Of a stretch of 60,643 nt of DNA, positions 1-60,643 are shown in pieces (the first letter of the stretch is position 1; every line of letters starts with the position of its first letter). Location: NCBI GenBank assembly GCA_903837285.1, contig CAILUD010000191.1, forward strand, positions 1 through 60,643, given 5' to 3'. The DNA is from an uncultured Bacteroidota bacterium. Its GTDB lineage: Bacteria > Bacteroidota > Bacteroidia > Bacteroidales > GWA2-32-17. Made by a program: the position numbers and the translations under genes. Under the pieces are notes generated by a model, which was given only the letters and a program-made list of their open reading frames with translations, was not told the DNA's origin and did not search any database.

Positions 1-126
1 ATTTGCATAAAATTCTAATAATTCAATAGGCAGTGGATTTAAACCACCGGTTTTATTTGCAAGTGAAAATTTACTAAATGAATTAAAACTTCCCGAAGTA
101 ACCTCTTTATCATATTGCTTATAAAA
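1..126 (-). pseudogene. 3' tail fragment of a T9SS-type surface protein gene (runs off left edge)
   Basis: On the minus strand 42 codons are open from 126 to the window edge, with an in-frame TAG at 127-129 and no start codon. The translation contains SFSKFSLANK and then LPIELLEFYAN. This linker directly precedes the C-terminal region of many T9SS cargo proteins, and the intact neighbour has the equivalent LPIELLEFNAIKN. A full gene would have hundreds of codons before this point. The 220 bases upstream (127-348) are AT-rich and stop-laden in the frames I read, so the 5' part seems to be missing. I read it as a gene remnant. A sequencing error causing a false stop is less likely because nothing coding is visible upstream. 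The part beyond base 1 cannot be seen. Confidence 0.5.
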
Positions 127-220
127 CTATTCTAAAATAGTTAAAATACTTAATTGGTTTAGGTAAAAATACGCATATTTTAAATTCTTATTTTATTTTT
201 TTGATTAACAATGTTTAGAA

Positions 221-276
221 ATATATCAACACAATAAAACTATTTATTATTAGATAGTTTTATTGTGTTGATATAT
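221..276. repeat. Perfect 22-bp inverted repeat (hairpin)
   Basis: Bases 221-242 and 255-276 are exact reverse complements separated by 12 bases. The stem is AT-rich and begins ATATATCAACACAATAAAAC. It lies between the stop of the minus-strand surface protein (349) and the truncated gene tail (126). It may act as a bidirectional terminator, but there is no clean U-tract right after the stem. A small mobile-element footprint is the alternative. Confidence 0.7.
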
Positions 277-348
277 TAGTAGTTAAATGAAAATATGTTA
301 AATGCTCAGCTAAACCGATATAACAAATTATAAAAGTATTTTCGTCTA

Positions 349-3300
349 TTACTTAATTATAAGATACTTATTAAATGTTTGATTTAACGAAGTTCCGATA
401 ATCAAATAAGTGCCTGCAGGTAATCTGTTTTCAACATCTACTGCAATAATAGAGTTTCCAGTGAAATCTGTCATAATAACTTTCGAATATAATTCTTGCC
501 CTAAAAGATTACGAACAACAACTAAAACTTCAGTTTCTGGTTCGAATTGATTAATTCTTATATTAGTATTTTCATTCTGTGAAATCGGGTTTGGGAAAAT
601 ATCAAATGAAAGTTTATTAGAATTCTGAGTAAACTCAACGGCAACTAATTTACTATATGTGAATTTTCCATCAAAGTCTGTTTGTTTTAATCTGTAATAT
701 GAAATTCCTTTGTAAGGATTTTCATCGACAGTAGAATAGTTTATTTTACTAGAGCTATTTCCTGCTCCTTTAATGATAGTTAAAGTTTCGAATTCTAAAC
801 CGTTTGAAGATTTTTCAATGGTAAAATAATCATTATTTATTTCGGCAGATGTAACCCAATTAATATCAATTACTGAATTATTTTTAATTGCATTAAATTC
901 TAATAATTCTATTGGGAGCGAAACCACTGAACCTTTAAATAGAATAAAATCGCTGAAACCTATAACTCCAGAAATTTTTGCAGTTTTGTTAACTGTATTA
1001 ACAATTGTTCCGTATGGTGCATAATCATTTACTATAGGAGAACTAACTAACGGGAAAATATATGGATTTTTAGCAATCCGCATTGCAGTAACATCATCAA
1101 CAGAACCTGTTATTGCAGCATCGTAATTTAAATTTAGATCATAAGTGAAATTATTAATATCTCCACCTGTAGGATTAATGGTCCATACACAGTTTGAATA
1201 CTGATTGCCTACAAGTCCAGCATATGGTGTTCCAAATCCATCATTCAAATCGGGATTCTTTCCTGTGTAATTAAGTAATTGAATTGAAGTAGGAAAATCT
1301 GATCCATGCCATGTTATATCAGCAATTGTTCTATTTGCAAAACTAAAAATTGTATTGTTTCCATCACCAATTGTTCCTGTCATATTACAAGCAAGAGGTG
1401 TTGAAGTAGGGGTAAATTCATCGGCACCAATTTCTGTTGACCCAGTGTTTATATCAATACTGCGTGTATCTCCATCAATATCGCTAGCGAGTGTCATTTG
1501 AGTTCCTTTGCCATGAACAAACCATGCTTCGGGCTGATTAGTTTGAATATGGAGATTTCCATTTGCAATATCTGTAAATAAATTATCCGCTATAATATTT
1601 GAATGATCGGATGGTAACCCATTTGAAACTGAAGAAATGCTAGAAACATCGCCCGTGGTATTTGTTCTCCAAGTTAATATTGAACAGTCTGTAACATTCC
1701 ATAAACCAATTGTGCTAGCAATAGTACTTACATAGAAATTGTAATTTGTTGCGGTTGCTCCCCAGCCAACTGTTGGAGTGTTTCCTTGATTTCCTATTGC
1801 ATAATGTTTTCCTGTTCCACCATTACGTCTATTTGCAAAAATATTATTTTTAAAAGCAACGGTTATATTTCCAAATGAACCAACGGTATTATTATTTCCT
1901 CTTAGTATTCCAAATGAAGGTAAAGCACCTGCTGCAGCCGAACCATTAATGGAAATAGAATTATAATAAACGGATGCAGTATAAATATTTGTATTTGAAT
2001 TTAACCAGATTCCATTAAATTCGGTATTAGTTGTAGTGCCTGTACCTAAAGAAATCATATTAGTTCTAATTTCTACAACTGAATTCACTGCTGGATTTAC
2101 AATTACAATACCGTTTGCAGTAGGTGGTGCTGTGGCAAGAACTTTAGTTGAAGCATTTGTTAAATTGTAAATAACGTTTTTATTAATAATTGGACTAGTA
2201 ACATTTGCGACACAAATTCCAGAAACATTTGTTGTAACATTACCTACATTAGTTAGTGAAAGATTATAAATAGAGTTCTCGGTAATAAATGAGCTTCCGG
2301 TTGATGCACCACTATGATAAATTCCAATTAAACCCATATCGCTTATACTAACTTTAGTACTAGCAGAAGATAAATTGTAAATAATGTTTTTTGAAATGTT
2401 CCCGGATCCTGTACTTGCATGCCAAATTCCAAAAAATGTATTACCCGTATTTGCAACATTACATGTAATATTTGCAATATTATTATTCCAGATACTAACT
2501 GAAGAAACAGAATTATTTTTTATTGCAGCACTTACAGTATTTCCTGCTAATAGAATGCTATTTGCTGTGGTTGTATTTCCAATGGTATTTCCTATTACAG
2601 TTCCTACATTACTCGGGCCTGATAAAATTTCTATACCTGTAAAAGCTGAAGATGCATGTGATAAATTTATATTTTGAATTGTGTTATTTTGTATCGAAAC
2701 AGGCAGCCCTATACCAGAAGTTATTAAAATACCTTTGAATGCAGAAGTAGTATTGTTCGAATTAACCCATGGGCTAGCACCTCCGCAATTAGTAGTTTGT
2801 CCGCCAATAAAATTTCCAGATATTAGATGATTTACGCCAGATCCTATTTTAATAGCAGTCTGAACACTACTAGGAGTTTGAGTGTTATAAAAATGATTTC
2901 CAGAAATTATACTATTATCTCCCATTAAAGTTAATAATAATCCATTCCCTGTCCAGTTGTATATTTGATTATCTAGTATATTAATATTAGTGTTATTTGC
3001 CGAATTTGAGTATATCCCATTTGCAGGTGAACCAACGGTACCTGCTATTGAATTTTTTAATTGATTACCAATTATTGTATCGTTATTATTTGTTCCAGTA
3101 TTTCCTATCACAATTACACCAGATGTTGCAGATGACGAATTAGATTCTATAATGCTGTTTGCTATTTTGCAATCATTAGATGAATTTGTAAGCTGAATTA
3201 CTGCTCCAGTTTGTGCTGCAGCTCTGGTATTTCTGAAAATTAAATAATAATTAATGCCATCAATTTTAAAACGGTCTGCACCATTAATATTTATCATTGG

Positions 3301-6300
3301 TGGTGTTGCGCCACCTCCTCCAACAGTACCTGTAAAAGTTCTATTTGTAGTTGCGTCTGGAATAACATTTATTGTATATCCACTACCATTTATCTCAGCC
3401 CATTGGTTTAATGAAATTGCACCATCTTCAGTAATGTCTGAAGTAGTTTTTAAAACTACATTTCCCTTTAAACCAGCTTTGTTAACAGCATTAAAGAATC
3501 CATTTGCATTATTTTGGGTAAGCGAAGTAAAAGTTTTTCCGGTACCTAATTCATAAATTCCGGATAAAAATGCTGGAGCAGCTACACAAAAATAATTTAA
3601 TGAGTTTAATGTTGTAGGAGTAGTCACTGTATTTCCGGCTTGTGATGCCCATACATCTGTATATAATCCATTAATTGTAGCACAGTTTCCAATATGTAAA
3701 TTTGTTGTTGGTGCACTTTCGGTAACTCTTACACCTGTTGTAGTTAATGTGCCAGCAGTAATATTTGCGTACCAATGTCTATTTGTTACGAGTTCGTACG
3801 GTGCTGCAATACTACCTCCACAATCACTATCAAATGCTTCAACCTTTAAAGTAATAGGAGCTGCTGCTGTTAATGTTATAAGTTCAAAAAGATTATATAC
3901 TGATTTGCCAACCGGGAAAAGGAACGGGCCTGCGCCAGTTGCAACAGTTCGAATCATTGGACCATTTATATATGTGGAAGTAGAGCCTGCAGTAACAGTA
4001 ACACTAGCGGCGGTATTTCCTAAAACTGTTAACATATTTGTGTTTGTAGTATTTAATATACCAGATGTCATATTTAGTGTTTGACAAGAAATTGGGCTGT
4101 TTAATGTTACACCAGTATTATTATTAATTTCTAACAATAGATTTGTTGCATTGGTCACATTTCCAGTAGTCGCAGTGTATGCTTGAGGTACAGTACCTTC
4201 GAATCGTATTGAACTATTTGCTGCATTTGCATTTAATATTCCATTGTTTGTAAGAAAACCCCATGGTCTTAAATTTTTTCCATTAATTCTGAATGTACCA
4301 GCAATAATATTTAAATTTTCTAAATAACAATCTGCACTGATAATTGAAACATTTCTGTTTGCGCCTGCAGGATTGTTAACAACAACGTCTCCGATTCTAA
4401 ATGAGTTATTTGGAATATCCATTGAGAAGCCTGTAGAAGTGGCATTCCCGACTGTTGATGAAACACCATTTCCAAACCTAATTGTTGAACCACTAAATGT
4501 TTTTGAAGTAGAACTAGCTATCCTGAATTCTGTTGTATTATTAGCATTAGGATCAATTAAGGTTAATGTACCTCCAGTAAAATTCACAAAAGTATTACTC
4601 TCAAATAAGCATGAATATGCTGCTGCTAGATTGTTTGCAGCTTGAGGGTCGATATTTAAAGCGCCGGCAGACATTAGAAAAAATGAAGTAGGGGCACTAG
4701 TATTGCTAAACAGAACATTGCCATACATGTTTACAGTTGCATTAGGGCCATTTAATTCTAATGTTCCATTTACATTCATAGAGTTATTTCCAGAACCATA
4801 TCCAAAAACTCCAGCAGTTACTTTAAGGATGCCATTAATTGTTGGACTTCCAGCACCAGATGCGGTTCCTGTTCCAACACATTGTACGGAAGAGGAATTG
4901 TCATTTAACCAAAGCCTTCCATTTGCAGAGCAAATAGTCTGATTTCCAAAATAAGGAGTAATTGAAGTTGCTGAAGTTAACTTAAATGTGCCAATTGTTA
5001 TATTTAATCTATTGCCAAAAGGGGCAGCTGAAGCAGTTGGCGAATTTAATGTAATAACTCTTGTTACCTCAAGAATACTCTCAATAGAATTTCCTTTATT
5101 TATTGTAATAGAATAAAAATCACATATAGATCCGGTGCCACTAATTAGTCCATCTACAATTCCTCTAAACTCTATATCTGCATAACTATTGGTACCTGCA
5201 CCACCAGTGCAATCTAAATCAAAAATTCCATTTACAGTTAAATTTCCATTTGCATATGCTCTGTTTCCTAAAATAATTTTACGACTTCCACCTGTTGCTC
5301 CTATAGTAACATCAAAAGTACCATTTGTAGAAACAGTAATATCTCCGTCTAATGTTAATTGTGCATTTGTAACACCTCCAATAAATCTTAATATTCCACT
5401 TGAGCCCTCACCAACTTGAATGTTATTACAAACGGCTCCATTTATATCAATAATTACTGAAGCTCCATCTTTAATTATAACATTATCGTTTAAAGTTGGT
5501 AAAACACCACCTTGCCATGTTGCTGGGGCACTCCATTGGCCTCCAGTAACTGTTGAGTAAATTAAACCAGCAGGTAAGGTAGAACAAGTACCCTCTAATG
5601 GAGTACTACATGCACCTTCATTTACTGCAAAAATTCTCCATAAATAAGTTCTGTCTGGTAAGCCATTTATTGGTCCAAAAGAAGTAGCATTTGCGGGAGC
5701 AGTTCCAGCGATGTCATAAGATAATCCTCCATCATCAGATCTGTATATAATAAACTGTGTTTCGTTATTTGCATTATCAACCCAATTAAGAGTCATAGTA
5801 GTTTGTGTAATTCCAGAATAAGTTAAATTTGTTGGTGCATCTGGAGCTACCTGTGGTGTGAAAGTGTATATTCTGCGGGCACCATCAGTAGACGAAGAAA
5901 GTCCGTTTATTTCTCCGGCAGCAGTTACTAAAGCTGGCAAAATACAATATGAAGGAACTGTATTTAAAACACTTGAATTTGCAAATGTTCCATTTTTTGC
6001 AAGAATTTTATCTAAAGTATTTCCATGTCCAATTCCAATACCTCCAAAATCTTCTTGTGGAGAACGGTGAATTGCAACATACATATATCCATAAACATAT
6101 TCTATTTTTCCTGTTGTTTCATATAATCTAATTTGGAAAGTTGAGTTTCCTGCTCCAGTTCCAGCATTAGGATAAGGTATTTGAAGGTTTAACCATTCAA
6201 TAACTAAAACTCTGTTTGGCGCAGTACCAGTAACTTTATAGTGAACTTTACCATTACTTCCCGTTCTCATATCGCATGAAAAAGCTACTATTCTTGGTTC

Positions 6301-6666
6301 ATTAATAGTTGACCATGAACCAGGAGTTCCATCAAGCCATTCTCTATCTGTTCCAGGTACACGTTGGATTGCACTTAATGAAGTTCCTAATCTTATTACA
6401 CCATCTTCTGTAACAACAAAAGTAGTATATGGAAGCGACATAAAATAAAATGTAAATCCTAAATCATTTACATTTGAAAAAATACCTTGACCTAATCCAT
6501 CAATATTTGAAGCAATTAGTTGAGTTGTGCCAGAACTCATATCTGTTAAAGAAGCGTCAACCGCCGTAGAAAAAGTATAGTTTGTTGTACTTTGAGACAA
6601 ACTATTTAATGCAATACCTAAAATAATGATAATTAAATAGTAAGTGTTTTTTATTTTCATATGCAA
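349..6666 (-). CDS. Giant secreted beta-helix surface protein, T9SS type A sorting domain
   Basis: A 2105-residue exported protein. The N-terminus has a signal peptide (MKIKNTYYLIIIILGIALNS...LSQ). Residues about 30-270 form a beta-sandwich-like domain. A fibronectin type III-like domain follows at about 275-365 (PDAPTNLTYSGITQTTMTLN). Next come long stretches of Asn/Gly/Thr-rich right-handed beta-helix repeats such as NGIYSNSANNTNINILDNQI. Near the end are the LPIELLEF linker and a type A sorting domain (FDIFPNPISQNENTNI ... GTYLIIG). T9SS cargo of this type is exported across the outer membrane and usually attached to the cell surface. An adhesin or matrix role is inference; no enzymatic domain is evident. 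It is preceded and followed by non-coding gaps, so it is probably monocistronic. Start ATG at 6666 or the second Met two codons later. Confidence 0.88.
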   Translation of the reverse strand: MHMKIKNTYYLIIIILGIALNSLSQSTTNYTFSTAVDASLTDMSSGTTQLIASNIDGLGQGIFSNVNDLGFTFYFMSLPYTTFVVTEDGVIRLGTSLSAIQRVPGTDREWLDGTPGSWSTINEPRIVAFSCDMRTGSNGKVHYKVTGTAPNRVLVIEWLNLQIPYPNAGTGAGNSTFQIRLYETTGKIEYVYGYMYVAIHRSPQEDFGGIGIGHGNTLDKILAKNGTFANSSVLNTVPSYCILPALVTAAGEINGLSSSTDGARRIYTFTPQVAPDAPTNLTYSGITQTTMTLNWVDNANNETQFIIYRSDDGGLSYDIAGTAPANATSFGPINGLPDRTYLWRIFAVNEGACSTPLEGTCSTLPAGLIYSTVTGGQWSAPATWQGGVLPTLNDNVIIKDGASVIIDINGAVCNNIQVGEGSSGILRFIGGVTNAQLTLDGDITVSTNGTFDVTIGATGGSRKIILGNRAYANGNLTVNGIFDLDCTGGAGTNSYADIEFRGIVDGLISGTGSICDFYSITINKGNSIESILEVTRVITLNSPTASAAPFGNRLNITIGTFKLTSATSITPYFGNQTICSANGRLWLNDNSSSVQCVGTGTASGAGSPTINGILKVTAGVFGYGSGNNSMNVNGTLELNGPNATVNMYGNVLFSNTSAPTSFFLMSAGALNIDPQAANNLAAAYSCLFESNTFVNFTGGTLTLIDPNANNTTEFRIASSTSKTFSGSTIRFGNGVSSTVGNATSTGFSMDIPNNSFRIGDVVVNNPAGANRNVSIISADCYLENLNIIAGTFRINGKNLRPWGFLTNNGILNANAANSSIRFEGTVPQAYTATTGNVTNATNLLLEINNNTGVTLNSPISCQTLNMTSGILNTTNTNMLTVLGNTAASVTVTAGSTSTYINGPMIRTVATGAGPFLFPVGKSVYNLFELITLTAAAPITLKVEAFDSDCGGSIAAPYELVTNRHWYANITAGTLTTTGVRVTESAPTTNLHIGNCATINGLYTDVWASQAGNTVTTPTTLNSLNYFCVAAPAFLSGIYELGTGKTFTSLTQNNANGFFNAVNKAGLKGNVVLKTTSDITEDGAISLNQWAEINGSGYTINVIPDATTNRTFTGTVGGGGATPPMININGADRFKIDGINYYLIFRNTRAAAQTGAVIQLTNSSNDCKIANSIIESNSSSATSGVIVIGNTGTNNNDTIIGNQLKNSIAGTVGSPANGIYSNSANNTNINILDNQIYNWTGNGLLLTLMGDNSIISGNHFYNTQTPSSVQTAIKIGSGVNHLISGNFIGGQTTNCGGASPWVNSNNTTSAFKGILITSGIGLPVSIQNNTIQNINLSHASSAFTGIEILSGPSNVGTVIGNTIGNTTTANSILLAGNTVSAAIKNNSVSSVSIWNNNIANITCNVANTGNTFFGIWHASTGSGNISKNIIYNLSSASTKVSISDMGLIGIYHSGASTGSSFITENSIYNLSLTNVGNVTTNVSGICVANVTSPIINKNVIYNLTNASTKVLATAPPTANGIVIVNPAVNSVVEIRTNMISLGTGTTTNTEFNGIWLNSNTNIYTASVYYNSISINGSAAAGALPSFGILRGNNNTVGSFGNITVAFKNNIFANRRNGGTGKHYAIGNQGNTPTVGWGATATNYNFYVSTIASTIGLWNVTDCSILTWRTNTTGDVSSISSVSNGLPSDHSNIIADNLFTDIANGNLHIQTNQPEAWFVHGKGTQMTLASDIDGDTRSIDINTGSTEIGADEFTPTSTPLACNMTGTIGDGNNTIFSFANRTIADITWHGSDFPTSIQLLNYTGKNPDLNDGFGTPYAGLVGNQYSNCVWTINPTGGDINNFTYDLNLNYDAAITGSVDDVTAMRIAKNPYIFPLVSSPIVNDYAPYGTIVNTVNKTAKISGVIGFSDFILFKGSVVSLPIELLEFNAIKNNSVIDINWVTSAEINNDYFTIEKSSNGLEFETLTIIKGAGNSSSKINYSTVDENPYKGISYYRLKQTDFDGKFTYSKLVAVEFTQNSNKLSFDIFPNPISQNENTNIRINQFEPETEVLVVVRNLLGQELYSKVIMTDFTGNSIIAVDVENRLPAGTYLIIGTSLNQTFNKYLIIK

Positions 6667-6789
6667 AAATTTTACAATTAATAAAGCAGGTATTTATACC
6701 TATACCTTTTACGTAAAACCACGCAAAAGTTACAACAATAAATTAATTGTCTGACTTTGTTTTTTGACGAATAATTAAAATTTATACAT

Positions 6790-6823
6790 AAAAAAACTAT
6801 CAGTAAATACTGATAGTTTTTTT
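6790..6823 (-). terminator. Intrinsic terminator downstream of rocD
   Basis: Arms 6790-6805 and 6808-6823 are perfectly complementary (core ACTATCAGTA / TACTGATAGT) around a 2-base centre. On the minus strand the stem is followed by a run of T. It lies about 90 bases after the rocD stop. The A/T-symmetrical flanks could also let it work for rightward transcription. Confidence 0.8.
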
Positions 6824-6911
6824 ATTAAATATAAAACATTGAAATACTGTACTCTACAATTTATTATTTTTTATAAAAAAATCATTAAATTTTCGTCAAA
6901 TTGTTAATAAT

Positions 6912-8144
6912 TTATTCGAATTGTAGTATAGATTTTTTAATTATTTCAACTGCTTCTAAAATTTGTGCTTCGTTAATTACAAGAGGTGGAGCAAAACGAA
7001 TAATATGCTGGTGAGTTGGTTTTGCTAGTAATCCATTGTCTTTCATTGCTACACATACATCCCATGCTTCTTTTCCGTTTTTAGGTTTAATGATAATTGC
7101 ATTTAATAATCCTTTTCCACGGATTAATTCAATCATATCACTTTTAATTTTTCCTAATTCGTCACGGAAAAGTTTACCCATTTTTTCTGCATTTTCAGCA
7201 AGTTTTTCATCTCTTACAACTTCTAAAGAAGCAACTGCTACAGCGCATGCAAGTGGATTTCCACCAAATGTTGATCCATGTTCACCTGGTTTAATTGTCA
7301 ACATAATATCATTATTTGCTAAAACAGCAGATACAGGCATAAAACCACCTGATAGAGCTTTTCCTAAAATTAAAATATCTGGATGTACATTTTCGTGATC
7401 GCAAGCTAAAAGTTTTCCGGTTCTTGCAATACCTGTTTGTACTTCGTCAGCAATAAATAATACATTTTTAGCTTTACAAAGTTTAAATGCTTCAGATAAA
7501 TATCCACTATCTGGAACAAATACACCAGCTTCGCCCTGTATAGGTTCAACTAAGAAACCTGCAACATTTGGATCTTGTAATGCATTTTCTAACGCTTTTA
7601 AATCGTTATAAGGTATAGTTACAAAACCTGGAGTAAAAGGACCAAAACCACTATATGAATCAGGATCTGTAGAGAATGAAATAATTGTTGTAGTTCTTCC
7701 ATGGAAGTTACCTTCGCAAACTATAATTTTAGCTTGATCTTTTGCAATACCTTTTACATCATAACCCCATCGACGACATAATTTAAGTGCTGTTTCATCA
7801 GCTTCTGCGCCTGAGTTCATTGGAAGAACTTTTTCGTAACCAAAGAAATCAGTTACAAATTTTTCGTAAACACCTAGTTTGTCATTAAAAAATGCTCGAG
7901 AAGTTAATGTAAGTGTTGATGCTTGATCAACCATTGCTTTTAAAATTTTTGGGTGACAATGTCCTTGGTTTACTGCAGAATATGCTGATAGGAAATCATA
8001 GTAGCGTTTACCTTCAACGTCCCACATAAAAACTCCTTCACCTTTCGCTAAAACTACTGGAAGTGGATGATAATTATGTGCTCCAAAATGTTCTTCTAAT
8101 TCCATGAAATCATGTGATGTCATTTTTGCTGATGTTTCAACCAT
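6912..8144 (-). CDS. rocD: Ornithine aminotransferase
   Basis: Ornithine--oxo-acid transaminase, a class III PLP aminotransferase that converts ornithine and 2-oxoglutarate to glutamate-5-semialdehyde and glutamate (arginine/ornithine catabolism linked to proline). The 410 residues match the usual length. The PLP-binding lysine is K262 in [14 protein letters not shown]. The cofactor Asp is D233 in IADEVQTG, and the substrate-side motif [13 protein letters not shown] is at about 55-67. The protein is cytosolic. The gene stands alone with its own terminator, with no proline or arginine genes beside it. The start ATG at 8144 is followed by a short N-terminal extension ([10 protein letters not shown]) before the conserved core, so the internal Met8 is an alternative start. 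Confidence 0.95.
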
Positions 8145-8295
8145 AATGTATAAATTTTAATGTGTTTTTATTTTTGCAAATTTGGAAATAACTTTTTGAT
8201 TTTTCTTAATCGTCTAAAAAATAAATATATGTTTAATAAAAGAATTGTCTAAAGTTTGAAGTGCCTAAAGTGTATAAAGTTTAAAACGGAATTAA

Positions 8296-10338
8296 CTAGT
8301 TTTTTAAAAGTTTTATTAATGCAATTTCAGCTGCAATAAACAACATAGCCAATAATATAAAATATTTCCAGAGTGGATTTCCTTGTTCGTTTTGTTTTAA
8401 TTGAGCAGATATTGTTTCATTATTATTGCCAATAAATAATTCGGTTTTTATTCCTTTTCCTTCAAATATCTTTTGTATTTCTTCTGGTGAGTAATAATCA
8501 GCTAATGATTCTTTTCTGTTATAATTAAATGATAATGATGTTACAGAATTTCCTTTAAAAAAAATGTCATATAATCCATCGTTTATTAGCTGGTTACCTG
8601 GAAGTAAAGTTATTTCTGAATTTCCTTTAATTTGTGATGGTATAAATGATTCGCCTGTTTTATGATTCTTTAGTTCAATAATGTCTTCAGTTTCTGTACC
8701 AGTATTTTGAATATTTACTGACACGTCAGGTGAAATAACATAACATATTTCAGGAGTTATTTTACTTAAAGTACTAATTCTGTAAAAAATGGGAACGAAT
8801 AAAGGATGAACGGTGAAATTAGTTGATTTTTCATCAAATGGAAATGCAAAAGCATAAATTTTCCCTTTATTTTGTTCTGTAGATAAAAGCAAAGGATTTC
8901 CATTTCGCGAAAGTAACAATTCATCAAACCTGTTTTTTCCTGATGCTTTTAATATTAATGTTTTATTTATTGAAGGTAATTGTGGATTGTCTTCAATTTT
9001 TTGAAATACATTTTTGAAAAATGGTGATTTGTCATTAATTGTTGTAATCTGACTTTTTGTAGAATCGGAAAGGCCAACATTAATTCCGAATGAATTCAAA
9101 AATATTTTGTAGTTTTCTTTATTTGTATTTTGAGGAATAAAAACTATGCTTCCGCCTTTTTCTGAAAAAGTATTTAATTCTTGTTGTAAACCCGAACTGA
9201 TATTTGTTAACCCATTTAAAATAATTACCTGATTTGAAGAGAATGTTTGAAAATTTATATTTTTATCTGACATTTCTGCAAAAGTAAAAAGCGAATCTTG
9301 TTCAAATAAATTGTTAAAGTAATTGGTTTTGTTATTTCCATTTATAACTAATATTTTAATTTTATCTGTAACATCATAATTAAAATAAAATGTGTTGTCG
9401 TATGTTATGGGATAGTCTGTCAGCTCAATTTTACCGCGAATAGTTCCTTTGTTGATATTTGAATATGCTAAAGTTATATTTTGTGAAGTATTAGCCTCAA
9501 TAGAAAAACTGCTCATTGTTTTTACCGAATCGTTAACATAAAGTTTAACCGGGATATTTTGATATGATTCAGCTGAGTGATTTACAATTTTAACCTGAAG
9601 TTTTTCCTGTTGATTTATATTATGTTCCGGATACTCGAACCAGCAAGAATCTATAGAAAGATTTTTAGCAGGAAGTGAAACTGAAGGAAAAAGCATTACA
9701 GATAATGTAGAATCTGAAGTTACATTTTCTAAATCAATATAATGTTTTTGAAAATCACTTACCAGACAAATACGAACTGGATTATATTCATTGTTTGTTT
9801 TAGAAATTTCTTTAGTTCTTAACATTATATCCGATAATTTTATTGTGCGTGGCGAGGAGCGAACTGCTGAAATATAATCGGTTAATTGGTCGCTGTTTAA
9901 ACTATGCTGATGTTTTGGCTCAAGATCATTTGTTATTAATGCAAAATTTGTTGAGGTTGGATAAGTAGATATTATTTCAAGTGCTTTGTTTTTTGCTTCT
10001 TCTAAAAGATTACCATTAGTTCCATCTGCATTCATCGAAAATGAATTATCGATGTAAATTGCAATGGTTTCGGCTTTTTCTTTTGCTATTTGGTTTTTAG
10101 CAGGTATAAATGGTTGAGAGAATGCAAAAACCAAACAAATAATAGTGAGTATTCTTGCTAATAGAACTAGTAAATGTTTTAATCTATTTCTTGAACGTGT
10201 TTCTTTTGCAACATTAAACAGAAATTGCAAACTGCTAAAATAAACTGTTTTGTATCTTCTAAAATGAAAAAAATGAATGATAATAGGAATAGCAATAAGT
10301 CCAAGAGAAAATAAAAAAGTGGGGTAAAGAAAATTCAT
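8296..10338 (-). CDS. BatA-domain / VWA membrane protein
   Basis: A 680-residue membrane protein. Residues 1-80 form the aerotolerance-regulator N-terminal (BatA) domain with two membrane segments (LYPTFLFSLGLIAIPIII and LVLLARILTIICLVFAF) around an RRYKTVYFSSL motif. A von Willebrand factor A-like domain follows at about 85-210 with a MIDAS-type D-x-S-x-S (IDNSFSMN). A long periplasmic-type region comes next, then a C-terminal membrane helix (YFILLAMLFIAAEIALI). Relatives are common in Bacteroidota and often sit near MoxR ATPases, but no moxR gene is present here. The exact function is unknown. The start codon abuts the stop of the upstream DUF4831 gene with zero spacing, so the two are probably co-transcribed. 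Confidence 0.85.
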   Translation of the reverse strand: MNFLYPTFLFSLGLIAIPIIIHFFHFRRYKTVYFSSLQFLFNVAKETRSRNRLKHLLVLLARILTIICLVFAFSQPFIPAKNQIAKEKAETIAIYIDNSFSMNADGTNGNLLEEAKNKALEIISTYPTSTNFALITNDLEPKHQHSLNSDQLTDYISAVRSSPRTIKLSDIMLRTKEISKTNNEYNPVRICLVSDFQKHYIDLENVTSDSTLSVMLFPSVSLPAKNLSIDSCWFEYPEHNINQQEKLQVKIVNHSAESYQNIPVKLYVNDSVKTMSSFSIEANTSQNITLAYSNINKGTIRGKIELTDYPITYDNTFYFNYDVTDKIKILVINGNNKTNYFNNLFEQDSLFTFAEMSDKNINFQTFSSNQVIILNGLTNISSGLQQELNTFSEKGGSIVFIPQNTNKENYKIFLNSFGINVGLSDSTKSQITTINDKSPFFKNVFQKIEDNPQLPSINKTLILKASGKNRFDELLLSRNGNPLLLSTEQNKGKIYAFAFPFDEKSTNFTVHPLFVPIFYRISTLSKITPEICYVISPDVSVNIQNTGTETEDIIELKNHKTGESFIPSQIKGNSEITLLPGNQLINDGLYDIFFKGNSVTSLSFNYNRKESLADYYSPEEIQKIFEGKGIKTELFIGNNNETISAQLKQNEQGNPLWKYFILLAMLFIAAEIALIKLLKN

Positions 10339-11496
10339 TTATTTTCCTGTTTTAACAATATTCCCACTAAGTGGGTTAAACTCTAAAGAACTACATTTAC
10401 TTTTTAAAGCTTTTGTAGGTAAATTGTTTAATATACCAAACTGAGCAATGGGAAATTGTTTTTCTAAAAGAGCATTATTCCCAATTGATAAATTTATTGT
10501 TGTCATTTCTGGAATTCTATAAACTATACCTTGTTTAGAACTAGCTTTCTTAAATTTACTAATAGCAGTATCTAATTGAGATAGATTTCCGTTTCTGTTT
10601 AATTCAATTACTAATGGTAATGCTTTTGCTCCTTTTTCGGCAAATAAACCCTTATCAGGATTTAAAAAAGCTAGCACTTCTCTTTTTCCACAATTCTCTT
10701 TTGTGGGGTAATATAAGAAACGGTAATTGTATGTTCTTGTAAATGTTTTTCCAATAAAAAGAGATAAATATTCTTCTTCTTCTTTGCGAAGTTCTTTAAT
10801 TATTATGTCTGCTGATTTTAGTTCTGGCAATTTGTTATATGCGCCCGAAAGTAATTTGAATAATCTTTTTCTTAAACGCATAATATGGTGTGCAGCTTCT
10901 TTTGCCTGATCTTCAAATGATGCAGCTTCTATTGTCTTTTTTTGAGTAGGAATTCTAACCCAGCTTGTATCTACTTTAACCTGTTTCCATACTGTATCAA
11001 TTTTTTCTTTTATGTATTCATTTTGTGAAAGTGTAGTGAAAATATTATTTGGTAACGGGTGTTGGTTTGAAGTAGCATTTTTTGATAATGATGGTAAAAT
11101 GTATTCGGAAGGTTTTGTATTTATTGAAAGCAAAATTCCATTATCTGTAAGATTAATGTTTTTTATTTTTTTACTGCATTTTGGAAAAACAAAATAGTAA
11201 TTATTTGAATCTGGTTCAGCTGTTATAATCATTTCAGAATTTGAAATATAATATTCTGATTTATTATTCTGAAGTACATTTTGTATTCCCATGTATTTTT
11301 CAGCAAATTCGGCATAAGGACCTCGCATTGTTTTTATTTCAGTAACTTCAATATCAATAGCTAGTACATTATGGGGAAGTGCATAAACCATGTAATTTTT
11401 AGGGATCTTTTTTGTGTATTTAACGTTAACTACCTGAATTCCTGAACATGAAGCGAAGAATATTGTTAACGAAATAAGGTATAATAGTTTGTTCAT
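10339..11496 (-). CDS. DUF4831 family lipoprotein
   Basis: A 385-residue predicted lipoprotein. The signal ends in FFASCSG with the lipidated Cys at position 17. It matches the DUF4831 type seen in Bacteroidota, with the conserved VYALPHNVLAIDIEV near the N-terminus and TMRGPYAEFAEKYMG at about 65. The biochemical role is unknown. It is the first gene of a two-gene unit with the BatA/VWA protein, which starts directly after its stop. A promoter-like TATCTTTG lies about 40 bases upstream. The family is probably anchored in the outer or inner membrane facing the periplasm. Confidence 0.8.
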   Translation of the reverse strand: MNKLLYLISLTIFFASCSGIQVVNVKYTKKIPKNYMVYALPHNVLAIDIEVTEIKTMRGPYAEFAEKYMGIQNVLQNNKSEYYISNSEMIITAEPDSNNYYFVFPKCSKKIKNINLTDNGILLSINTKPSEYILPSLSKNATSNQHPLPNNIFTTLSQNEYIKEKIDTVWKQVKVDTSWVRIPTQKKTIEAASFEDQAKEAAHHIMRLRKRLFKLLSGAYNKLPELKSADIIIKELRKEEEEYLSLFIGKTFTRTYNYRFLYYPTKENCGKREVLAFLNPDKGLFAEKGAKALPLVIELNRNGNLSQLDTAISKFKKASSKQGIVYRIPEMTTINLSIGNNALLEKQFPIAQFGILNNLPTKALKSKCSSLEFNPLSGNIVKTGK

Positions 11497-11533
11497 CAGA
11501 AAATTAAAAATTTAGCGTTATTGTTTAATCAGG

Positions 11534-11541
11534 CAAAGATA
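11534..11541 (-). promoter_or_regulatory. Bacteroidota -7 element for the DUF4831-BatA unit
   Basis: Minus-strand TATCTTTG matches TAnnTTTG. It lies 38 bases upstream of the ATG at 11496. No TTTG is visible at the right distance for the -33 box. Confidence 0.5.
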
Positions 11542-11602
11542 AAAAGAATACTATATATATGGGTTCTTAATTTTTATTAAACCTTTACAGAATAATAAAA
11601 TA

Positions 11603-12814
11603 TTAGTAAGGCATTAAAAGATTTCCAATAAAAATTCCGAAGTAATTACCCAAAATATATCCTAAAGATCCTACCAGCATTGCAGGAACTACCATGTGAT
11701 TCCAACCTTTTGCAATTGCCATTGCTGCTGCTGTTGTTGGTCCACCTATATTGGCATTTGATGCCATTACAACTTCCTCGATTTTGAATTTAAATAATCT
11801 TCCAAATATAAGTGTGAAAATTAAATTGATTACAACTATTATGGAACAGAAAACCAATAGCCATGGCGATTTTTCTACTATCAGCGAAACCGAAGCAGGT
11901 ATACCTATAACAACGAAGAAAATTTGGATTATAAATGCTCCAATTTCCTGTGAGCCGCCTAGGTTTCCAAAGAATTTTGAAAAGAAAGAAGCCAGAAGCA
12001 TTGTGAGTGTTGTTAATATCAAATATTTATTTCCAAGTAATTCTCTGATAAACGATAAGCTAATATTAGATGATGAAATTGCAGTTGCAAAATAATTTGA
12101 AATTACTTCAGAAACCCAAACTATAGAAAGTGCCAAAGCTATTGTTAGTGCAATATCTTTTAGTGATATCTCTTTCGCTTTCCAGAAGTCAGCAGATAAA
12201 TTTCCAGTTGAATTTTCTGTAATTGTTTTTTTATTTCTGTCTTTTTTTGGAGTTAAAAATTTCATGATAAACGACATTGAAGGTAAAGCAATAAGAAGTA
12301 GAAAGTAAACTGCCATAACTAAATTGTCCGACACTACTGCAGCAGAAGCTAATTCGCCGGAAGCTTTAAAAGATTGAGCCATTGCAATAAAATTTACACT
12401 TCCTCCAACATATGAGCCGGCCATCATTGCTGCTACTTTGTAGAGTGATGGGATTAAGCTTTTTAAAACAAAAAAACCAACTATTGTTCCTACCAATGTT
12501 CCTAATGAGCTGAATAAAAATAAAACAACAAGCCTTCCGCTTTCTCTCCATATCTTTTTTATATCTGCTTTAAAAAGAAGTAAAGGAATTGCTATTGGAA
12601 CTAAAAAAGTCCAAACGTCATCGTATACTTTTGCTTCAGTAGGAATTATTTTAAAGTTTGAAAATAATGCGGCAATAACCATAGCAAGAACACAGCCTGT
12701 AATTTTCGATGCCCATTTAAATTTTTGCTCTAAGATGATACTGGTCGCAGCAATTGCCGTTATTATTGTCCATAATGCAAGAGTGTTATCTGCTCCTATA
12801 AAAGTTGTTCCCAT
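11603..12814 (-). CDS. DUF819 family integral membrane protein
   Basis: A 403-residue polytopic membrane protein with about ten hydrophobic helices, matching the DUF819 (YjcL-like) family. Recognisable family stretches are FLVPIAIPLLLFKADIKKI at about 70-88, the glycine-rich MMAGSYVGGSVNFIAMAQSF at about 130-149, and NANIGGPTTAAAMAIAKGW near the C-terminus. The two internally similar halves with small-residue hairpins suggest a transporter fold. The substrate is unknown. The gene is separated from its neighbours by about 100 bases on each side, so it is probably its own transcription unit. It sits in the inner membrane. Confidence 0.85.
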   Translation of the reverse strand: MGTTFIGADNTLALWTIITAIAATSIILEQKFKWASKITGCVLAMVIAALFSNFKIIPTEAKVYDDVWTFLVPIAIPLLLFKADIKKIWRESGRLVVLFLFSSLGTLVGTIVGFFVLKSLIPSLYKVAAMMAGSYVGGSVNFIAMAQSFKASGELASAAVVSDNLVMAVYFLLLIALPSMSFIMKFLTPKKDRNKKTITENSTGNLSADFWKAKEISLKDIALTIALALSIVWVSEVISNYFATAISSSNISLSFIRELLGNKYLILTTLTMLLASFFSKFFGNLGGSQEIGAFIIQIFFVVIGIPASVSLIVEKSPWLLVFCSIIVVINLIFTLIFGRLFKFKIEEVVMASNANIGGPTTAAAMAIAKGWNHMVVPAMLVGSLGYILGNYFGIFIGNLLMPY

Positions 12815-12917
12815 TTATAACCTGAATCTATTAAATAAAAAACGAAGTAATAAATAAATCTAGATATATAAAAATAATAGTTTGTTCAATACTTTTGGTA
12901 GTTGTAACTTTTAATAA

Positions 12918-14063
12918 TTACACCAATCCTATTTCGCGGTATATTTCAATTATTTCTTTAACTGGGGTTTCTGACAATGAAATATAAGTTATATTTTCTA
13001 TTTGATTATTTTTAATAAAATATACTATAAAATGAAATTCTTCCAATGTGTACTGAGTAGGAGGAATATTAATACATGTTGCATAAAGAACTTCAATATG
13101 GGGTAGAGAAATTATTTTTATTTCATTGTTCTTATCTTGAACAGTAATTATTGATGCCCTTTTGTTAACTTCTATTTTAATAATATCGTATTTTAATTTA
13201 AAAGGACCATAATATAATGTATGTTCAATATTATTAAAAAGACCGGGCTCGTGAGGATATTCTAAAATGCTTTTCCAGCTGATACTTCCAATTTCTTTTT
13301 TTAGGGGGTTTTGCCTTAACAATATGCATAAATTCCTGTAGGTTTTCCAGTGATATTGAATTAATTTCTCGGGTAATTCGAAGAAAACTTCTACAGCAAT
13401 AGCGAAAAACTCATTAGGAGATGTGTAGGCATATTTTCTAAAAGTTGGTTCTTTACCGTTTTTTATAGCATTTATTTCTTTTATTCCTGAATTATATATT
13501 TGCTTTACAATAAAATATTCCATCTTGAATTCAATTTTCGATTGCATCATTTCAATAACTAATGCATGTGAAAATTCATGAAGCGCAAGGTTTACTCCAT
13601 CGTGTAAATTAGCTTCGCCTTTTAATATATATTCCCATGAAAAAGAAATATAACCATTTATACTTGTTTTGCCAAGATGTTTGACTTGTTTTTCTGTATC
13701 TCTGTATGCATGAGGAAAAATAAATATTTCACTAAAACTATATAATTTTCCAAAGTCGTAACCCATATTTAATTTCGCATAACCTGCAGCAATAGTAATT
13801 CTCATTTCATCAGTAACAACTATACCCTCTTTGCCAGTAAATATAAATTTATTAATAAATTTTCTGATAATTTCGGCAAATTCTAGTTTTTGTTCTGAAT
13901 TGAGTTTGTCAAAATATTCGTATTTTGATAAATAAAAGCAAACATTATTATAATGCTTTGCACTATTTTTATTAATAGTTGGCCTATAATTTATTATTAA
14001 TAAAATAGCTATTGCACCTATAGGTATACCAAAAAAAATAATAATTGCCTCTATATTTCCCAA
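12918..14063 (-). CDS. MtfA-like zinc metallopeptidase (M90 family) with membrane anchor
   Basis: A 381-residue protein with one N-terminal membrane helix (about 5-24). An M90/MtfA-like domain follows: the family motif VVTDEMRITIAAGYA at about 82-96, the zinc site LHEFSHAL with H162, E163 and H166, and a downstream SPNEFFAIAVEVFFE segment that should give the third ligand. E. coli MtfA is soluble and involved in glucose PTS regulation; this one is membrane-anchored and about 100 residues longer, so the substrate may differ. The start is TTG at 14063 (TTG GGA AAT ATT). An in-frame stop lies two codons upstream and no ATG precedes the helix. Confidence 0.78.
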   Translation of the reverse strand: MGNIEAIIIFFGIPIGAIAILLIINYRPTINKNSAKHYNNVCFYLSKYEYFDKLNSEQKLEFAEIIRKFINKFIFTGKEGIVVTDEMRITIAAGYAKLNMGYDFGKLYSFSEIFIFPHAYRDTEKQVKHLGKTSINGYISFSWEYILKGEANLHDGVNLALHEFSHALVIEMMQSKIEFKMEYFIVKQIYNSGIKEINAIKNGKEPTFRKYAYTSPNEFFAIAVEVFFELPEKLIQYHWKTYRNLCILLRQNPLKKEIGSISWKSILEYPHEPGLFNNIEHTLYYGPFKLKYDIIKIEVNKRASIITVQDKNNEIKIISLPHIEVLYATCINIPPTQYTLEEFHFIVYFIKNNQIENITYISLSETPVKEIIEIYREIGLV

Positions 14064-14243
14064 TGTTATTATGAATTTATTAAAATTCTATTTCTTGATA
14101 CGATTAAATATAAAAACAAATAAAAAGAAAGTTTCTGAATAATTAGTAAATCTATTAATATTTCTTAAAAATTAAATCCAAACACAAAATATTGTAACTT
14201 GCGAAAAACTAAATAAAATATTCAACTTTCAAACAACCATAAT

Positions 14244-15815
14244 ATGAAACAAACTATTCTAACTATCAGTTTAATCGTTGCAATTATTTTTTCGGGGATG
14301 GCACAGAGTGTTCTTCCTATGAAAAAAGTATCTCTTTTTAAAAATTCTACTTGTCTTGTTAGCAAAGAGGGTCAGTTAAAATCAAAGAACGGAGCATTTG
14401 TTTTGCCTGTGCCAACAACTGCTCTTTATGGCACTTACTGGATAGGATCTGCAAAAGAAAATATGTTAAAATCTGTTGTTTTTAAAAGTGACACTTTAAA
14501 AACCGAATCAAAGGCAAAATTTATTGATCAGCTTATTCGTGCCAATGTTGGAAAAGATGCTGTATTGATATTACAAACAGGCGAAAAAACAGATAAAACT
14601 ATAAATGGTAAAATCTTGGCTTTTATTCCTGAATCTGGTTTAGTTAAAATTAAAGACGAAAATGGTAAAATAACTTTTATCTCTTATTTAAAAATTGAAT
14701 ATGTAACATTTGCTTCAGATAATTCTGAATATACCAACGATAGTATTGCACGCACTGCTACTTTGAAATTTGAAAAAAATGCTGATAATGTTTCTCTTCA
14801 AGAATATTATTTGCAACAGGGAATGAGCTGGATTCCTTCATATTTCTTAAAATTAATAAATGATAAAGAAGCTCGTTTAGAAATGAAAGCAACTATTGAA
14901 AATTATGCTGAAGATATTACCGATGTTGAAACAGAAGTTGTTGTTGGTTCTCCTCAACTTTATTATGGTTTAATGTTAGATCCTATTTCTTATGATTATA
15001 TGCAATCCCCAGTTTCATCAACCAGAGCGGCTTATGATAGAAATGATAATCTTCTTTTAAGTAATGCAATGCAACAACAGGTTCAGACAATTGGTGGTTA
15101 TGCTGAGTCACAAAATATACCTTCATATTTCGAAGCAAATTATGAAACCGAAGGTGAGAAGAATAATGATTTATATTATTATAATCTAGGGAAAATAACA
15201 TTACCTAAAAACTCAAAAGGTATGTTTCCTGTATTCTCTTCAGTGCTTGGTTATAAAGATATTTACAAGGCTGATATTGGCGATAAAGTAAATTTTGCTT
15301 CAACTCAATATTGTAATAATAACGAAGATTATTGTGATGTTTTTCATTCTATAGAATTAAAAAATGCAACAAATTTTCCATTTACTACTGCACCGGTAAT
15401 GGTTCTAACAGATAAAGGTCAGTTTATGGCACAGGACCAGTTGAAATATACTCCAACCGGAGCAGTTTCAATAATAAAACTTTCAAAAGCTATTGATGTT
15501 GTTATGAAAAACAATGAAGAGGAAGTCTCTAGGCTAGAAAATTTTAAAAAGATTGGAAAAACAACTTATCATAAAGTGTTATTAAAAGGTGTTATTACTA
15601 TTGAGAATTTACAACCAAAACAGGTTAATATTGATGTGGTAAAACATGTAAATGGTAGTGTAACAAATGAAGGAAACAGCAAAGTAAAAAAACAAAAAAC
15701 TTATAATTCTGTAAACGCTTATAGCGATTTAAGCTGGCAAGTTACTTTAAATGCTGGTGAGAAGAAGACTTTAACTTATGAATACGAAGTATTGTTTGCT
15801 CCGTATCCGTATTAA
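14244..15815 (+). CDS. DUF4139-type exported protein
   Basis: A 523-residue protein with a signal peptide (MKQTILTISLIVAIIFSGMAQ). The region from about 175 (LQEYYLQQGMSWIPSYFLKL) to the C-terminus resembles DUF4139 proteins, including the signature GMSWIPSY, the segment ARLEMKATIENYAEDITDVE, and a final LTYEYEVLF beta-strand. The family is widespread in bacteria and eukaryotes without an established biochemical activity, and is often found as a secreted mucoidy-inhibitor-A-like protein. It is divergently transcribed from the metallopeptidase across 180 bases. A palindromic repeat follows its stop. Confidence 0.78.
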   Translation: MKQTILTISLIVAIIFSGMAQSVLPMKKVSLFKNSTCLVSKEGQLKSKNGAFVLPVPTTALYGTYWIGSAKENMLKSVVFKSDTLKTESKAKFIDQLIRANVGKDAVLILQTGEKTDKTINGKILAFIPESGLVKIKDENGKITFISYLKIEYVTFASDNSEYTNDSIARTATLKFEKNADNVSLQEYYLQQGMSWIPSYFLKLINDKEARLEMKATIENYAEDITDVETEVVVGSPQLYYGLMLDPISYDYMQSPVSSTRAAYDRNDNLLLSNAMQQQVQTIGGYAESQNIPSYFEANYETEGEKNNDLYYYNLGKITLPKNSKGMFPVFSSVLGYKDIYKADIGDKVNFASTQYCNNNEDYCDVFHSIELKNATNFPFTTAPVMVLTDKGQFMAQDQLKYTPTGAVSIIKLSKAIDVVMKNNEEEVSRLENFKKIGKTTYHKVLLKGVITIENLQPKQVNIDVVKHVNGSVTNEGNSKVKKQKTYNSVNAYSDLSWQVTLNAGEKKTLTYEYEVLFAPYPY

Positions 15816-15842
15816 TTATTTTTTAATTCTGAACTAAGTTTT

Positions 15843-15931
15843 GTCATTCTGAACAAAGTGAAGAACTTAATCTTACGAAGTAAAATCTAGTCTGAATTAC
15901 GTACTAGATTCTTCGTTTCACTCAGAATGAC
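15843..15931. repeat. Palindromic intergenic repeat (GTCATTCTGA family)
   Basis: GTCATTCTGAACAAAGTGAA at the left pairs with TTCACTCAGAATGAC at the right, giving long imperfect arms around a TAGTCTGAATTACGTACTA centre. Elements with the arm sequence GTCATTCTGA...GAAGAA are widespread in Bacteroidota genomes. It fills the gap between the DUF4139 gene and addA and ends 21 bases before the addA start. Confidence 0.75.
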
Positions 15932-15952
15932 ATTAGGGAAAAAAATAAAATC

Positions 15953-18900
15953 TTGAATCTAAAAATCTATAAAGCTTCTGCAGGATCTGGCAAAACATTT
16001 ATGTTAGCCAGAGAATTTCTGCGTCTTGTTATATCAAATCCTTTAATATATAGAAATATTCTTGCTGTAACCTTTACTAATAAAGCTACAGAAGAAATGA
16101 AAGAAAGAATATTAAATGAATTACATTTTCTTTCTTCAAATAAAAAATCTGATCATCTTGATTTTTTAATTTCTGAATGCAAGCTTTCCGAAGAGATTGT
16201 AAGAAAAAATGCAAAACGTGCATTCAATCTAATACTTCACGATTATTCTAATTTCTCGGTTTCTACTATCGATAGCTTTTTTCAGAAAATTTTCAGAGCA
16301 TTTTTGTTTGAACTCGATATTAAATTTAATTTTGATTTGTTATTAAATGATTCCGAAGTTCTTGATGAGGCTGTAAAACAAATGGTAGAAGGCCTTGAGC
16401 CAAATCAGCCTGTTACCGACTGGCTTATGCAGCTAATTGATAACAAAATTGAAGATGGTAAAAGCTATAGAATAGAAAGTGACCTGGCTAAAAGTGGTAA
16501 AGAGATTTTTAAAGAAAGGTTTTCTGAATACCAGGAGGAGCTATTTAAGAAAATTACCGATAAACCTTTTTTAAATAAATACCGTTCAGATTTAAAAATT
16601 ATAAAAAAACAATATACAGATAAAGTAAAGCAAATAGCTAAAACGGCTGTAACTGAAATTGAAAAGCAAGGATTTGATGTTTCTGAATTTACTGGTGGTA
16701 GTCGTGGTTTTGTGAATTATTTGTATAAATTGTCAAAATTAACCGATGAGGTTAAGTTTGAAGCAATACAAGCCAGTTCTGTTGAAAAATATTTTGCATT
16801 AATTAATGGTGACGGAAAATGGTATTCGAGTTCAACAAAGAGAAAAGATGAGGTTGAGAATTTCTGCGAAAGCACATTAAAGCAATTGCTCGAAGAAGTT
16901 TTAAATTATATCGAAAATAATAAACAAGGCTTTAATTCTGCATATTTAATTCTTAAAAATCTTTATAATCTTGGCTTATTATCCGAGATAGCTAGCGAAG
17001 CAAAAACATATACCAGTAGAAATGGATATTTTCTTTTAGCCGAAATTCCAAAGTTCTTAGCAGATATTATTGGTAACGATGGTGCTTCTTTTGTTTACGA
17101 AAAATCTGGAAACAGATATAGTCATTTTATGATTGATGAGTTTCAGGATACTTCGCAATTACAATACAAAAATTTTCTACCATTAATTGAAAATAGTTTA
17201 GCTCAGGGTTATGATAATTTAATTGTGGGCGATGTTAAGCAATCTATTTATCGTTGGCGAAACAGCGACTGGCAATTGCTTTCTGGGTCGTTGCAAAATG
17301 ATTTGAAACAATTTAATCCCAAATTAATTACTCTAGGTGAAAACTACAGATCTAAGCCAAATATTATTGCTTTTAATAATTCGTTGTACACTATGTTACC
17401 AAAACTGGCATCTGGAATAATTGATAACGAAATCGAAAAACAAAGAATTATTAACTTATATGAAGGCCAGTTACAAGCCATACCTGTAAAGGAATTTCTA
17501 AATGATGGTTTTGTAAAAGTTAGTTTTTTTGAGAAAGATATTTTTTACGAAAAGGTTTATGATGAATGGCTTCCTGAAACCGTATTCAAATTATGGAATA
17601 AAGGAATAAGAGACATAGCAGTTTTGGTTAGGGAAAATAGATCTATTCCCGAAGTGTTTTCTACTTTGTTTAATTTTAAAAATGAAGATGGTGTTCATCC
17701 TTGTAATGATTTTAGAATTGTATCGGGTGAATCACTTTCTCTGACAGCTTCGGGTGTTGTTAATTTTTTAGTTTCACTTATAAGATATACTGTTAATTCT
17801 AAAGATAGAATAAATATTGGTTTATTATTAAATGAATACAATGTTTATTTAAAACAAAGTTCAGCCAATCCCGAAACATGGTTTTCTAACAATATAGAGG
17901 TTTTAATTCCAGAATTGAAAACGTCTGAATTTTTAAAATCGCTAAACCTTTCGTTTTACGAGATGGTAGAGCAGTTTATAAGTATTTTTAAATTATATTC
18001 AATAGTCGAAGAAATTCCATTTATTTTAAATTTTTTAGACTGTGTTCGCGATTTCTCTAAAAAACCAATAGCTACTATTGATAATTTTATTGATTGGTGG
18101 GGCGATAATGGTGACAAACAACTCGTTTCAATGTCTGATGAAAAGGAAGTTGTTAAAATTGTTTCTATTCACAAATCAAAGGGGATGCAGTACGAGGCCG
18201 TAGTTATTCCATTTCCCGATTGGCCAATGTTGCCTTCAAAACACCCGCCAGTATTGTGGTGTAAATCTAGTGTTGAGCCTTATAATTCTTTGCCTGTAAT
18301 ACCAGTTGTTTTTAATAAAGATATGCAACATTCGCATTTTGCTGCAGAGTATTACGAAGAAGTTATTCGTTCTGTAGCTGATAATACTAATTTGCTTTAT
18401 GTCGCAACAACTCGCGCAAAAACTGTTTTGCAAATTGCTTGCCCTATAAATAAAAAAGCTGGACAAAGCGATATTAATCAGTTAATATTTGACAGTATAA
18501 ATTCTGAAACAGAGTGTAAGATAAAAGGTAATAGCTCAAAAATTAATTCTTTTTTTAATAACGAAACTCAAGTTTTTGAAATTGGTATACTTGATGAAAT
18601 AAAAGCATTGCCAACTGAAAGTGATAAAAAGCAATCTGTTTCATCTAATTCACAATTTACTTCTTTTAATTCTGAAGTATTAGTTGCCGATAATAGTTAT
18701 GGTATAATGAGACCAGAAGCCGATGAGAAAATTAAATATGGCATATTGTTACATGAAATATTAGCATCAATTAAAACTAGTGATGAATACTTACAAGTAT
18801 TAAATAAATACTGTGTTAGAGAAAAGATTTCTTCAGAGGTACACGAGAAACTTAGTATAATGCTAACAGAACTTTTTGCTATTTCTGAAGTAGGAGAGTG

Positions 18901-19150
18901 GTTCGATTCCAAAAATGAAGTATTTACCGAAATTGGAATTGTTGTTAAAAATGCAAGTATAAAACGACCCGATCGTGTGATATTCATAAATAACAAAGTG
19001 CTTGTGATAGATTATAAAACAGGAAAAGAAGATATGCAAAAACATAAAAGTCAGGTAAGCCGTTATGTAAATCTTATTAAAGAAATGAATTACACTGATG
19101 TAGAAGGCTGGTTGTTATATACTGATTTAATGAAGGTTGAGAAGGTGTAA
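15953..19150 (+). CDS. addA: AddA/RecB-like UvrD helicase-nuclease
   Basis: A 1065-residue superfamily 1A helicase fused to a C-terminal PD-(D/E)XK nuclease, the layout of AddA/RecB subunits that resect double-strand breaks for recombination. Walker A is ASAGSGKT at residues 8-15. The Walker B / Q-motif region is MIDEFQDTSQLQYK. Other motifs are VGDVKQSIYRWR, ENYRS, SIHKSKGMQYEAVV and LLYVATTRAK. The nuclease motif is PDRVIFINNKVLVIDYKTG with D1007, D1020 and K1022, then QVSRY. The start is TTG at 15953. It gives MNLKIYKASAGSGKT, the normal family N-terminus, and no ATG is available upstream. The expected AddB-like partner is not adjacent. It converges with the SecD-like gene, 7 bases apart. 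Confidence 0.88.
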   Translation: MNLKIYKASAGSGKTFMLAREFLRLVISNPLIYRNILAVTFTNKATEEMKERILNELHFLSSNKKSDHLDFLISECKLSEEIVRKNAKRAFNLILHDYSNFSVSTIDSFFQKIFRAFLFELDIKFNFDLLLNDSEVLDEAVKQMVEGLEPNQPVTDWLMQLIDNKIEDGKSYRIESDLAKSGKEIFKERFSEYQEELFKKITDKPFLNKYRSDLKIIKKQYTDKVKQIAKTAVTEIEKQGFDVSEFTGGSRGFVNYLYKLSKLTDEVKFEAIQASSVEKYFALINGDGKWYSSSTKRKDEVENFCESTLKQLLEEVLNYIENNKQGFNSAYLILKNLYNLGLLSEIASEAKTYTSRNGYFLLAEIPKFLADIIGNDGASFVYEKSGNRYSHFMIDEFQDTSQLQYKNFLPLIENSLAQGYDNLIVGDVKQSIYRWRNSDWQLLSGSLQNDLKQFNPKLITLGENYRSKPNIIAFNNSLYTMLPKLASGIIDNEIEKQRIINLYEGQLQAIPVKEFLNDGFVKVSFFEKDIFYEKVYDEWLPETVFKLWNKGIRDIAVLVRENRSIPEVFSTLFNFKNEDGVHPCNDFRIVSGESLSLTASGVVNFLVSLIRYTVNSKDRINIGLLLNEYNVYLKQSSANPETWFSNNIEVLIPELKTSEFLKSLNLSFYEMVEQFISIFKLYSIVEEIPFILNFLDCVRDFSKKPIATIDNFIDWWGDNGDKQLVSMSDEKEVVKIVSIHKSKGMQYEAVVIPFPDWPMLPSKHPPVLWCKSSVEPYNSLPVIPVVFNKDMQHSHFAAEYYEEVIRSVADNTNLLYVATTRAKTVLQIACPINKKAGQSDINQLIFDSINSETECKIKGNSSKINSFFNNETQVFEIGILDEIKALPTESDKKQSVSSNSQFTSFNSEVLVADNSYGIMRPEADEKIKYGILLHEILASIKTSDEYLQVLNKYCVREKISSEVHEKLSIMLTELFAISEVGEWFDSKNEVFTEIGIVVKNASIKRPDRVIFINNKVLVIDYKTGKEDMQKHKSQVSRYVNLIKEMNYTDVEGWLLYTDLMKVEKV

Positions 19151-19157
19151 TTTAAAA

Positions 19158-20438
19158 TTATTTCTTTGGTGCTTCTTTAATGTCAACTGCAATTACTTTA
19201 AGTTTTACAGGGCAACTTCCAGCATTTAAAATGCTAACCAAATCATCGGCTTCTTCGTTGCTGAAATCGCCACTAATCGAAGAATTTCCGCTTTCTATTT
19301 TATCATTAACAACCGGGAAAGAGTAAACGTAATTATCAAGCACAATTGCAATTTGTTTTCCAATATTATCACGAGTCATTCTTGACCATATTTTTGCGCC
19401 TTCAGAATTCATTGACATAGAAATTATCGGACTGTAACTGTTTTCTTCTTCTTTCTTTACAGTAACTATTACACTTCCATCTAGTGGAGCACGCCCATCG
19501 CGACTTGTAACCTTTATCGCAATAAGTTGATAAAAATTTGAATCCTTAATAGGTTTTAATGTCCATAAAAATCTAAGATTTGAAGGGAATAGCATGTTTA
19601 TTTGCCTTAATGCAAGATATTTATTTATCAGTGCAGTATCTTTAGCATCAGCAGAGCCAACAACAGCACCAGATATAAGTTTTTGTTCGTTTCCTACATT
19701 AGGGAATAAAATTGAAAATAATGGATTTTCATTAGTCGATTTTACTTGCATTGAATCATTATTTGAATTTATCTCATCTAAAAGAGTTTTTTCTTTATTA
19801 GTTGTTTCAATTACATTTTTATTTTCACCTAATCCAAGTTCAACTATTTTTTTATTTGCAGCATCCATATATTGAAATACTTCAGAATTATCATATGTCT
19901 CCCAGAAACCAAGGTTTCCAGTTGATTGAATTAGATTGCAAATTCTTTGTTTTTCAAATAAACCTGGAACTTCAACAAGAATTAAATTATATTCCAAAAC
20001 TTTTATGTTAGCAGGTTGTTCAGAAAAATTTTCAAGTCTTTTAGTAAGATTAATAATAGTTTCATCAATCTTTTTTTGTATTTCTATTTTTAAAACTTCA
20101 ATAACTTCTTCATTTGTTGAGTTAAATGTTATTCTGTCTTTCATTTCAATTGAAATAAAATATGACGCTAACATAATACTGGGATTAGTTTCTTGGACTG
20201 TTTTGTTAAATGACTGTAGAAATTCTTCAATGCTGTTGTATTTTCCATTATTAGTTTTTTCAAGACAAAGTTGAAAAATGGAATCCCTATTATAATTGCT
20301 AATTTCATTTAATAAATCAATAGTCGAAATTTCTAAGTTTATTCTTATACCACCAGTAGATTCTATAGTTTTAACTTCGTTATTGCAACTGATTAATAAA
20401 GTAGCGAATAGCAGTAAAATAAAAAATGATTTTTTCAT
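19158..20438 (-). CDS. Lipoprotein consisting of a stand-alone SecD periplasmic-type domain
   Basis: A 426-residue protein with a lipoprotein signal (MKKSFFILLLFATLLISCNN, Cys18). The rest resembles the large first periplasmic region of Bacteroidota SecDF. Residues 177-192 read GFWETYDNSEVFQYMD, typical of the SecDF N-terminal head. Residues 339-405 (ISMSMNSEGAKIWSRMT, IGKQIAIVLDNYVYSFPVV, SISGDFSNEEADDLVSIL) match the P1 base that precedes the second membrane helix of SecD. The protein stops just there. None of the SecD/SecF membrane helices is present, and a lipid anchor replaces the first helix. SecDF helps pull secreted proteins across the inner membrane. This protein could be an accessory of that machine or a repurposed copy; both are inference. 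The gene is complete with no sign of frameshift. Confidence 0.72.
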   Translation of the reverse strand: MKKSFFILLLFATLLISCNNEVKTIESTGGIRINLEISTIDLLNEISNYNRDSIFQLCLEKTNNGKYNSIEEFLQSFNKTVQETNPSIMLASYFISIEMKDRITFNSTNEEVIEVLKIEIQKKIDETIINLTKRLENFSEQPANIKVLEYNLILVEVPGLFEKQRICNLIQSTGNLGFWETYDNSEVFQYMDAANKKIVELGLGENKNVIETTNKEKTLLDEINSNNDSMQVKSTNENPLFSILFPNVGNEQKLISGAVVGSADAKDTALINKYLALRQINMLFPSNLRFLWTLKPIKDSNFYQLIAIKVTSRDGRAPLDGSVIVTVKKEEENSYSPIISMSMNSEGAKIWSRMTRDNIGKQIAIVLDNYVYSFPVVNDKIESGNSSISGDFSNEEADDLVSILNAGSCPVKLKVIAVDIKEAPKK

Positions 20439-20546
20439 AGTAGTAAAAGTAAATTATTAATTTAGGTAAAGAAACAAAGAATAACTTTAATGTGAAAATG
20501 AATTATGGTGAATTTTATTTTAGAAAAGGAAAATTCTATAAAAGAA

Positions 20547-20573
20547 AAAAGACAAACTAAAAGCTTGTCTTTC
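20547..20573 (-). terminator. Terminator after tRNA-Leu(UAA)
   Basis: Arms AAAAGACAA (from 20547) and TTGTCTTT (20565-20572) form a hairpin. On the minus strand it is followed by a T-rich run. It lies 5 bases after the tRNA-Leu 3' end. Confidence 0.75.
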
Positions 20574-20577
20574 TTCG

Positions 20578-20662
20578 TACCCCGGACCGGAATCGAACCG
20601 GTACGGCCTTTGGGGCCACAGGATTTTAAGTCCTGCGTGTCTACCAATTCCACCACCAGGGC
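20578..20662 (-). tRNA. tRNA-Leu(UAA)
   Basis: An 85-nt class II tRNA. The acceptor GCCCTGG pairs with CCGGGGT (two G-U pairs) with discriminator A. The anticodon arm CAGGA-CTTAAAA-TCCTG gives anticodon TAA. A long variable arm (GGCCCCAAAGGCC) and T arm ACCGG-TTCGATT-CCGGT are present. CCA is not encoded. It is second in a two-tRNA cluster behind tRNA-Gly. Confidence 0.96.
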
Positions 20663-20669
20663 GTTAAAA

Positions 20670-20694
20670 AAAACTCTCGGTAGAAGAGAGTTTT
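20670..20694 (-). terminator. Hairpin between tRNA-Gly and tRNA-Leu
   Basis: AAAACTCTC (20670-20678) pairs with GAGAGTTTT (20686-20694), and on the minus strand a T run follows. It may partially terminate or act as a processing hairpin between the two tRNAs, since no separate promoter is seen for tRNA-Leu. Confidence 0.55.
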
Positions 20695-20698
20695 CTTG

Positions 20699-20771
<73 letters not shown>

Positions 20772-20782
20772 ATTTGGAGATG

Positions 20783-20813
20783 CAAAAGTAATAAATTTTT
20801 ATTTTCAACCAAA
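20783..20813 (-). promoter_or_regulatory. Consensus Bacteroidota promoter for the tRNA-Gly/tRNA-Leu pair
   Basis: On the minus strand TTTG (plus-strand CAAA at 20810-20813), 19 bases, then TACTTTTG (plus-strand 20783-20790). This fits TTTG-N19-TAnnTTTG. The -7 box ends 11 bases before the tRNA-Gly 5' end. Confidence 0.75.
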
Positions 20814-20843
20814 AAAAAATATCTACCTTTATCAAAAAAAAAC

Positions 20844-21542
20844 ATGAAAAAGGTAATTTTTGCTCTTATTTCTTTTTTGTTTAGCACGACTATAGTGTCT
20901 GTTGCTCAGGAAGAAGCCCCACAAGATTCTGTAAAAATGCCTAACGATCAAATTGTGATAAATATTTTATCTAACACATGGCTTAATGCTCCTTCAGAAA
21001 TTACATTAATGCCAGTTTCTATTGGTGCTGAGGTATATGCAATGACTCTGTTAATTGGTAAAAATTCTTCTTTAAGTTTAGCTATAGGTTTTGGAGTTGG
21101 AGTGAATAATGTTCATAATAATGCATTACCATATGATAGTATTGGGATAACTTATTTTAAACAAATAGCTGGTGGTTATGAATATATAAAAAATAAATTT
21201 TCTTCAACTTATGTTGATATACCAATTGAAATACGTTTTAGGACTAAACCAAATATTAAAAAAAGAAATTTTAAAGTTTCATTAGGAGGTAAATTTGGAT
21301 ACATGATTACAAATTACATTAAGTATAGCGGAGATGACTTTAGAACTTTAACTAAAAAAAATGTAAAGTTTAAAGAATATAACTTTAGTAATGTTCTTCC
21401 ATATAGATATGGAGTTTTTTTAAGGGTTGGGTATGGTAAGGTTAATGGTATAATAAACTATACTTTAAGTTCGTTTTTCGAAAAAAATAAAGGACCAGAT
21501 GTGATTCCTGTTTCTGTTGGTTTATCGTTTACCATTTTATAA
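20844..21542 (+). CDS. Outer-membrane beta-barrel protein
   Basis: A 232-residue exported protein. The open frame extends upstream into the tRNA-Gly gene, but the ATG at 20844 gives a clean signal peptide (MKKVIFALISFLFSTTIVSVAQ), so I start there. The mature part has alternating hydrophobic strands with aromatic ends (SLSLAIGFGVGVNN, FKVSLGGKFGYMITNYI, YRYGVFLRVGYG) and a C-terminal strand ending FTIL. This is like the PorT/porin-like outer-membrane barrels of Bacteroidota. Length suits an eight-strand barrel. Specific function unknown. It is monocistronic, followed by the promoter of the saccharopine-dehydrogenase-like gene. Confidence 0.75.
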   Translation: MKKVIFALISFLFSTTIVSVAQEEAPQDSVKMPNDQIVINILSNTWLNAPSEITLMPVSIGAEVYAMTLLIGKNSSLSLAIGFGVGVNNVHNNALPYDSIGITYFKQIAGGYEYIKNKFSSTYVDIPIEIRFRTKPNIKKRNFKVSLGGKFGYMITNYIKYSGDDFRTLTKKNVKFKEYNFSNVLPYRYGVFLRVGYGKVNGIINYTLSSFFEKNKGPDVIPVSVGLSFTIL

Positions 21543-21591
21543 TTTTTTTCAAACCAATCCTTTTCTCATATTTTAAGCATTTAAGTTTTTA

Positions 21592-21599
21592 TACTTTTG
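21592..21599 (+). promoter_or_regulatory. Bacteroidota -7 element upstream of 21629
   Basis: TACTTTTG matches TAnnTTTG and ends 29 bases before the ATG. The -33 region has no exact TTTG. Confidence 0.5.
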
Positions 21600-21628
21600 T
21601 GGCATAAATCTTATTTATTTTAAATATC

Positions 21629-22963
21629 ATGAAAAATATTTTAATTCTTGGTGCTGGTTTTTCAGCTGGTGTTATGATTAAATATTTGCTTAACAAAGCA
21701 AAAGAAAATAACTGGAATATTACTGTTGGCGATATTTCTAAAGAAATTGCCGAAAAAAAGGTTGATGGAAATCCATTAGGAAGAGCAATTTTATTTGATA
21801 TACAAAACGAAATTCAAAAAGTTGAAGAAATTTCAAAAGCAGATTTAGTAATTTCATTTCTTCCTGCATTTATGCACCCCGTTGTTGCAAAAGAATGTGT
21901 TAAACAAGGAAAACATATGGTTACTGCTTCTTATGTTTCAAAAGACATGAAAGATTTAGATTCAGAGGCTCGTGCTAAAGGTTTGGCGTTGTTAAATGAA
22001 CTTGGTGTTGACCCGGGAATAGATCATATGTCGGCAATGCGTGTAATTGATAAAATTAAAAATGAAGGTGGTAAATTACTTGCATTTTCATCAAATACTG
22101 GTGGATTAATTGCACCCGAATCAGATAATAATCCATGGAATTATAAATTTACCTGGAATCCAAGAAACGTGGTTGTTGCCGGACAAGGTATTGCAAAGTA
22201 TATTGAGAAAGGAACTTTAAAATATATTCCTTATAATCAACTTTTTCGCAGAATATACAGAACATCTGTATTAAATATGGGAGAGTTTGATGTTTATGCA
22301 AATCGCGATTCATTAAGTTATAGAGAGGTGTATGGTTTGCAAAATATTCCAACAATATTCAGAGGAACAATGCGTCGCCCCGGATATTGCAAAGCATGGG
22401 ATGTGTTTGTGCAACTGGGTGCTACAGATGATACATACCAAATTGAAAATGTTGATAAATTGACTTATCGTGATTTTATAAATCTGTTTTTACAATATGA
22501 TGATAAGTTAACTGTTGAAGAAAAACTTTGCAATCATTTAAATATTGATCCTTTTTCGGATACAATGAAAAAATTGACATGGCTGGGTGTTTTCGAGAAA
22601 ACAATTATTGGTTTAAAAGAGGCTACACCAGCTCAAGTGCTTCAGCATATACTTGAACCAAAATGGAAACTTTCACCTGAAGATAAAGATATGATTGTTA
22701 TGCAGCATAAGTTTGAATATGAATTAAACGGTAAGCGAAAACAAATAACTTCATCATTAGTTGTTATAGGTAAAGATTCGGATGATACTGCTATGGCAAT
22801 AACTGTTGGTATGCCAGTGGCAATTGCTGCAGAAATGCTCTTAAAAGGTCAGATAAAAGTTACAGGTGTTCATGTGCCAGTAATTCCAGAACTCTACAAT
22901 CCTATACTCGACGAATTAGAAAAATACGACATTAGATTTATAGACGAGGAGAAAGATTTGTAA
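21629..22963 (+). CDS. Saccharopine dehydrogenase-like reductase
   Basis: A 444-residue NAD(P)-binding oxidoreductase of the saccharopine dehydrogenase / saccharopine reductase (Lys9-like) family. The N-terminal Rossmann motif is ILGAGFSAG (residues 6-14). Next is ADLVISFLPAFMHPVVAKEC, typical of the family. The segment LLNELGVDPGIDHMSAMRVI is the hallmark glutamate/aspartate-rich hinge leading to the second domain, with the substrate region SNTGGLIAPESDNNPWNYKF after it. Members act in alpha-aminoadipate lysine metabolism in eukaryotes. In Bacteroidota the physiological role is less clear and no other lysine genes are nearby. Cytosolic. It converges with gmk, 31 bases apart. Confidence 0.85.
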   Translation: MKNILILGAGFSAGVMIKYLLNKAKENNWNITVGDISKEIAEKKVDGNPLGRAILFDIQNEIQKVEEISKADLVISFLPAFMHPVVAKECVKQGKHMVTASYVSKDMKDLDSEARAKGLALLNELGVDPGIDHMSAMRVIDKIKNEGGKLLAFSSNTGGLIAPESDNNPWNYKFTWNPRNVVVAGQGIAKYIEKGTLKYIPYNQLFRRIYRTSVLNMGEFDVYANRDSLSYREVYGLQNIPTIFRGTMRRPGYCKAWDVFVQLGATDDTYQIENVDKLTYRDFINLFLQYDDKLTVEEKLCNHLNIDPFSDTMKKLTWLGVFEKTIIGLKEATPAQVLQHILEPKWKLSPEDKDMIVMQHKFEYELNGKRKQITSSLVVIGKDSDDTAMAITVGMPVAIAAEMLLKGQIKVTGVHVPVIPELYNPILDELEKYDIRFIDEEKDL

Positions 22964-22994
22964 GTTGTTATGGTTTTGAATGGAGTAAAGTTAT

Positions 22995-23555
22995 TTATAT
23001 AAATTCTTTAACCCAGTTTTCAGCAGTTTTAAGAGTCTCGTTTAAATCATTATTTAGTAAAACTTTATCGAAATGCCCCGAAAAATGCATTTCTAATCCT
23101 GCTTTATTTACACGTCTAATTATAGATTCTTCATCATCTGTTGATCTTGTTCTTAGTCTTTCTTCAAGAATTTCAATGCTTGGAGGACTAATGAAAATAG
23201 CTAAAGCATTGTCTCCAAATATCCTTTTTAGATTCATTCCGCCTTTTACATCAACATCAAAAACAACAATATTATTTTTTTGCCATATACGTTTTAATTC
23301 AGAACGTAAAGTTCCGTAATAACAATCTTCATATACTTCTTCCCACTCTAAAAATTCCTGATTTTCTATTTTAGTTCTGAATTCTTCCGCAGAAATATAT
23401 AGATAATCTTTTCCATTAGATTCACTGCCTCTAATCTTGCGACTTGTTGCCGATATACTGAATTCAAGTTGTGGAAATACATTTAATAAATGTTTTACTA
23501 CTGTAGTTTTTCCTGCTCCCGAAGGTGCCGAGAATATTATTGCTTTTCCAATCAT
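22995..23555 (-). CDS. gmk: Guanylate kinase
   Basis: A 186-residue essential nucleotide kinase that phosphorylates GMP to GDP. The P-loop is SAPSGAGKTT at residues 9-18. GMP-binding residues lie in SATSRKIRGSESNGKDYLYIS, and the C-terminal lid is LRTRSTDDEESIIRRV. Length is normal. The start codon overlaps the yicC stop by one base (TAATG), indicating translational coupling. It is last in the order lipoprotein-yicC-gmk. The yicC-gmk pairing is common in bacteria. Confidence 0.96.
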   Translation of the reverse strand: MIGKAIIFSAPSGAGKTTVVKHLLNVFPQLEFSISATSRKIRGSESNGKDYLYISAEEFRTKIENQEFLEWEEVYEDCYYGTLRSELKRIWQKNNIVVFDVDVKGGMNLKRIFGDNALAIFISPPSIEILEERLRTRSTDDEESIIRRVNKAGLEMHFSGHFDKVLLNNDLNETLKTAENWVKEFI

Positions 23556-24427
23556 TAAAGTATATTTAATAATTGTTCTTTAACTTTTTCTAATTCATCT
23601 TTCATTTGTACAACAATTTGCTGAATTTCTGTATGATTAGCTTTTGATCCAAGTGTATTAATTTCACGTCCAATTTCCTGGCAAATAAATCCTAATTTTC
23701 TTCCCGAGTTTTCTTCCTTACATGTTTCTCTGAAATATTTACAATGGTTACTTAGTCTTACTTTTTCTTCGGTGAAATCCATCTTTTCAAGATAATAAAT
23801 AAGTTCCTGTTCAAATCTGTTTTTATCAAAACTTTCTTTTGCTAAAAGCTCGGATAAATTCTGATTTAAACGTGTGCGAACGGTTTCCATTCGTTGGGGT
23901 TCATGTTTTGCGACTTGTGAATGTAGCGATTCAATGTTGCTTATTCTTTTCAAAAGCTCGTTTTCAAGAACTTTTCCTTCGGTATTTCTAAATTCAATAA
24001 GTTGCAAAACTGCGCTATTTATAGTTTCTTGTAATACCTTCCATTCATTCTCGTCAACTTCAACTACATTTTGTGAAAGAATTTCTGGAAGCCTTGTTAT
24101 AATTGTCGCCCAATCTGGATTCTGATCTGGAAAAAGCTCTTCCTGAATTGGTTTTAATTGATTGTAATAACTTGCAAAAACATCTTTATTAATGGAAACA
24201 GGTTTGTCTATTTGTTTAGATTCGATAAACACAGACAACTCTATTTTACCTCTTTCTAATTGTTTAATAATGTCGTTTCTTATTTCAGTTTCTTTTTCGC
24301 GATAAGCAAAAGGTAATTTTATATAGACATCGGCCTGTTTACTATTTAAAGATTTTATTTCAATAGTAATTTTTTTACCAGAGTTTTCGTTAACGGTTTT
24401 TCCAAAACCGGTCATTGATTTTAGCAT
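23555..24427 (-). CDS. yicC: YicC/YloC-family endoribonuclease
   Basis: A 290-residue protein with the N-terminal family signature MLKSMTGFGK and the C-terminal DUF1732 signature FICQEIGREINTLGSKANH at about 247-265. E. coli YicC is an endoribonuclease implicated in small-RNA turnover. The middle region is rich in charged helices, probably coiled coil. It ends one base into the gmk start and begins 18 bases after the upstream lipoprotein gene, so all three are likely one operon. Confidence 0.93.
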   Translation of the reverse strand: MLKSMTGFGKTVNENSGKKITIEIKSLNSKQADVYIKLPFAYREKETEIRNDIIKQLERGKIELSVFIESKQIDKPVSINKDVFASYYNQLKPIQEELFPDQNPDWATIITRLPEILSQNVVEVDENEWKVLQETINSAVLQLIEFRNTEGKVLENELLKRISNIESLHSQVAKHEPQRMETVRTRLNQNLSELLAKESFDKNRFEQELIYYLEKMDFTEEKVRLSNHCKYFRETCKEENSGRKLGFICQEIGREINTLGSKANHTEIQQIVVQMKDELEKVKEQLLNIL

Positions 24428-24445
24428 GTTTTACACTTTATTATA

Positions 24446-24886
24446 TTAGTGAATCATTGTAATTGTTAATGTCTCGTTTTGCTGAGGCCTAACCTGAACT
24501 ATTGAGGTTTTAGAGTAACTTAATCCACTAATATTATTATTGAAAGCTAATACGTAATAATTCCCATAATTAATATAGCCAAAATATGCAGTATTGCCGC
24601 TACCGGTATATATTCTGTAAATAGCTAAATCGTTATTTGTGCCAGCTAAATCGGCAGTTATATCTTCACGCGATGCATATAAAAATACATCTGTATTATT
24701 TGCATTTACAACTTGTCCACTTTGGTTTAAGTATTTTACATAAACAGTTAGTTTACCTGTCATGCCTGACGTATCCGAAGTTAATATTTGCTGTTGATCG
24801 GGAATTGTATCTTTTGTTTTTTTACAACTTAGATTAACAAAAATTGTAAATAACAAAATTACAGAAAGGTATAGGTGTTTTTTCAT
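24446..24886 (-). CDS. Small lipoprotein of unknown function
   Basis: A 146-residue protein with a lipoprotein signal ending NLSCKKTKD (Cys21). The mature part (about 45-146) looks like a single beta-sandwich of the carboxypeptidase-regulatory or transthyretin type, with TGKLTVYVKYLNQSGQVV and GYINYGNYYVLAFN. No enzyme motif. It is first in the likely operon with yicC and gmk, which is an odd partner for nucleotide and RNA genes. The -7 element TATCTTTG lies just upstream. Confidence 0.7.
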   Translation of the reverse strand: MKKHLYLSVILLFTIFVNLSCKKTKDTIPDQQQILTSDTSGMTGKLTVYVKYLNQSGQVVNANNTDVFLYASREDITADLAGTNNDLAIYRIYTGSGNTAYFGYINYGNYYVLAFNNNISGLSYSKTSIVQVRPQQNETLTITMIH

Positions 24887-24906
24887 TTTTGTGAAATTTT
24901 ATGATT

Positions 24907-24914
24907 CAAAGATA
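24907..24914 (-). promoter_or_regulatory. Bacteroidota -7 element for the lipoprotein-yicC-gmk operon
   Basis: Minus-strand TATCTTTG, 21 bases upstream of the ATG at 24886. The expected start gives a leader of about 14 nt. The -33 box is weak. Confidence 0.5.
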
Positions 24915-25037
24915 TACTAATTTAAAAAACGAAACAATATTTTATTTTTTTCGCTTGTATTATCTTTACTAAAGCACTTTTCATCAAAAAAATATAATTA
25001 TTTACATTAATTCTAAATAGCGTATTCGTTTTTTTTG

Positions 25038-25045
25038 TATTTTTG
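25038..25045 (+). promoter_or_regulatory. Bacteroidota -7 element for the nitroreductase operon
   Basis: TATTTTTG matches TAnnTTTG and lies 17 bases before the ATG at 25062, so the mRNA would have a very short leader. No exact -33 TTTG. Confidence 0.45.
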
Positions 25046-25061
25046 ATAATAATTTATATAC

Positions 25062-25625
25062 ATGAAACTATTAGAATCCATATCAAAAAGACATAGTCCA
25101 AGATCATTCGATATTCAAAATGTAGAAAAAGAAAAAATCGAACTTTTGATTGAGGCTGCAAGATGGGCTCCGTCAGCTTTTAATAATCAACCCTGGAGGT
25201 TTTTTGTTGCCGAAAAACAAAAAAATATTGAATTTTATAACAATACATTAAATTGTTTGGTAGATTTTAATAGAAACTGGGCACAAACAGCACCAGTATT
25301 AATTTTATCTGTAGTTAAAACTACTTATGATCATAATAACGAAGTCAATAAATATGCATTTCATGATATCGGTTTAGCAATGGGAAATATGATGAATCAG
25401 GCTACTGAATTGAACTTATTTATGCATCAAATGGCAGGGGTTAAATTTGATAAAATGAAAGAACTATTAAATTTACCAGAATATATGGAACCTGTTTCTA
25501 TAATTGCTTTAGGATATATAGGTAAAATAGAAGATTTACCTACTGATATACAAAAAGTTGAAAGTGAGAAAATACGGGTTAGAAAACCTATAGAAGAGAT
25601 TTTAAATTATTCACCTTTAAAATAA
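25062..25625 (+). CDS. Nitroreductase family protein
   Basis: A 187-residue FMN-dependent nitroreductase-fold protein. The FMN-contacting N-terminal motif is SKRHSPRSFD (residues 8-17). APSAFNNQPWRFFVA (about 36-50) is the conserved phosphate/ribityl site. The helix HDIGLAMGNMMNQATELNL follows at about 108-126, and IIALGYIGK near the end. The natural substrate of such enzymes cannot be read from sequence. It lies 6 bases upstream of the iron-sulfur CDGSH gene, so the two form an operon and the small protein may supply or sense electrons for it (inference). Confidence 0.9.
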   Translation: MKLLESISKRHSPRSFDIQNVEKEKIELLIEAARWAPSAFNNQPWRFFVAEKQKNIEFYNNTLNCLVDFNRNWAQTAPVLILSVVKTTYDHNNEVNKYAFHDIGLAMGNMMNQATELNLFMHQMAGVKFDKMKELLNLPEYMEPVSIIALGYIGKIEDLPTDIQKVESEKIRVRKPIEEILNYSPLK

Positions 25626-25631
25626 ATTGAG

Positions 25632-26060
25632 ATGAATTACGATAACATGGATAAGGTTGGCAAAGATTATAAGAATGGTGAAATAACTGTTGTGTGGACG
25701 CCTCGTCTTTGCGATCATTCTGGAGTTTGCATAAGTGAATTGCCAGATGTTTTTAATACAATAAAAAGACCCTGGATAAATATGGATGGTGCGCCAACAC
25801 TGGCGATTAAAAGGGTAGTTGATCTTTGTCCTACACGTGCATTAGTGTGGAAGGAAAATGAAAAAACTGCTGAAATTAAAGAAGAAAATAAAGAAAAAGA
25901 CACCGTTATTACATTAATGAAAACCGGTCCAATGCGTATTTCTGGAAATTTTAAACTTATTGATGAAAACGGAAATACTATTTCTTGTGCCGATAAAGTT
26001 TCGCTATGCAGATGTGCTAAATCTAAACGATTACCTTATTGCGATGGCTCGCACAGATAA
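25632..26060 (+). CDS. Two-domain iron-sulfur protein: Fer4_19 (YjdI-like) plus CDGSH
   Basis: 142 residues with two iron-sulfur modules. Residues 17-74 form a divergent monocluster ferredoxin (Fer4_19, YjdI-like) with C27, C33 and C66 in PRLCDHSGVC and DLCPTRALVW. Residues 97-142 form a CDGSH zinc-finger-like [2Fe-2S] domain with ligands C126, C128, C137 and H141 (C-X-C-X8-C-X3-H, ending CDGSH). The linker at 75-94 is Glu/Lys-rich. An electron-transfer or redox-sensing role is inferred. It follows the nitroreductase in the same operon. One base separates its stop from the convergent dedA-family stop. Met6 is an alternative start. Confidence 0.9.
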   Translation: MNYDNMDKVGKDYKNGEITVVWTPRLCDHSGVCISELPDVFNTIKRPWINMDGAPTLAIKRVVDLCPTRALVWKENEKTAEIKEENKEKDTVITLMKTGPMRISGNFKLIDENGNTISCADKVSLCRCAKSKRLPYCDGSHR

Positions 26061-26061
26061 A

Positions 26062-26715
26062 TCAGACAGTTTTCTTTAATTTACTTTTTATTACTGTAAT
26101 AATTATTGGAAGTACCGAAATAACAATTATTCCAATAGCTACAGTTTCTATATTGTTTTTAATCCAAGGAATTGTGCCTAGAAAGTAACCTGCACAAGTT
26201 AGTGTAGAAATCCAAATAGCGCCTCCTAAAATATCGTAAGATAAAAATCTTCTGTATTTCATTTCAGCAATACCGGCAACAAATGGGGCAAAGGTTCTTA
26301 CAATCGGAACAAATCTGGCCATTATAATAGTTTTTGTACCGTATTTTTCATAAAAGGCATGTGTTTTATCTAAGTATTTTTGTTTGACAATAAATTTTCC
26401 TCTGATTTTAATTTTCATAACTTTTAACCCTAAAGTTTTGCCAATCCAATAGTTTGAGTTATCGCCAAGTACGGCTGCTACAAAAAGTAATATTAAAAGA
26501 TAAAAAATATTTAATAATGGCTCACCAGTTGTTTTGTCGATCTGATTAGCAAATAAACCTGCAGTAAACAAAAGTGAATCTCCAGGTAAAAAAGGCATTG
26601 CAACAATACCTGTTTCAATAAAAATAACTAGAAAAAGAATTAAATAAATATAGGTTTGGTAAGTATTTATTAGCCATTCAAAATCTAAATCTAAAATGTG
26701 TTTAAAAAGTTCCAT
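26062..26715 (-). CDS. DedA family membrane protein
   Basis: A 217-residue VTT/SNARE-associated-type (DedA) integral membrane protein. The family signature FIETGIVAMPFLPGDSLLF is at about 35-53. GDNSNYWIGKTLG follows at about 82-94. The conserved MARFVPIVRTFAPFVAGIAEM is at about 132-152. DedA proteins are lipid scramblase-like transporters; some flip undecaprenyl phosphate or phosphatidylethanolamine. Which lipid applies here cannot be told. Single gene in the inner membrane. Confidence 0.92.
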   Translation of the reverse strand: MELFKHILDLDFEWLINTYQTYIYLILFLVIFIETGIVAMPFLPGDSLLFTAGLFANQIDKTTGEPLLNIFYLLILLFVAAVLGDNSNYWIGKTLGLKVMKIKIRGKFIVKQKYLDKTHAFYEKYGTKTIIMARFVPIVRTFAPFVAGIAEMKYRRFLSYDILGGAIWISTLTCAGYFLGTIPWIKNNIETVAIGIIVISVLPIIITVIKSKLKKTV

Positions 26716-27143
26716 GATATTTTATTTTGGGTTGTAAAGATAAATATAGTTTTGTTTTTAAAAAGTAGATTTATATGTAAAAGAAATCAAATGTTTGTGT
26801 GATACCATTTGTTCGTGGTGGTAAATTATAAAATAGCCCAATTTTTCTACTCATCTCCCTATCCCTCTTCAAAAAGAGGGACAAAAGGTTGGGCTATTTT
26901 ATACGCCGTGGTGAATGATGATTAATATAACAATATTCAGATTATTATAATTATGTTGAAAACATCAATTTGTGTTAATAATTAATCAAATCCATACATA
27001 GTGAGTGTTTGGAAATTAAAGATCTAATAATCTAAATATTATTATAATTTGTTTAAACTCTGTTGTAATCAGTATTTCATAAGAAATTAACATTTTGTGT
27101 ATAAACTATGTTAATCAATTGTTTATTTAAATCGCTCAAAATA
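26716..27143. other. Gene-free interval before the candidate ncRNA
   Basis: 428 bases with no plausible gene on either strand. It holds a palindromic repeat (26827-26903) and otherwise AT-rich sequence in which I see no further feature. Confidence 0.6.
26827..26903. repeat. Palindromic dispersed repeat, copy 1
   Basis: Outer arms TATAAAATAGCCCAA (26827-26841) and TTGGGCTATTTTATA (26889-26903) are perfect complements. Inside, CCCTCTT and AAGAGGG form a second hairpin. A second copy in the opposite orientation is at 32225-32308, sharing the internal CATCTCCCTA/CCCTCTTC and GAGGGACAA blocks. Confidence 0.85.
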
Positions 27144-27176
27144 TTTGTTTTCAGGGTAATGTCTATTGTATATTTG
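27144..27176 (+). promoter_or_regulatory. Consensus Bacteroidota promoter for the candidate ncRNA
   Basis: TTTG (27144-27147), 21 bases, then TATATTTG (27169-27176). This is a full match to TTTG-N19-21-TAnnTTTG. Transcription would start near 27182. No coding sequence follows for about 800 bases. Confidence 0.75.
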
Positions 27177-27647
27177 TATCATCAGGTGAGCGATAAAAGG
27201 TTAACCTGCTAAGTAAGGGAAATGCAGAGTAGTTCTGTAAAAAGTTCTATAAAACATTTTCGGGTTCTTTCAAGCAATTGCAAAATTGTAACAAGGCTCG
27301 CTGTAAATGAGTCAGGCTGCCAATAAAGTTAAAGCTTTAAAGGTGGAGATAAAATCAGATGACGCAAGTCAAAAGTTTTAATCTGCAATCGGTTGGTTTA
27401 ATTACCACGTAAAATCGCGAATTTGGGGCAACCTAAACACGGCGCCGAAAGTTCTGGGTAATGCAAAGGTAAAACTGAGCAGGGTAATCACTAACAGCCA
27501 AGGCAAAGGAAAAGGCAGCTTTAAATCGGTTGTCACATTCGATGCTGGATCAGCAAGTTGGACATTGGTAACGATGTGCAAATAAATGGTCTGCTTTAGC
27601 AAGTGAAAGGAAAACTGTATTTCTTTAAGGGAAATAAAAGTTCCTGG

Positions 27648-27678
27648 AGTTAAAAAAGGTCTTGCATCTTTTTTAACT
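27648..27678 (+). terminator. First terminator-like hairpin of the ncRNA
   Basis: AGTTAAAAAAG (27648-27658) pairs perfectly with CTTTTTTAACT (27668-27678). The T run lies within the 3' arm. It may be an RNA domain or an early terminator. Confidence 0.55.
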
Positions 27679-27731
27679 GACTGTAATAACAGTAATCTGA
27701 ATCAATAATGAAGTTTACTTCAGAAATTGAT

Positions 27732-27770
27732 AAACGGGGATTTTCGTAAAGAAAGTTCCCGTTTTGCTTT
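27732..27770 (+). terminator. Intrinsic terminator at the end of the ncRNA
   Basis: AAACGGGGA (27732-27740) pairs with TTCCCGTTT (27756-27764) with one G-T wobble, extended by TTTC/GAAA inside, then TGCTTTAT. A GC-rich stem with T-rich tail. Confidence 0.72.
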
Positions 27771-27860
27771 ATATACCAAATGTCCGCTGCGGATTATCAA
27801 ATAGGTATCATTCATTTTCATTTTTTTTGAAATAATTATGTTTATATATTCAAATTATTA

Positions 27861-27868
27861 TATATTTG
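27861..27868 (+). promoter_or_regulatory. Bacteroidota -7 element for the RRM protein gene
   Basis: TATATTTG matches TAnnTTTG. It lies 110 bases upstream of the ATG, leaving a T-rich leader of about 100 nt with no clear -33 box. Long leaders are usual for genes of RNA-binding cold-response proteins, but no specific motif is seen here. Confidence 0.5.
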
Positions 27869-27978
27869 CCTCACAATTGAGAAATCAGTCAGTTATAGAA
27901 TTTTTTTCACTCTTTTGTTAAAAGTTCTGCAAAGATTTTTTTCAGTTATTTTTTTCTAATTAATTAATTTATTTTTTT

Positions 27979-28266
27979 ATGAACATTTTTGTTGCAAATT
28001 TGAACTACAAAGTTCAAGACGAAGAATTAAAACAACTTTTTGAAGAATTTGGTACTGTTGATTCAGCACGAGTAATTATTGATCGTGAAACAGGTCGCTC
28101 AAAAGGTTTTGGTTTTATTGAAATGCCTAATGATGAGGAAGCTAATATAGCTCTTAAAGAATTAGAAGGTAAAGAAGTTCAAGGTAAGAACATCGCTGTT
28201 AAAAAAGCTTTCGAAAGAAATAACGAGAGACCACAGCGTCAAGATCGCGGTGGTTATAATTCATAA
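27979..28266 (+). CDS. RRM-domain RNA-binding protein
   Basis: A 95-residue single-RRM protein. RNP2 is IFVANL (residues 3-8) and RNP1 is KGFGFIEM (residues 42-49), with the aromatic residues that stack on RNA in place. A short Arg/Gln/Gly-rich tail (RPQRQDRGGYNS) follows. Such proteins resemble cyanobacterial RNA-binding proteins and are common in Bacteroidota, where some act as global post-transcriptional regulators. The gene has its own promoter and terminator and lies directly downstream of the candidate ncRNA, which might be a target (speculation). Confidence 0.93.
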   Translation: MNIFVANLNYKVQDEELKQLFEEFGTVDSARVIIDRETGRSKGFGFIEMPNDEEANIALKELEGKEVQGKNIAVKKAFERNNERPQRQDRGGYNS

Positions 28267-28298
28267 GTAAAAGGGATTATTTCCTTTTTAATAAAAAT

Positions 28299-28328
28299 TA
28301 AGTCCGGTAAACAATGCCGGACTTTTTT
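28299..28328 (+). terminator. Intrinsic terminator after the RRM gene
   Basis: AGTCCGG (28301-28307) pairs with CCGGACT (28317-28323), followed by TTTTTATTTT. It ends the RRM transcript about 35 bases after the stop. Confidence 0.88.
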
Positions 28329-28376
28329 ATTTTTTAAAAAATTTGAACCTTTACATAAAAATAAAACAAAAATATA

Positions 28377-30542
28377 ATGAAAAGAATATTTGGTACTTTA
28401 TTATTGATAGTCTTTTTTAATACTGGGTTTTGTCAGCAGGTATCATTAGAAGATGCATGGGTTACTTATAAGTTTTATTCTTTTGGTCTCGATGATTTAA
28501 CTTCAATGAAAGATGGTGAGAATTATACATTGCTATTACCAAATGATAGTATAGTAAAGTATAGTTATAAAAGTGGTAAAGAAGTAGGGTGTTTGTTTTC
28601 ACTTTCTCAGATCCCTAAAAGTGATACAAAACCATCAAAAATTGAAAGTTATGTTTTTAGCAAAAATGAAACTAAAATTCTTTTTTCATGTGATAAAGAA
28701 CAAATTTACCGTCACTCGTTTAAAGCAAGCTATTTTGTATGGGATATAGCAAATAAAAAATTAACGGCTTTATCTAATAATGGAAAACAACAACTTGCAC
28801 AACTTTCGCCTGATGGTAGTAAAGTGGCTTATGTAAGGGATAATAATATTTTTATTATGGATATTGTTAAAAATATTGAAACTCAAGTTACTAACGATGG
28901 TAAGTTTAATTTTATAATTAATGGAGTTCCTGATTGGGTATATGAAGAAGAGTTTAGTTTTTCGAGTGCTTTTTCGTGGTCTCCTGATGGGAAAAATCTT
29001 GCTTTTATGAAGTTTAATGAGACTGATGTTAAGGAATTTAGTATGCCTATGTATGGGACTTTATATCCAACAGAATATAAATATAAATATCCTAAAGCAG
29101 GTGAAAAAAATTCTATTGTTACATTGCATGTGTATAATGTTGCAGAAGCCAAAACTATTCCGGTTGATATTGGTAAAGAAACAGATCAGTATATTCCAAG
29201 GCTAATTTGGACTAAAATTCCTGGAGTTTTAAGTTTTATAAGAATGAACAGGCTACAAAATAAACTTGAACTTTTTGTAGCAGATGCTAACACGGGAGTT
29301 TCAACAGTTATTTATACTGAAGAAAGTAAAACTTATATTGAAATTACAGATAATTTAGTTTTTACTGATGATGGAAAATATTTTTTCAATTTAAGTGATA
29401 AAAATGGTTATAATCATATTTATATGTATGATATGCATGGAAATCTAGTAAATCAAATTACTGATGGCAATTGGGATGTAGAAGCATTTAAAGGTTATGA
29501 TACAAAACTAAATCTGGTTTATTATACTTCTTCAGAAGCATCGCCAATGCAACGAAATTTATACTCAATAGGAATTGATGGAAAGAATAAAAAACGTATA
29601 ACAACACATGATGGAACAAATGAAGTTAGTTTTAGTTCGGGTTTTAAATATTTCATAAATAATTTTTCAAGTGCAACTAGTCCTAATTTTTATTCTTTAT
29701 ATGACAATAAAGGTAAGTCGATAAGGGTATTAGAGGATAATGCTGGCTTATTAGAAAAAGTAATTGTAAGTAATTTTACTAAAAAAGAATTTTTTAAATT
29801 TAAAACATCTGATGGTGTTGAGTTAAATGGTTGGATGATTAAACCAGCAGATTTTGATCCTAATAAAAAGTATCCTGTTCTTATGTCAGTTTATGGTGGA
29901 CCAGGTTCCCAAGAAGTACTAGATAAATGGGATTATTATCAGGTTTGGCATCAGCATCTGGCATCAAAAGGTTATATTGTTGTTTCTGTTGATAATCGTG
30001 GAACAGGGGCGAGGGGAGCAGAGTTTAAAAAAGTTACATATCGCAATTTAGGAAACATCGAAACTATCGACCAGATTGAAGCAGCAAAGTACCTAGGAAC
30101 TTTAAACTATATTGATGCTTCAAGAATTGGAATCTGGGGATGGAGTTTTGGTGGTTACCTTTCTGCATTATGTTTGGAAAAAGGTGCAGGGGTATTTAAG
30201 ATGGCTGTTTCTGTTGCTCCGGTTACTAACTGGAGATATTACGATTCAATTTATACTGAGCGTTACAATGGTTTACCGCAAGATAATGCAAGTGGTTACG
30301 ATGATAATTCGCCAATTAATTTTACAAAAAAAATTAAAGGTAAATTTTTATTGTGCCATGGAACTGCTGACGATAACGTGCATTTTCAAAACAGTATGGA
30401 GCTAGTGTCTAAACTTGTTGAAGGTAACAAACAATTTGAGTCGCAGTTTTATCCTGATAGTAATCATGGAATATATAAGGGTCGTAACACGCGCTACCAT
30501 TTATTTTCACGAATGACTACATTTATTACCGAAAATTTATAA
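28377..30542 (+). CDS. Dipeptidyl peptidase IV (S9 family)
   Basis: A 721-residue exported serine peptidase that removes X-Pro or X-Ala dipeptides from peptide N-termini. The signal peptide is MKRIFGTLLLIVFFNTGFC. The N-terminal part is a DPP4-type beta-propeller containing the double-glutamate substrate anchor in WVYEEEFSFSS. The C-terminal alpha/beta hydrolase has Ser590 in GWSFGG, Asp665 in HGTADDN and His697 in SNHGI. The Asp-His spacing of 32 equals that of human DPP4 (708/740). Bacteroidota members are periplasmic and feed on peptides. Monocistronic. The next promoter, for a tRNA, begins right after its stop. Confidence 0.94.
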   Translation: MKRIFGTLLLIVFFNTGFCQQVSLEDAWVTYKFYSFGLDDLTSMKDGENYTLLLPNDSIVKYSYKSGKEVGCLFSLSQIPKSDTKPSKIESYVFSKNETKILFSCDKEQIYRHSFKASYFVWDIANKKLTALSNNGKQQLAQLSPDGSKVAYVRDNNIFIMDIVKNIETQVTNDGKFNFIINGVPDWVYEEEFSFSSAFSWSPDGKNLAFMKFNETDVKEFSMPMYGTLYPTEYKYKYPKAGEKNSIVTLHVYNVAEAKTIPVDIGKETDQYIPRLIWTKIPGVLSFIRMNRLQNKLELFVADANTGVSTVIYTEESKTYIEITDNLVFTDDGKYFFNLSDKNGYNHIYMYDMHGNLVNQITDGNWDVEAFKGYDTKLNLVYYTSSEASPMQRNLYSIGIDGKNKKRITTHDGTNEVSFSSGFKYFINNFSSATSPNFYSLYDNKGKSIRVLEDNAGLLEKVIVSNFTKKEFFKFKTSDGVELNGWMIKPADFDPNKKYPVLMSVYGGPGSQEVLDKWDYYQVWHQHLASKGYIVVSVDNRGTGARGAEFKKVTYRNLGNIETIDQIEAAKYLGTLNYIDASRIGIWGWSFGGYLSALCLEKGAGVFKMAVSVAPVTNWRYYDSIYTERYNGLPQDNASGYDDNSPINFTKKIKGKFLLCHGTADDNVHFQNSMELVSKLVEGNKQFESQFYPDSNHGIYKGRNTRYHLFSRMTTFITENL

Positions 30543-30549
30543 ATATTTT

Positions 30550-30557
30550 TACCTTTG
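30550..30557 (+). promoter_or_regulatory. -7 element in front of the tRNA-Leu(GAG) region
   Basis: TACCTTTG matches TAnnTTTG and ends 11 bases before the truncated tRNA copy at 30569, the same spacing seen for the tRNA-Gly promoter. No second promoter is obvious before the intact tRNA at 30730. Confidence 0.6.
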
Positions 30558-30568
30558 CAAAGTTCATC

Positions 30569-30607
30569 GCCCAGGTGGTGGAATTGGTAGACATACCAGC
30601 TTGAGGG
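30569..30607 (+). pseudogene. Duplicated 5' half of tRNA-Leu(GAG)
   Basis: 39 bases match the first 39 bases of the intact tRNA at 30730 at 38 positions. They cover the acceptor 5' strand, D arm, anticodon 5' strand and anticodon loop up to TTGAGGG. After that the sequence diverges and no 3' half follows, so it cannot fold into a tRNA. It sits immediately behind the promoter. The intervening 122 bases hold an 11-bp palindrome (30667-30677 with 30694-30704). Confidence 0.85.
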
Positions 30608-30666
30608 ATTTCTAGGATAGTGAAATGAATTGTTCTTTATATGATTTAATTATAAATAGTTGCGAT

Positions 30667-30704
30667 ATGTTTTACCTGTTCTTGAAAACATGTAGGTAAA
30701 ACAT
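30667..30704. repeat. 11-bp inverted repeat inside the tRNA-Leu duplication
   Basis: ATGTTTTACCT (30667-30677) and AGGTAAAACAT (30694-30704) are perfect complements; GTT and AAAC inside extend the stem. It forms the only clear structure in the spacer between the half-tRNA and the intact tRNA. Confidence 0.65.
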
Positions 30705-30729
30705 AGTCGAAACATTTATTTATTTTTTT

Positions 30730-30813
30730 GCCCAGGTGGTGGAATTGGTAGACATATCAGCTTGAGGGGCTGGCGCCTGTATGGGTGTGCAAGTTCGAGT
30801 CTTGTCCTGGGCA
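30730..30813 (+). tRNA. tRNA-Leu(GAG)
   Basis: An 84-nt class II tRNA. Acceptor GCCCAGG / CCTGGGC with discriminator A. The anticodon arm TCAGC-TTGAGGG-GCTGG gives GAG. A long variable arm (GCGCCTGTATGGGTGTGC region) and T loop TTCGAGT are present. CCA is not encoded. A strong terminator follows. Confidence 0.95.
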
Positions 30814-30820
30814 CTTTTTA

Positions 30821-30849
30821 AAGGCCATTCAGAAATGAATGGCTTTTTT
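30821..30849 (+). terminator. Terminator after tRNA-Leu(GAG)
   Basis: GCCATTCA pairs with TGAATGGC around a GAAA loop, followed by TTTTTT. The A run before the stem could also make it work for the convergent ilvA transcript. Confidence 0.88.
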
Positions 30850-30896
30850 CTGTTAATTTGAATAGTACGAAACGATTTTTTTATATTCATATTAGT

Positions 30897-32138
30897 TTAA
30901 ATTATATACTGAAATAAATCCGATTTACAATTTAAATATTCGTACACAATTTTATGTTTATCCATTCTATTTATTAAAGGATTATAATCCTCCGATTTTT
31001 GTAATTCTATTCCAATTAAAGCCGGCCCATTTTCTCTAGAATTCTTTTTTGTGTATTGAAATGTAGAGATATCATCATTTGGACCTAGAACATTATTCAG
31101 AAATTCACGTAATGCACCTGCACGTTGAGGAAAACGAACAATAAAATAATGTTTTAAGCCTTCAAATAATTGTGCACGTTCTTTTATTTCTTCCATTCGT
31201 GAGATATCATTATTGCCTCCACTAACAATACACATAACATTTTTATTTTTTATTTTATCTTTATATAAGTCCAAAGCACAAATTGAAAGCACACCTGCTG
31301 GTTCGGCAACTATTGCTTCTTCATTATAAAGTTTTAGTATTTTCGAACAAACATGGCCTTCTGGAATAACCAAAATATCATCTAAGCCATCTTTGCAAAT
31401 ATTAAAAGTTAAATTCCCAACCCTTCTAACAGCTGCACCATCAACAAATCTTTCGATTTTATCTAATGTTACTACTTCATTCATTTCAATTGATTTTTTC
31501 ATTGAAGCTGCACCTTCTGGCTCAACACCAATAATTTTTGTATTTGGACTAATTTGTTTTAAATAAGTGATTAATCCAGAGGCCAGACCGCCGCCACCAA
31601 TTGGCACAAATAAATAATCAATGGTAAAATTAACATCTTGCATAATTTCTATCCCAACAGTTCCCTGCCCTGAAATAATTCTTTCGTCATCAAAAGGATG
31701 AATAAAAAATATATCTTGCTTTACACTTGTTTCTAATGCTGCTTCATATGCATCGTCAAAACAGTCACCATGGAAAATTATTTCTATTGAATCTTTTCCA
31801 AACATTTCAACTTGTTTTACTTTTTGTGACGGAGTGATAACTGGCATATATATTTTGCCTTTTATACCAAGTTTTCTACATGCGTATGCTACACCCTGAG
31901 CATGATTTCCAGCACTTGCACAAATTACTCCATTTTTTGTTTCTTCATTGCTTAAACTTGAAATAAGATTATAAGCACCACGCAATTTATAAGAACGTAT
32001 TATTTGTAAATCTTCTCTTTTCAACCAAATATTTGCACTATGTTCTAATGAAAGATTAGAACTCTTTTCTAAAGGAGTTTTTGTGACAATTCCTTTAAGT
32101 TTTTCGTTTGCTTTTAAAATACTATTTACAGATAACAT
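30897..32138 (-). CDS. ilvA: Threonine ammonia-lyase (threonine dehydratase), short-ACT form
   Basis: A 413-residue PLP enzyme that deaminates threonine to 2-oxobutyrate, the first step of isoleucine synthesis. The PLP lysine is K51 in IRSYKLRGAYN. The asparagine loop is SAGNHAQGVAYA, and the phosphate loop is GGGGLASG. The C-terminal region from about 330 holds one ACT-like regulatory domain (YFIVRFPQRAGALREFL), shorter than the two-ACT E. coli enzyme. It is the last gene of the ilv cluster but is separated from ilvC by 221 bases that hold a palindromic repeat and no promoter that I recognise. Confidence 0.95.
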   Translation of the reverse strand: MLSVNSILKANEKLKGIVTKTPLEKSSNLSLEHSANIWLKREDLQIIRSYKLRGAYNLISSLSNEETKNGVICASAGNHAQGVAYACRKLGIKGKIYMPVITPSQKVKQVEMFGKDSIEIIFHGDCFDDAYEAALETSVKQDIFFIHPFDDERIISGQGTVGIEIMQDVNFTIDYLFVPIGGGGLASGLITYLKQISPNTKIIGVEPEGAASMKKSIEMNEVVTLDKIERFVDGAAVRRVGNLTFNICKDGLDDILVIPEGHVCSKILKLYNEEAIVAEPAGVLSICALDLYKDKIKNKNVMCIVSGGNNDISRMEEIKERAQLFEGLKHYFIVRFPQRAGALREFLNNVLGPNDDISTFQYTKKNSRENGPALIGIELQKSEDYNPLINRMDKHKIVYEYLNCKSDLFQYII

Positions 32139-32224
32139 TTCTTATAAATTTGATAACTGATTTAATGAAAAAGAAAAAAATAGATTAACCTTCGATGAGA
32201 ATAGTGCTCCATTATACCAAACAT

Positions 32225-32308
32225 AATTATAAATTAGTCCAACCTATTGTCCCTCTTTTTTGAAGAGGGTAGGGAGATGAATAAAAAAATCGGACTATTT
32301 TATAATTT
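32225..32308. repeat. Palindromic dispersed repeat, copy 2 (inverted relative to copy 1)
   Basis: The outer arms contain AAATTAGTCC and GGACTATTT, imperfect complements. The interior has CCCTCTTTTTTGAAGAGGG. Read on the minus strand it aligns with 26827-26903: a TAGTCC/TAGCCC arm, CATCTCCCTACCCTCTTC, GAGGGACAATAGG and the closing arm. It lies between ilvC and ilvA. A short GC palindrome TCCGCTGCGGCGGA follows at 32332-32345. Confidence 0.85.
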
Positions 32309-32359
32309 AAATTGGTGTTAATCTTCATTTTTCCGCTGCGGCGGACAGAATGATATAAA

Positions 32360-33403
32360 TTATACTTTTGCACGTAGTTTTCTTACCATTTTACCCGCTT
32401 GCCACATTTCAGAATTATTAATTTCTTCGAGTTCTTTGCTTAAATTTTCTCTGTAATCTGATTTCGCATTGCTTTCTATAACAATCTGAGCTTCATTACC
32501 ACTTGCAACACTATCGTATAATTCATTAAATAAAGGTGTAACTGAATCTCTGAATCTATTTTTCCAATCCAGAGCTCCACGCTGTGCTGTAGTTGAAGTG
32601 TTTGCGTACATCCAATCCATTCCATTTTCTGCAACCAACGGCATCAGACTTTGTGTTAATTCTTCTACTGTTTCGTTAAATGCTTCAGAGGGAGAGTGCC
32701 CATTTTTTCTAAGAACATTATACTGAGCTTCCATTATTCCAGCTAAAGCACCCATTAATACTCCTCTTTCGCCTGTTAAATCGCTAAACACCTCTTTTTT
32801 GAAATCGGTTTCGAAAAGATAACCGGAACCTACTCCAATTCCTAAAGCAATTGCTTTATCTTTTGCTTTTCCTGTATAATCAAGATAGACTGCATAACTT
32901 GAATTTATTCCTTTTCCTTCAAGAAATAATCTTCGTACACTTGTGCCCGAACCTTTAGGTGCAACAAGTATAACATCAATATTGTGAGGTGGTATAATTT
33001 TAGTTCTTGAAGCATAAGTTACTCCAAAACCATGTGAAAAATATAATGTTTTTCCTTCTGTTAAATTCTCTTCAATTGTTTTCCAGCTTGATATTTGTCC
33101 GGCATCAGAAAGTAAGTACATTATAACAGTTGCTCTTTTAGCTGCTTCTTCAATTGAAAATAATGTTTCATTTTCTTTCCATCCATCTTTTTTCGCTTTT
33201 TCCCAGCTTTGGGAATTTTCTCTTTGTCCGACAATAACATTAAATCCATTATCTCTTAAATTTAATGCTTGTGCTGGTCCCTGAACTCCATATCCAATAA
33301 CAGCAATGGTTTCTTTCTTCATTACTTCCAAAGCTTTTTTTATTGGAAACTCTTCACGTGTAACAACGTTCTCTTCAACGCCGCCAAAATTCATTTTTGC
33401 CAT
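32360..33403 (-). CDS. ilvC: Ketol-acid reductoisomerase
   Basis: A 347-residue class I enzyme that isomerises and reduces acetolactate or acetohydroxybutyrate with NADPH and magnesium. The nucleotide-binding motif is GYGVQG at residues 37-42, followed by INVGQRE-like NVIVGQREN. The metal-binding region SDLTGERGVLMGALAGIMEAQ and the C-terminal knotted domain with Glu-rich FNETVEELTQ are intact. Four bases separate it from ilvN upstream. Confidence 0.97.
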   Translation of the reverse strand: MAKMNFGGVEENVVTREEFPIKKALEVMKKETIAVIGYGVQGPAQALNLRDNGFNVIVGQRENSQSWEKAKKDGWKENETLFSIEEAAKRATVIMYLLSDAGQISSWKTIEENLTEGKTLYFSHGFGVTYASRTKIIPPHNIDVILVAPKGSGTSVRRLFLEGKGINSSYAVYLDYTGKAKDKAIALGIGVGSGYLFETDFKKEVFSDLTGERGVLMGALAGIMEAQYNVLRKNGHSPSEAFNETVEELTQSLMPLVAENGMDWMYANTSTTAQRGALDWKNRFRDSVTPLFNELYDSVASGNEAQIVIESNAKSDYRENLSKELEEINNSEMWQAGKMVRKLRAKV

Positions 33404-33407
33404 GATT

Positions 33408-33959
33408 TTATATATTTATTTGTTTATTAAATCGATAATTATTTTCAAGATCCTTCAAATATTCTGATAGTTTTTTTATTGGTTTTGTAATTGCAACTCT
33501 TCCTGAACGAACAAATTCGAGCAAACCATATGGTTCAAGCTTGTCATATAATTCTTGAGTTTCATTCATATGACCAGTCTTTTCAATTACAATATATTCT
33601 TTTTCAAAAGTCAGTATTCTCGCATGATGTTCACGAACAATTTTTTCTACTTCTTTACCTTTCATTAATGCATCAGTAGAAACTTTATATAATGCAATCT
33701 CCTGATGAATTATTTCATCTTCTTCATGTAAAAATGCTTTTAAAATATCAACTTGTTTCTCAAGCTGATTCACAACTTTAACAGCAAGTTCATATGAAGT
33801 TTTCAACACAACAGTATAACGGTGTATACCTCTTATTTCTGATTCAGATGCAGTAATACTTTCAATATTTAGATTACGTTTTGTAAATATTGTTGTAACT
33901 CTGTGCAGTAAGCCAGGAACATTTTCAGTAAAGATTGATATTGTAAATAATCTATTCAT
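33408..33959 (-). CDS. ilvN: Acetolactate synthase small (regulatory) subunit
   Basis: 183 residues. The N-terminal ACT domain (about 3-75, FTISIFTENVPGLLHRVTTI, with NLNIESITASES) binds valine in homologues and gives feedback control. The C-terminal domain activates the large subunit. It lies 11 bases after ilvB and 4 before ilvC, so it is in the same operon. Confidence 0.95.
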   Translation of the reverse strand: MNRLFTISIFTENVPGLLHRVTTIFTKRNLNIESITASESEIRGIHRYTVVLKTSYELAVKVVNQLEKQVDILKAFLHEEDEIIHQEIALYKVSTDALMKGKEVEKIVREHHARILTFEKEYIVIEKTGHMNETQELYDKLEPYGLLEFVRSGRVAITKPIKKLSEYLKDLENNYRFNKQINI

Positions 33960-33970
33960 TTCAAGAATTT

Positions 33971-35698
33971 TTATTCAAATAAAACATTAGACACCGATGA
34001 ACCTGATGGTACCATTGGAAAAACATTAGCTTCCTGTTCAACTACAACTTCCAATAGGTAAGTAGTTTTTGAATCGAGCATCTCTTCAATTGCTGCTTCA
34101 AGACTATCACGTTCTGAAACTTTTTTAGCTTTAATATTATAAGCATTTGCTATGGTTGTAAAATCTGGGTTAACCATTTCGGTAAATGAATATCTGCCTT
34201 TAAAGAATAATTCCTGCCATTGTCTCACCATACCTAGAAAACTATTATTCAAAATCACAATTTTAACAGGAAGTTTTGTTTGATAACAAATTCCAAGTTC
34301 CTGCATTGTCATTTGAAAACCACCATCACCTATAAAAGCAATAACCTCTCGTTCCGGAGCTCCTAGTTTTGCTCCGAATGAAGCTGGTAAACCAAAACCC
34401 ATTGTCCCCAGGCCCCCGGAAGTTACGAGGCTATTGTTTTTATTAAACTTGTAATATCTTGCAGCTAACATCTGGTGCTGACCAACATCAGTAACTACAA
34501 TTGCTTCACCTTTTGTTTTTTCGGATATCATGTGTATTACTTCACACATATTAATGTTACCAATTTTAGGTGAATATTGTTTTTTTATCACTTTTTCAAA
34601 TTCTATTTCATAATCTCTATAGAATTCTAATAGCCATTCATTATAACTATTTGATTTTATTTCTTTGTTAAGTAATTGCAATGTTTCTTTTGCGTCAGAA
34701 ATTAATGCTATATCTGCGATTACGTTTTTATTCACTTCTGATGCATCTATTTCTATATGTATAATTTTAGCCTGTTTTGCATATTGCTTTAAATCACCTG
34801 TAACACGATCGTCGAAACGCATACCTATAGCAATAATCAAATCAGCTTCATTTGTTTTGATATTTGGTGCATAATTCCCATGCATACCTAGCATGCCTAC
34901 ATACAATTTATGATTTTGAGGAAATGATGAAAGTCCCAATAATGTTGAAGCAACTGGAATACCTGATTTTTCAGCAAAATGTAATAATTCTTTGTAAGAA
35001 TCAGAAAGAATTACTCCGTGACCAGCCAGTATCAGCGGTTTTTTTGCGTTATTTATTAATTCAGCTGCGGCTTTTATTGCAATTAAATCAGGTTTAGGAT
35101 ATGGAAAATAGCTTCGTAATTTTGTACATTTGTTATAACTAAATTCTGAACTTCCTAATTGAGCATCCTTTGTTATATTTACCAAAACTGGTCCTGGTCT
35201 TCCTGTATTTGCAATGTAAAAAGCTTTTGCAAGTACCTCAGCTATTTCTTCTGTTTTTGTTATTTGGTAATTCCACTTTGTTACAGGCATAGAAATACTT
35301 GTAATATCTTGTTCCTGGAAAGCATCACTTCCTAATAATTTTGAATCAACCTGTCCGGTAATACAAACTATTGGAGTTGAATCTAATTGTGCATCTGCTA
35401 ACCCTGTTATTAAATTAGTTGCTCCTGGTCCTGATGTAACAATACACACACCAGTCTTGCCAGAAGTCCTTGCGTAACCCTGTGCAGCATGAACTGCGCC
35501 TTGTTCGTGACGAGTCATTATGTGATTAATTTTTTCTTTATAATCAAATAATGCATCATAAACAGGCATAATTGCACCACCTACATAACCAAATAACAAA
35601 TCAACACCTTCTTCAACAAGTGATTTCATTACGGCTTCTGCGCCAGTAATTATTTTTTTTGAAACTTCCGTCTCTTTATCCATAAATATTGTTTCCAT
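33971..35698 (-). CDS. ilvB: Acetolactate synthase large (catalytic) subunit
   Basis: A 575-residue thiamine-diphosphate enzyme that condenses pyruvate with pyruvate or 2-oxobutyrate. The catalytic Glu is E65 in [16 protein letters not shown]. The ThDP motif is [14 protein letters not shown] followed by [13 protein letters not shown]. The FAD/central domain lies between. The start has two nearby Met residues (1 and 6). The ATG at 35698 lies one base from the ilvD stop, so coupled translation is likely. Confidence 0.97.
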
Positions 35699-35699
35699 A

Positions 35700-37514
35700 T
35701 TATATTATTCTAACTGCCCCCTTATCAGCAGATGAAACATGTTTTGCATATATCTGTAATGATTTTGAAACATTTCTTATTCTGTGTTCAGGCAAAAAAG
35801 CAATTTCTTTCTTTTCTCTTTCAATATTTATTCTTTGCTCAATTTCATTATTGCTTAATAAAATATTAATACTTCTTTGTGAAATGTTTATTTCAATTTT
35901 ATCTTCATTTTTAACAATAGATAAAATTCCACCTGAAGCAGCTTCAGGAGAAACATGTCCAATTGAAAGTCCTGATGTGCCACCAGAAAATCTTCCATCA
36001 GTAATTAAAGCACATTTTTCGCTTAAGCCTTTTGATTTTAAATATGAAGTAGGATAAAGCATTTCCTGCATTCCTGGACCACCACGAGGTCCTTCATATC
36101 TAATTATAACAACATCTCCAGCTTTCACTTTTTCATTTAAAATAGCTTCACATGCTTCATCTTGTGAATCAAAAACTACCGCAGGACCTTTAAAATTCCA
36201 GATAGATTTATTTACACCAGCGGTTTTAACAACGCAACCATTTGGCGCTAAATTTCCAAAAAGAATTGCTAATCCTCCTTCTTTATGATAAGCATTTTCA
36301 AGGTTTCTAATACAACCACTTTTTCTGTCACTATCTATTGTTTGTAAATAATTATCTTGAGATCCCATTGCGTAGCTTCTTATTCTACCAGGAGCACTAG
36401 ACCAAAATAATTTATATTCAGTATTTAAAATGTTATACTTTTCTATTGCTTTATTTAATGTTAAACCATCTATTCTCTTAACTTCCGAAAAAATCAATTT
36501 TACTTTTTCTAATTCACCTAGTATTGCCAATACCCCTCCAGCATTGTGAACATCTTCAATATAATATTTTGAGTTTGGAGATACTTTGCACAAACAAGGA
36601 GTTTTTCGAGATAATTCATCAACATCTTTCATTGTAAATTCTACATCTGCTTCATTTGCAACTGCTAATAAATGCAATATTGTATTTGAAGAGCCTCCCA
36701 TAGCAATATCTAAAGTCATGGCATTTAAGAATGCTTGTCTATTAGCAATACTTCTTGGAAGTACTGTTTCATCGCCATCTTGATAATAAGAATAAGCAAG
36801 TTCCACTATTCTTTCTGCAGCCTTTTCAAAAAGATTTAATCTGTTTTTATGAGTTGCTACTAAAGTTCCATTTCCAGGAAGTGATAAGCCTAATGCTTCT
36901 GTTAAGCAATTCATTGAATTTGCTGTAAACATTCCAGAACATGATCCGCAAGTTGGACAGGCATTCTTTTCTACATTTAATAAGTGTTCTTTTGAAACTG
37001 TAGGATCAGCACCTAAAACCATTGCATCTACTAAGTCAAACTTGTTTCCGTCAACAAAACCAGATTCCATCGGTCCACCAGACACAAATATTGTTGGAAT
37101 GTTTAACCTCATGGCTGCCATCATCATTCCCGGAGTAATTTTATCGCAATTACTTATACAAATTAGAGCATCTGCTTTATGAGCATTGCACATATATTCA
37201 ACACTGTCAGCAATTATTTCGCGAGATGGTAAAGAGTATAACATTCCATCATGACCCATTGCAATACCATCGTCAATAGCAATAGTATTGAATTCAGCAG
37301 CAAAACATCCTTTTGATTCGATTATTTTTTTTACCATTTGTCCAACATTATGAAGATGAGCATGTCCTGGAACAAATTGAGTGAAAGAATTTGCTATTGC
37401 TATAATAGGTTTTCCCATTTGTTCATCTTTCATTCCATTTGCGCGCCAGAGGCTTCTAGCTCCAGCCATTCTATTTCCATTTATTGTTATTGAACTTCTT
37501 AATTTATTTTTCAT
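35700..37514 (-). CDS. ilvD: Dihydroxy-acid dehydratase
   Basis: A 604-residue iron-sulfur dehydratase that makes the 2-keto acid precursors of valine and isoleucine. Cluster cysteines include C123 ([10 protein letters not shown]) and C192 in [18 protein letters not shown]. The family end motif [19 protein letters not shown] is present. It is first in the operon ilvD-B-N-C-(A) and is preceded by the leader-peptide attenuator at 37525-37631. Confidence 0.97.
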
Positions 37515-37524
37515 TGATTCATTA

Positions 37525-37562
37525 AATTAAAAAAGCCTTTCTTCTGATTGAAGAAAGGCTTT
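37525..37562 (-). terminator. Attenuator terminator of the ilv operon
   Basis: AAAGCCTTTCTTC (37532-37544) and GAAGAAAGGCTTT (37550-37562) form a perfect 13-bp stem. On the minus strand it is followed by CTTTTTTAATTT-type T-rich sequence, only 18 bases before the ilvD ATG. On the minus strand GAGGAAAG (plus-strand 37578-37585) can pair with the CTTTCTTC half of this stem to form a competing antiterminator. Confidence 0.88.
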
Positions 37563-37583
37563 AAATTATATTAATAGCTTTCC

Positions 37584-37631
37584 TCACCCGAGTGGGATCT
37601 TAATAATGATAATATTAATGTTCATTTTCAT
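37584..37631 (-). CDS. ilv leader peptide (attenuation)
   Basis: A 15-codon frame on the minus strand, ATG at 37629-37631 and TGA at 37584-37586, encoding MKMNINIIIIKIPLG. Six of 15 codons are isoleucine, four of them consecutive, plus one leucine. It lies in the ilvD leader after a consensus promoter and before a competing antiterminator/terminator pair. This is the classic layout for ribosome-stalling attenuation: low charged tRNA-Ile stalls the ribosome and lets transcription proceed into ilvD. No separate role for the peptide is expected. Confidence 0.88.
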   Translation of the reverse strand: MKMNINIIIIKIPLG

Positions 37632-37658
37632 AAAAATTGTCATGATTTTTTGACGTTG

Positions 37659-37689
37659 CAAATTTATGTCATATTTAATAGTCTTCAAA
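37659..37689 (-). promoter_or_regulatory. Consensus Bacteroidota promoter of the ilv operon
   Basis: On the minus strand TTTG (plus-strand 37686-37689), 19 bases, then TAAATTTG (plus-strand 37659-37666). It lies 27 bases before the leader-peptide ATG. Confidence 0.8.
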
Positions 37690-37932
37690 ATTTAACAAAA
37701 CTGACTACAAATTTTACGATTCGAAACAAAGTAGTATTGTGATAATATACAGTATGTTGTGTTATTGTTTATTAAAAGCAAATCAAAAATAATATCCTGA
37801 ATGAAATGTAATATAACTGTAAAAATGTGTATTTGCTTTGTCATTTTACCAAAATACATAACCGTTCGTCACAAGTAATGGTGTTTCGTCCCTTGTTGTT
37901 TTAGCGATTAAATTATCAATAAATATCATTTG

Positions 37933-37940
37933 TAAATTTG
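37933..37940 (+). promoter_or_regulatory. Bacteroidota -7 element for the 1730-aa surface protein
   Basis: TAAATTTG matches TAnnTTTG, 37 bases before the ATG at 37978. No exact -33 TTTG. The rest of the 37690-37932 gap shows only one CATTTTACC (37842-37850), discussed with the LytTR sites. Confidence 0.55.
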
Positions 37941-37977
37941 TTTAAACCAAGCCAAAATTATTTTAATTATACTTTTT

Positions 37978-40900
37978 ATGAAAGCAAAAAGATTAAAACT
38001 GCAAAGTTCTTTTATACAGAAGAATGCCAAAGTGTTTTTATTCTGTTTTTTATTATTTATATTTATTATTCCAGTAAAATCACAAATTACAATTGATAAT
38101 ACAAAAACAAATGCACAACTCGTTGCCCAATTGCTAGGGTCTGGCGTAAGTGCTTCAAATGTTGTGTTTAGGGGTGTTAGAAATGTAAGCACTAGATATC
38201 AGGTTGGGGCTTTTTCTACAGCAACAACAACTTTAGCTCAAATGGGTTTTACGGGTGGAGTTGTTCTGTCAACTGGAAATATATCTGATATTCCTTTAGC
38301 ATTAGGAACAAATCCAGGAACTGTAGGTCAAATGTCTTATAACTATATTTCAGGAACTACTGGAGAGATCAGGCAAAGCAATCCTGTAGCAGGTCAGGAT
38401 GCAGATGCAGACAATTTAGTAAATGTAAATTATTATAATGCAGCAATTTTAGAGTTTGATTTTGTGCCAGTTGGAGATGCTGTTTCGTTTCGTTATGTAT
38501 TTGGTTCTGAAGAATATTCAGATCAAGGTGGAAGTATAAATTATCAATGTTCTTCATACAATGATAAGTTTGCTTTTTTAATAAGTGGACCAGGAATAGT
38601 TGGAGGACAGGGGTATACAAACAATGCGCGAAATATTGCAAGATTAAATAATGGTGCAGAAGTTGGAATTAATTCAGTAAATGGTGGTGTTGTAGGTTCT
38701 AGCGGTGGAGCTCCTTCGGCAGCAAATTGTGAAGCGGCTTCGCTTACTGCATGGGTACAAAATTCGCCAAGTGCCGAATATTTAGGGCATATAGATGGTA
38801 CAGAATTAAATGGAAACACAAGAATCTTAACAGCTTCACAAACAGGGCTAACGCCCGGTGGTACTTATCATATTCGTTTATTAGTTTCTGATGCTCAAGA
38901 TGGAGCTTATGATGCTGTAGTTTATATAGAAGCTGGAAGTTTTACTAGTCCAACTGCTACTTTAACCACTTCTGCTACCCCTTCAACTATTTGTTCTGGC
39001 AATAGCACATATGCTAAAACCGTTGTTGCTAGCGGAACAGCACCATATAATTACACATGGAGTAATGGTGTAACACATTTAAATAGTCCTAATCCGACTG
39101 ATTCTATTTTAGTTTCACCTGGATCAACATCAACTTATACTGTAACAGTTGTAGATAATCATTTACCAACTGCTACTACATCTGTTGGAAGTGTAATAGT
39201 AACAGTAACACCTTTACCAACAGCATCAATTTCATATACTGGTTCTCCATTTTGCACTTTGGTTTCACCTGTAAGTATAAATTTAACTGGAACAAATGCA
39301 TATACTGGTGGGGCATATTCAGCTACACCAGGTTTAACAATAAATGCATCAACAGGAGAAATAACTCCAAGCTCTAGCACTGCTGGTGGCCCATATACTG
39401 TCACTTATACTATAGCAGCTTCCGGAGGGTGTAGTGCTGTAACAGCAAACTCAAATGTTTCAATTTCGTCACCAGTAAGTCAAACCATTAGTGGAGTTTC
39501 TCAGCTTTGTACTGGACTAACAAACACTTTCACGGTAAGTCCAACTACAGGAGGTGCCTGGTCCAGTTCAGCAACAGGAGTTGCTACGGTAAATCCATCA
39601 ACTGGACTAGTAACTAGTGTTTCAGCAGGCTCAACAATAATTTCATATAGCGTTACAACAGGAGGTTGTGTAAACAATGCCACACAAAACTTAACAATAA
39701 CTTCTCCTGTGAGTCAATCTATTACCGGTGTTTCACAATTATGTACGGGTTCAACAAACACATTTACAAATAGCCCAACTGTAGGTGGCAACTGGACAAG
39801 TTCAGTACCGGGTTTTGCAACAGTAAATTCTTCAACTGGTTTGGTAACCGGAATTTCAGCAGGAACTTCATTAATAACTTATAGTGTAACTACTTCAGGT
39901 GGATGCGTAAACACAGCAACACAAAACGTAACAATTTCAGCACCTGTTTCACAAACAATTACAGGAGTATCTCAACTTTGTAATGGCTTAACAAATTCCT
40001 TTAGCGTAAGCCCTTCATCGGGAGGAGTATGGGCAAGTTCAGCCACAGGAGTAGCTACTGTTAATTCTTCAACAGGATTAGTAACAGGAATTTCTTCTGG
40101 TTCAACAAATATTACATATACTGTTACAACAACTGGTGGATGTGTTAATACTGCAACACAAAGTTTAACAGTTACAAATCCTGTTTCTCAAACAATTACT
40201 GGTGCCTCGCAAATATGTTCAGGCGCTACAGCAAATTACACAATAAGCCCAACTACCGGTGGTATCTGGTCAAGTGGAACAACAGGAGTCGCAACAATTA
40301 ATTCAACTTCAGGACTTATTTTAGCAGTTTCATCAGGCGCTTCTACTATTACATATTCTGTAACAACATCTGGAGGTTGTGTAAATACTGCAACGCAAAC
40401 ATTAACTGTAAATCCATTACCAAATGTTACGGCAACAAGTAATGTTACTTTAAACTCTGTTTGTAATGGTGGAAATGTAACATTAACTGGCGGAGGTGCA
40501 AATTCATATAGTTGGTCGGGTGGAATAACAAATGGAGTTTCATTTACTCCAATAACAACAAATACTTATACTGTAATTGGTACTGACATTAACACATGTC
40601 AGAATAGCGCGCAAATTACTGTAACTGTAAATTCTTTACCAAATATTTCAATTTCAGGATTAAGCTTAAACAATCCAACAGCTTGTTTAGGGGTTGATGG
40701 TCAAATTACAGGAATAACAGTAACGGGCGCACCAATAATTCAATATTCATGGAATGGAGGAGCAAACCAATTATCGCCAAATTTAACTGGCGTTACAGCA
40801 GGTGCATATACATTAGTTGCAACTGATGGTAACGGTTGTGTTTCTTCTGCAGGACCATATTCACTTTCAGATCCGGGAGCACCAGCGGCACCAACAATAA

Positions 40901-43170
40901 ACATTTTGGCAGGACCTGTTTGTGAAGGAAGTCCGTTTACATTATCAATAAACAATCCTAATGCTTTAGCAAGTTACTCATGGACTGGCCCATCAGGATC
41001 ACTTGGCACAGGAACATCTATAACAATTTCAAATGCTTCACTTTCTGACGCAGGATCATATTCTACACAGTCAACTCTTTCAGGTTGTACGGGATCATCT
41101 TCATCAACTACGGTTACCGTAACAACGTTACCAACTTCATCAATTTCATATTTTACTCCATTTTGTTCTTCAAACACAAATGCACAATCTGTAAGTCAAG
41201 TAGGAACTGGAGGTGGTGTATTTTCTTCAAATATTGCAGGATTAACATTAAACACATCAAATGGGGAAATAACACCTTCATCAAGTACAGCAGGAACATA
41301 TATTGTTACATATACTATAGCAGCAGCAGGTGGATGTGCTACAGTTACAGCAAAAGACACAATTGAAATAACTTTACTGCCAACTGCAAATATTATTTAT
41401 AATGGTTCGCCATTTTGTTCTGATTTAACAGCAATACAAAATGTCAATTTAACAGGAACAATTGGTGGTGCTTATTCTGCACCAGCAGGCTTAACATTGA
41501 ACACAACAAACGGAGAAGTTACTCCGAATACAAGTATTGCGGGAAATTACTCTGTTACTTATCTAATTCCTGCTGCAAACGGATGCCCATTAGTATCATC
41601 AACAACTGCTGTTACAATAACCACATTGCCAACTGCAAACATTAGTTACAATGGTCCATTTTGCTCGTCGGAAGTAAACGCACAATCAGTTAATTTAACC
41701 GGAAATAGTGGAGGTATTTATTCTTCAACTTTAGGTTTGAATTTAAATTTAACAACGGGCTCAATTAATCCAGGATTAAGTACTGCAGGGAACTATAATG
41801 TTATATATACTATTAGTTCTTCTGCTGGTTGTCCTGCAGTGATATCAACTTCAAATGTTACAATTACAGAATTACCTGTTGCTGCTATATCATACAATGG
41901 ACCATTCTGTTCTTCTTTAGTAACCGAACAAGCAGTTAGCTTAACTGGAAATAATGGAGGGGTTTACACAGCTCCTTTAGGTTTAAATATTAATTCTGGT
42001 TCAGGTTCCATTAATCCGGGATTGAGCACAGCTGGTAATTATAATATTACATATACAATTGCTGCATCAGGTGGTTGTCCTTTGGTAAACGCAATATCTA
42101 ATGTTACAATAACAACGTTACCAAGTGCGAGTATTTCTTATGCTGGTTCACCATTTTGCACAAACAATAACAATTTGCAATCTGTAATTTTTACTGGAAC
42201 AACAGGTGGCCTTTATACTTCCACCTCTGGTTTAAATATTGAAGCGAATACGGGTTCTATAAATCCTTCATTAAGTAATGAAGGAAATTATACTATAACA
42301 TACACAATTGCTGCTTCTGGAGGTTGTTCGGATGTAATATCATACGCAAATATTGAAATTGTTAAATCGGTATTGCCAGTAACTGTATTTAATTACAATA
42401 CACCAGTATGTTCTAACGGATCAAATCCAATTCCTCTTACAATAGCAAACTTTACAAGTGGCGGTGCTTATACTTCCACTTCAGGATTAAATCTTGATGT
42501 AAATTCCGGAGTAATTAATTTAGTGAATACTATTCCGGGAACTTATTCTGTAACTTATTCAATAGCACAATCAGGCTGTATGTTAGCTGGAAATACTACT
42601 TCAACTATTACCATTGATCAAACAATAACACCAGTTACTGGATTTATTTATGAGATACCAGAATGTGTTGATGCTATTAAGCCAAATCCAATTACAAATT
42701 CAGGTTTTACTATTGGCGGATCGTATTCGTCATTACCATCAGGTTTGACAATTGATGCAATTACTGGTGAAATAAATTTATTATCAAGCATACCTGGAAT
42801 TTATACTGTATCTTATTCTATTGCTTCAAATGGATGTTCGTTAGCTGGAAATAGTAACGATGATGTAAATATAAACAGAGAAGGATGTTTAAATATTCCA
42901 ACTGCATTTTCGCCAAACAATGATGGAGTTAATGATACATGGGAAATAGAACACATTAATTTATATTCTGAAGTTTCAATTGAAATATATAATCGTTGGG
43001 GGCAATTAATGTTCGAGTTTTCTGGTACTGGAGATAGTTATGCAGATATAGATAATCAATGGAATGGAAAATATGAAGGAAAAGATTTGCCTATAAATTC
43101 ATTTATATTTATAGTGAATCTTTATAATGATAAAGAACCAATTCAAGGAATAGTAACAATAGTTAAATAA
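37978..43170 (+). CDS. Choice-of-anchor L, Ig-repeat surface protein with T9SS type B sorting domain
   Basis: A 1730-residue exported protein. The signal/membrane segment is at about 18-36 (VFLFCFLLFIFIIPVKSQ). Residues about 40-315 form a choice-of-anchor L domain with the hallmark AILEFDFVPVGDAVSFRYVF and FGSEEY. About ten Ig-like/PKD-like modules follow. These include four near-identical 75-80-residue repeats opening VSQTITGVSQLC (39475-40410) and five opening with variants of ISYNGPFC (41130-42360). The C-terminus is a gliding-motility-associated type B domain (PTAFSPNNDGVNDTWEI, IYNRWGQLMFEF, FIFIVNLYND). Type B cargo is usually released or held by a cognate PorP/SprF protein. Such a gene follows 8 bases later, making a two-gene operon. 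Adhesin or gliding-filament role is inferred. Confidence 0.92.
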   Translation: MKAKRLKLQSSFIQKNAKVFLFCFLLFIFIIPVKSQITIDNTKTNAQLVAQLLGSGVSASNVVFRGVRNVSTRYQVGAFSTATTTLAQMGFTGGVVLSTGNISDIPLALGTNPGTVGQMSYNYISGTTGEIRQSNPVAGQDADADNLVNVNYYNAAILEFDFVPVGDAVSFRYVFGSEEYSDQGGSINYQCSSYNDKFAFLISGPGIVGGQGYTNNARNIARLNNGAEVGINSVNGGVVGSSGGAPSAANCEAASLTAWVQNSPSAEYLGHIDGTELNGNTRILTASQTGLTPGGTYHIRLLVSDAQDGAYDAVVYIEAGSFTSPTATLTTSATPSTICSGNSTYAKTVVASGTAPYNYTWSNGVTHLNSPNPTDSILVSPGSTSTYTVTVVDNHLPTATTSVGSVIVTVTPLPTASISYTGSPFCTLVSPVSINLTGTNAYTGGAYSATPGLTINASTGEITPSSSTAGGPYTVTYTIAASGGCSAVTANSNVSISSPVSQTISGVSQLCTGLTNTFTVSPTTGGAWSSSATGVATVNPSTGLVTSVSAGSTIISYSVTTGGCVNNATQNLTITSPVSQSITGVSQLCTGSTNTFTNSPTVGGNWTSSVPGFATVNSSTGLVTGISAGTSLITYSVTTSGGCVNTATQNVTISAPVSQTITGVSQLCNGLTNSFSVSPSSGGVWASSATGVATVNSSTGLVTGISSGSTNITYTVTTTGGCVNTATQSLTVTNPVSQTITGASQICSGATANYTISPTTGGIWSSGTTGVATINSTSGLILAVSSGASTITYSVTTSGGCVNTATQTLTVNPLPNVTATSNVTLNSVCNGGNVTLTGGGANSYSWSGGITNGVSFTPITTNTYTVIGTDINTCQNSAQITVTVNSLPNISISGLSLNNPTACLGVDGQITGITVTGAPIIQYSWNGGANQLSPNLTGVTAGAYTLVATDGNGCVSSAGPYSLSDPGAPAAPTINILAGPVCEGSPFTLSINNPNALASYSWTGPSGSLGTGTSITISNASLSDAGSYSTQSTLSGCTGSSSSTTVTVTTLPTSSISYFTPFCSSNTNAQSVSQVGTGGGVFSSNIAGLTLNTSNGEITPSSSTAGTYIVTYTIAAAGGCATVTAKDTIEITLLPTANIIYNGSPFCSDLTAIQNVNLTGTIGGAYSAPAGLTLNTTNGEVTPNTSIAGNYSVTYLIPAANGCPLVSSTTAVTITTLPTANISYNGPFCSSEVNAQSVNLTGNSGGIYSSTLGLNLNLTTGSINPGLSTAGNYNVIYTISSSAGCPAVISTSNVTITELPVAAISYNGPFCSSLVTEQAVSLTGNNGGVYTAPLGLNINSGSGSINPGLSTAGNYNITYTIAASGGCPLVNAISNVTITTLPSASISYAGSPFCTNNNNLQSVIFTGTTGGLYTSTSGLNIEANTGSINPSLSNEGNYTITYTIAASGGCSDVISYANIEIVKSVLPVTVFNYNTPVCSNGSNPIPLTIANFTSGGAYTSTSGLNLDVNSGVINLVNTIPGTYSVTYSIAQSGCMLAGNTTSTITIDQTITPVTGFIYEIPECVDAIKPNPITNSGFTIGGSYSSLPSGLTIDAITGEINLLSSIPGIYTVSYSIASNGCSLAGNSNDDVNINREGCLNIPTAFSPNNDGVNDTWEIEHINLYSEVSIEIYNRWGQLMFEFSGTGDSYADIDNQWNGKYEGKDLPINSFIFIVNLYNDKEPIQGIVTIVK
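39475..40410 (+). repeat. Four in-gene tandem repeats of about 235 bp
   Basis: Each unit starts with codons for VSQ(T/S)I(S/T)G(V/A)SQ and ends with (T)GGCVN.ATQ. Protein identity between units is high while many codons differ synonymously. The units are older than a fresh slippage event but could still recombine. Confidence 0.75.
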
Positions 43171-43178
43171 GTTTTAAT

Positions 43179-44087
43179 ATGAAAACAATAATAATGTCAA
43201 TATTGCTTATTTCAATTACGATAATTAGTAATTCGCAACAGCAATCACTTTTTAGTCAGTATTTGTTTAATGGTTTTTTAATAAACCCAGCTATTGCAGG
43301 AAGTGATGTTAACACACCAATTCAATTGACAGCAAGAGAACAATGGGCAGGAATAGATGGAGCGCCATCTACTCAGGCTATAAGCGGACATACATCATTA
43401 GGATTAAAGGAATCAATTGGAGTAGGGGGGTATTTATATAATGACAAATTTGGTCCGGTTAGTCGAATAGGTATTCATGGTGCTTTTGCATATCATATGA
43501 ATGTTTCAGCTAATACAAAACTTGCATTTGGTTTATCGTTATCTGTGTTTCAATATAAAATTAGTGAGGGTGGATTAAATATTATAAATTCAAACGATGT
43601 AGCAATTACCGGAAAAACTGAAGCTGCATTGGCACCAGATGCTAATTTTGGAATGTATTTGTATCATAAGAAATTTTTTGCTGGTTTATCTTCAACTCAA
43701 ATATTGTCTACGAAATTAAATATAAACGATGCTTATAATTTGAGTAATGTTACAAGACATTATTATTTATTGTCGGGCTATAAATTTGAGGTAAGTAAAA
43801 GTATCGATGTTGAACCATCAATTTTAGTAAAAATGACTGAATATAATCCTTTGCAAGTGGATATTAATGCTAAAATTTATTATTTAAAGAATTATTGGTT
43901 AGGATTCTCTTATAGAACCGATGATGCCATAGTTGTTATGTTAGGCTTAAAGTATGATAGATTTAAGATTGGTTATGCTTTTGACTATACCGCTAGTAAT
44001 TTGTCGACATACACATATGGATCACATGAAGTAATGTTAGGAATGGAATTAAGTAAACCTAAGAATTCTAGAAAAGTATTGGATTAA
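43179..44087 (+). CDS. PorP/SprF family T9SS membrane protein
   Basis: A 302-residue outer-membrane beta-barrel of the PorP/SprF family. Signal peptide MKTIIMSILLISITIISNSQ. The family N-terminal pattern is SLFSQYLFNGFLINPAIAGS, then LTAREQWAGIDGAPSTQAIS. Homologues (SprF in Flavobacterium johnsoniae) are needed to secrete or anchor their partner type B proteins. Its position 8 bases behind the 1730-residue type B protein strongly suggests that pairing. It is the only T9SS component-like gene in the window; the core machinery must be elsewhere. Confidence 0.93.
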   Translation: MKTIIMSILLISITIISNSQQQSLFSQYLFNGFLINPAIAGSDVNTPIQLTAREQWAGIDGAPSTQAISGHTSLGLKESIGVGGYLYNDKFGPVSRIGIHGAFAYHMNVSANTKLAFGLSLSVFQYKISEGGLNIINSNDVAITGKTEAALAPDANFGMYLYHKKFFAGLSSTQILSTKLNINDAYNLSNVTRHYYLLSGYKFEVSKSIDVEPSILVKMTEYNPLQVDINAKIYYLKNYWLGFSYRTDDAIVVMLGLKYDRFKIGYAFDYTASNLSTYTYGSHEVMLGMELSKPKNSRKVLD

Positions 44088-44099
44088 AAAAAGTAGAAA

Positions 44100-44795
44100 T
44101 TAAAATTTATAACCAATAAATATTCTTAAATATCCAATTTGTGGTTTTGTAAATAAATTGTTGGCATGTTCGTCAACAAGGCTCGCTGTTCCAATGTTGA
44201 AGTCGGTGCCAATTGTTATACCTTCGTATCTGATGTCAAAGCCTAATACGTATGGGAATCCTGCATAACCATTATTGCCGGTAGTGTCTTTCGTGTTATA
44301 TAAATATGTTGGACTTATTTGAGCAAAAATATCAAAACCCATTTCGTTGCTTAAAGCTGCTGTAAAATAGGGTCCAAATTTTAATAAGCTTGCTTGTAAT
44401 ACCTGATATTGAGATTTGTTTTCTGCTTTTAAGCAAGAATAATTTAAAGTTAACCAAGAAACTCGAATTCCCAGAACTGCATTATCTGACCAAAATGCTC
44501 TGAACATATTTCCAACTTCTAAATTAGGACCTAATCCAAATCTGTATTTTGAGTCATTTGTTAAGCCTTTTTGCATAAAAAAATTCTTAGAATAAAATGA
44601 AGTGCCTGCATTTATAAAAAAACCATCATCAGTTACGTTTTTAATGCCTTTTTTATATCCTCTTTTTGGCTTAGAATGTTTTAAGTTAAATTTGTTCTCT
44701 TTATTTTTTTCAAGCTTTAAATTATCTAGACAATTAAAAGAATATCCAGTATTTATTATAAAAGCTGTTAAAGCTAAGGTTAATATTTTCTTCAT
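44100..44795 (-). CDS. Outer-membrane beta-barrel-like protein of unknown function
   Basis: A 231-residue protein with a signal peptide (MKKILTLALTAFIINTGYS). The Lys-rich stretch KHSKPKRGYKKGIK follows at about 39-52. Alternating beta strands come next (FFINAGTSFYSKNFF, AVLGIRVSWLTLNYS, GFDIFAQISPTYLYN) and a C-terminal IFIGYKF, an aromatic-ended strand typical of barrel proteins. The role is not recognisable. It begins 12 bases after the stop of the beta-helix type A gene, so it is probably in the same transcript. Confidence 0.68.
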   Translation of the reverse strand: MKKILTLALTAFIINTGYSFNCLDNLKLEKNKENKFNLKHSKPKRGYKKGIKNVTDDGFFINAGTSFYSKNFFMQKGLTNDSKYRFGLGPNLEVGNMFRAFWSDNAVLGIRVSWLTLNYSCLKAENKSQYQVLQASLLKFGPYFTAALSNEMGFDIFAQISPTYLYNTKDTTGNNGYAGFPYVLGFDIRYEGITIGTDFNIGTASLVDEHANNLFTKPQIGYLRIFIGYKF

Positions 44796-44807
44796 GCTTT
44801 TTTATTT

Positions 44808-46751
44808 TTAATTAATGTTTACATAAATCTTTTTATGTACTCTAAATTCTTCGTTGTATAAAGAAATAATATAAACAGAATTTGACAATGAATTTAATTG
44901 AATATTGTTATTGTTTATTCCTTCCTGAACTTCTATTATGTTGTTATATATATCCCGACCTAGAATGTCTGTAATAGAAATATTAATATTGCCAGATAAG
45001 CTTGCAAGAAAAGATAGACTTATTTTGTTATTAGATGAATTATAGTATGCGTTACTAAACTCAAAACCAATTTCGTTACATGAATTTGATACAGCTATTA
45101 TTTCGCTTTGTGAAAATTTACCATCAAAATCAACTTGTGTTAATCTATAAAAATTGTTTTTATTTGAAACATCAGAATCACTATAAATATAATTCTTTAA
45201 AGTATTAGAGTTACCATTTCCTTCAACTGTTCCAATTTGCGTATAATTAATTCCATTTATTGACTTTTCAATTATAAAATAATCATTGTTTGTTTCAGAT
45301 GCTGTCTGCCAAAATAATTCAATCTTATTTTTTAAACACATCCCTTTAAATGTTGTAAGTTCAATTGGAAGCACAATTGTAGAGCTACAATCACCAGACA
45401 AAATAATTTGAGGATTTGGTGTTGGTATAGATGATGGTAAGGTAGTATTTACCTTAATAACAGCAGGTGAATTAGAACAACCTGCCTGAATTGTTGGATT
45501 ACCACAGTCAGTTAACTGAATTAAATCGGCATCTTTATTATATATGGATTTAGCAGAAGATGAAAATGTTGTATTTGTAGCAAAAACATTTACGGTTTTA
45601 GACGAATTTTTATCTGCATACAAATCATCACCTTCAGCTCCTACATTACCCGAAAAGAAACAATTATCTAATGTTAGACTAATATTTGTATTTAATGAAT
45701 AGAGCCCAATTGCAGCTCCTCTTAATGTGCCTCCTGATGAACCCAAAATATTATTAGTAAACTTTGTTCTCGTATAAGTTGCTGTTCCTCCAGTCATTCT
45801 AATTCCACCACCATAAATTGGTGTAGAGGTTTGTCCTGCCATATTTCCATCGATTATGCAATCTGTAACAGTTAAAACTCCTCCTCTTTGCGAGATTGCT
45901 CCTCCGTCAGATGCTTCATTATTAAAAAATCTTGTGTTAGTTACAAATACCTTTGTATTCGTCATAGGATTTTCAGTACCTCCAGAATAATTATTCATTA
46001 ATAATGCACCTCCGTCATAAGCTCCAGTTTTAAAATTATAAGCAAGAATATAATCTTGAATATTTAATGTAATTCCATCACCAAAGACTTCTACTCCTCC
46101 AGTGTATGCGGTTTTCCATACATTACATAAACTACCTCCACCTTTAATATTTACTGAGCAATTTGCAAGAATAACAATTGAAGGATTGCCGCCACTTGCT
46201 CCATTTGTAGACATTATTACATTTTCAATTAAAATTCCAGTGGCTCCACCGCCTATGGTTAAAGCTTGTCCGCAATGACCTGGAGTTTGTGTTCCATTAT
46301 TTTCATATCCTTTTATTTTCATGTTTTTAATTGTAACATTATTACCTGTTACATACATAAAATAATTTGTTGCTAAACCTGCACCTAGATTATCAATTAT
46401 AGTGCTATTATTTCCCGCTCCAATAAAGGTGATCCCAGATAATGTAAAGTTAATTCTAACTTCATTGTTATATGTGCCAGCATCAATTTTAACAGTATCA
46501 CCACTTACCATTGTCGCTGAATAAGTTGTTAAAAGATTAGATAAAGTCAGCTTTGGAGTTGAAATAGTTGTTCCATTATTTGAATTATTACCAACAGCTG
46601 AGCAAAAAACATCCCCAGAAGTAGAATTATCATTTACATAATAATTTGTTGCTTCAACAATAAATACTGAGAATGTTAACACAAAAAATGTAATTGTAAA
46701 AATTCCAAATTGAAAAAATGAAAGTCTGGTTTTGGGAGTGTTTTTCTTCAT
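44808..46751 (-). CDS. Beta-helix surface protein, T9SS type A sorting domain
   Basis: A 647-residue exported protein. Signal/membrane segment at about 12-34. Residues about 35-400 are a right-handed beta-helix of the polymorphic outer-membrane/pectin-lyase type (SGITFIGAGNNSTIID, NNEASDGGAISQRGG, TDCIIDGNMAGQ). The linker VLPIELTTFKGMCLKNKIEL then leads to a domain shared with the 2105-residue protein (DYFIIEKSINGINYTQIG ... YRLTQVDFDGKFS), and a type A-like C-terminus ends VYIISLYNEEFRVHKKIYVN. Probably cell-surface; binding partner unknown. It is followed directly by the small barrel protein. A direct-repeat operator lies 119-147 bases upstream of the ATG. Confidence 0.88.
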   Translation of the reverse strand: MKKNTPKTRLSFFQFGIFTITFFVLTFSVFIVEATNYYVNDNSTSGDVFCSAVGNNSNNGTTISTPKLTLSNLLTTYSATMVSGDTVKIDAGTYNNEVRINFTLSGITFIGAGNNSTIIDNLGAGLATNYFMYVTGNNVTIKNMKIKGYENNGTQTPGHCGQALTIGGGATGILIENVIMSTNGASGGNPSIVILANCSVNIKGGGSLCNVWKTAYTGGVEVFGDGITLNIQDYILAYNFKTGAYDGGALLMNNYSGGTENPMTNTKVFVTNTRFFNNEASDGGAISQRGGVLTVTDCIIDGNMAGQTSTPIYGGGIRMTGGTATYTRTKFTNNILGSSGGTLRGAAIGLYSLNTNISLTLDNCFFSGNVGAEGDDLYADKNSSKTVNVFATNTTFSSSAKSIYNKDADLIQLTDCGNPTIQAGCSNSPAVIKVNTTLPSSIPTPNPQIILSGDCSSTIVLPIELTTFKGMCLKNKIELFWQTASETNNDYFIIEKSINGINYTQIGTVEGNGNSNTLKNYIYSDSDVSNKNNFYRLTQVDFDGKFSQSEIIAVSNSCNEIGFEFSNAYYNSSNNKISLSFLASLSGNINISITDILGRDIYNNIIEVQEGINNNNIQLNSLSNSVYIISLYNEEFRVHKKIYVNIN

Positions 46752-46817
46752 AAAGTATTTTTTTACGAAAATTTGTGATATTAATTCTTTAGCTAATTTA
46801 CATCGTAAAATGCTGAT

Positions 46818-46839
46818 TGATATCCTTTGTGGGATATCA
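46818..46839. repeat. 8-bp inverted repeat upstream of 46751
   Basis: TGATATCC (46818-46825) pairs with GGATATCA (46832-46839), and another GGGATAT follows 14 bases on. A candidate protein-binding palindrome; otherwise unexplained. Confidence 0.4.
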
Positions 46840-46869
46840 AGTTTGATATTGGGATATATGTCAATATTT

Positions 46870-46898
46870 GGGGTAAAAACACAAAATAAGGGGTAAAA
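46870..46898. promoter_or_regulatory. Direct-repeat operator A (candidate LytTR site)
   Basis: GGGGTAAAA occurs at 46870-46878 and again at 46890-46898, a 20-bp period. An inverted copy TTTTACCCC lies at 46919-46927. LytTR proteins typically bind two 9-bp direct repeats about two helical turns apart. The pair lies 119 and 139 bases upstream of the ATG of the beta-helix gene. A similar pair stands before the next gene upstream. Confidence 0.5.
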
Positions 46899-46930
46899 TG
46901 CAATATTATTTTAAAGCATTTTACCCCTTA
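46887..46930 (-). terminator. 15-bp perfect hairpin after the 2.35-kaa gene
   Basis: TAAGGGGTAAAATGC (46887-46901) and GCATTTTACCCCTTA (46916-46930) are exact complements with a 14-base loop. On the minus strand it follows the stop at 46947 by 16 bases and leads into TTTTGTGTTTTT. It fits a terminator that incorporates one operator half-site. Confidence 0.6.
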
Positions 46931-46946
46931 TAGTAAAAATATCTTA

Positions 46947-49900
46947 CTATCTAATTACAGTCAATGGCCCTGATCTTTCTCGCTTTATTCCTTTTGAATC
47001 TCTGTATATTACAAGCCAGGTATATGTTCCAACCGGAACTGGATTCATTGTGTTTTTTGCACAACCATTCCATGTTCTTTCAATATCGGTTGAAGTAAAT
47101 ATTATTTCTCCCCAACGGTCATAAATATTCAAAAGAAAATTGTCTTTATCTATTCCAGTGCCGGTAACAAAGAAATAATCGTTTACGTTATCGTTATCTG
47201 GTGAAAATGCAGTGGGAGCATATAATGTGTTTTCTTCTTCGATTTCAATTGGATAAATTACAGTATCTCGGCAGCCAAAATTTGAAATTGCTACAAGTTG
47301 AACACTCCATGAACCTGCACCTGGAAAACGATGCTCAGGATTAATCTGATTTGTTGAATCGCCATCTCCAAATGTCCACATATATGAATTTGCACCCGAT
47401 GTATGATTATTAAATTCAATAATTGGTTTAATTACTGTTGCAAATTCAGGTGTTGATGTAAATTGTGCAATAGGTTTTGGATATACTGTTATCATATTTT
47501 CATTTTGTAAAATTGTTTTACATCCCCATTGTGATGTAACAGTTAATGTTACTGTAAAAACTCCTGAGTTTGTATAAGTATGAACTGGATTATGAGCCAG
47601 TGAAAGATTTTCATTATCACCAAAATTCCAAACAAAAGTTCTTCCATCTATAGGATATAATTCATTAAAATGAACTGTTAATGGTTGACAACCTGTTAAT
47701 ACATCTGAATGGAATCCAGCTAAAGGTAAAGGCAATACTTTAATAAAAACATTTGCTATATCCTGAGTGCCACAAGCATCAAGAATTGAAACTGAATAAT
47801 TTCCTGAAGTTTGAGGATAAACATAAATTGGAGGTGTAACAATGTTGCCATCTTGATTAATTATAGTATAAGGTGGTCCAACACCACCAGTAATTATTGG
47901 AGTAAGTAAAACTGCTTCGCCAGGACAAACACTATCTGCATTTGAAATTAAATTTACATTTATTGGTAATGATACATTAACATTAACATTAGCAGTTGAT
48001 GAACATCCGTTTTGGTCAGTTGCTGTTACGGTATATAAAGTTGATGATATTGGTGTTATATTTATGGTACTTCCTGAAGATCCATTTGACCAAATAAAGT
48101 TATATCCAGGACCAGTTCCACCAGTTGCACTTACGGTTAAATTTACTGGTTGATTATAACAAGTTGATAAACTTGGATTAGTACTAATATGAAAAACAGA
48201 TGGTTCTTGAATTGTTGTTCCTGTTGCAGCTGTACAACCATAAACATCTGTAACCAATACAGAATAAACACCAGCTCCCACACCAGTTAAATCTTCTGTT
48301 GTAGCAAAATTAGACCATAAAAATTGAAATGGTGGATTCCCACTAGTAACTGTTAAATTTACATTTCCATTTAACTGTCCATTACAAAGTAAATCAGTAT
48401 GTGCAATAGAAGCAACTGGCAATGTTGTGTTATTTGTTACCATCATTTGATCAGTTGAAGAACACCCATTAGTAATATTTGTAACAGTTAAATTATAAGT
48501 TCCAACTTGATTAATTGTTGGTGAAGCAATATTATTTCCAGACACAAAACTACCACCAGTTGTTGACCATGAATAACTATAATTTGCTCCTGATGAAGAA
48601 CCTGAACCATCAATCGTTGTTGAAGTAGTTGTACAAGTTAAAATCAAATCAGATCCTGCCGAAGCTATTGGTAAGGTAGTATTATTTGTTACAATAACCT
48701 GATCAGTAGAAATACACCCGGTTGTTGAATTGGTAACTGTTAAGAAATAAGTTCCTGCCTGATTTACGCTTGGCGATGATGTTGTATTTCCAGAAACAAT
48801 ATTTCCGCCGGTTGTTATCCATGTATAAGTATAATTTGCTCCAGAACTAGAGCCTGATCCATTTACTGTTACAGAAGTTGTTGTGCAAGTTAATATCTGA
48901 TCACTACCTGCTGAAGCTATTGGCAAAACCGAATTACTTGACACTACCATCTGGTCGGTTGCAAAACAACCATTTAAAGTATTTGTAACTGTTACATTAT
49001 ATGTTCCTGCTTGATTTACCAAAGGTGATGCTGTTGTATTTCCAGAAACAATACTACCTCCTGTTGTTGACCAGATATAAGTGAAATTGGAACCAGAACT
49101 TGAGCCGGATCCATTTATAGTAATTGATGGTGTTGTACATGTTATTGTCTGATCAGCTCCGGCTGATGCTACTGGCATAACAGTATTGCTTGATACAGCC
49201 ATCTGATCGTTTGAATTACACCCATTAGTAATATTTGTTACGGTAACTGTATAAGTACCTGTCTGGTCTACTAAAGGTGATGCAGTTGTATGGCCAGAAA
49301 TAATATTACCTCCTACAGTTGACCAATCATAAGTAATATTAGCTCCTGCTGAAGAGCCTGTTCCATTAATCGTTGTGAAATTTACTATACAAGTTAATAT
49401 CTGATCAGCACCTGCAGACGCAGTCGGTAATGTTGTATTATTTGTTACAAACATCTGATCGGTAGCAGTACAACCATTAGTTGTATTTGTTATAGTTACA
49501 TTATAAGTTCCTGCCTGATTAACTACTGGTGATGCAGTTGTATTCCCGGAAACTATATTACCTCCTGTTGTTAACCAGGTGTATGTATAATTTACACCTG
49601 AGCTTGAACCCGAACCATCAATTGCTACTGATGTTGTTGTACAGGTTAATACTTTATCTATTCCTGCCGATGCTGTTGGCAAAGTTGTATTTGAAGTTAC
49701 ATTTACAACATCTGTGGTTGAACAGCCATTTGAAGTATTTGTTACTGTTAAAGTATAGGCTCCTGCCTGATTTACTGTAGGACTTGTGGTACTTCCTCCT
49801 GAAACAATATTACCTCCTACTGTTGACCAGTTATAAGTTATGCCAGCTCCTGAAGAAGATGCAGAGCCATCTAAAATTACACTTGTTGTTGTGCATGTAA

Positions 49901-52900
49901 GTACTTTGTCTATTCCTCCTGAAGCTATAGGGGCTGAACTGTTATTTGTTACAGTCATTACATCAGTAGCAGTGCAGCCATTTGTGGTATTTGTAACAGT
50001 AATTGTATATGTTCCTGCCTGGTTTATTGTCGGGCTTGTTGTGCTTCCACCAGAAACTATATTTCCACCAGTTGTTGACCATAAATAATTAAAGCTAACA
50101 CCCGAACTTGAACCAGAACCATCAAGGTTTACATTTGAAGTTGTACACGATAGCATTAAATCTGTTCCTGCTGATGCTGCTGGTAAAGTTGTATTACTAG
50201 TTACAAACATTTGGTCTGTTGCTATGCAGCCTGTTGTTGTATTTGTTACTGTTACATTATATGTGCCTGCCTGATTCACCACTGGCGAAGATGTTGTATT
50301 ACCAGAAACGAAATTACCTCCCGTTGTTAACCATGTATACGAGAAATTCACGCCTGAGCTAGAACCCGAACCATTTATTGTTGCAGTAGTTGTTGAACAT
50401 GTAATAACCTGATCAGAACCTGCTAATGCAGTTGGTAATGAATTTACAGTTACAGTTAACGACTGGGTTGTTGCACACTGTCCGGCATTTGGAGTAAATA
50501 AATATGTTCCTGTGGTTGTATTATTTATTGTTGCAGGGCTCCAGTTACCTGTTATTCCGTTTGGTGATGTTGTTCCTAACATTGGAGCTGCCGAGCCTGA
50601 ACAAAAAGCTGGTATTGTAGCAAAATTTGGAATAGTTTGAGGAGTTATAGTAATTACAAGAGTTGTAGTTGTTGCACATTGGCCTAAAGTTGGAGTAAAA
50701 GTGTACGTTGTTGTAGTTGTATTAGTCAATGCAGGTGACCATGTGCCAGTTATTCCATTTAAAGAAGTTGTTGGTAAAGCTGGTATTACGGTGCCGGTAC
50801 AATATGGACCAACTGCAGTAAAAGTTGGGGTTATACTTGAACTAATATTTATTGTTAAGGTAGTAGTGGTAGCGCATTGACCAGCAGTTGGTGTAAAAGT
50901 GTATGTTGTTGTGCTTGTATTGTTGATTGAAGGACTCCATGTTCCATTTATTCCATTTGTTGAAGATGTAGGTAAAGCTGGTATTACTGAGCCTGTGCAA
51001 TATGATCCTACTGCTGCAAAAGTTGGGGTAATATTTGGGTTTACTGTAATTGTTAAAGTAGTGGTGGTTGCACATTGACCAGCCGTTGGGGTAAAGGTAT
51101 AAGTTGTTGTCGCTGTATTACTAAGCGCTGGCGACCACGTACCTGTTATACCATTTGTTGATGTTGTTGGTAAAGCAGATAAGGCAGAACCTGAGCAAAT
51201 TGGAGAAACTGCTGCAAAGGCAGGGGTGATATTTGGGGTTACTGTTACAGATAAGGTAGTTGTTAAAGCACATTGACCAGCAGTTGGAGTAAAAGTGTAT
51301 GTGCCAGTTGTTGTATTGCTTACTGCTGGACTCCATGTTCCTGTAATAGCTGGACTATTTGTTGAATTTGTTGGTAACATGGGTGCAGCCGCACCATTAC
51401 AAATTGGAGAAATCGCGGTAAAAGTCGGTGTTATACTTGAGGCTGGAGGATTTATTGTAAAGCATTGTTGAACTGTAGATGAACAAGTCGTTATTAAGTC
51501 GGCAGTTATAACAATATGATCAATTGCTATTGGAGGATCGATACTTGATGATGCATTATTTGACCATCTTATTCTAAATTTTAAATTTGCAAGATTACTC
51601 CAACTAGGATCTGTCCTTGAATCTGCAAACCATGTTGTTTTGTTAAATAATTTTGCTCCGGCCTGAATCCATGTTGTTCCTCCGTTTAAACTATATTCAA
51701 TAGCGCCATAATCATTTCCGGATGCATCGCCTTTACCTAACCAATAAAAACTTAAAATAACATTTGTTAATCCTGTTGTTACAATAGGTGTATTTAAAGT
51801 TGTAGTCTGATCAGATGCTACTCCATCAAAATTTGCATTTAATGGAATGAAATTAACAGAACCAGCACCACAAGTTGCACCTGTGGTAGTAGTTGCTTTT
51901 ATATGAAGATATTTACTTGTAGGATTTCCTGGAACTGCAGCTGGTTCATTAGGAACAATGGGCACTGTAAAAGTACCTAACCCAGTAACGCAGCTACCAC
52001 CAATATAATCATTGTTTATTACAAAAATATTTGGGCCTCCTGTATTGTTAATAGTCCAGTTTGTTCCACCTGTTTCCCATTCTTCAGTAAATAATGTTTG
52101 TGTTGTTGTACCAGAAGATGGTCCGGATATATCAACACAATAAGTTCCGGCTGGTAAATTAATTAAAGCTCTTTCATCTGTAGCTCCACCAGGTTTATTG
52201 CCTGCAGGAATTGGAGATACAATAGGTCCGCTAATCCAATTGTAAGTTTGTCCGGCTGATGTTGGGGTTATTGTTATAGATCCTGTGTTGGCACCTGCGC
52301 ATGTAACATTAGTCGAATTACTAGTATAAGTAGGAGGAGTTCCTGTGTTTACAGTTAATGTAACTGCTAAAGAAGTTGCTGGACAAGTACTAGTAGCTTC
52401 ACTTATAACACATTGATATTGATATGTTGTCATTGTAGTGTTTGCACCTGTAATATTTAAAGTAGCAGTAGTTGCTCCAGAATAAACTCCTCCATTTGAG
52501 ATGTTTGTCCAGCCCGAACCTGTATTTACCTGCCATTGATATCCTGTGGCAGTTCCATTTGCAGAAACCGTAAAACTTGTGTTTGATCCTGAACAAACTG
52601 ATTGTGCTATTGGCTGGGTATTAATAGTAGGTGGTATACAACCGCAATTATTTACTGTTACAACTAAGTCTTGGTAACAACTTGTAGCACCAGATGTTAT
52701 GGTTGCGCGATATGTTGTTGTTGCTGCAGGGGTAATCGAAACGGAATATGGTGAAGTTAATGAAGTTCCAATTACCGTACCGCCTGCGGTTTGATTGGTT
52801 AATGTTATTGTCATAGGTTGAGGTGAGCCAATAACAACATTATCTAATCCCCAATTATCTGTTGTGGCGCTTGTTACCATTTGCTGATGCCATCTGAACA

Positions 52901-53996
52901 TTGTATTAGCTGTTTTAGCTGGAGTAGGAATTGGTAATACTACTTTATTCCAGTTTATTACTTCGTAACCGCATCCATAATATGAATCAGAAGATGCATT
53001 TGCATTATTAAAATTAACTGGATACATTGCTTTAAAAGTAGTCCATGTTGTTCCTCCGTTTGTAGAGTATTGTACGTAAACTGCTTCAGGAGTACTTCCA
53101 CTCATATTAATATCAGGAGACTCGCAAGGACTAGCAGCAGAATTTAGAGCAGCCTGACGGTATTCAAAACTTACGGTACCACCATTAGTAACATCCATTG
53201 AGTTAGTTGTTAAAGTTCTAGGTCCTGCAGCATTTGCCATCCATAAATATACCGATCCATCCAAACTTGACTGAGAGCAATTATTGCTTGTAAAAGTTGC
53301 AGATGCAGTTCCTGCCCATCCAGTACCAACTGTTGAAGCATTAAAATTATTATTGATTGCTGCTGTAACAACGTCGCCAATTGCTGTAAGGGTAACTGGT
53401 TGGCCACTACAAACTGGATTTGGGTTAGCAGTTAAATTAATATTACATCCTGGAGCACCTAATGGTTTATACGTTGTTATCCTGGCAACCCAACCTGGTG
53501 AAGTAGCAGTATTTACGTTGTAAAAACTTATAGTTAAACTTCCATTAGCATTGGTTGAACAAAATATTGTTGGTGTATATACTGCAGGTATTCCACCAGT
53601 TGGTGTTGGGCCTATACCTACAGGAGTTGGTGCGCTGGCGTTACTCCATTTTACTGAATAATTCCCCATTAATGAAGCAATTTTATTTGCTGCTATACTT
53701 GAGCCATCAAATATGCAAACTGAATCGCCTTTCTCTGTTGACGAATTGTAATATGTATTAAATGTTGTAAAATCTAGGCAAATACTTTCTCCTGCAATAG
53801 CTGGAGTTAATGTAATTGTGTAATTTGTGTTTCCATCTACACCTGCTGATCCTCCTGCATCATAAAACATATCTCCGTCATTAACTGCAACAGTTCCGCC
53901 TGTGCTAATAAGAATCTGCCCAAAAGAATCTATTACACAAAATATCAAAGATATTGAAAGTGTAATTTTGGTTAAAGCCAAAGTAATTTTTTTCAC
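46947..53996 (-). CDS. Giant repeat surface protein with PKD domains and T9SS type B sorting domain
   Basis: About 2349 residues. No ATG precedes the signal peptide. I choose GTG at 53996, giving KKITLALTKITLSISLIFC... then SFGQ; TTG at 54005 is the alternative. Order: a CUB-like domain (to about 150), mixed beta-sandwich domains, five repeats of about 65 residues ending TYTFTPTAGQCATTT, then eight repeats of about 84 residues with a GSGSSSG...Y.WSTTGGNIVSG core. SprB-like modules and two PKD domains (QPLTVHFNELYP, NSYMWTFGDGDSTNQINPEH) follow, then a type B gliding-motility-associated C-terminus (PTAFSPDNDNVNDYFFV, IYDRWGEIIFTS). Probably a long surface adhesin or filament. Unlike 37978-43170 it has no adjacent PorP/SprF gene. 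The LytTR regulator gene lies just upstream. Confidence 0.9.
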   Translation of the reverse strand: MKKITLALTKITLSISLIFCVIDSFGQILISTGGTVAVNDGDMFYDAGGSAGVDGNTNYTITLTPAIAGESICLDFTTFNTYYNSSTEKGDSVCIFDGSSIAANKIASLMGNYSVKWSNASAPTPVGIGPTPTGGIPAVYTPTIFCSTNANGSLTISFYNVNTATSPGWVARITTYKPLGAPGCNINLTANPNPVCSGQPVTLTAIGDVVTAAINNNFNASTVGTGWAGTASATFTSNNCSQSSLDGSVYLWMANAAGPRTLTTNSMDVTNGGTVSFEYRQAALNSAASPCESPDINMSGSTPEAVYVQYSTNGGTTWTTFKAMYPVNFNNANASSDSYYGCGYEVINWNKVVLPIPTPAKTANTMFRWHQQMVTSATTDNWGLDNVVIGSPQPMTITLTNQTAGGTVIGTSLTSPYSVSITPAATTTYRATITSGATSCYQDLVVTVNNCGCIPPTINTQPIAQSVCSGSNTSFTVSANGTATGYQWQVNTGSGWTNISNGGVYSGATTATLNITGANTTMTTYQYQCVISEATSTCPATSLAVTLTVNTGTPPTYTSNSTNVTCAGANTGSITITPTSAGQTYNWISGPIVSPIPAGNKPGGATDERALINLPAGTYCVDISGPSSGTTTQTLFTEEWETGGTNWTINNTGGPNIFVINNDYIGGSCVTGLGTFTVPIVPNEPAAVPGNPTSKYLHIKATTTTGATCGAGSVNFIPLNANFDGVASDQTTTLNTPIVTTGLTNVILSFYWLGKGDASGNDYGAIEYSLNGGTTWIQAGAKLFNKTTWFADSRTDPSWSNLANLKFRIRWSNNASSSIDPPIAIDHIVITADLITTCSSTVQQCFTINPPASSITPTFTAISPICNGAAAPMLPTNSTNSPAITGTWSPAVSNTTTGTYTFTPTAGQCALTTTLSVTVTPNITPAFAAVSPICSGSALSALPTTSTNGITGTWSPALSNTATTTYTFTPTAGQCATTTTLTITVNPNITPTFAAVGSYCTGSVIPALPTSSTNGINGTWSPSINNTSTTTYTFTPTAGQCATTTTLTINISSSITPTFTAVGPYCTGTVIPALPTTSLNGITGTWSPALTNTTTTTYTFTPTLGQCATTTTLVITITPQTIPNFATIPAFCSGSAAPMLGTTSPNGITGNWSPATINNTTTGTYLFTPNAGQCATTQSLTVTVNSLPTALAGSDQVITCSTTTATINGSGSSSGVNFSYTWLTTGGNFVSGNTTSSPVVNQAGTYNVTVTNTTTGCIATDQMFVTSNTTLPAASAGTDLMLSCTTSNVNLDGSGSSSGVSFNYLWSTTGGNIVSGGSTTSPTINQAGTYTITVTNTTNGCTATDVMTVTNNSSAPIASGGIDKVLTCTTTSVILDGSASSSGAGITYNWSTVGGNIVSGGSTTSPTVNQAGAYTLTVTNTSNGCSTTDVVNVTSNTTLPTASAGIDKVLTCTTTSVAIDGSGSSSGVNYTYTWLTTGGNIVSGNTTASPVVNQAGTYNVTITNTTNGCTATDQMFVTNNTTLPTASAGADQILTCIVNFTTINGTGSSAGANITYDWSTVGGNIISGHTTASPLVDQTGTYTVTVTNITNGCNSNDQMAVSSNTVMPVASAGADQTITCTTPSITINGSGSSSGSNFTYIWSTTGGSIVSGNTTASPLVNQAGTYNVTVTNTLNGCFATDQMVVSSNSVLPIASAGSDQILTCTTTSVTVNGSGSSSGANYTYTWITTGGNIVSGNTTSSPSVNQAGTYFLTVTNSTTGCISTDQVIVTNNTTLPIASAGSDLILTCTTTSTTIDGSGSSSGANYSYSWSTTGGSFVSGNNIASPTINQVGTYNLTVTNITNGCSSTDQMMVTNNTTLPVASIAHTDLLCNGQLNGNVNLTVTSGNPPFQFLWSNFATTEDLTGVGAGVYSVLVTDVYGCTAATGTTIQEPSVFHISTNPSLSTCYNQPVNLTVSATGGTGPGYNFIWSNGSSGSTINITPISSTLYTVTATDQNGCSSTANVNVNVSLPINVNLISNADSVCPGEAVLLTPIITGGVGPPYTIINQDGNIVTPPIYVYPQTSGNYSVSILDACGTQDIANVFIKVLPLPLAGFHSDVLTGCQPLTVHFNELYPIDGRTFVWNFGDNENLSLAHNPVHTYTNSGVFTVTLTVTSQWGCKTILQNENMITVYPKPIAQFTSTPEFATVIKPIIEFNNHTSGANSYMWTFGDGDSTNQINPEHRFPGAGSWSVQLVAISNFGCRDTVIYPIEIEEENTLYAPTAFSPDNDNVNDYFFVTGTGIDKDNFLLNIYDRWGEIIFTSTDIERTWNGCAKNTMNPVPVGTYTWLVIYRDSKGIKRERSGPLTVIR
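48430..50450 (-). repeat. Eight in-gene tandem repeats of about 250 bp
   Basis: Each unit encodes about 84 residues: (T)SAG.DQ.LTCTTTSVTI, GSGSSSG, Y.W.TTGGNIVSGNTT, NQAGTYNVTVTNTTNGC, TDQM.VTNNT. Adjacent units differ at scattered positions, so the array is stable but a candidate for length variation by recombination. Confidence 0.85.
50450..51440 (-). repeat. Five in-gene tandem repeats of about 195 bp
   Basis: Units encode about 65 residues with TYTFTPTAGQCATTTTL, ITPTFAAV..YC.G and LP(T/S)(T/S)S.NGI.GTWSP. They directly precede, in protein order, the eight 84-residue repeats. Confidence 0.8.
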
Positions 53997-54039
53997 GATA
54001 AGCAAGGTTTAAAATTTCAATATAGACGTTGGTTTTGTC

Positions 54040-54047
54040 CAAAGTTA
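54040..54047 (-). promoter_or_regulatory. Bacteroidota -7 element for the 2.35-kaa gene
   Basis: Minus-strand TAACTTTG matches TAnnTTTG and lies 44 bases before the GTG start. The -33 box is not a good match, which would suit a promoter that needs an activator bound further upstream. Confidence 0.5.
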
Positions 54048-54117
54048 GTATTGAAAACTGCCTTGTGTGTCTTGTATGTGGCCTATTGTAGCTATTAGGG
54101 ATAATAACTATAACAAT

Positions 54118-54146
54118 TAGGTAAAATGACAAGAATAGGGGTGAAA
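54118..54146. promoter_or_regulatory. Direct-repeat operator B (candidate LytTR site)
   Basis: TAGGTAAAA (54118-54126) and GGGGTGAAA (54138-54146) repeat with a 20-bp period. They share the GGGGTAAAATGCAAT core seen at 46890-46904 (14 of 15 bases for GGGGTGAAATGCAAT). The pair lies 122 and 142 bases upstream of the start at 53996, nearly the same distance as operator A from its gene, and on the same relative strand. Confidence 0.5.
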
Positions 54147-54167
54147 TGCAATGGTAAAATTATGAAT

Positions 54168-55934
54168 TTATAACCTCGATTTTATTTTTTCTATAATTTC
54201 ACGAGGTATTTTTCGTGATACTGGAATGTCAAAACTAAGGTCTTGAAAATGTAATCTAAATCCCTGAGCATTTCCAGAAACTCTTTTAATATGCGTAATG
54301 TTAATTATATAAGATTTATGACATCTTAAAATATCTTCATATTGTGCTAGTTGTTCTTCTAGCTTTTTTAACGTAACTCTATATAATTCTTTTTTTAGCT
54401 TTCCGTCTTTATTATAAAATATAGCCGAATAATTATCATTTGCTTCAATGCATATTAAGTCTTTTAATGCAAAAGATAAATCTGTTTCGTTTTCAAAATG
54501 AAGGGATAATTTAGTTTCATTCAAAAGTAAAGGTACAGAGGTGTTTATTTGTTCAGAAACTTCTTCTGCTGTTTTTAAATGAGAATTTAATAAAACTCTT
54601 TCTAAAATTAGAACTGTAATAAAAATAGGTAGTATGGCTATAGTTAATACATCAACAAATACAGAAAAGAAATTAAAAAATGAAATTTCGTAATCAAATA
54701 AACCACTAACTAACATTATAAATGAAACAATTAATAAGGATGCAATAATTATTGCTACATATAAAACTATTTGTCTGGTTTGTTCTACAATTCTTCTTAG
54801 ATTGCTTATAGCTAGAACTAACGAAAGTACAAACGTAATTAAAAGAAAATATCTGTTTCGTTTTTCTGTTTTAGCTTTCTGGGTTTCGAGAGCATTGGTT
54901 GCTTTTAAAAATTGAATTTGTTTTTCCTTTTTTTCAATTTCAAACCTTGTTTCAATTTCAGCTATTTTATTACTTATTTCAACACTGTTAGTTGAATCGT
55001 TTAGTGCTACATATTTTTTAAGATAACTGTATGCTTTGTCTTTATTTCCAAGCTTAAACCATGTTTCGGATAAATCTTTAAAGCCTTGAATTATACTGTT
55101 TTTAAAATCAATTTTTGTAGCGTAAAATAAGCTAGAATCAAAATATTGTACTGATTTTGCAATATCGTTTTTTGCTTGAAATAATTTGCCCAATTCGCTA
55201 TAACACACTGAAACTCCTGCAATATCATTTATTTGTTTAGCTATTCCAATTGCTTCCGTAATGCTTTCCATAGCTTTATCATATCTGCCTCTTTTAGTGT
55301 CAACTCCCGCAATACCATATAAAGCATAATAAATACCTTCTTTATTTTTTATTTGTTGTTCGATAAGTAAAGAGTTGTAATAATATGAATAAGCCAGATC
55401 AAGGCTGTCAATGTTATCATATATTAAACCTATATTATATAAGCGAATAGATAATTGTTTTTTGTTACCAGTTTTTTCTTCCAGAATTTGAGATTCTTTA
55501 AAATATGATAATGCTTTTTTGTAATCGCCCTGAACCTGATATACGCTTCCTATATTATTTAAGCATGAAGACTTTGTTTCTAGATCGTTATTCTTTTCGG
55601 CAATTTTAAGGGCTTTAAAATAATGATCAATTGCTTCATCAAATTTGCCAAGATTTTTATTAATAATCCCCATTAAATTATGAGCATTTACTTCTCCTTT
55701 TAAAAATTTTATTGAGATACTTAAATTAAGGGCATCGTTAGCATAACTAAGAGATTTTTTTGGAAATTTATTTCTATATTGAAAACCTAAAGTATTTAAA
55801 ATTTCTACTTTAACACTATCTATAGAAGTTGTTTTTAATTTATTTTCTAAACTATCTATTACTCTTTCCTGAGAAATAACAGTAATTGAAAATAACAGAA
55901 GTGTTAGGCTTAATATGAAAAGTTTAATATTCAT
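54168..55934 (-). CDS. Membrane-bound TPR sensor with LytTR DNA-binding domain
   Basis: A 588-residue one-component regulator. A signal sequence (about 1-22, ending VISQ) is followed by about seven tetratricopeptide repeats to residue 320 (NNIGSVYQVQGDYKKALSYF, YNIGLIYDNIDSLDLAYSYY) and a coiled coil at about 325-360. Three membrane helices lie at about 362-449. A cytoplasmic LytTR domain follows at about 485-588 (ICIEANDNYSAIFYN, YRVTLKKLEEQL, ILRCHKSYIINITHI). Topology predicts TPRs outside the inner membrane and DNA binding inside. No kinase or receiver domain is present, so signalling is probably direct. It is the first gene of the leftward surface-protein series, with direct-repeat operators before the next two genes. 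Confidence 0.88.
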   Translation of the reverse strand: MNIKLFILSLTLLLFSITVISQERVIDSLENKLKTTSIDSVKVEILNTLGFQYRNKFPKKSLSYANDALNLSISIKFLKGEVNAHNLMGIINKNLGKFDEAIDHYFKALKIAEKNNDLETKSSCLNNIGSVYQVQGDYKKALSYFKESQILEEKTGNKKQLSIRLYNIGLIYDNIDSLDLAYSYYYNSLLIEQQIKNKEGIYYALYGIAGVDTKRGRYDKAMESITEAIGIAKQINDIAGVSVCYSELGKLFQAKNDIAKSVQYFDSSLFYATKIDFKNSIIQGFKDLSETWFKLGNKDKAYSYLKKYVALNDSTNSVEISNKIAEIETRFEIEKKEKQIQFLKATNALETQKAKTEKRNRYFLLITFVLSLVLAISNLRRIVEQTRQIVLYVAIIIASLLIVSFIMLVSGLFDYEISFFNFFSVFVDVLTIAILPIFITVLILERVLLNSHLKTAEEVSEQINTSVPLLLNETKLSLHFENETDLSFALKDLICIEANDNYSAIFYNKDGKLKKELYRVTLKKLEEQLAQYEDILRCHKSYIINITHIKRVSGNAQGFRLHFQDLSFDIPVSRKIPREIIEKIKSRL

Positions 55935-56195
55935 TAATAAGTACCAGCAGTTTTTATTATATGAAATGGGAATCTGTTGTTAAATATTATAAATACAAAA
56001 ATACACTTATTATTTTAAACTTTAAAAGGAAAAGAAATTGCTTTAAAATTGAATTTTTTATAATAATGAAAACAAATGGTTCATTAGTATAGTCGGTTCT
56101 AATTAGAAATAGATGTTTTACAAGGTAATGTTTTTCATTATTTTTGTATTTGTATATCCGTATATGTATATGTTGTAATATGTTAATGATTTGTG

Positions 56196-56270
56196 TCATA
56201 GTTAAGTAGCGAATAAAAGGCAACCTGTAAAATTATTCTTCGTCTTAATTGCAAAACCGATTAACTATGA
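56196..56270 (+). promoter_or_regulatory. Leader inverted repeat that includes the start codon
   Basis: TCATAGTTAA (56196-56205) and TTAACTATGA (56261-56270) are exact complements, and the right arm contains the ATG at 56267. The loop holds a small AGG-CAA-CCT hairpin. Folding would hide the start codon. A stretch AGCGAATAAAAGGCAACCTG resembles AGCGATAAAAGGTTAACCTG near the 5' end of the candidate ncRNA. Confidence 0.5.
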
Positions 56271-58588
56271 AAAAAATATTTCTTTCTCTTATTGTTATGG
56301 TAATAACTATAAGCGGATTTGCCCAACTAAATGCAACGATTTCAAATCAGACTAATCTTTTTTGTAATGGAATGTGCACTGGTACTGCAACAGTTGCAGC
56401 AACTGGAGGAACCGCACCATACACATATTCATGGAATACTGTTCCTGTTCAAACAACTGCTCAGGTAACCAATCTTTGCGCAGGTACTTATACAGTAACA
56501 GTAACAGATAATGCCTCTTTAACTTCTACTGCAACTGTTTCAATTACTCAGCCTTCGCCGATTATAATTAATCTTTCAACGGTAAATGTTACTTGTTGGG
56601 GTGCCTGTAATGGGGTAATTTCTACATCAGTAATGGGAGGAACACCTGCATATAACTATCAATGGAATAATGCAATGTCAAGTCCAAATATTTTCACAGC
56701 ATGTGTAGGGTTTTATAGTTTAACGGTTACTGATATAACTGGTTGCACTGCAACAGCAGCAACTGTTATAACAGAACCACAATTTTTTCAAGCTTCTGCT
56801 TTGTCAATTCCTGATACATGTAATCAAGGCCATGGTTCTGCAACAGTTAATATTACTGGTGGTACTATGCCATTTATGGTAAATTGGAGTACTGGTAGTA
56901 ATTCCATTTCAATTTCAAGTCTTACAGCTGGTTTGTATTCTGTTACTGCAACTGAGTCGAATGGTTGTACTGCAGTTGCTATGACAGTAGTAAATAATTT
57001 AGCTCCTTCTGCAAATCTTGGTGTAGATTATTCTATTTGTACAGGAATATGCGATACAATTACTGTTCATCCAATTGGTGGGTCAACTCCGGTATCGTAT
57101 ATTTGGAGTAATATGTCAACAAATGATTCACTTATTGTTTGTCCAGCTGGTAATTCAAATTATTCAGTTACTGTTACCGATGCGTTTGGATGTTCATCAA
57201 CCGATAATATTAATGTAAATCTCGTTCAGCATTGTAATACTATTTCGGGTATTTTTTATCAGGATTTGGATAATGACGGTGTGCAGGATTTAGGCGAAAA
57301 TCCTTTGCCTAATATAGTGGTAATGATTACTCCTGGTTCTTATTATGCAACTACAAATAGTATTGGGTATTATGAATTTCTTGTTGATACTGGTAACTTT
57401 ATTATAACACCTATAAATAACTCAACATATACTGTTATCAGTCCTGCAACTCAACAGGCAGTTATGTACAATGCATATGAAACTGATGCTTTAAATAATT
57501 TTGGTGTATATGTTGAATCACACGGAGATCTTCGTGTATACATAAGTAGTACTGCAATGCGTCCTGGATTTGCTTCAGGTTATTATTTAACATACTATAA
57601 TTTTGGAACTGACACAACTAACGCTACTGTAATTTTAAAATTGGATGCTGTACCTAATTTTGTATCGGCATCTCAAGCATATACTTCGATATTAGGTGAT
57701 TCTATAACTTGGGATATTAATGGAATGGCACCAAATAGTTATTCTTATATTTATGTAAGTACAATGATTCCAGTGGCAACAACCTTAGGAACTGTTGTTA
57801 CTTCACAAGCTACAATACTTCCCGTTGTTAGCGATACATTACCTGCAAATAATTATTCTACAGATGTAAGAATTGTATCTGGTTCATGGGATCCAAATGA
57901 TAAAGCGGTTTCCCCTAGTGGTGTTTTTCCTCCAGCTTTAGTAGCAGCAGGTAATTATCTAAATTATACAATTAGATTCCAGAATACAGGAACAGATACT
58001 GCTTTTAATATTCATATAATTGATACATTAAGTCAGAATTTAAATATTTCAAGTTTTGAGTTGGTTGCATCAAGTCATCCATGTAATTTTAATATTCACG
58101 ATATTGGAATAGTGGACTTTGTTTTTAACAATATACAGCTTCCTGATAGTGGAGTAAACGAGCCGGGTAGTAATGGTTATGTTCAATACAAAATAAAACC
58201 AAAAAGTACACTTTCAATAGGAGCTGAAATTGAAAATACTGCTTTTATTTATTTTGATTTTAATTTGCCTGTTATGACTAATACTGTTTCAACAATGATT
58301 GAACAATATCAGTCTGTAACATATTCTGAAATATCTAAAAATATTCTTAATGTATGGCCTAATCCTTCAAATGGAGATTTTCTAATTGCTTGTAATTTAA
58401 ATAATACTGGAATAGTTTCAATTGAAGTAACTGATATTTTAGGAAAGCAGATTTTGAATAAACAAGTTGAACAAATTTCAACCATTGAATTTAAACAATC
58501 AATACATATTGAAGGTGAGGGAATGTATATTGTTAAAGTTTCAACAAATAAAGATGTTTATACTGCAAGGATAATTATTGCAAAATAA
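56267..58588 (+). CDS. SprB-repeat surface protein, T9SS type A sorting domain
   Basis: 773 residues from the ATG at 56267, which gives the signal peptide MKKIFLSLIVMVITISGFAQ; an upstream in-frame TTG is unlikely. Three or four SprB-type repeats occupy about 20-330 (CNGMCTGTATVAATGGTAPY, CWGACNGVISTSVMGGTPAY), each ending with a TYTVTVTDN-like strand. A SdrD_B-like segment follows (GIFYQDLDNDGVQDLGENPL), then a DUF11/DUF7619-like domain with the signature SGSWDPNDKAVSPSG at about 545 and YIRFQNTGTDTAFNI-type text. The C-terminus is a type A sorting domain (LNVWPNPSNGDFLI ... GMYIVKVSTN). SprB repeats occur in the gliding adhesin of Flavobacterium. Surface display is expected; a motility role is inferred. 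Confidence 0.88.
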   Translation: MKKIFLSLIVMVITISGFAQLNATISNQTNLFCNGMCTGTATVAATGGTAPYTYSWNTVPVQTTAQVTNLCAGTYTVTVTDNASLTSTATVSITQPSPIIINLSTVNVTCWGACNGVISTSVMGGTPAYNYQWNNAMSSPNIFTACVGFYSLTVTDITGCTATAATVITEPQFFQASALSIPDTCNQGHGSATVNITGGTMPFMVNWSTGSNSISISSLTAGLYSVTATESNGCTAVAMTVVNNLAPSANLGVDYSICTGICDTITVHPIGGSTPVSYIWSNMSTNDSLIVCPAGNSNYSVTVTDAFGCSSTDNINVNLVQHCNTISGIFYQDLDNDGVQDLGENPLPNIVVMITPGSYYATTNSIGYYEFLVDTGNFIITPINNSTYTVISPATQQAVMYNAYETDALNNFGVYVESHGDLRVYISSTAMRPGFASGYYLTYYNFGTDTTNATVILKLDAVPNFVSASQAYTSILGDSITWDINGMAPNSYSYIYVSTMIPVATTLGTVVTSQATILPVVSDTLPANNYSTDVRIVSGSWDPNDKAVSPSGVFPPALVAAGNYLNYTIRFQNTGTDTAFNIHIIDTLSQNLNISSFELVASSHPCNFNIHDIGIVDFVFNNIQLPDSGVNEPGSNGYVQYKIKPKSTLSIGAEIENTAFIYFDFNLPVMTNTVSTMIEQYQSVTYSEISKNILNVWPNPSNGDFLIACNLNNTGIVSIEVTDILGKQILNKQVEQISTIEFKQSIHIEGEGMYIVKVSTNKDVYTARIIIAK

Positions 58589-58606
58589 ATATTAATAGTT
58601 CTTTTT

Positions 58607-58632
58607 AAAGCCATACAGAAATGTATGGCTTT
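58607..58632 (+). terminator. Intrinsic terminator after the SprB-repeat gene
   Basis: AAAGCCATAC (58607-58616) pairs with GTATGGCTTT (58623-58632), followed by TTTTTG. It lies 18 bases after the stop. Confidence 0.88.
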
Positions 58633-58640
58633 TTTTGTTT

Positions 58641-58800
58641 AATACCAAAGTGAAATAATACTTAGTCCAATTTGTAACATCACAAACCACAGTCATCCTG
58701 AGGTTCTCGAAGGATTTGCCCACAACCCCTCACACATGTTTCGAGAGCCTCAACATGACTCCGTATATTGGACTAGTTTGTAATCCATTTTGGTATAATA
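58641..58800. repeat. Nested palindromic intergenic element (about 160 bp)
   Basis: Three nested complementary pairs: ATACCAAA (58642-58649) with TTTGGTAT (58789-58796); AGTCCAA (58664-58670) with TTGGACT (58768-58774); and a 20-base arm AGTCATCCTGAGGTTCTCGA (58691-58710) with 58741-58760 (3 mismatches). The GTCAT-C-TGA core resembles the repeat at 15843-15931. No coding potential. Confidence 0.75.
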
Positions 58801-59006
58801 ACTAGATTTAATCTGTTAACAAAAATTCATTTTTTATTAAAGAAAAATTAAACTTTATTTGAAAAAAATAAATTATATTTATTGACTTTTTAGTTCTTTT
58901 AATTTTTATTTTCTGAAGTTGAGTACCTTGATGTATGTTGCTTGATATATAGCGATATAGCTGAAGCCGATTTCGTGTAGATTATTTAAAAAATAGTTTT
59001 GCGATA
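58801..59006. other. AT-rich leader before the right-edge gene
   Basis: 206 bases without a gene. It contains a TTTG at about 58857 and TATTTATTG shortly after, a poor promoter match. I see no clear operator or GGGGTAAAA-type repeat. Confidence 0.4.
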
Positions 59007-60643
59007 ATGAGGTATTTAATTTCTTTTCTAAAAAATACTGTAGTTTCCACATTCTTAAATGCGTGGAAGGCATTTTTTGCATTAATTATCTTTGTTTTTT
59101 GTGTATTTATTTCAAATACTCATGCTCAGTTAGCTGTTACTAATACTATGACGCCAACTCAACTTGTACAAAATGTATTAGTAGGGGGTGGGGTAACAAT
59201 TTCAAATGTAACTTATACAGGTGGTGCAAATTCTAAAGGATCATTTACAAATGGTGCAACTACAAATCTTGGTTTAGGAAGTGGAATTGTACTTACTACT
59301 GGTACAGTTACTCAAACTGCCAATGCTGCTACTTATTTTATGAATGTAAATCTTGGGCTGGCTGGTAATGCTCAACTTAATGCTATTAATAATGGTACTT
59401 CTACATTTGATGCTTGTATTCTAGAATTTGATTTTGTTCCGCTATCGGACACTGTAAAATTTAGATATGTTTTTGGATCAGAGGAATATCCAAATTGGGT
59501 TTGTTCTCAATACCAAGATATTTTTGCGTTTTTTGTAAACGGACCAAACCCTGCTGGAGGAAATTATACAAATTATAATATTGCTTTAATACCCGGAACT
59601 TCATTACCAGTTTCTGTAAATAGTGTGAATAACGGAAGTGTTGGTACCAGTGTTAATACTGGTGCAGGAGGATGTATTTCGCTTGCATACTCAAGTTTAT
59701 ATGTAGCTAATTCCGGTTCAACTATTGCTTTTAATGGATTTACAACACCTTTAACTGCATGGTGTAAAGTTACCCCTTGTCAGACTTATCATATGAAATT
59801 AGCAATTGCTGATGGTTTTAATGGTTTGTATGATTCTGGAGTATTTCTTGAAGCTAATAGTTTTACATCAACTTCTTATTCTTTAGCTGAAACTTATTCT
59901 AATCCTTCATTAGGTAATAATGCAGTAGAGAGCTGCTCAAATGGTTTGTTTACTTTTTCATTATCTTCTGTAGCAACAACACCTGTCACTATTAATTATA
60001 CTATTTCTGGATCTGCTGTAAATGGGACAGATTACTCACTTATTCCACATAGTATTACAATTACTGCTGGGCAAAGTTCAGGAATAATTACTATCTCGCC
60101 TTCAAATGATGCTTTATCAGAAGGGACTGAAACTGTTATTCTGAATTATATGAATGGTTGCACACCCCAGTCAGATACTATTTATATTATTGATAAAGTT
60201 CCAGTTAATATATCAATGGGAAATAATGTAACAACATGCATAGGTGGCTCTGTAAATATTTCTGTAACACCTAACAGTGGAACTTTTCCATATACATATT
60301 CCTGGAATAATAGTGCAGGAAATAATAGCTCAGCAACTGTCACTCCCACTGTTACCACAACTTATATTGTAACTGTTACCGATTTATGTGGTTCAACAGC
60401 AACGGGAAGTCAGATAGTAACAATATCCAGTTTAACTACAAATGCTGGTAATGATCAAATTATTTGTAGTGGAAATGGTGCCTCTCTTTCTGCAACAAAT
60501 GGAGGTACTTATTTATGGAGTAATAGCGGAAATACATCAACAATTATAGTTACTCCCATTATCACAACAACTTATATTGTAACTGTTACTTCAGGTACGT
60601 GTGTTGCTGTAGATTCGGTTGTTGTAAATGTTGTTCAAATGCC
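59007..60643 (+). CDS. Choice-of-anchor L surface protein, 5' part (runs off right edge)
   Basis: Open from ATG 59007 to the last base (545 codons, no stop seen). Signal/membrane segment with NAWKAFFALIIFVFCVFIS and cleavage after THAQ. Residues about 45-295 are a choice-of-anchor L domain with ILEFDFVPLSDTVKFRYVF and FGSEEYP, a paralogue of 37978-43170. A Calx-beta-like module follows (INYTISGSAVNGTDYSLIPH, ITISPSNDALSEGTETVIL), then Ig-like repeats ending in TYIVTVT. By analogy it should end in a T9SS type B domain beyond the window. The frame is long and in phase throughout, so I regard it as a real gene. Confidence 0.9.
   Translation, partial: MRYLISFLKNTVVSTFLNAWKAFFALIIFVFCVFISNTHAQLAVTNTMTPTQLVQNVLVGGGVTISNVTYTGGANSKGSFTNGATTNLGLGSGIVLTTGTVTQTANAATYFMNVNLGLAGNAQLNAINNGTSTFDACILEFDFVPLSDTVKFRYVFGSEEYPNWVCSQYQDIFAFFVNGPNPAGGNYTNYNIALIPGTSLPVSVNSVNNGSVGTSVNTGAGGCISLAYSSLYVANSGSTIAFNGFTTPLTAWCKVTPCQTYHMKLAIADGFNGLYDSGVFLEANSFTSTSYSLAETYSNPSLGNNAVESCSNGLFTFSLSSVATTPVTINYTISGSAVNGTDYSLIPHSITITAGQSSGIITISPSNDALSEGTETVILNYMNGCTPQSDTIYIIDKVPVNISMGNNVTTCIGGSVNISVTPNSGTFPYTYSWNNSAGNNSSATVTPTVTTTYIVTVTDLCGSTATGSQIVTISSLTTNAGNDQIICSGNGASLSATNGGTYLWSNSGNTSTIIVTPIITTTYIVTVTSGTCVAVDSVVVNVVQM

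Follow-up and report, generated by a model that had tools for sequence, protein, structure and literature searches.

The window, by which we mean the whole 60,643-nt stretch of DNA analysed here, contains a gene for a large structured non-coding RNA. Computation shows that the gene belongs to a family with a conserved promoter and terminator, two helices (P1 and P2) flanking a conserved internal loop, and a covarying interior that varies in size by clade (Table 1). The class is new to Rfam and to the literature that we searched. Upstream of the promoter lies a conserved array of repeats resembling the boxes bound by the replication initiator DnaA, and on balance we favour the reading, drawn from sequence comparison, that this large structured RNA has a gene to itself and would act in trans, and that DnaA would control its transcription. 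The original prediction had described an unassigned structured non-coding RNA, and this description holds well, as the RNA is conserved and covarying, has its own promoter and terminator, and lacks a match in Rfam. The feature is larger than was described at that time, and the conserved array upstream of the promoter had been missed.

The promoter that had been recognised, TTTG followed after 21 nt by TATATTTG, can be read directly in the letters of the window and, together with the motif at the 5′ end of the RNA, recurs in homologues. The region that follows had been called free of genes, and it contains no ORF longer than 34 amino acids on the plus strand or 66 amino acids on the minus strand. 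The raised G+C content reported earlier is also evident, at 0.33–0.44 in 200-nt windows inside the gene and 0.31 across its 5′ end, against 0.19–0.30 just outside. The predicted fold of 27182–27770 lies 5.1 standard deviations below that of shuffled sequences, with none of 100 shuffles as low, and a GNRA hairpin, GAC-GCAA-GUC, was found by reading the sequence directly. Both of the terminator-like stems with T-runs are present: that at 27652–27679 is an internal A/U stem, and that at 27732–27764 is the conserved terminator.

Table 1. Positions in the window of the RNA gene, its promoter and the upstream array of DnaA-box-like repeats.
Feature	Position	Strand	Remarks
Box 1, AAATTAACA	27084..27092	+	Degenerate DnaA-box-like 9-mer; family consensus here TTATNAACA
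Box 2, TGTGTATAA (TTATACACA on the minus strand)	27096..27104	-	Exact TTATNCACA
Box 3, TGTTAATCA	27109..27117	-	Degenerate; offset from box 2 by 13 bp, the consensus spacing of the family
Box 4, TGTTTATTT	27120..27128	-	Degenerate; offset from box 3 by 11 bp, the consensus spacing of the family
Promoter -33 element, TTTG	27144..27147	+	Window letters; also seen in homologues
Promoter -7 element, TATATTTG	27169..27176	+	Window letters; conserved in homologues
Structured non-coding RNA gene	27181..27770	+	About 590 nt; 5′ end predicted from promoter and homologues
P1, 5′ strand, UCAGGU	27182..27187	+	Pairs with 27695-27700; covariation over 110 distinct rows
Conserved internal-loop strand between P1 and P2, GAGCGAUAAAA	27188..27198	+	Homologues
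P2, 5′ strand, GGUUA	27199..27203	+	Pairs with 27678-27682; covariation and window letters
Variable interior domain	27204..27677	+	Many predicted hairpins, including most of the A/U stem 27652-27679
P2, 3′ strand, UGACU	27678..27682	+	Covariation and window letters
Conserved internal-loop strand, AAUAACAGUA	27685..27694	+	Homologues
P1, 3′ strand, AUCUGA	27695..27700	+	Covariation and window letters
P3 hairpin, interval from P1 to terminator	27701..27731	+	Fold; covaries among homologues as helices 20 and 21 in the 27-member consensus
Intrinsic terminator, AAACGGGGA...GUUCCCGUUUUGCUUU	27732..27770	+	Conserved in homologues; fold

Members of the family share a 5′ end, ACCARGUGAGNGAUAAAARG, which is delimited by motif and starts 5 nt after the −7 box, and a 3′ core, AUAACMGUARCYUGG (within a wider consensus RYCANAAUAACMGUARCYUGGC), which pairs back to the 5′ end. 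The helix formed in this way, P1, joins CCARGU to ARCYUGG across approximately 180–815 nt. Over 110 distinct rows, obtained by dropping identical rows and two shifted rows, the successive pairs of P1 are kept in 110, 110, 110, 109, 110 and 97; the second pair is invariant and the sixth is no better than in shuffles. The pairs of P2 are kept in 98, 99 and 100 of the same 110 rows and fade over the last two (78 and 63). When column pairs were ranked by APC-corrected mutual information, the top four of 690 all fell in P1 or P2, and it is between these two helices that the conserved internal loop lies in the members. On the 3′ side of P1 there follow a hairpin, in which CUUCGG or CUACGG is frequent, and then a terminator of the form GGGAA..UUCCC.

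A check on covariation in Bacteroidota homologues had been proposed. The consensus fold of 27 full-length members has 101 pairs, of which 67 have changed on both sides, against a mean of 35.9 in shuffles. Paired cells amount to 94.6% in this consensus; the figure is 84.2% for shuffles and does not exceed 45.9% in the slid control. Cells changed on both sides number 315, compared with a shuffle mean of 88 and a slid maximum of 66. Because the consensus structure was derived from the same alignment, the slid control is biased in its favour. A protein-coding reading, which had been named as the contrary outcome, was rejected: no stretch of 150 columns is open in more than 16 of the 27 rows in any frame, and no frame is kept across members. 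The open-row fraction reaches 0.59 in the alignment against a mean of 0.41 for shuffled rows, stops being somewhat rarer than in shuffles, and the longest ORF averages 55.5 amino acids in members against 47.8 in mononucleotide shuffles, a difference that composition may explain.

Could the RNA nevertheless belong to a known family that has diverged beyond detection by Rfam? Covariance models can miss diverged members, and RF00013 found no 6S RNA in this genome, a null that is itself uninformative because a control Bacteroides genome was also silent. However, the 4227 families of Rfam 15 gave nothing above the gathering cut-off either in 27181–27770, where the original prediction had proposed this check, or in 12 loci, and three relaxed scans, up to E values of 10, 3 and 1, returned nothing meaningful, only implausible weak matches. 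Moreover, RNase P RNA and tmRNA, which had been judged absent from the region by their signatures, were found elsewhere in the genome, with the single RF00010 match on contig C104 and the only RF00023 match over the cut-off on contig C24. We therefore regard a diverged known family as very improbable. The sequence ACAGUA has what we take to be a resemblance to the CR-V motif of RNase P RNA, which was dropped as the strand order differs. In the whole window, Rfam matches are limited to three tRNA genes, at 20578–20771 and 30730–30813. A weak match to mir-8517 in a relaxed scan is due to an imperfect long inverted repeat, AAAATAGCCCAATTTT...AAAGGTTGGGCTATTTTATA, at 26823–26907, upstream of the box array; this repeat is possibly a small mobile or terminator element.

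Several known RNAs come closest. The ROOL, GOLLD and OLE families, which we take to be included among the 4227 models, gave no covariance-model match to the new RNA, which differs from them also in its 5′–3′ closing helix with a conserved internal loop, its Bacteroidota hosts and its DnaA-box-like array. 6S RNA is a trans-acting RNA with a 5′–3′ closing stem, as is generally known, and the new RNA has such a stem and would also act in trans; 6S RNA is far shorter, the RF00013 model having 187 positions, and no 6S match falls in the region. CcnA of Caulobacter is reportedly a non-coding RNA that acts on cell-cycle regulators; the likeness is one of description, and its host belongs to a different phylum. 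ROOL, GOLLD and OLE do share with the new RNA that they are large structured bacterial RNAs with covarying pairs, in the portion of PMC12286853 on which we draw, and 6S-flavo corresponds to RF01685 in a portion of PMC2864571. The exact 5′ pattern has no match in IMG/VR, where a phage association was looked for, and no description of the RNA was found in the full-text literature, a search with preprints and most subscription journals outside its scope. Large ornate RNAs and DnaA-controlled loci are each known separately; their combination was not met in the literature searched.

A DNA search of 99 genomes gave matches in eight. The full gene is present in four of these, namely the window's own genome and three of the same genus (94, 86 and 79% identity), and the other four have the promoter and 5′ end only; one further genome of the genus (G002) and four of the same family (G005, G007–G009) had no match. 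The pattern TTTGN5TCANGTNAGCGATAAAA occurs in 72 stretches among 84,980 species genomes, 71 of them from Bacteroidota or a taxon within it, and when one mismatch is allowed it is found in 33 of the 393 genomes searched within the order, the reversed pattern being found in one. The promoter and 5′ end motif is thus not a product of chance. There were 108 motif matches in the loci, 97 of them distinct in the first 400 nt. Fifteen entries lack the 3′ core: ten run off the stretch and five do not (L018, L019, L068, L082, L092). Two matches, in L018 (Ferrimonas) and L021 (Aequorivita), seem to have arisen by chance. Delimitation by the 3′ core yields 83 non-identical RNAs, rising to 122 of 258–882 nt when model matches are added; the larger set includes the window's own RNA and omits L164, a row without the 5′ motif, and both sets count one gene twice (L027, which is cut, and L106).

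A model of the 3′ domain, R1, was run on 393 Bacteroidales genomes and matches 95 of them at E 0.01, and 87 at 3.2e-5 or better. These 87 carry 33 family labels, by a count of the listing, and 76 have one copy and 11 have two. At the level of the class, R1 matches 32 of 385 genomes, all of which except the window's own come from other orders; in a sample of the phylum it matches eight of 296 genomes, again counting the window's own, and four of these matches are weak. A second model, R2, matches 19 of 292 genomes, several of which are doubtful, as are most of those at E 0.001–0.01: L262 lies on a tRNA-Ser gene, and L263 and L267 have no box among those listed. The family is patchy in its distribution, a point against the reading that we favour. 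Duplicate copies occur in some places (L071 and L098, which are one place, L048, L069, L106 and L062/L077), each copy with its own promoter, 484 to approximately 1500 bp apart and in some cases unequal in length.

An RRM gene is adjacent, as the original prediction noted, occupying 27979–28266 on the same strand and starting about 210 nt downstream of the RNA, but the functional link suggested on that basis finds no support. In a tblastn search of loci L001–L189 the RRM gene was found beside same-genus copies only (the window's own, G001 and G004). Flanking genes, whose names were read by eye from translations, are common to clades only: eno, rplQ and rpoA with a UbiD-like gene in one case, dnaG or a response regulator in others, and others still. 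A conserved neighbour gene was thus rejected in favour of clade-level synteny, and since the neighbours differ by clade, the family as a whole does not have the RRM gene as its partner. Its position downstream on the same strand is what one would expect if the RNA were a leader or regulatory RNA of the RRM gene, yet a conserved terminator stands between the two, and the restriction of the RRM gene to same-genus loci disfavours this reading by synteny; we give it almost no credence. Because flanking genes are shared only within clades, the RNA would be a separate unit acting in trans, and the single copy seen in most of the genomes with strong R1 matches also counts for this.

In most members a phased array lies 60–97 nt upstream of the RNA. 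Its consensus among the member promoters listed, TTATNAACA-AT-TGTTNATAA-N4-TGTTNATAN-NN-TGTKNATAA, is conserved more than the interior of the RNA. The repeat resembles the DnaA box TTATNCACA, with A often in place of C, and its free position is the fifth, as in TTATNCACA. Box 2 is the sole exact box of the window's array and one of only three exact TTATNCACA sites in the 60.6 kb. The palindrome TTATTAACAATTGTTAATAA is found with up to six substitutions in 110 of 118 distinct upstream regions and with two or fewer in 87. Of these 110 matches, 93 start 95–97 nt ahead of the RNA; 13 of the 110 need five or six substitutions and may be chance. TTATN[AC]ACA occurs 194 times in 109 of the 118 regions, being absent from the other nine, against about 24 expected and one for the reversed pattern; the expectation comes from 5900 GC-matched windows, some of which possibly overlap the element. 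Most of these boxes are TTATNAACA, whilst exact TTATNCACA accounts for 11 sites in 10 of the 118 regions, against 1.6 expected. Among 11 outgroup loci, from other orders, with the 5′ motif, a set that excludes L146 (L146/L260), a weak g218 match, exact TTATNCACA lies upstream in five (L142, with TTATCCACA twice, L143, L145, L251 and L257), TTATNAACA only in three (L250, L252 and L254, all at −97), and no box in three (L253, L255 and L256).

It could be argued that a palindrome of this kind reflects a dimeric regulator with a similar half-site. The RNA would then be large, conserved and active in trans, and might assemble with itself, without protein, into an oligomer or cage in the manner of ROOL and GOLLD; its array would be bound by some other DNA-binding protein, with no tie to replication. 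Exact canonical boxes are indeed a minority, and the palindrome with at most two mismatches occurs only zero to three times per genome in 20 carrier genomes, not always at the RNA gene, as might be expected of a dedicated regulator site; the RNA itself is large, rich in hairpins, variable in length and without a linked protein gene. However, the half-sites vary exactly at position 5 of TTATN[C/A]ACA, two more single boxes, both facing the same way, come after them at spacings of 13 and 11 bp, five of the 11 outgroup loci have exact TTATNCACA, and the variants seen at the RNA promoter are also present at the putative origin of Draconibacterium orientale (see below). We consider another regulator somewhat unlikely. 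DnaA-bound promoter regions of E. coli, among them those of nrdA, mioC and purH, have closely spaced DnaA boxes ahead of the transcription unit, and E. coli DnaA prefers boxes spaced by 2 or 3 bp, according to the part of PMC11317965 used here; by analogy, the spacing of 2 bp between boxes 3 and 4 of the window would suit DnaA. In contrast to those E. coli units, what is encoded behind the DnaA-box-like sites here is a large non-coding RNA.

A diverged form of the RNA, type II, probably exists. It was found via some R2 matches, in the family labelled f121, and has AUCAAGAACGACGUACUUUGACA at its 5′ end, CUUGAU at its 3′ end, and the same hairpin and terminator. The 5′ pattern is present in 25 of 111 genomes of f121, against one for the control. 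P1 has changed on both sides, to AUCAAA/UUUGAU in L294, AUCAAAU/AUUUGAU in L296 and AUAAG/CUUAU in L271 and L274; in L280 and L295 it pairs poorly in the same reading. On the basis of the shared layout and weak model scores, we infer homology between the two types. Boxes are found at −100 to −55 in 23 of the 25 loci counted, or 23 of 27 if L276 and L277, which have no box, are included, with preferred places at −94 to −92, −73/−72 and −61/−60. Type II (L270–L296) comes in two sizes: among the 20 listed, the 3′ hairpin usually lies at 255–368 nt, but in L281–L285 it lies at 537–549 nt.

An array of DnaA-box-like repeats in an AT-rich upstream region raises the question of whether the site is itself an origin of replication, or something resembling one, with the RNA as an origin transcript. 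The complete chromosome of D. orientale (NZ_CP007451.1) allows this to be considered directly. It has one copy of the RNA, at about 421.5–422.0 kb (0.42 Mb), with a predicted length of about 525 nt and a predicted start near AUCAGGUGAGCG. Third-position skew changes sign at 1.8–2.1 Mb and at 4.3–4.7 Mb, and within 1.82–2.10 Mb the fine GC-skew minimum falls at 1,929,361. Close by, 1,929,000–1,929,302 is the only place in the 680 kb examined with at least four boxes in 250 bp, namely TGTGTATAA, TTATTAACA, TGTTAATAA, TGTGGATAA and TTATTCACA. We take 1,929,000–1,929,361 (L241) as the putative chromosome origin. The skew minimum and the only box cluster at 1.929 Mb, with the RNA at 0.422 Mb, contradict the origin reading in this genome, and in the window there is no cumulative GC-skew minimum at the RNA; such an explanation is very unlikely. 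The two-box array of the D. orientale RNA promoter would fail the cluster test used for its origin. As the RNA gene lies 1.5 Mb from the putative origin at 1.93 Mb, any link between the two would be through DnaA and not through position. In this one genome the box variants of the RNA promoter, TTATTAACA and TGTTAATAA, recur beside TGTGGATAA in the cluster, suggesting that the RNA-promoter variant is used at the putative origin. In the genome of the window, a second TTATCAACA-AT-TGTTAATAA pair occurs in an AT-rich gap at 40073–40092 of contig C231 (L220), where more repeats, TTATCAAC and TGTTGACAA, lie in the vicinity; it is a candidate for an origin or a site of the DnaA type.

Non-coding DNA that lies apart from the origin and holds several DnaA-box-like sites also brings to mind datA, DARS1 and DARS2 of E. 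coli, non-coding chromosomal loci with several DnaA boxes in the part of PMC4585315 on which we draw. Loci of this type are defined by promoting DnaA-ATP hydrolysis or DnaA-ADP reactivation. The site might then be primarily a DNA element that regulates DnaA, with transcription of the RNA through or next to the element serving only to modulate it. Here, by contrast, the boxes lie outside the RNA and upstream of a promoter at a fixed distance, and what follows is a covarying RNA, under strong selection for pairing, with its own terminator. An element of the datA or DARS type is for us a decidedly unlikely account.

Returning to the preferred reading, a DnaA-controlled gene for a trans-acting RNA, DnaA would bind the upstream array and thereby set the level of a stable RNA. 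That level would then track how active DnaA is, and with it the replication cycle. A protein common to all members may dock at the conserved loop between P1 and P2, and the variable interior may be tuned to the lineage, with the RNA acting in trans as the core of a ribonucleoprotein. The likeliest target would be a process that needs to be matched to replication, for which the first candidates are the activity of DnaA itself and RNA metabolism.

In conclusion, we have described a large structured RNA with strong covariation that is found in many families of a major bacterial phylum and is without a match in Rfam 15. More tentatively, it is possible that this is an ancient, perhaps phylum-wide RNA gene of the Bacteroidota with a promoter wired to DnaA: an RNA of the replication cycle, bound by a conserved protein at its P1/P2 loop, through which the activity of DnaA, and hence the copying of the chromosome, would be relayed to RNA metabolism or to DnaA in turn. 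If the link to DnaA is true, the RNA would be coupled to replication and would give direct access to the way in which Bacteroidota time it. D. orientale, with one copy in a complete genome, is a ready target.
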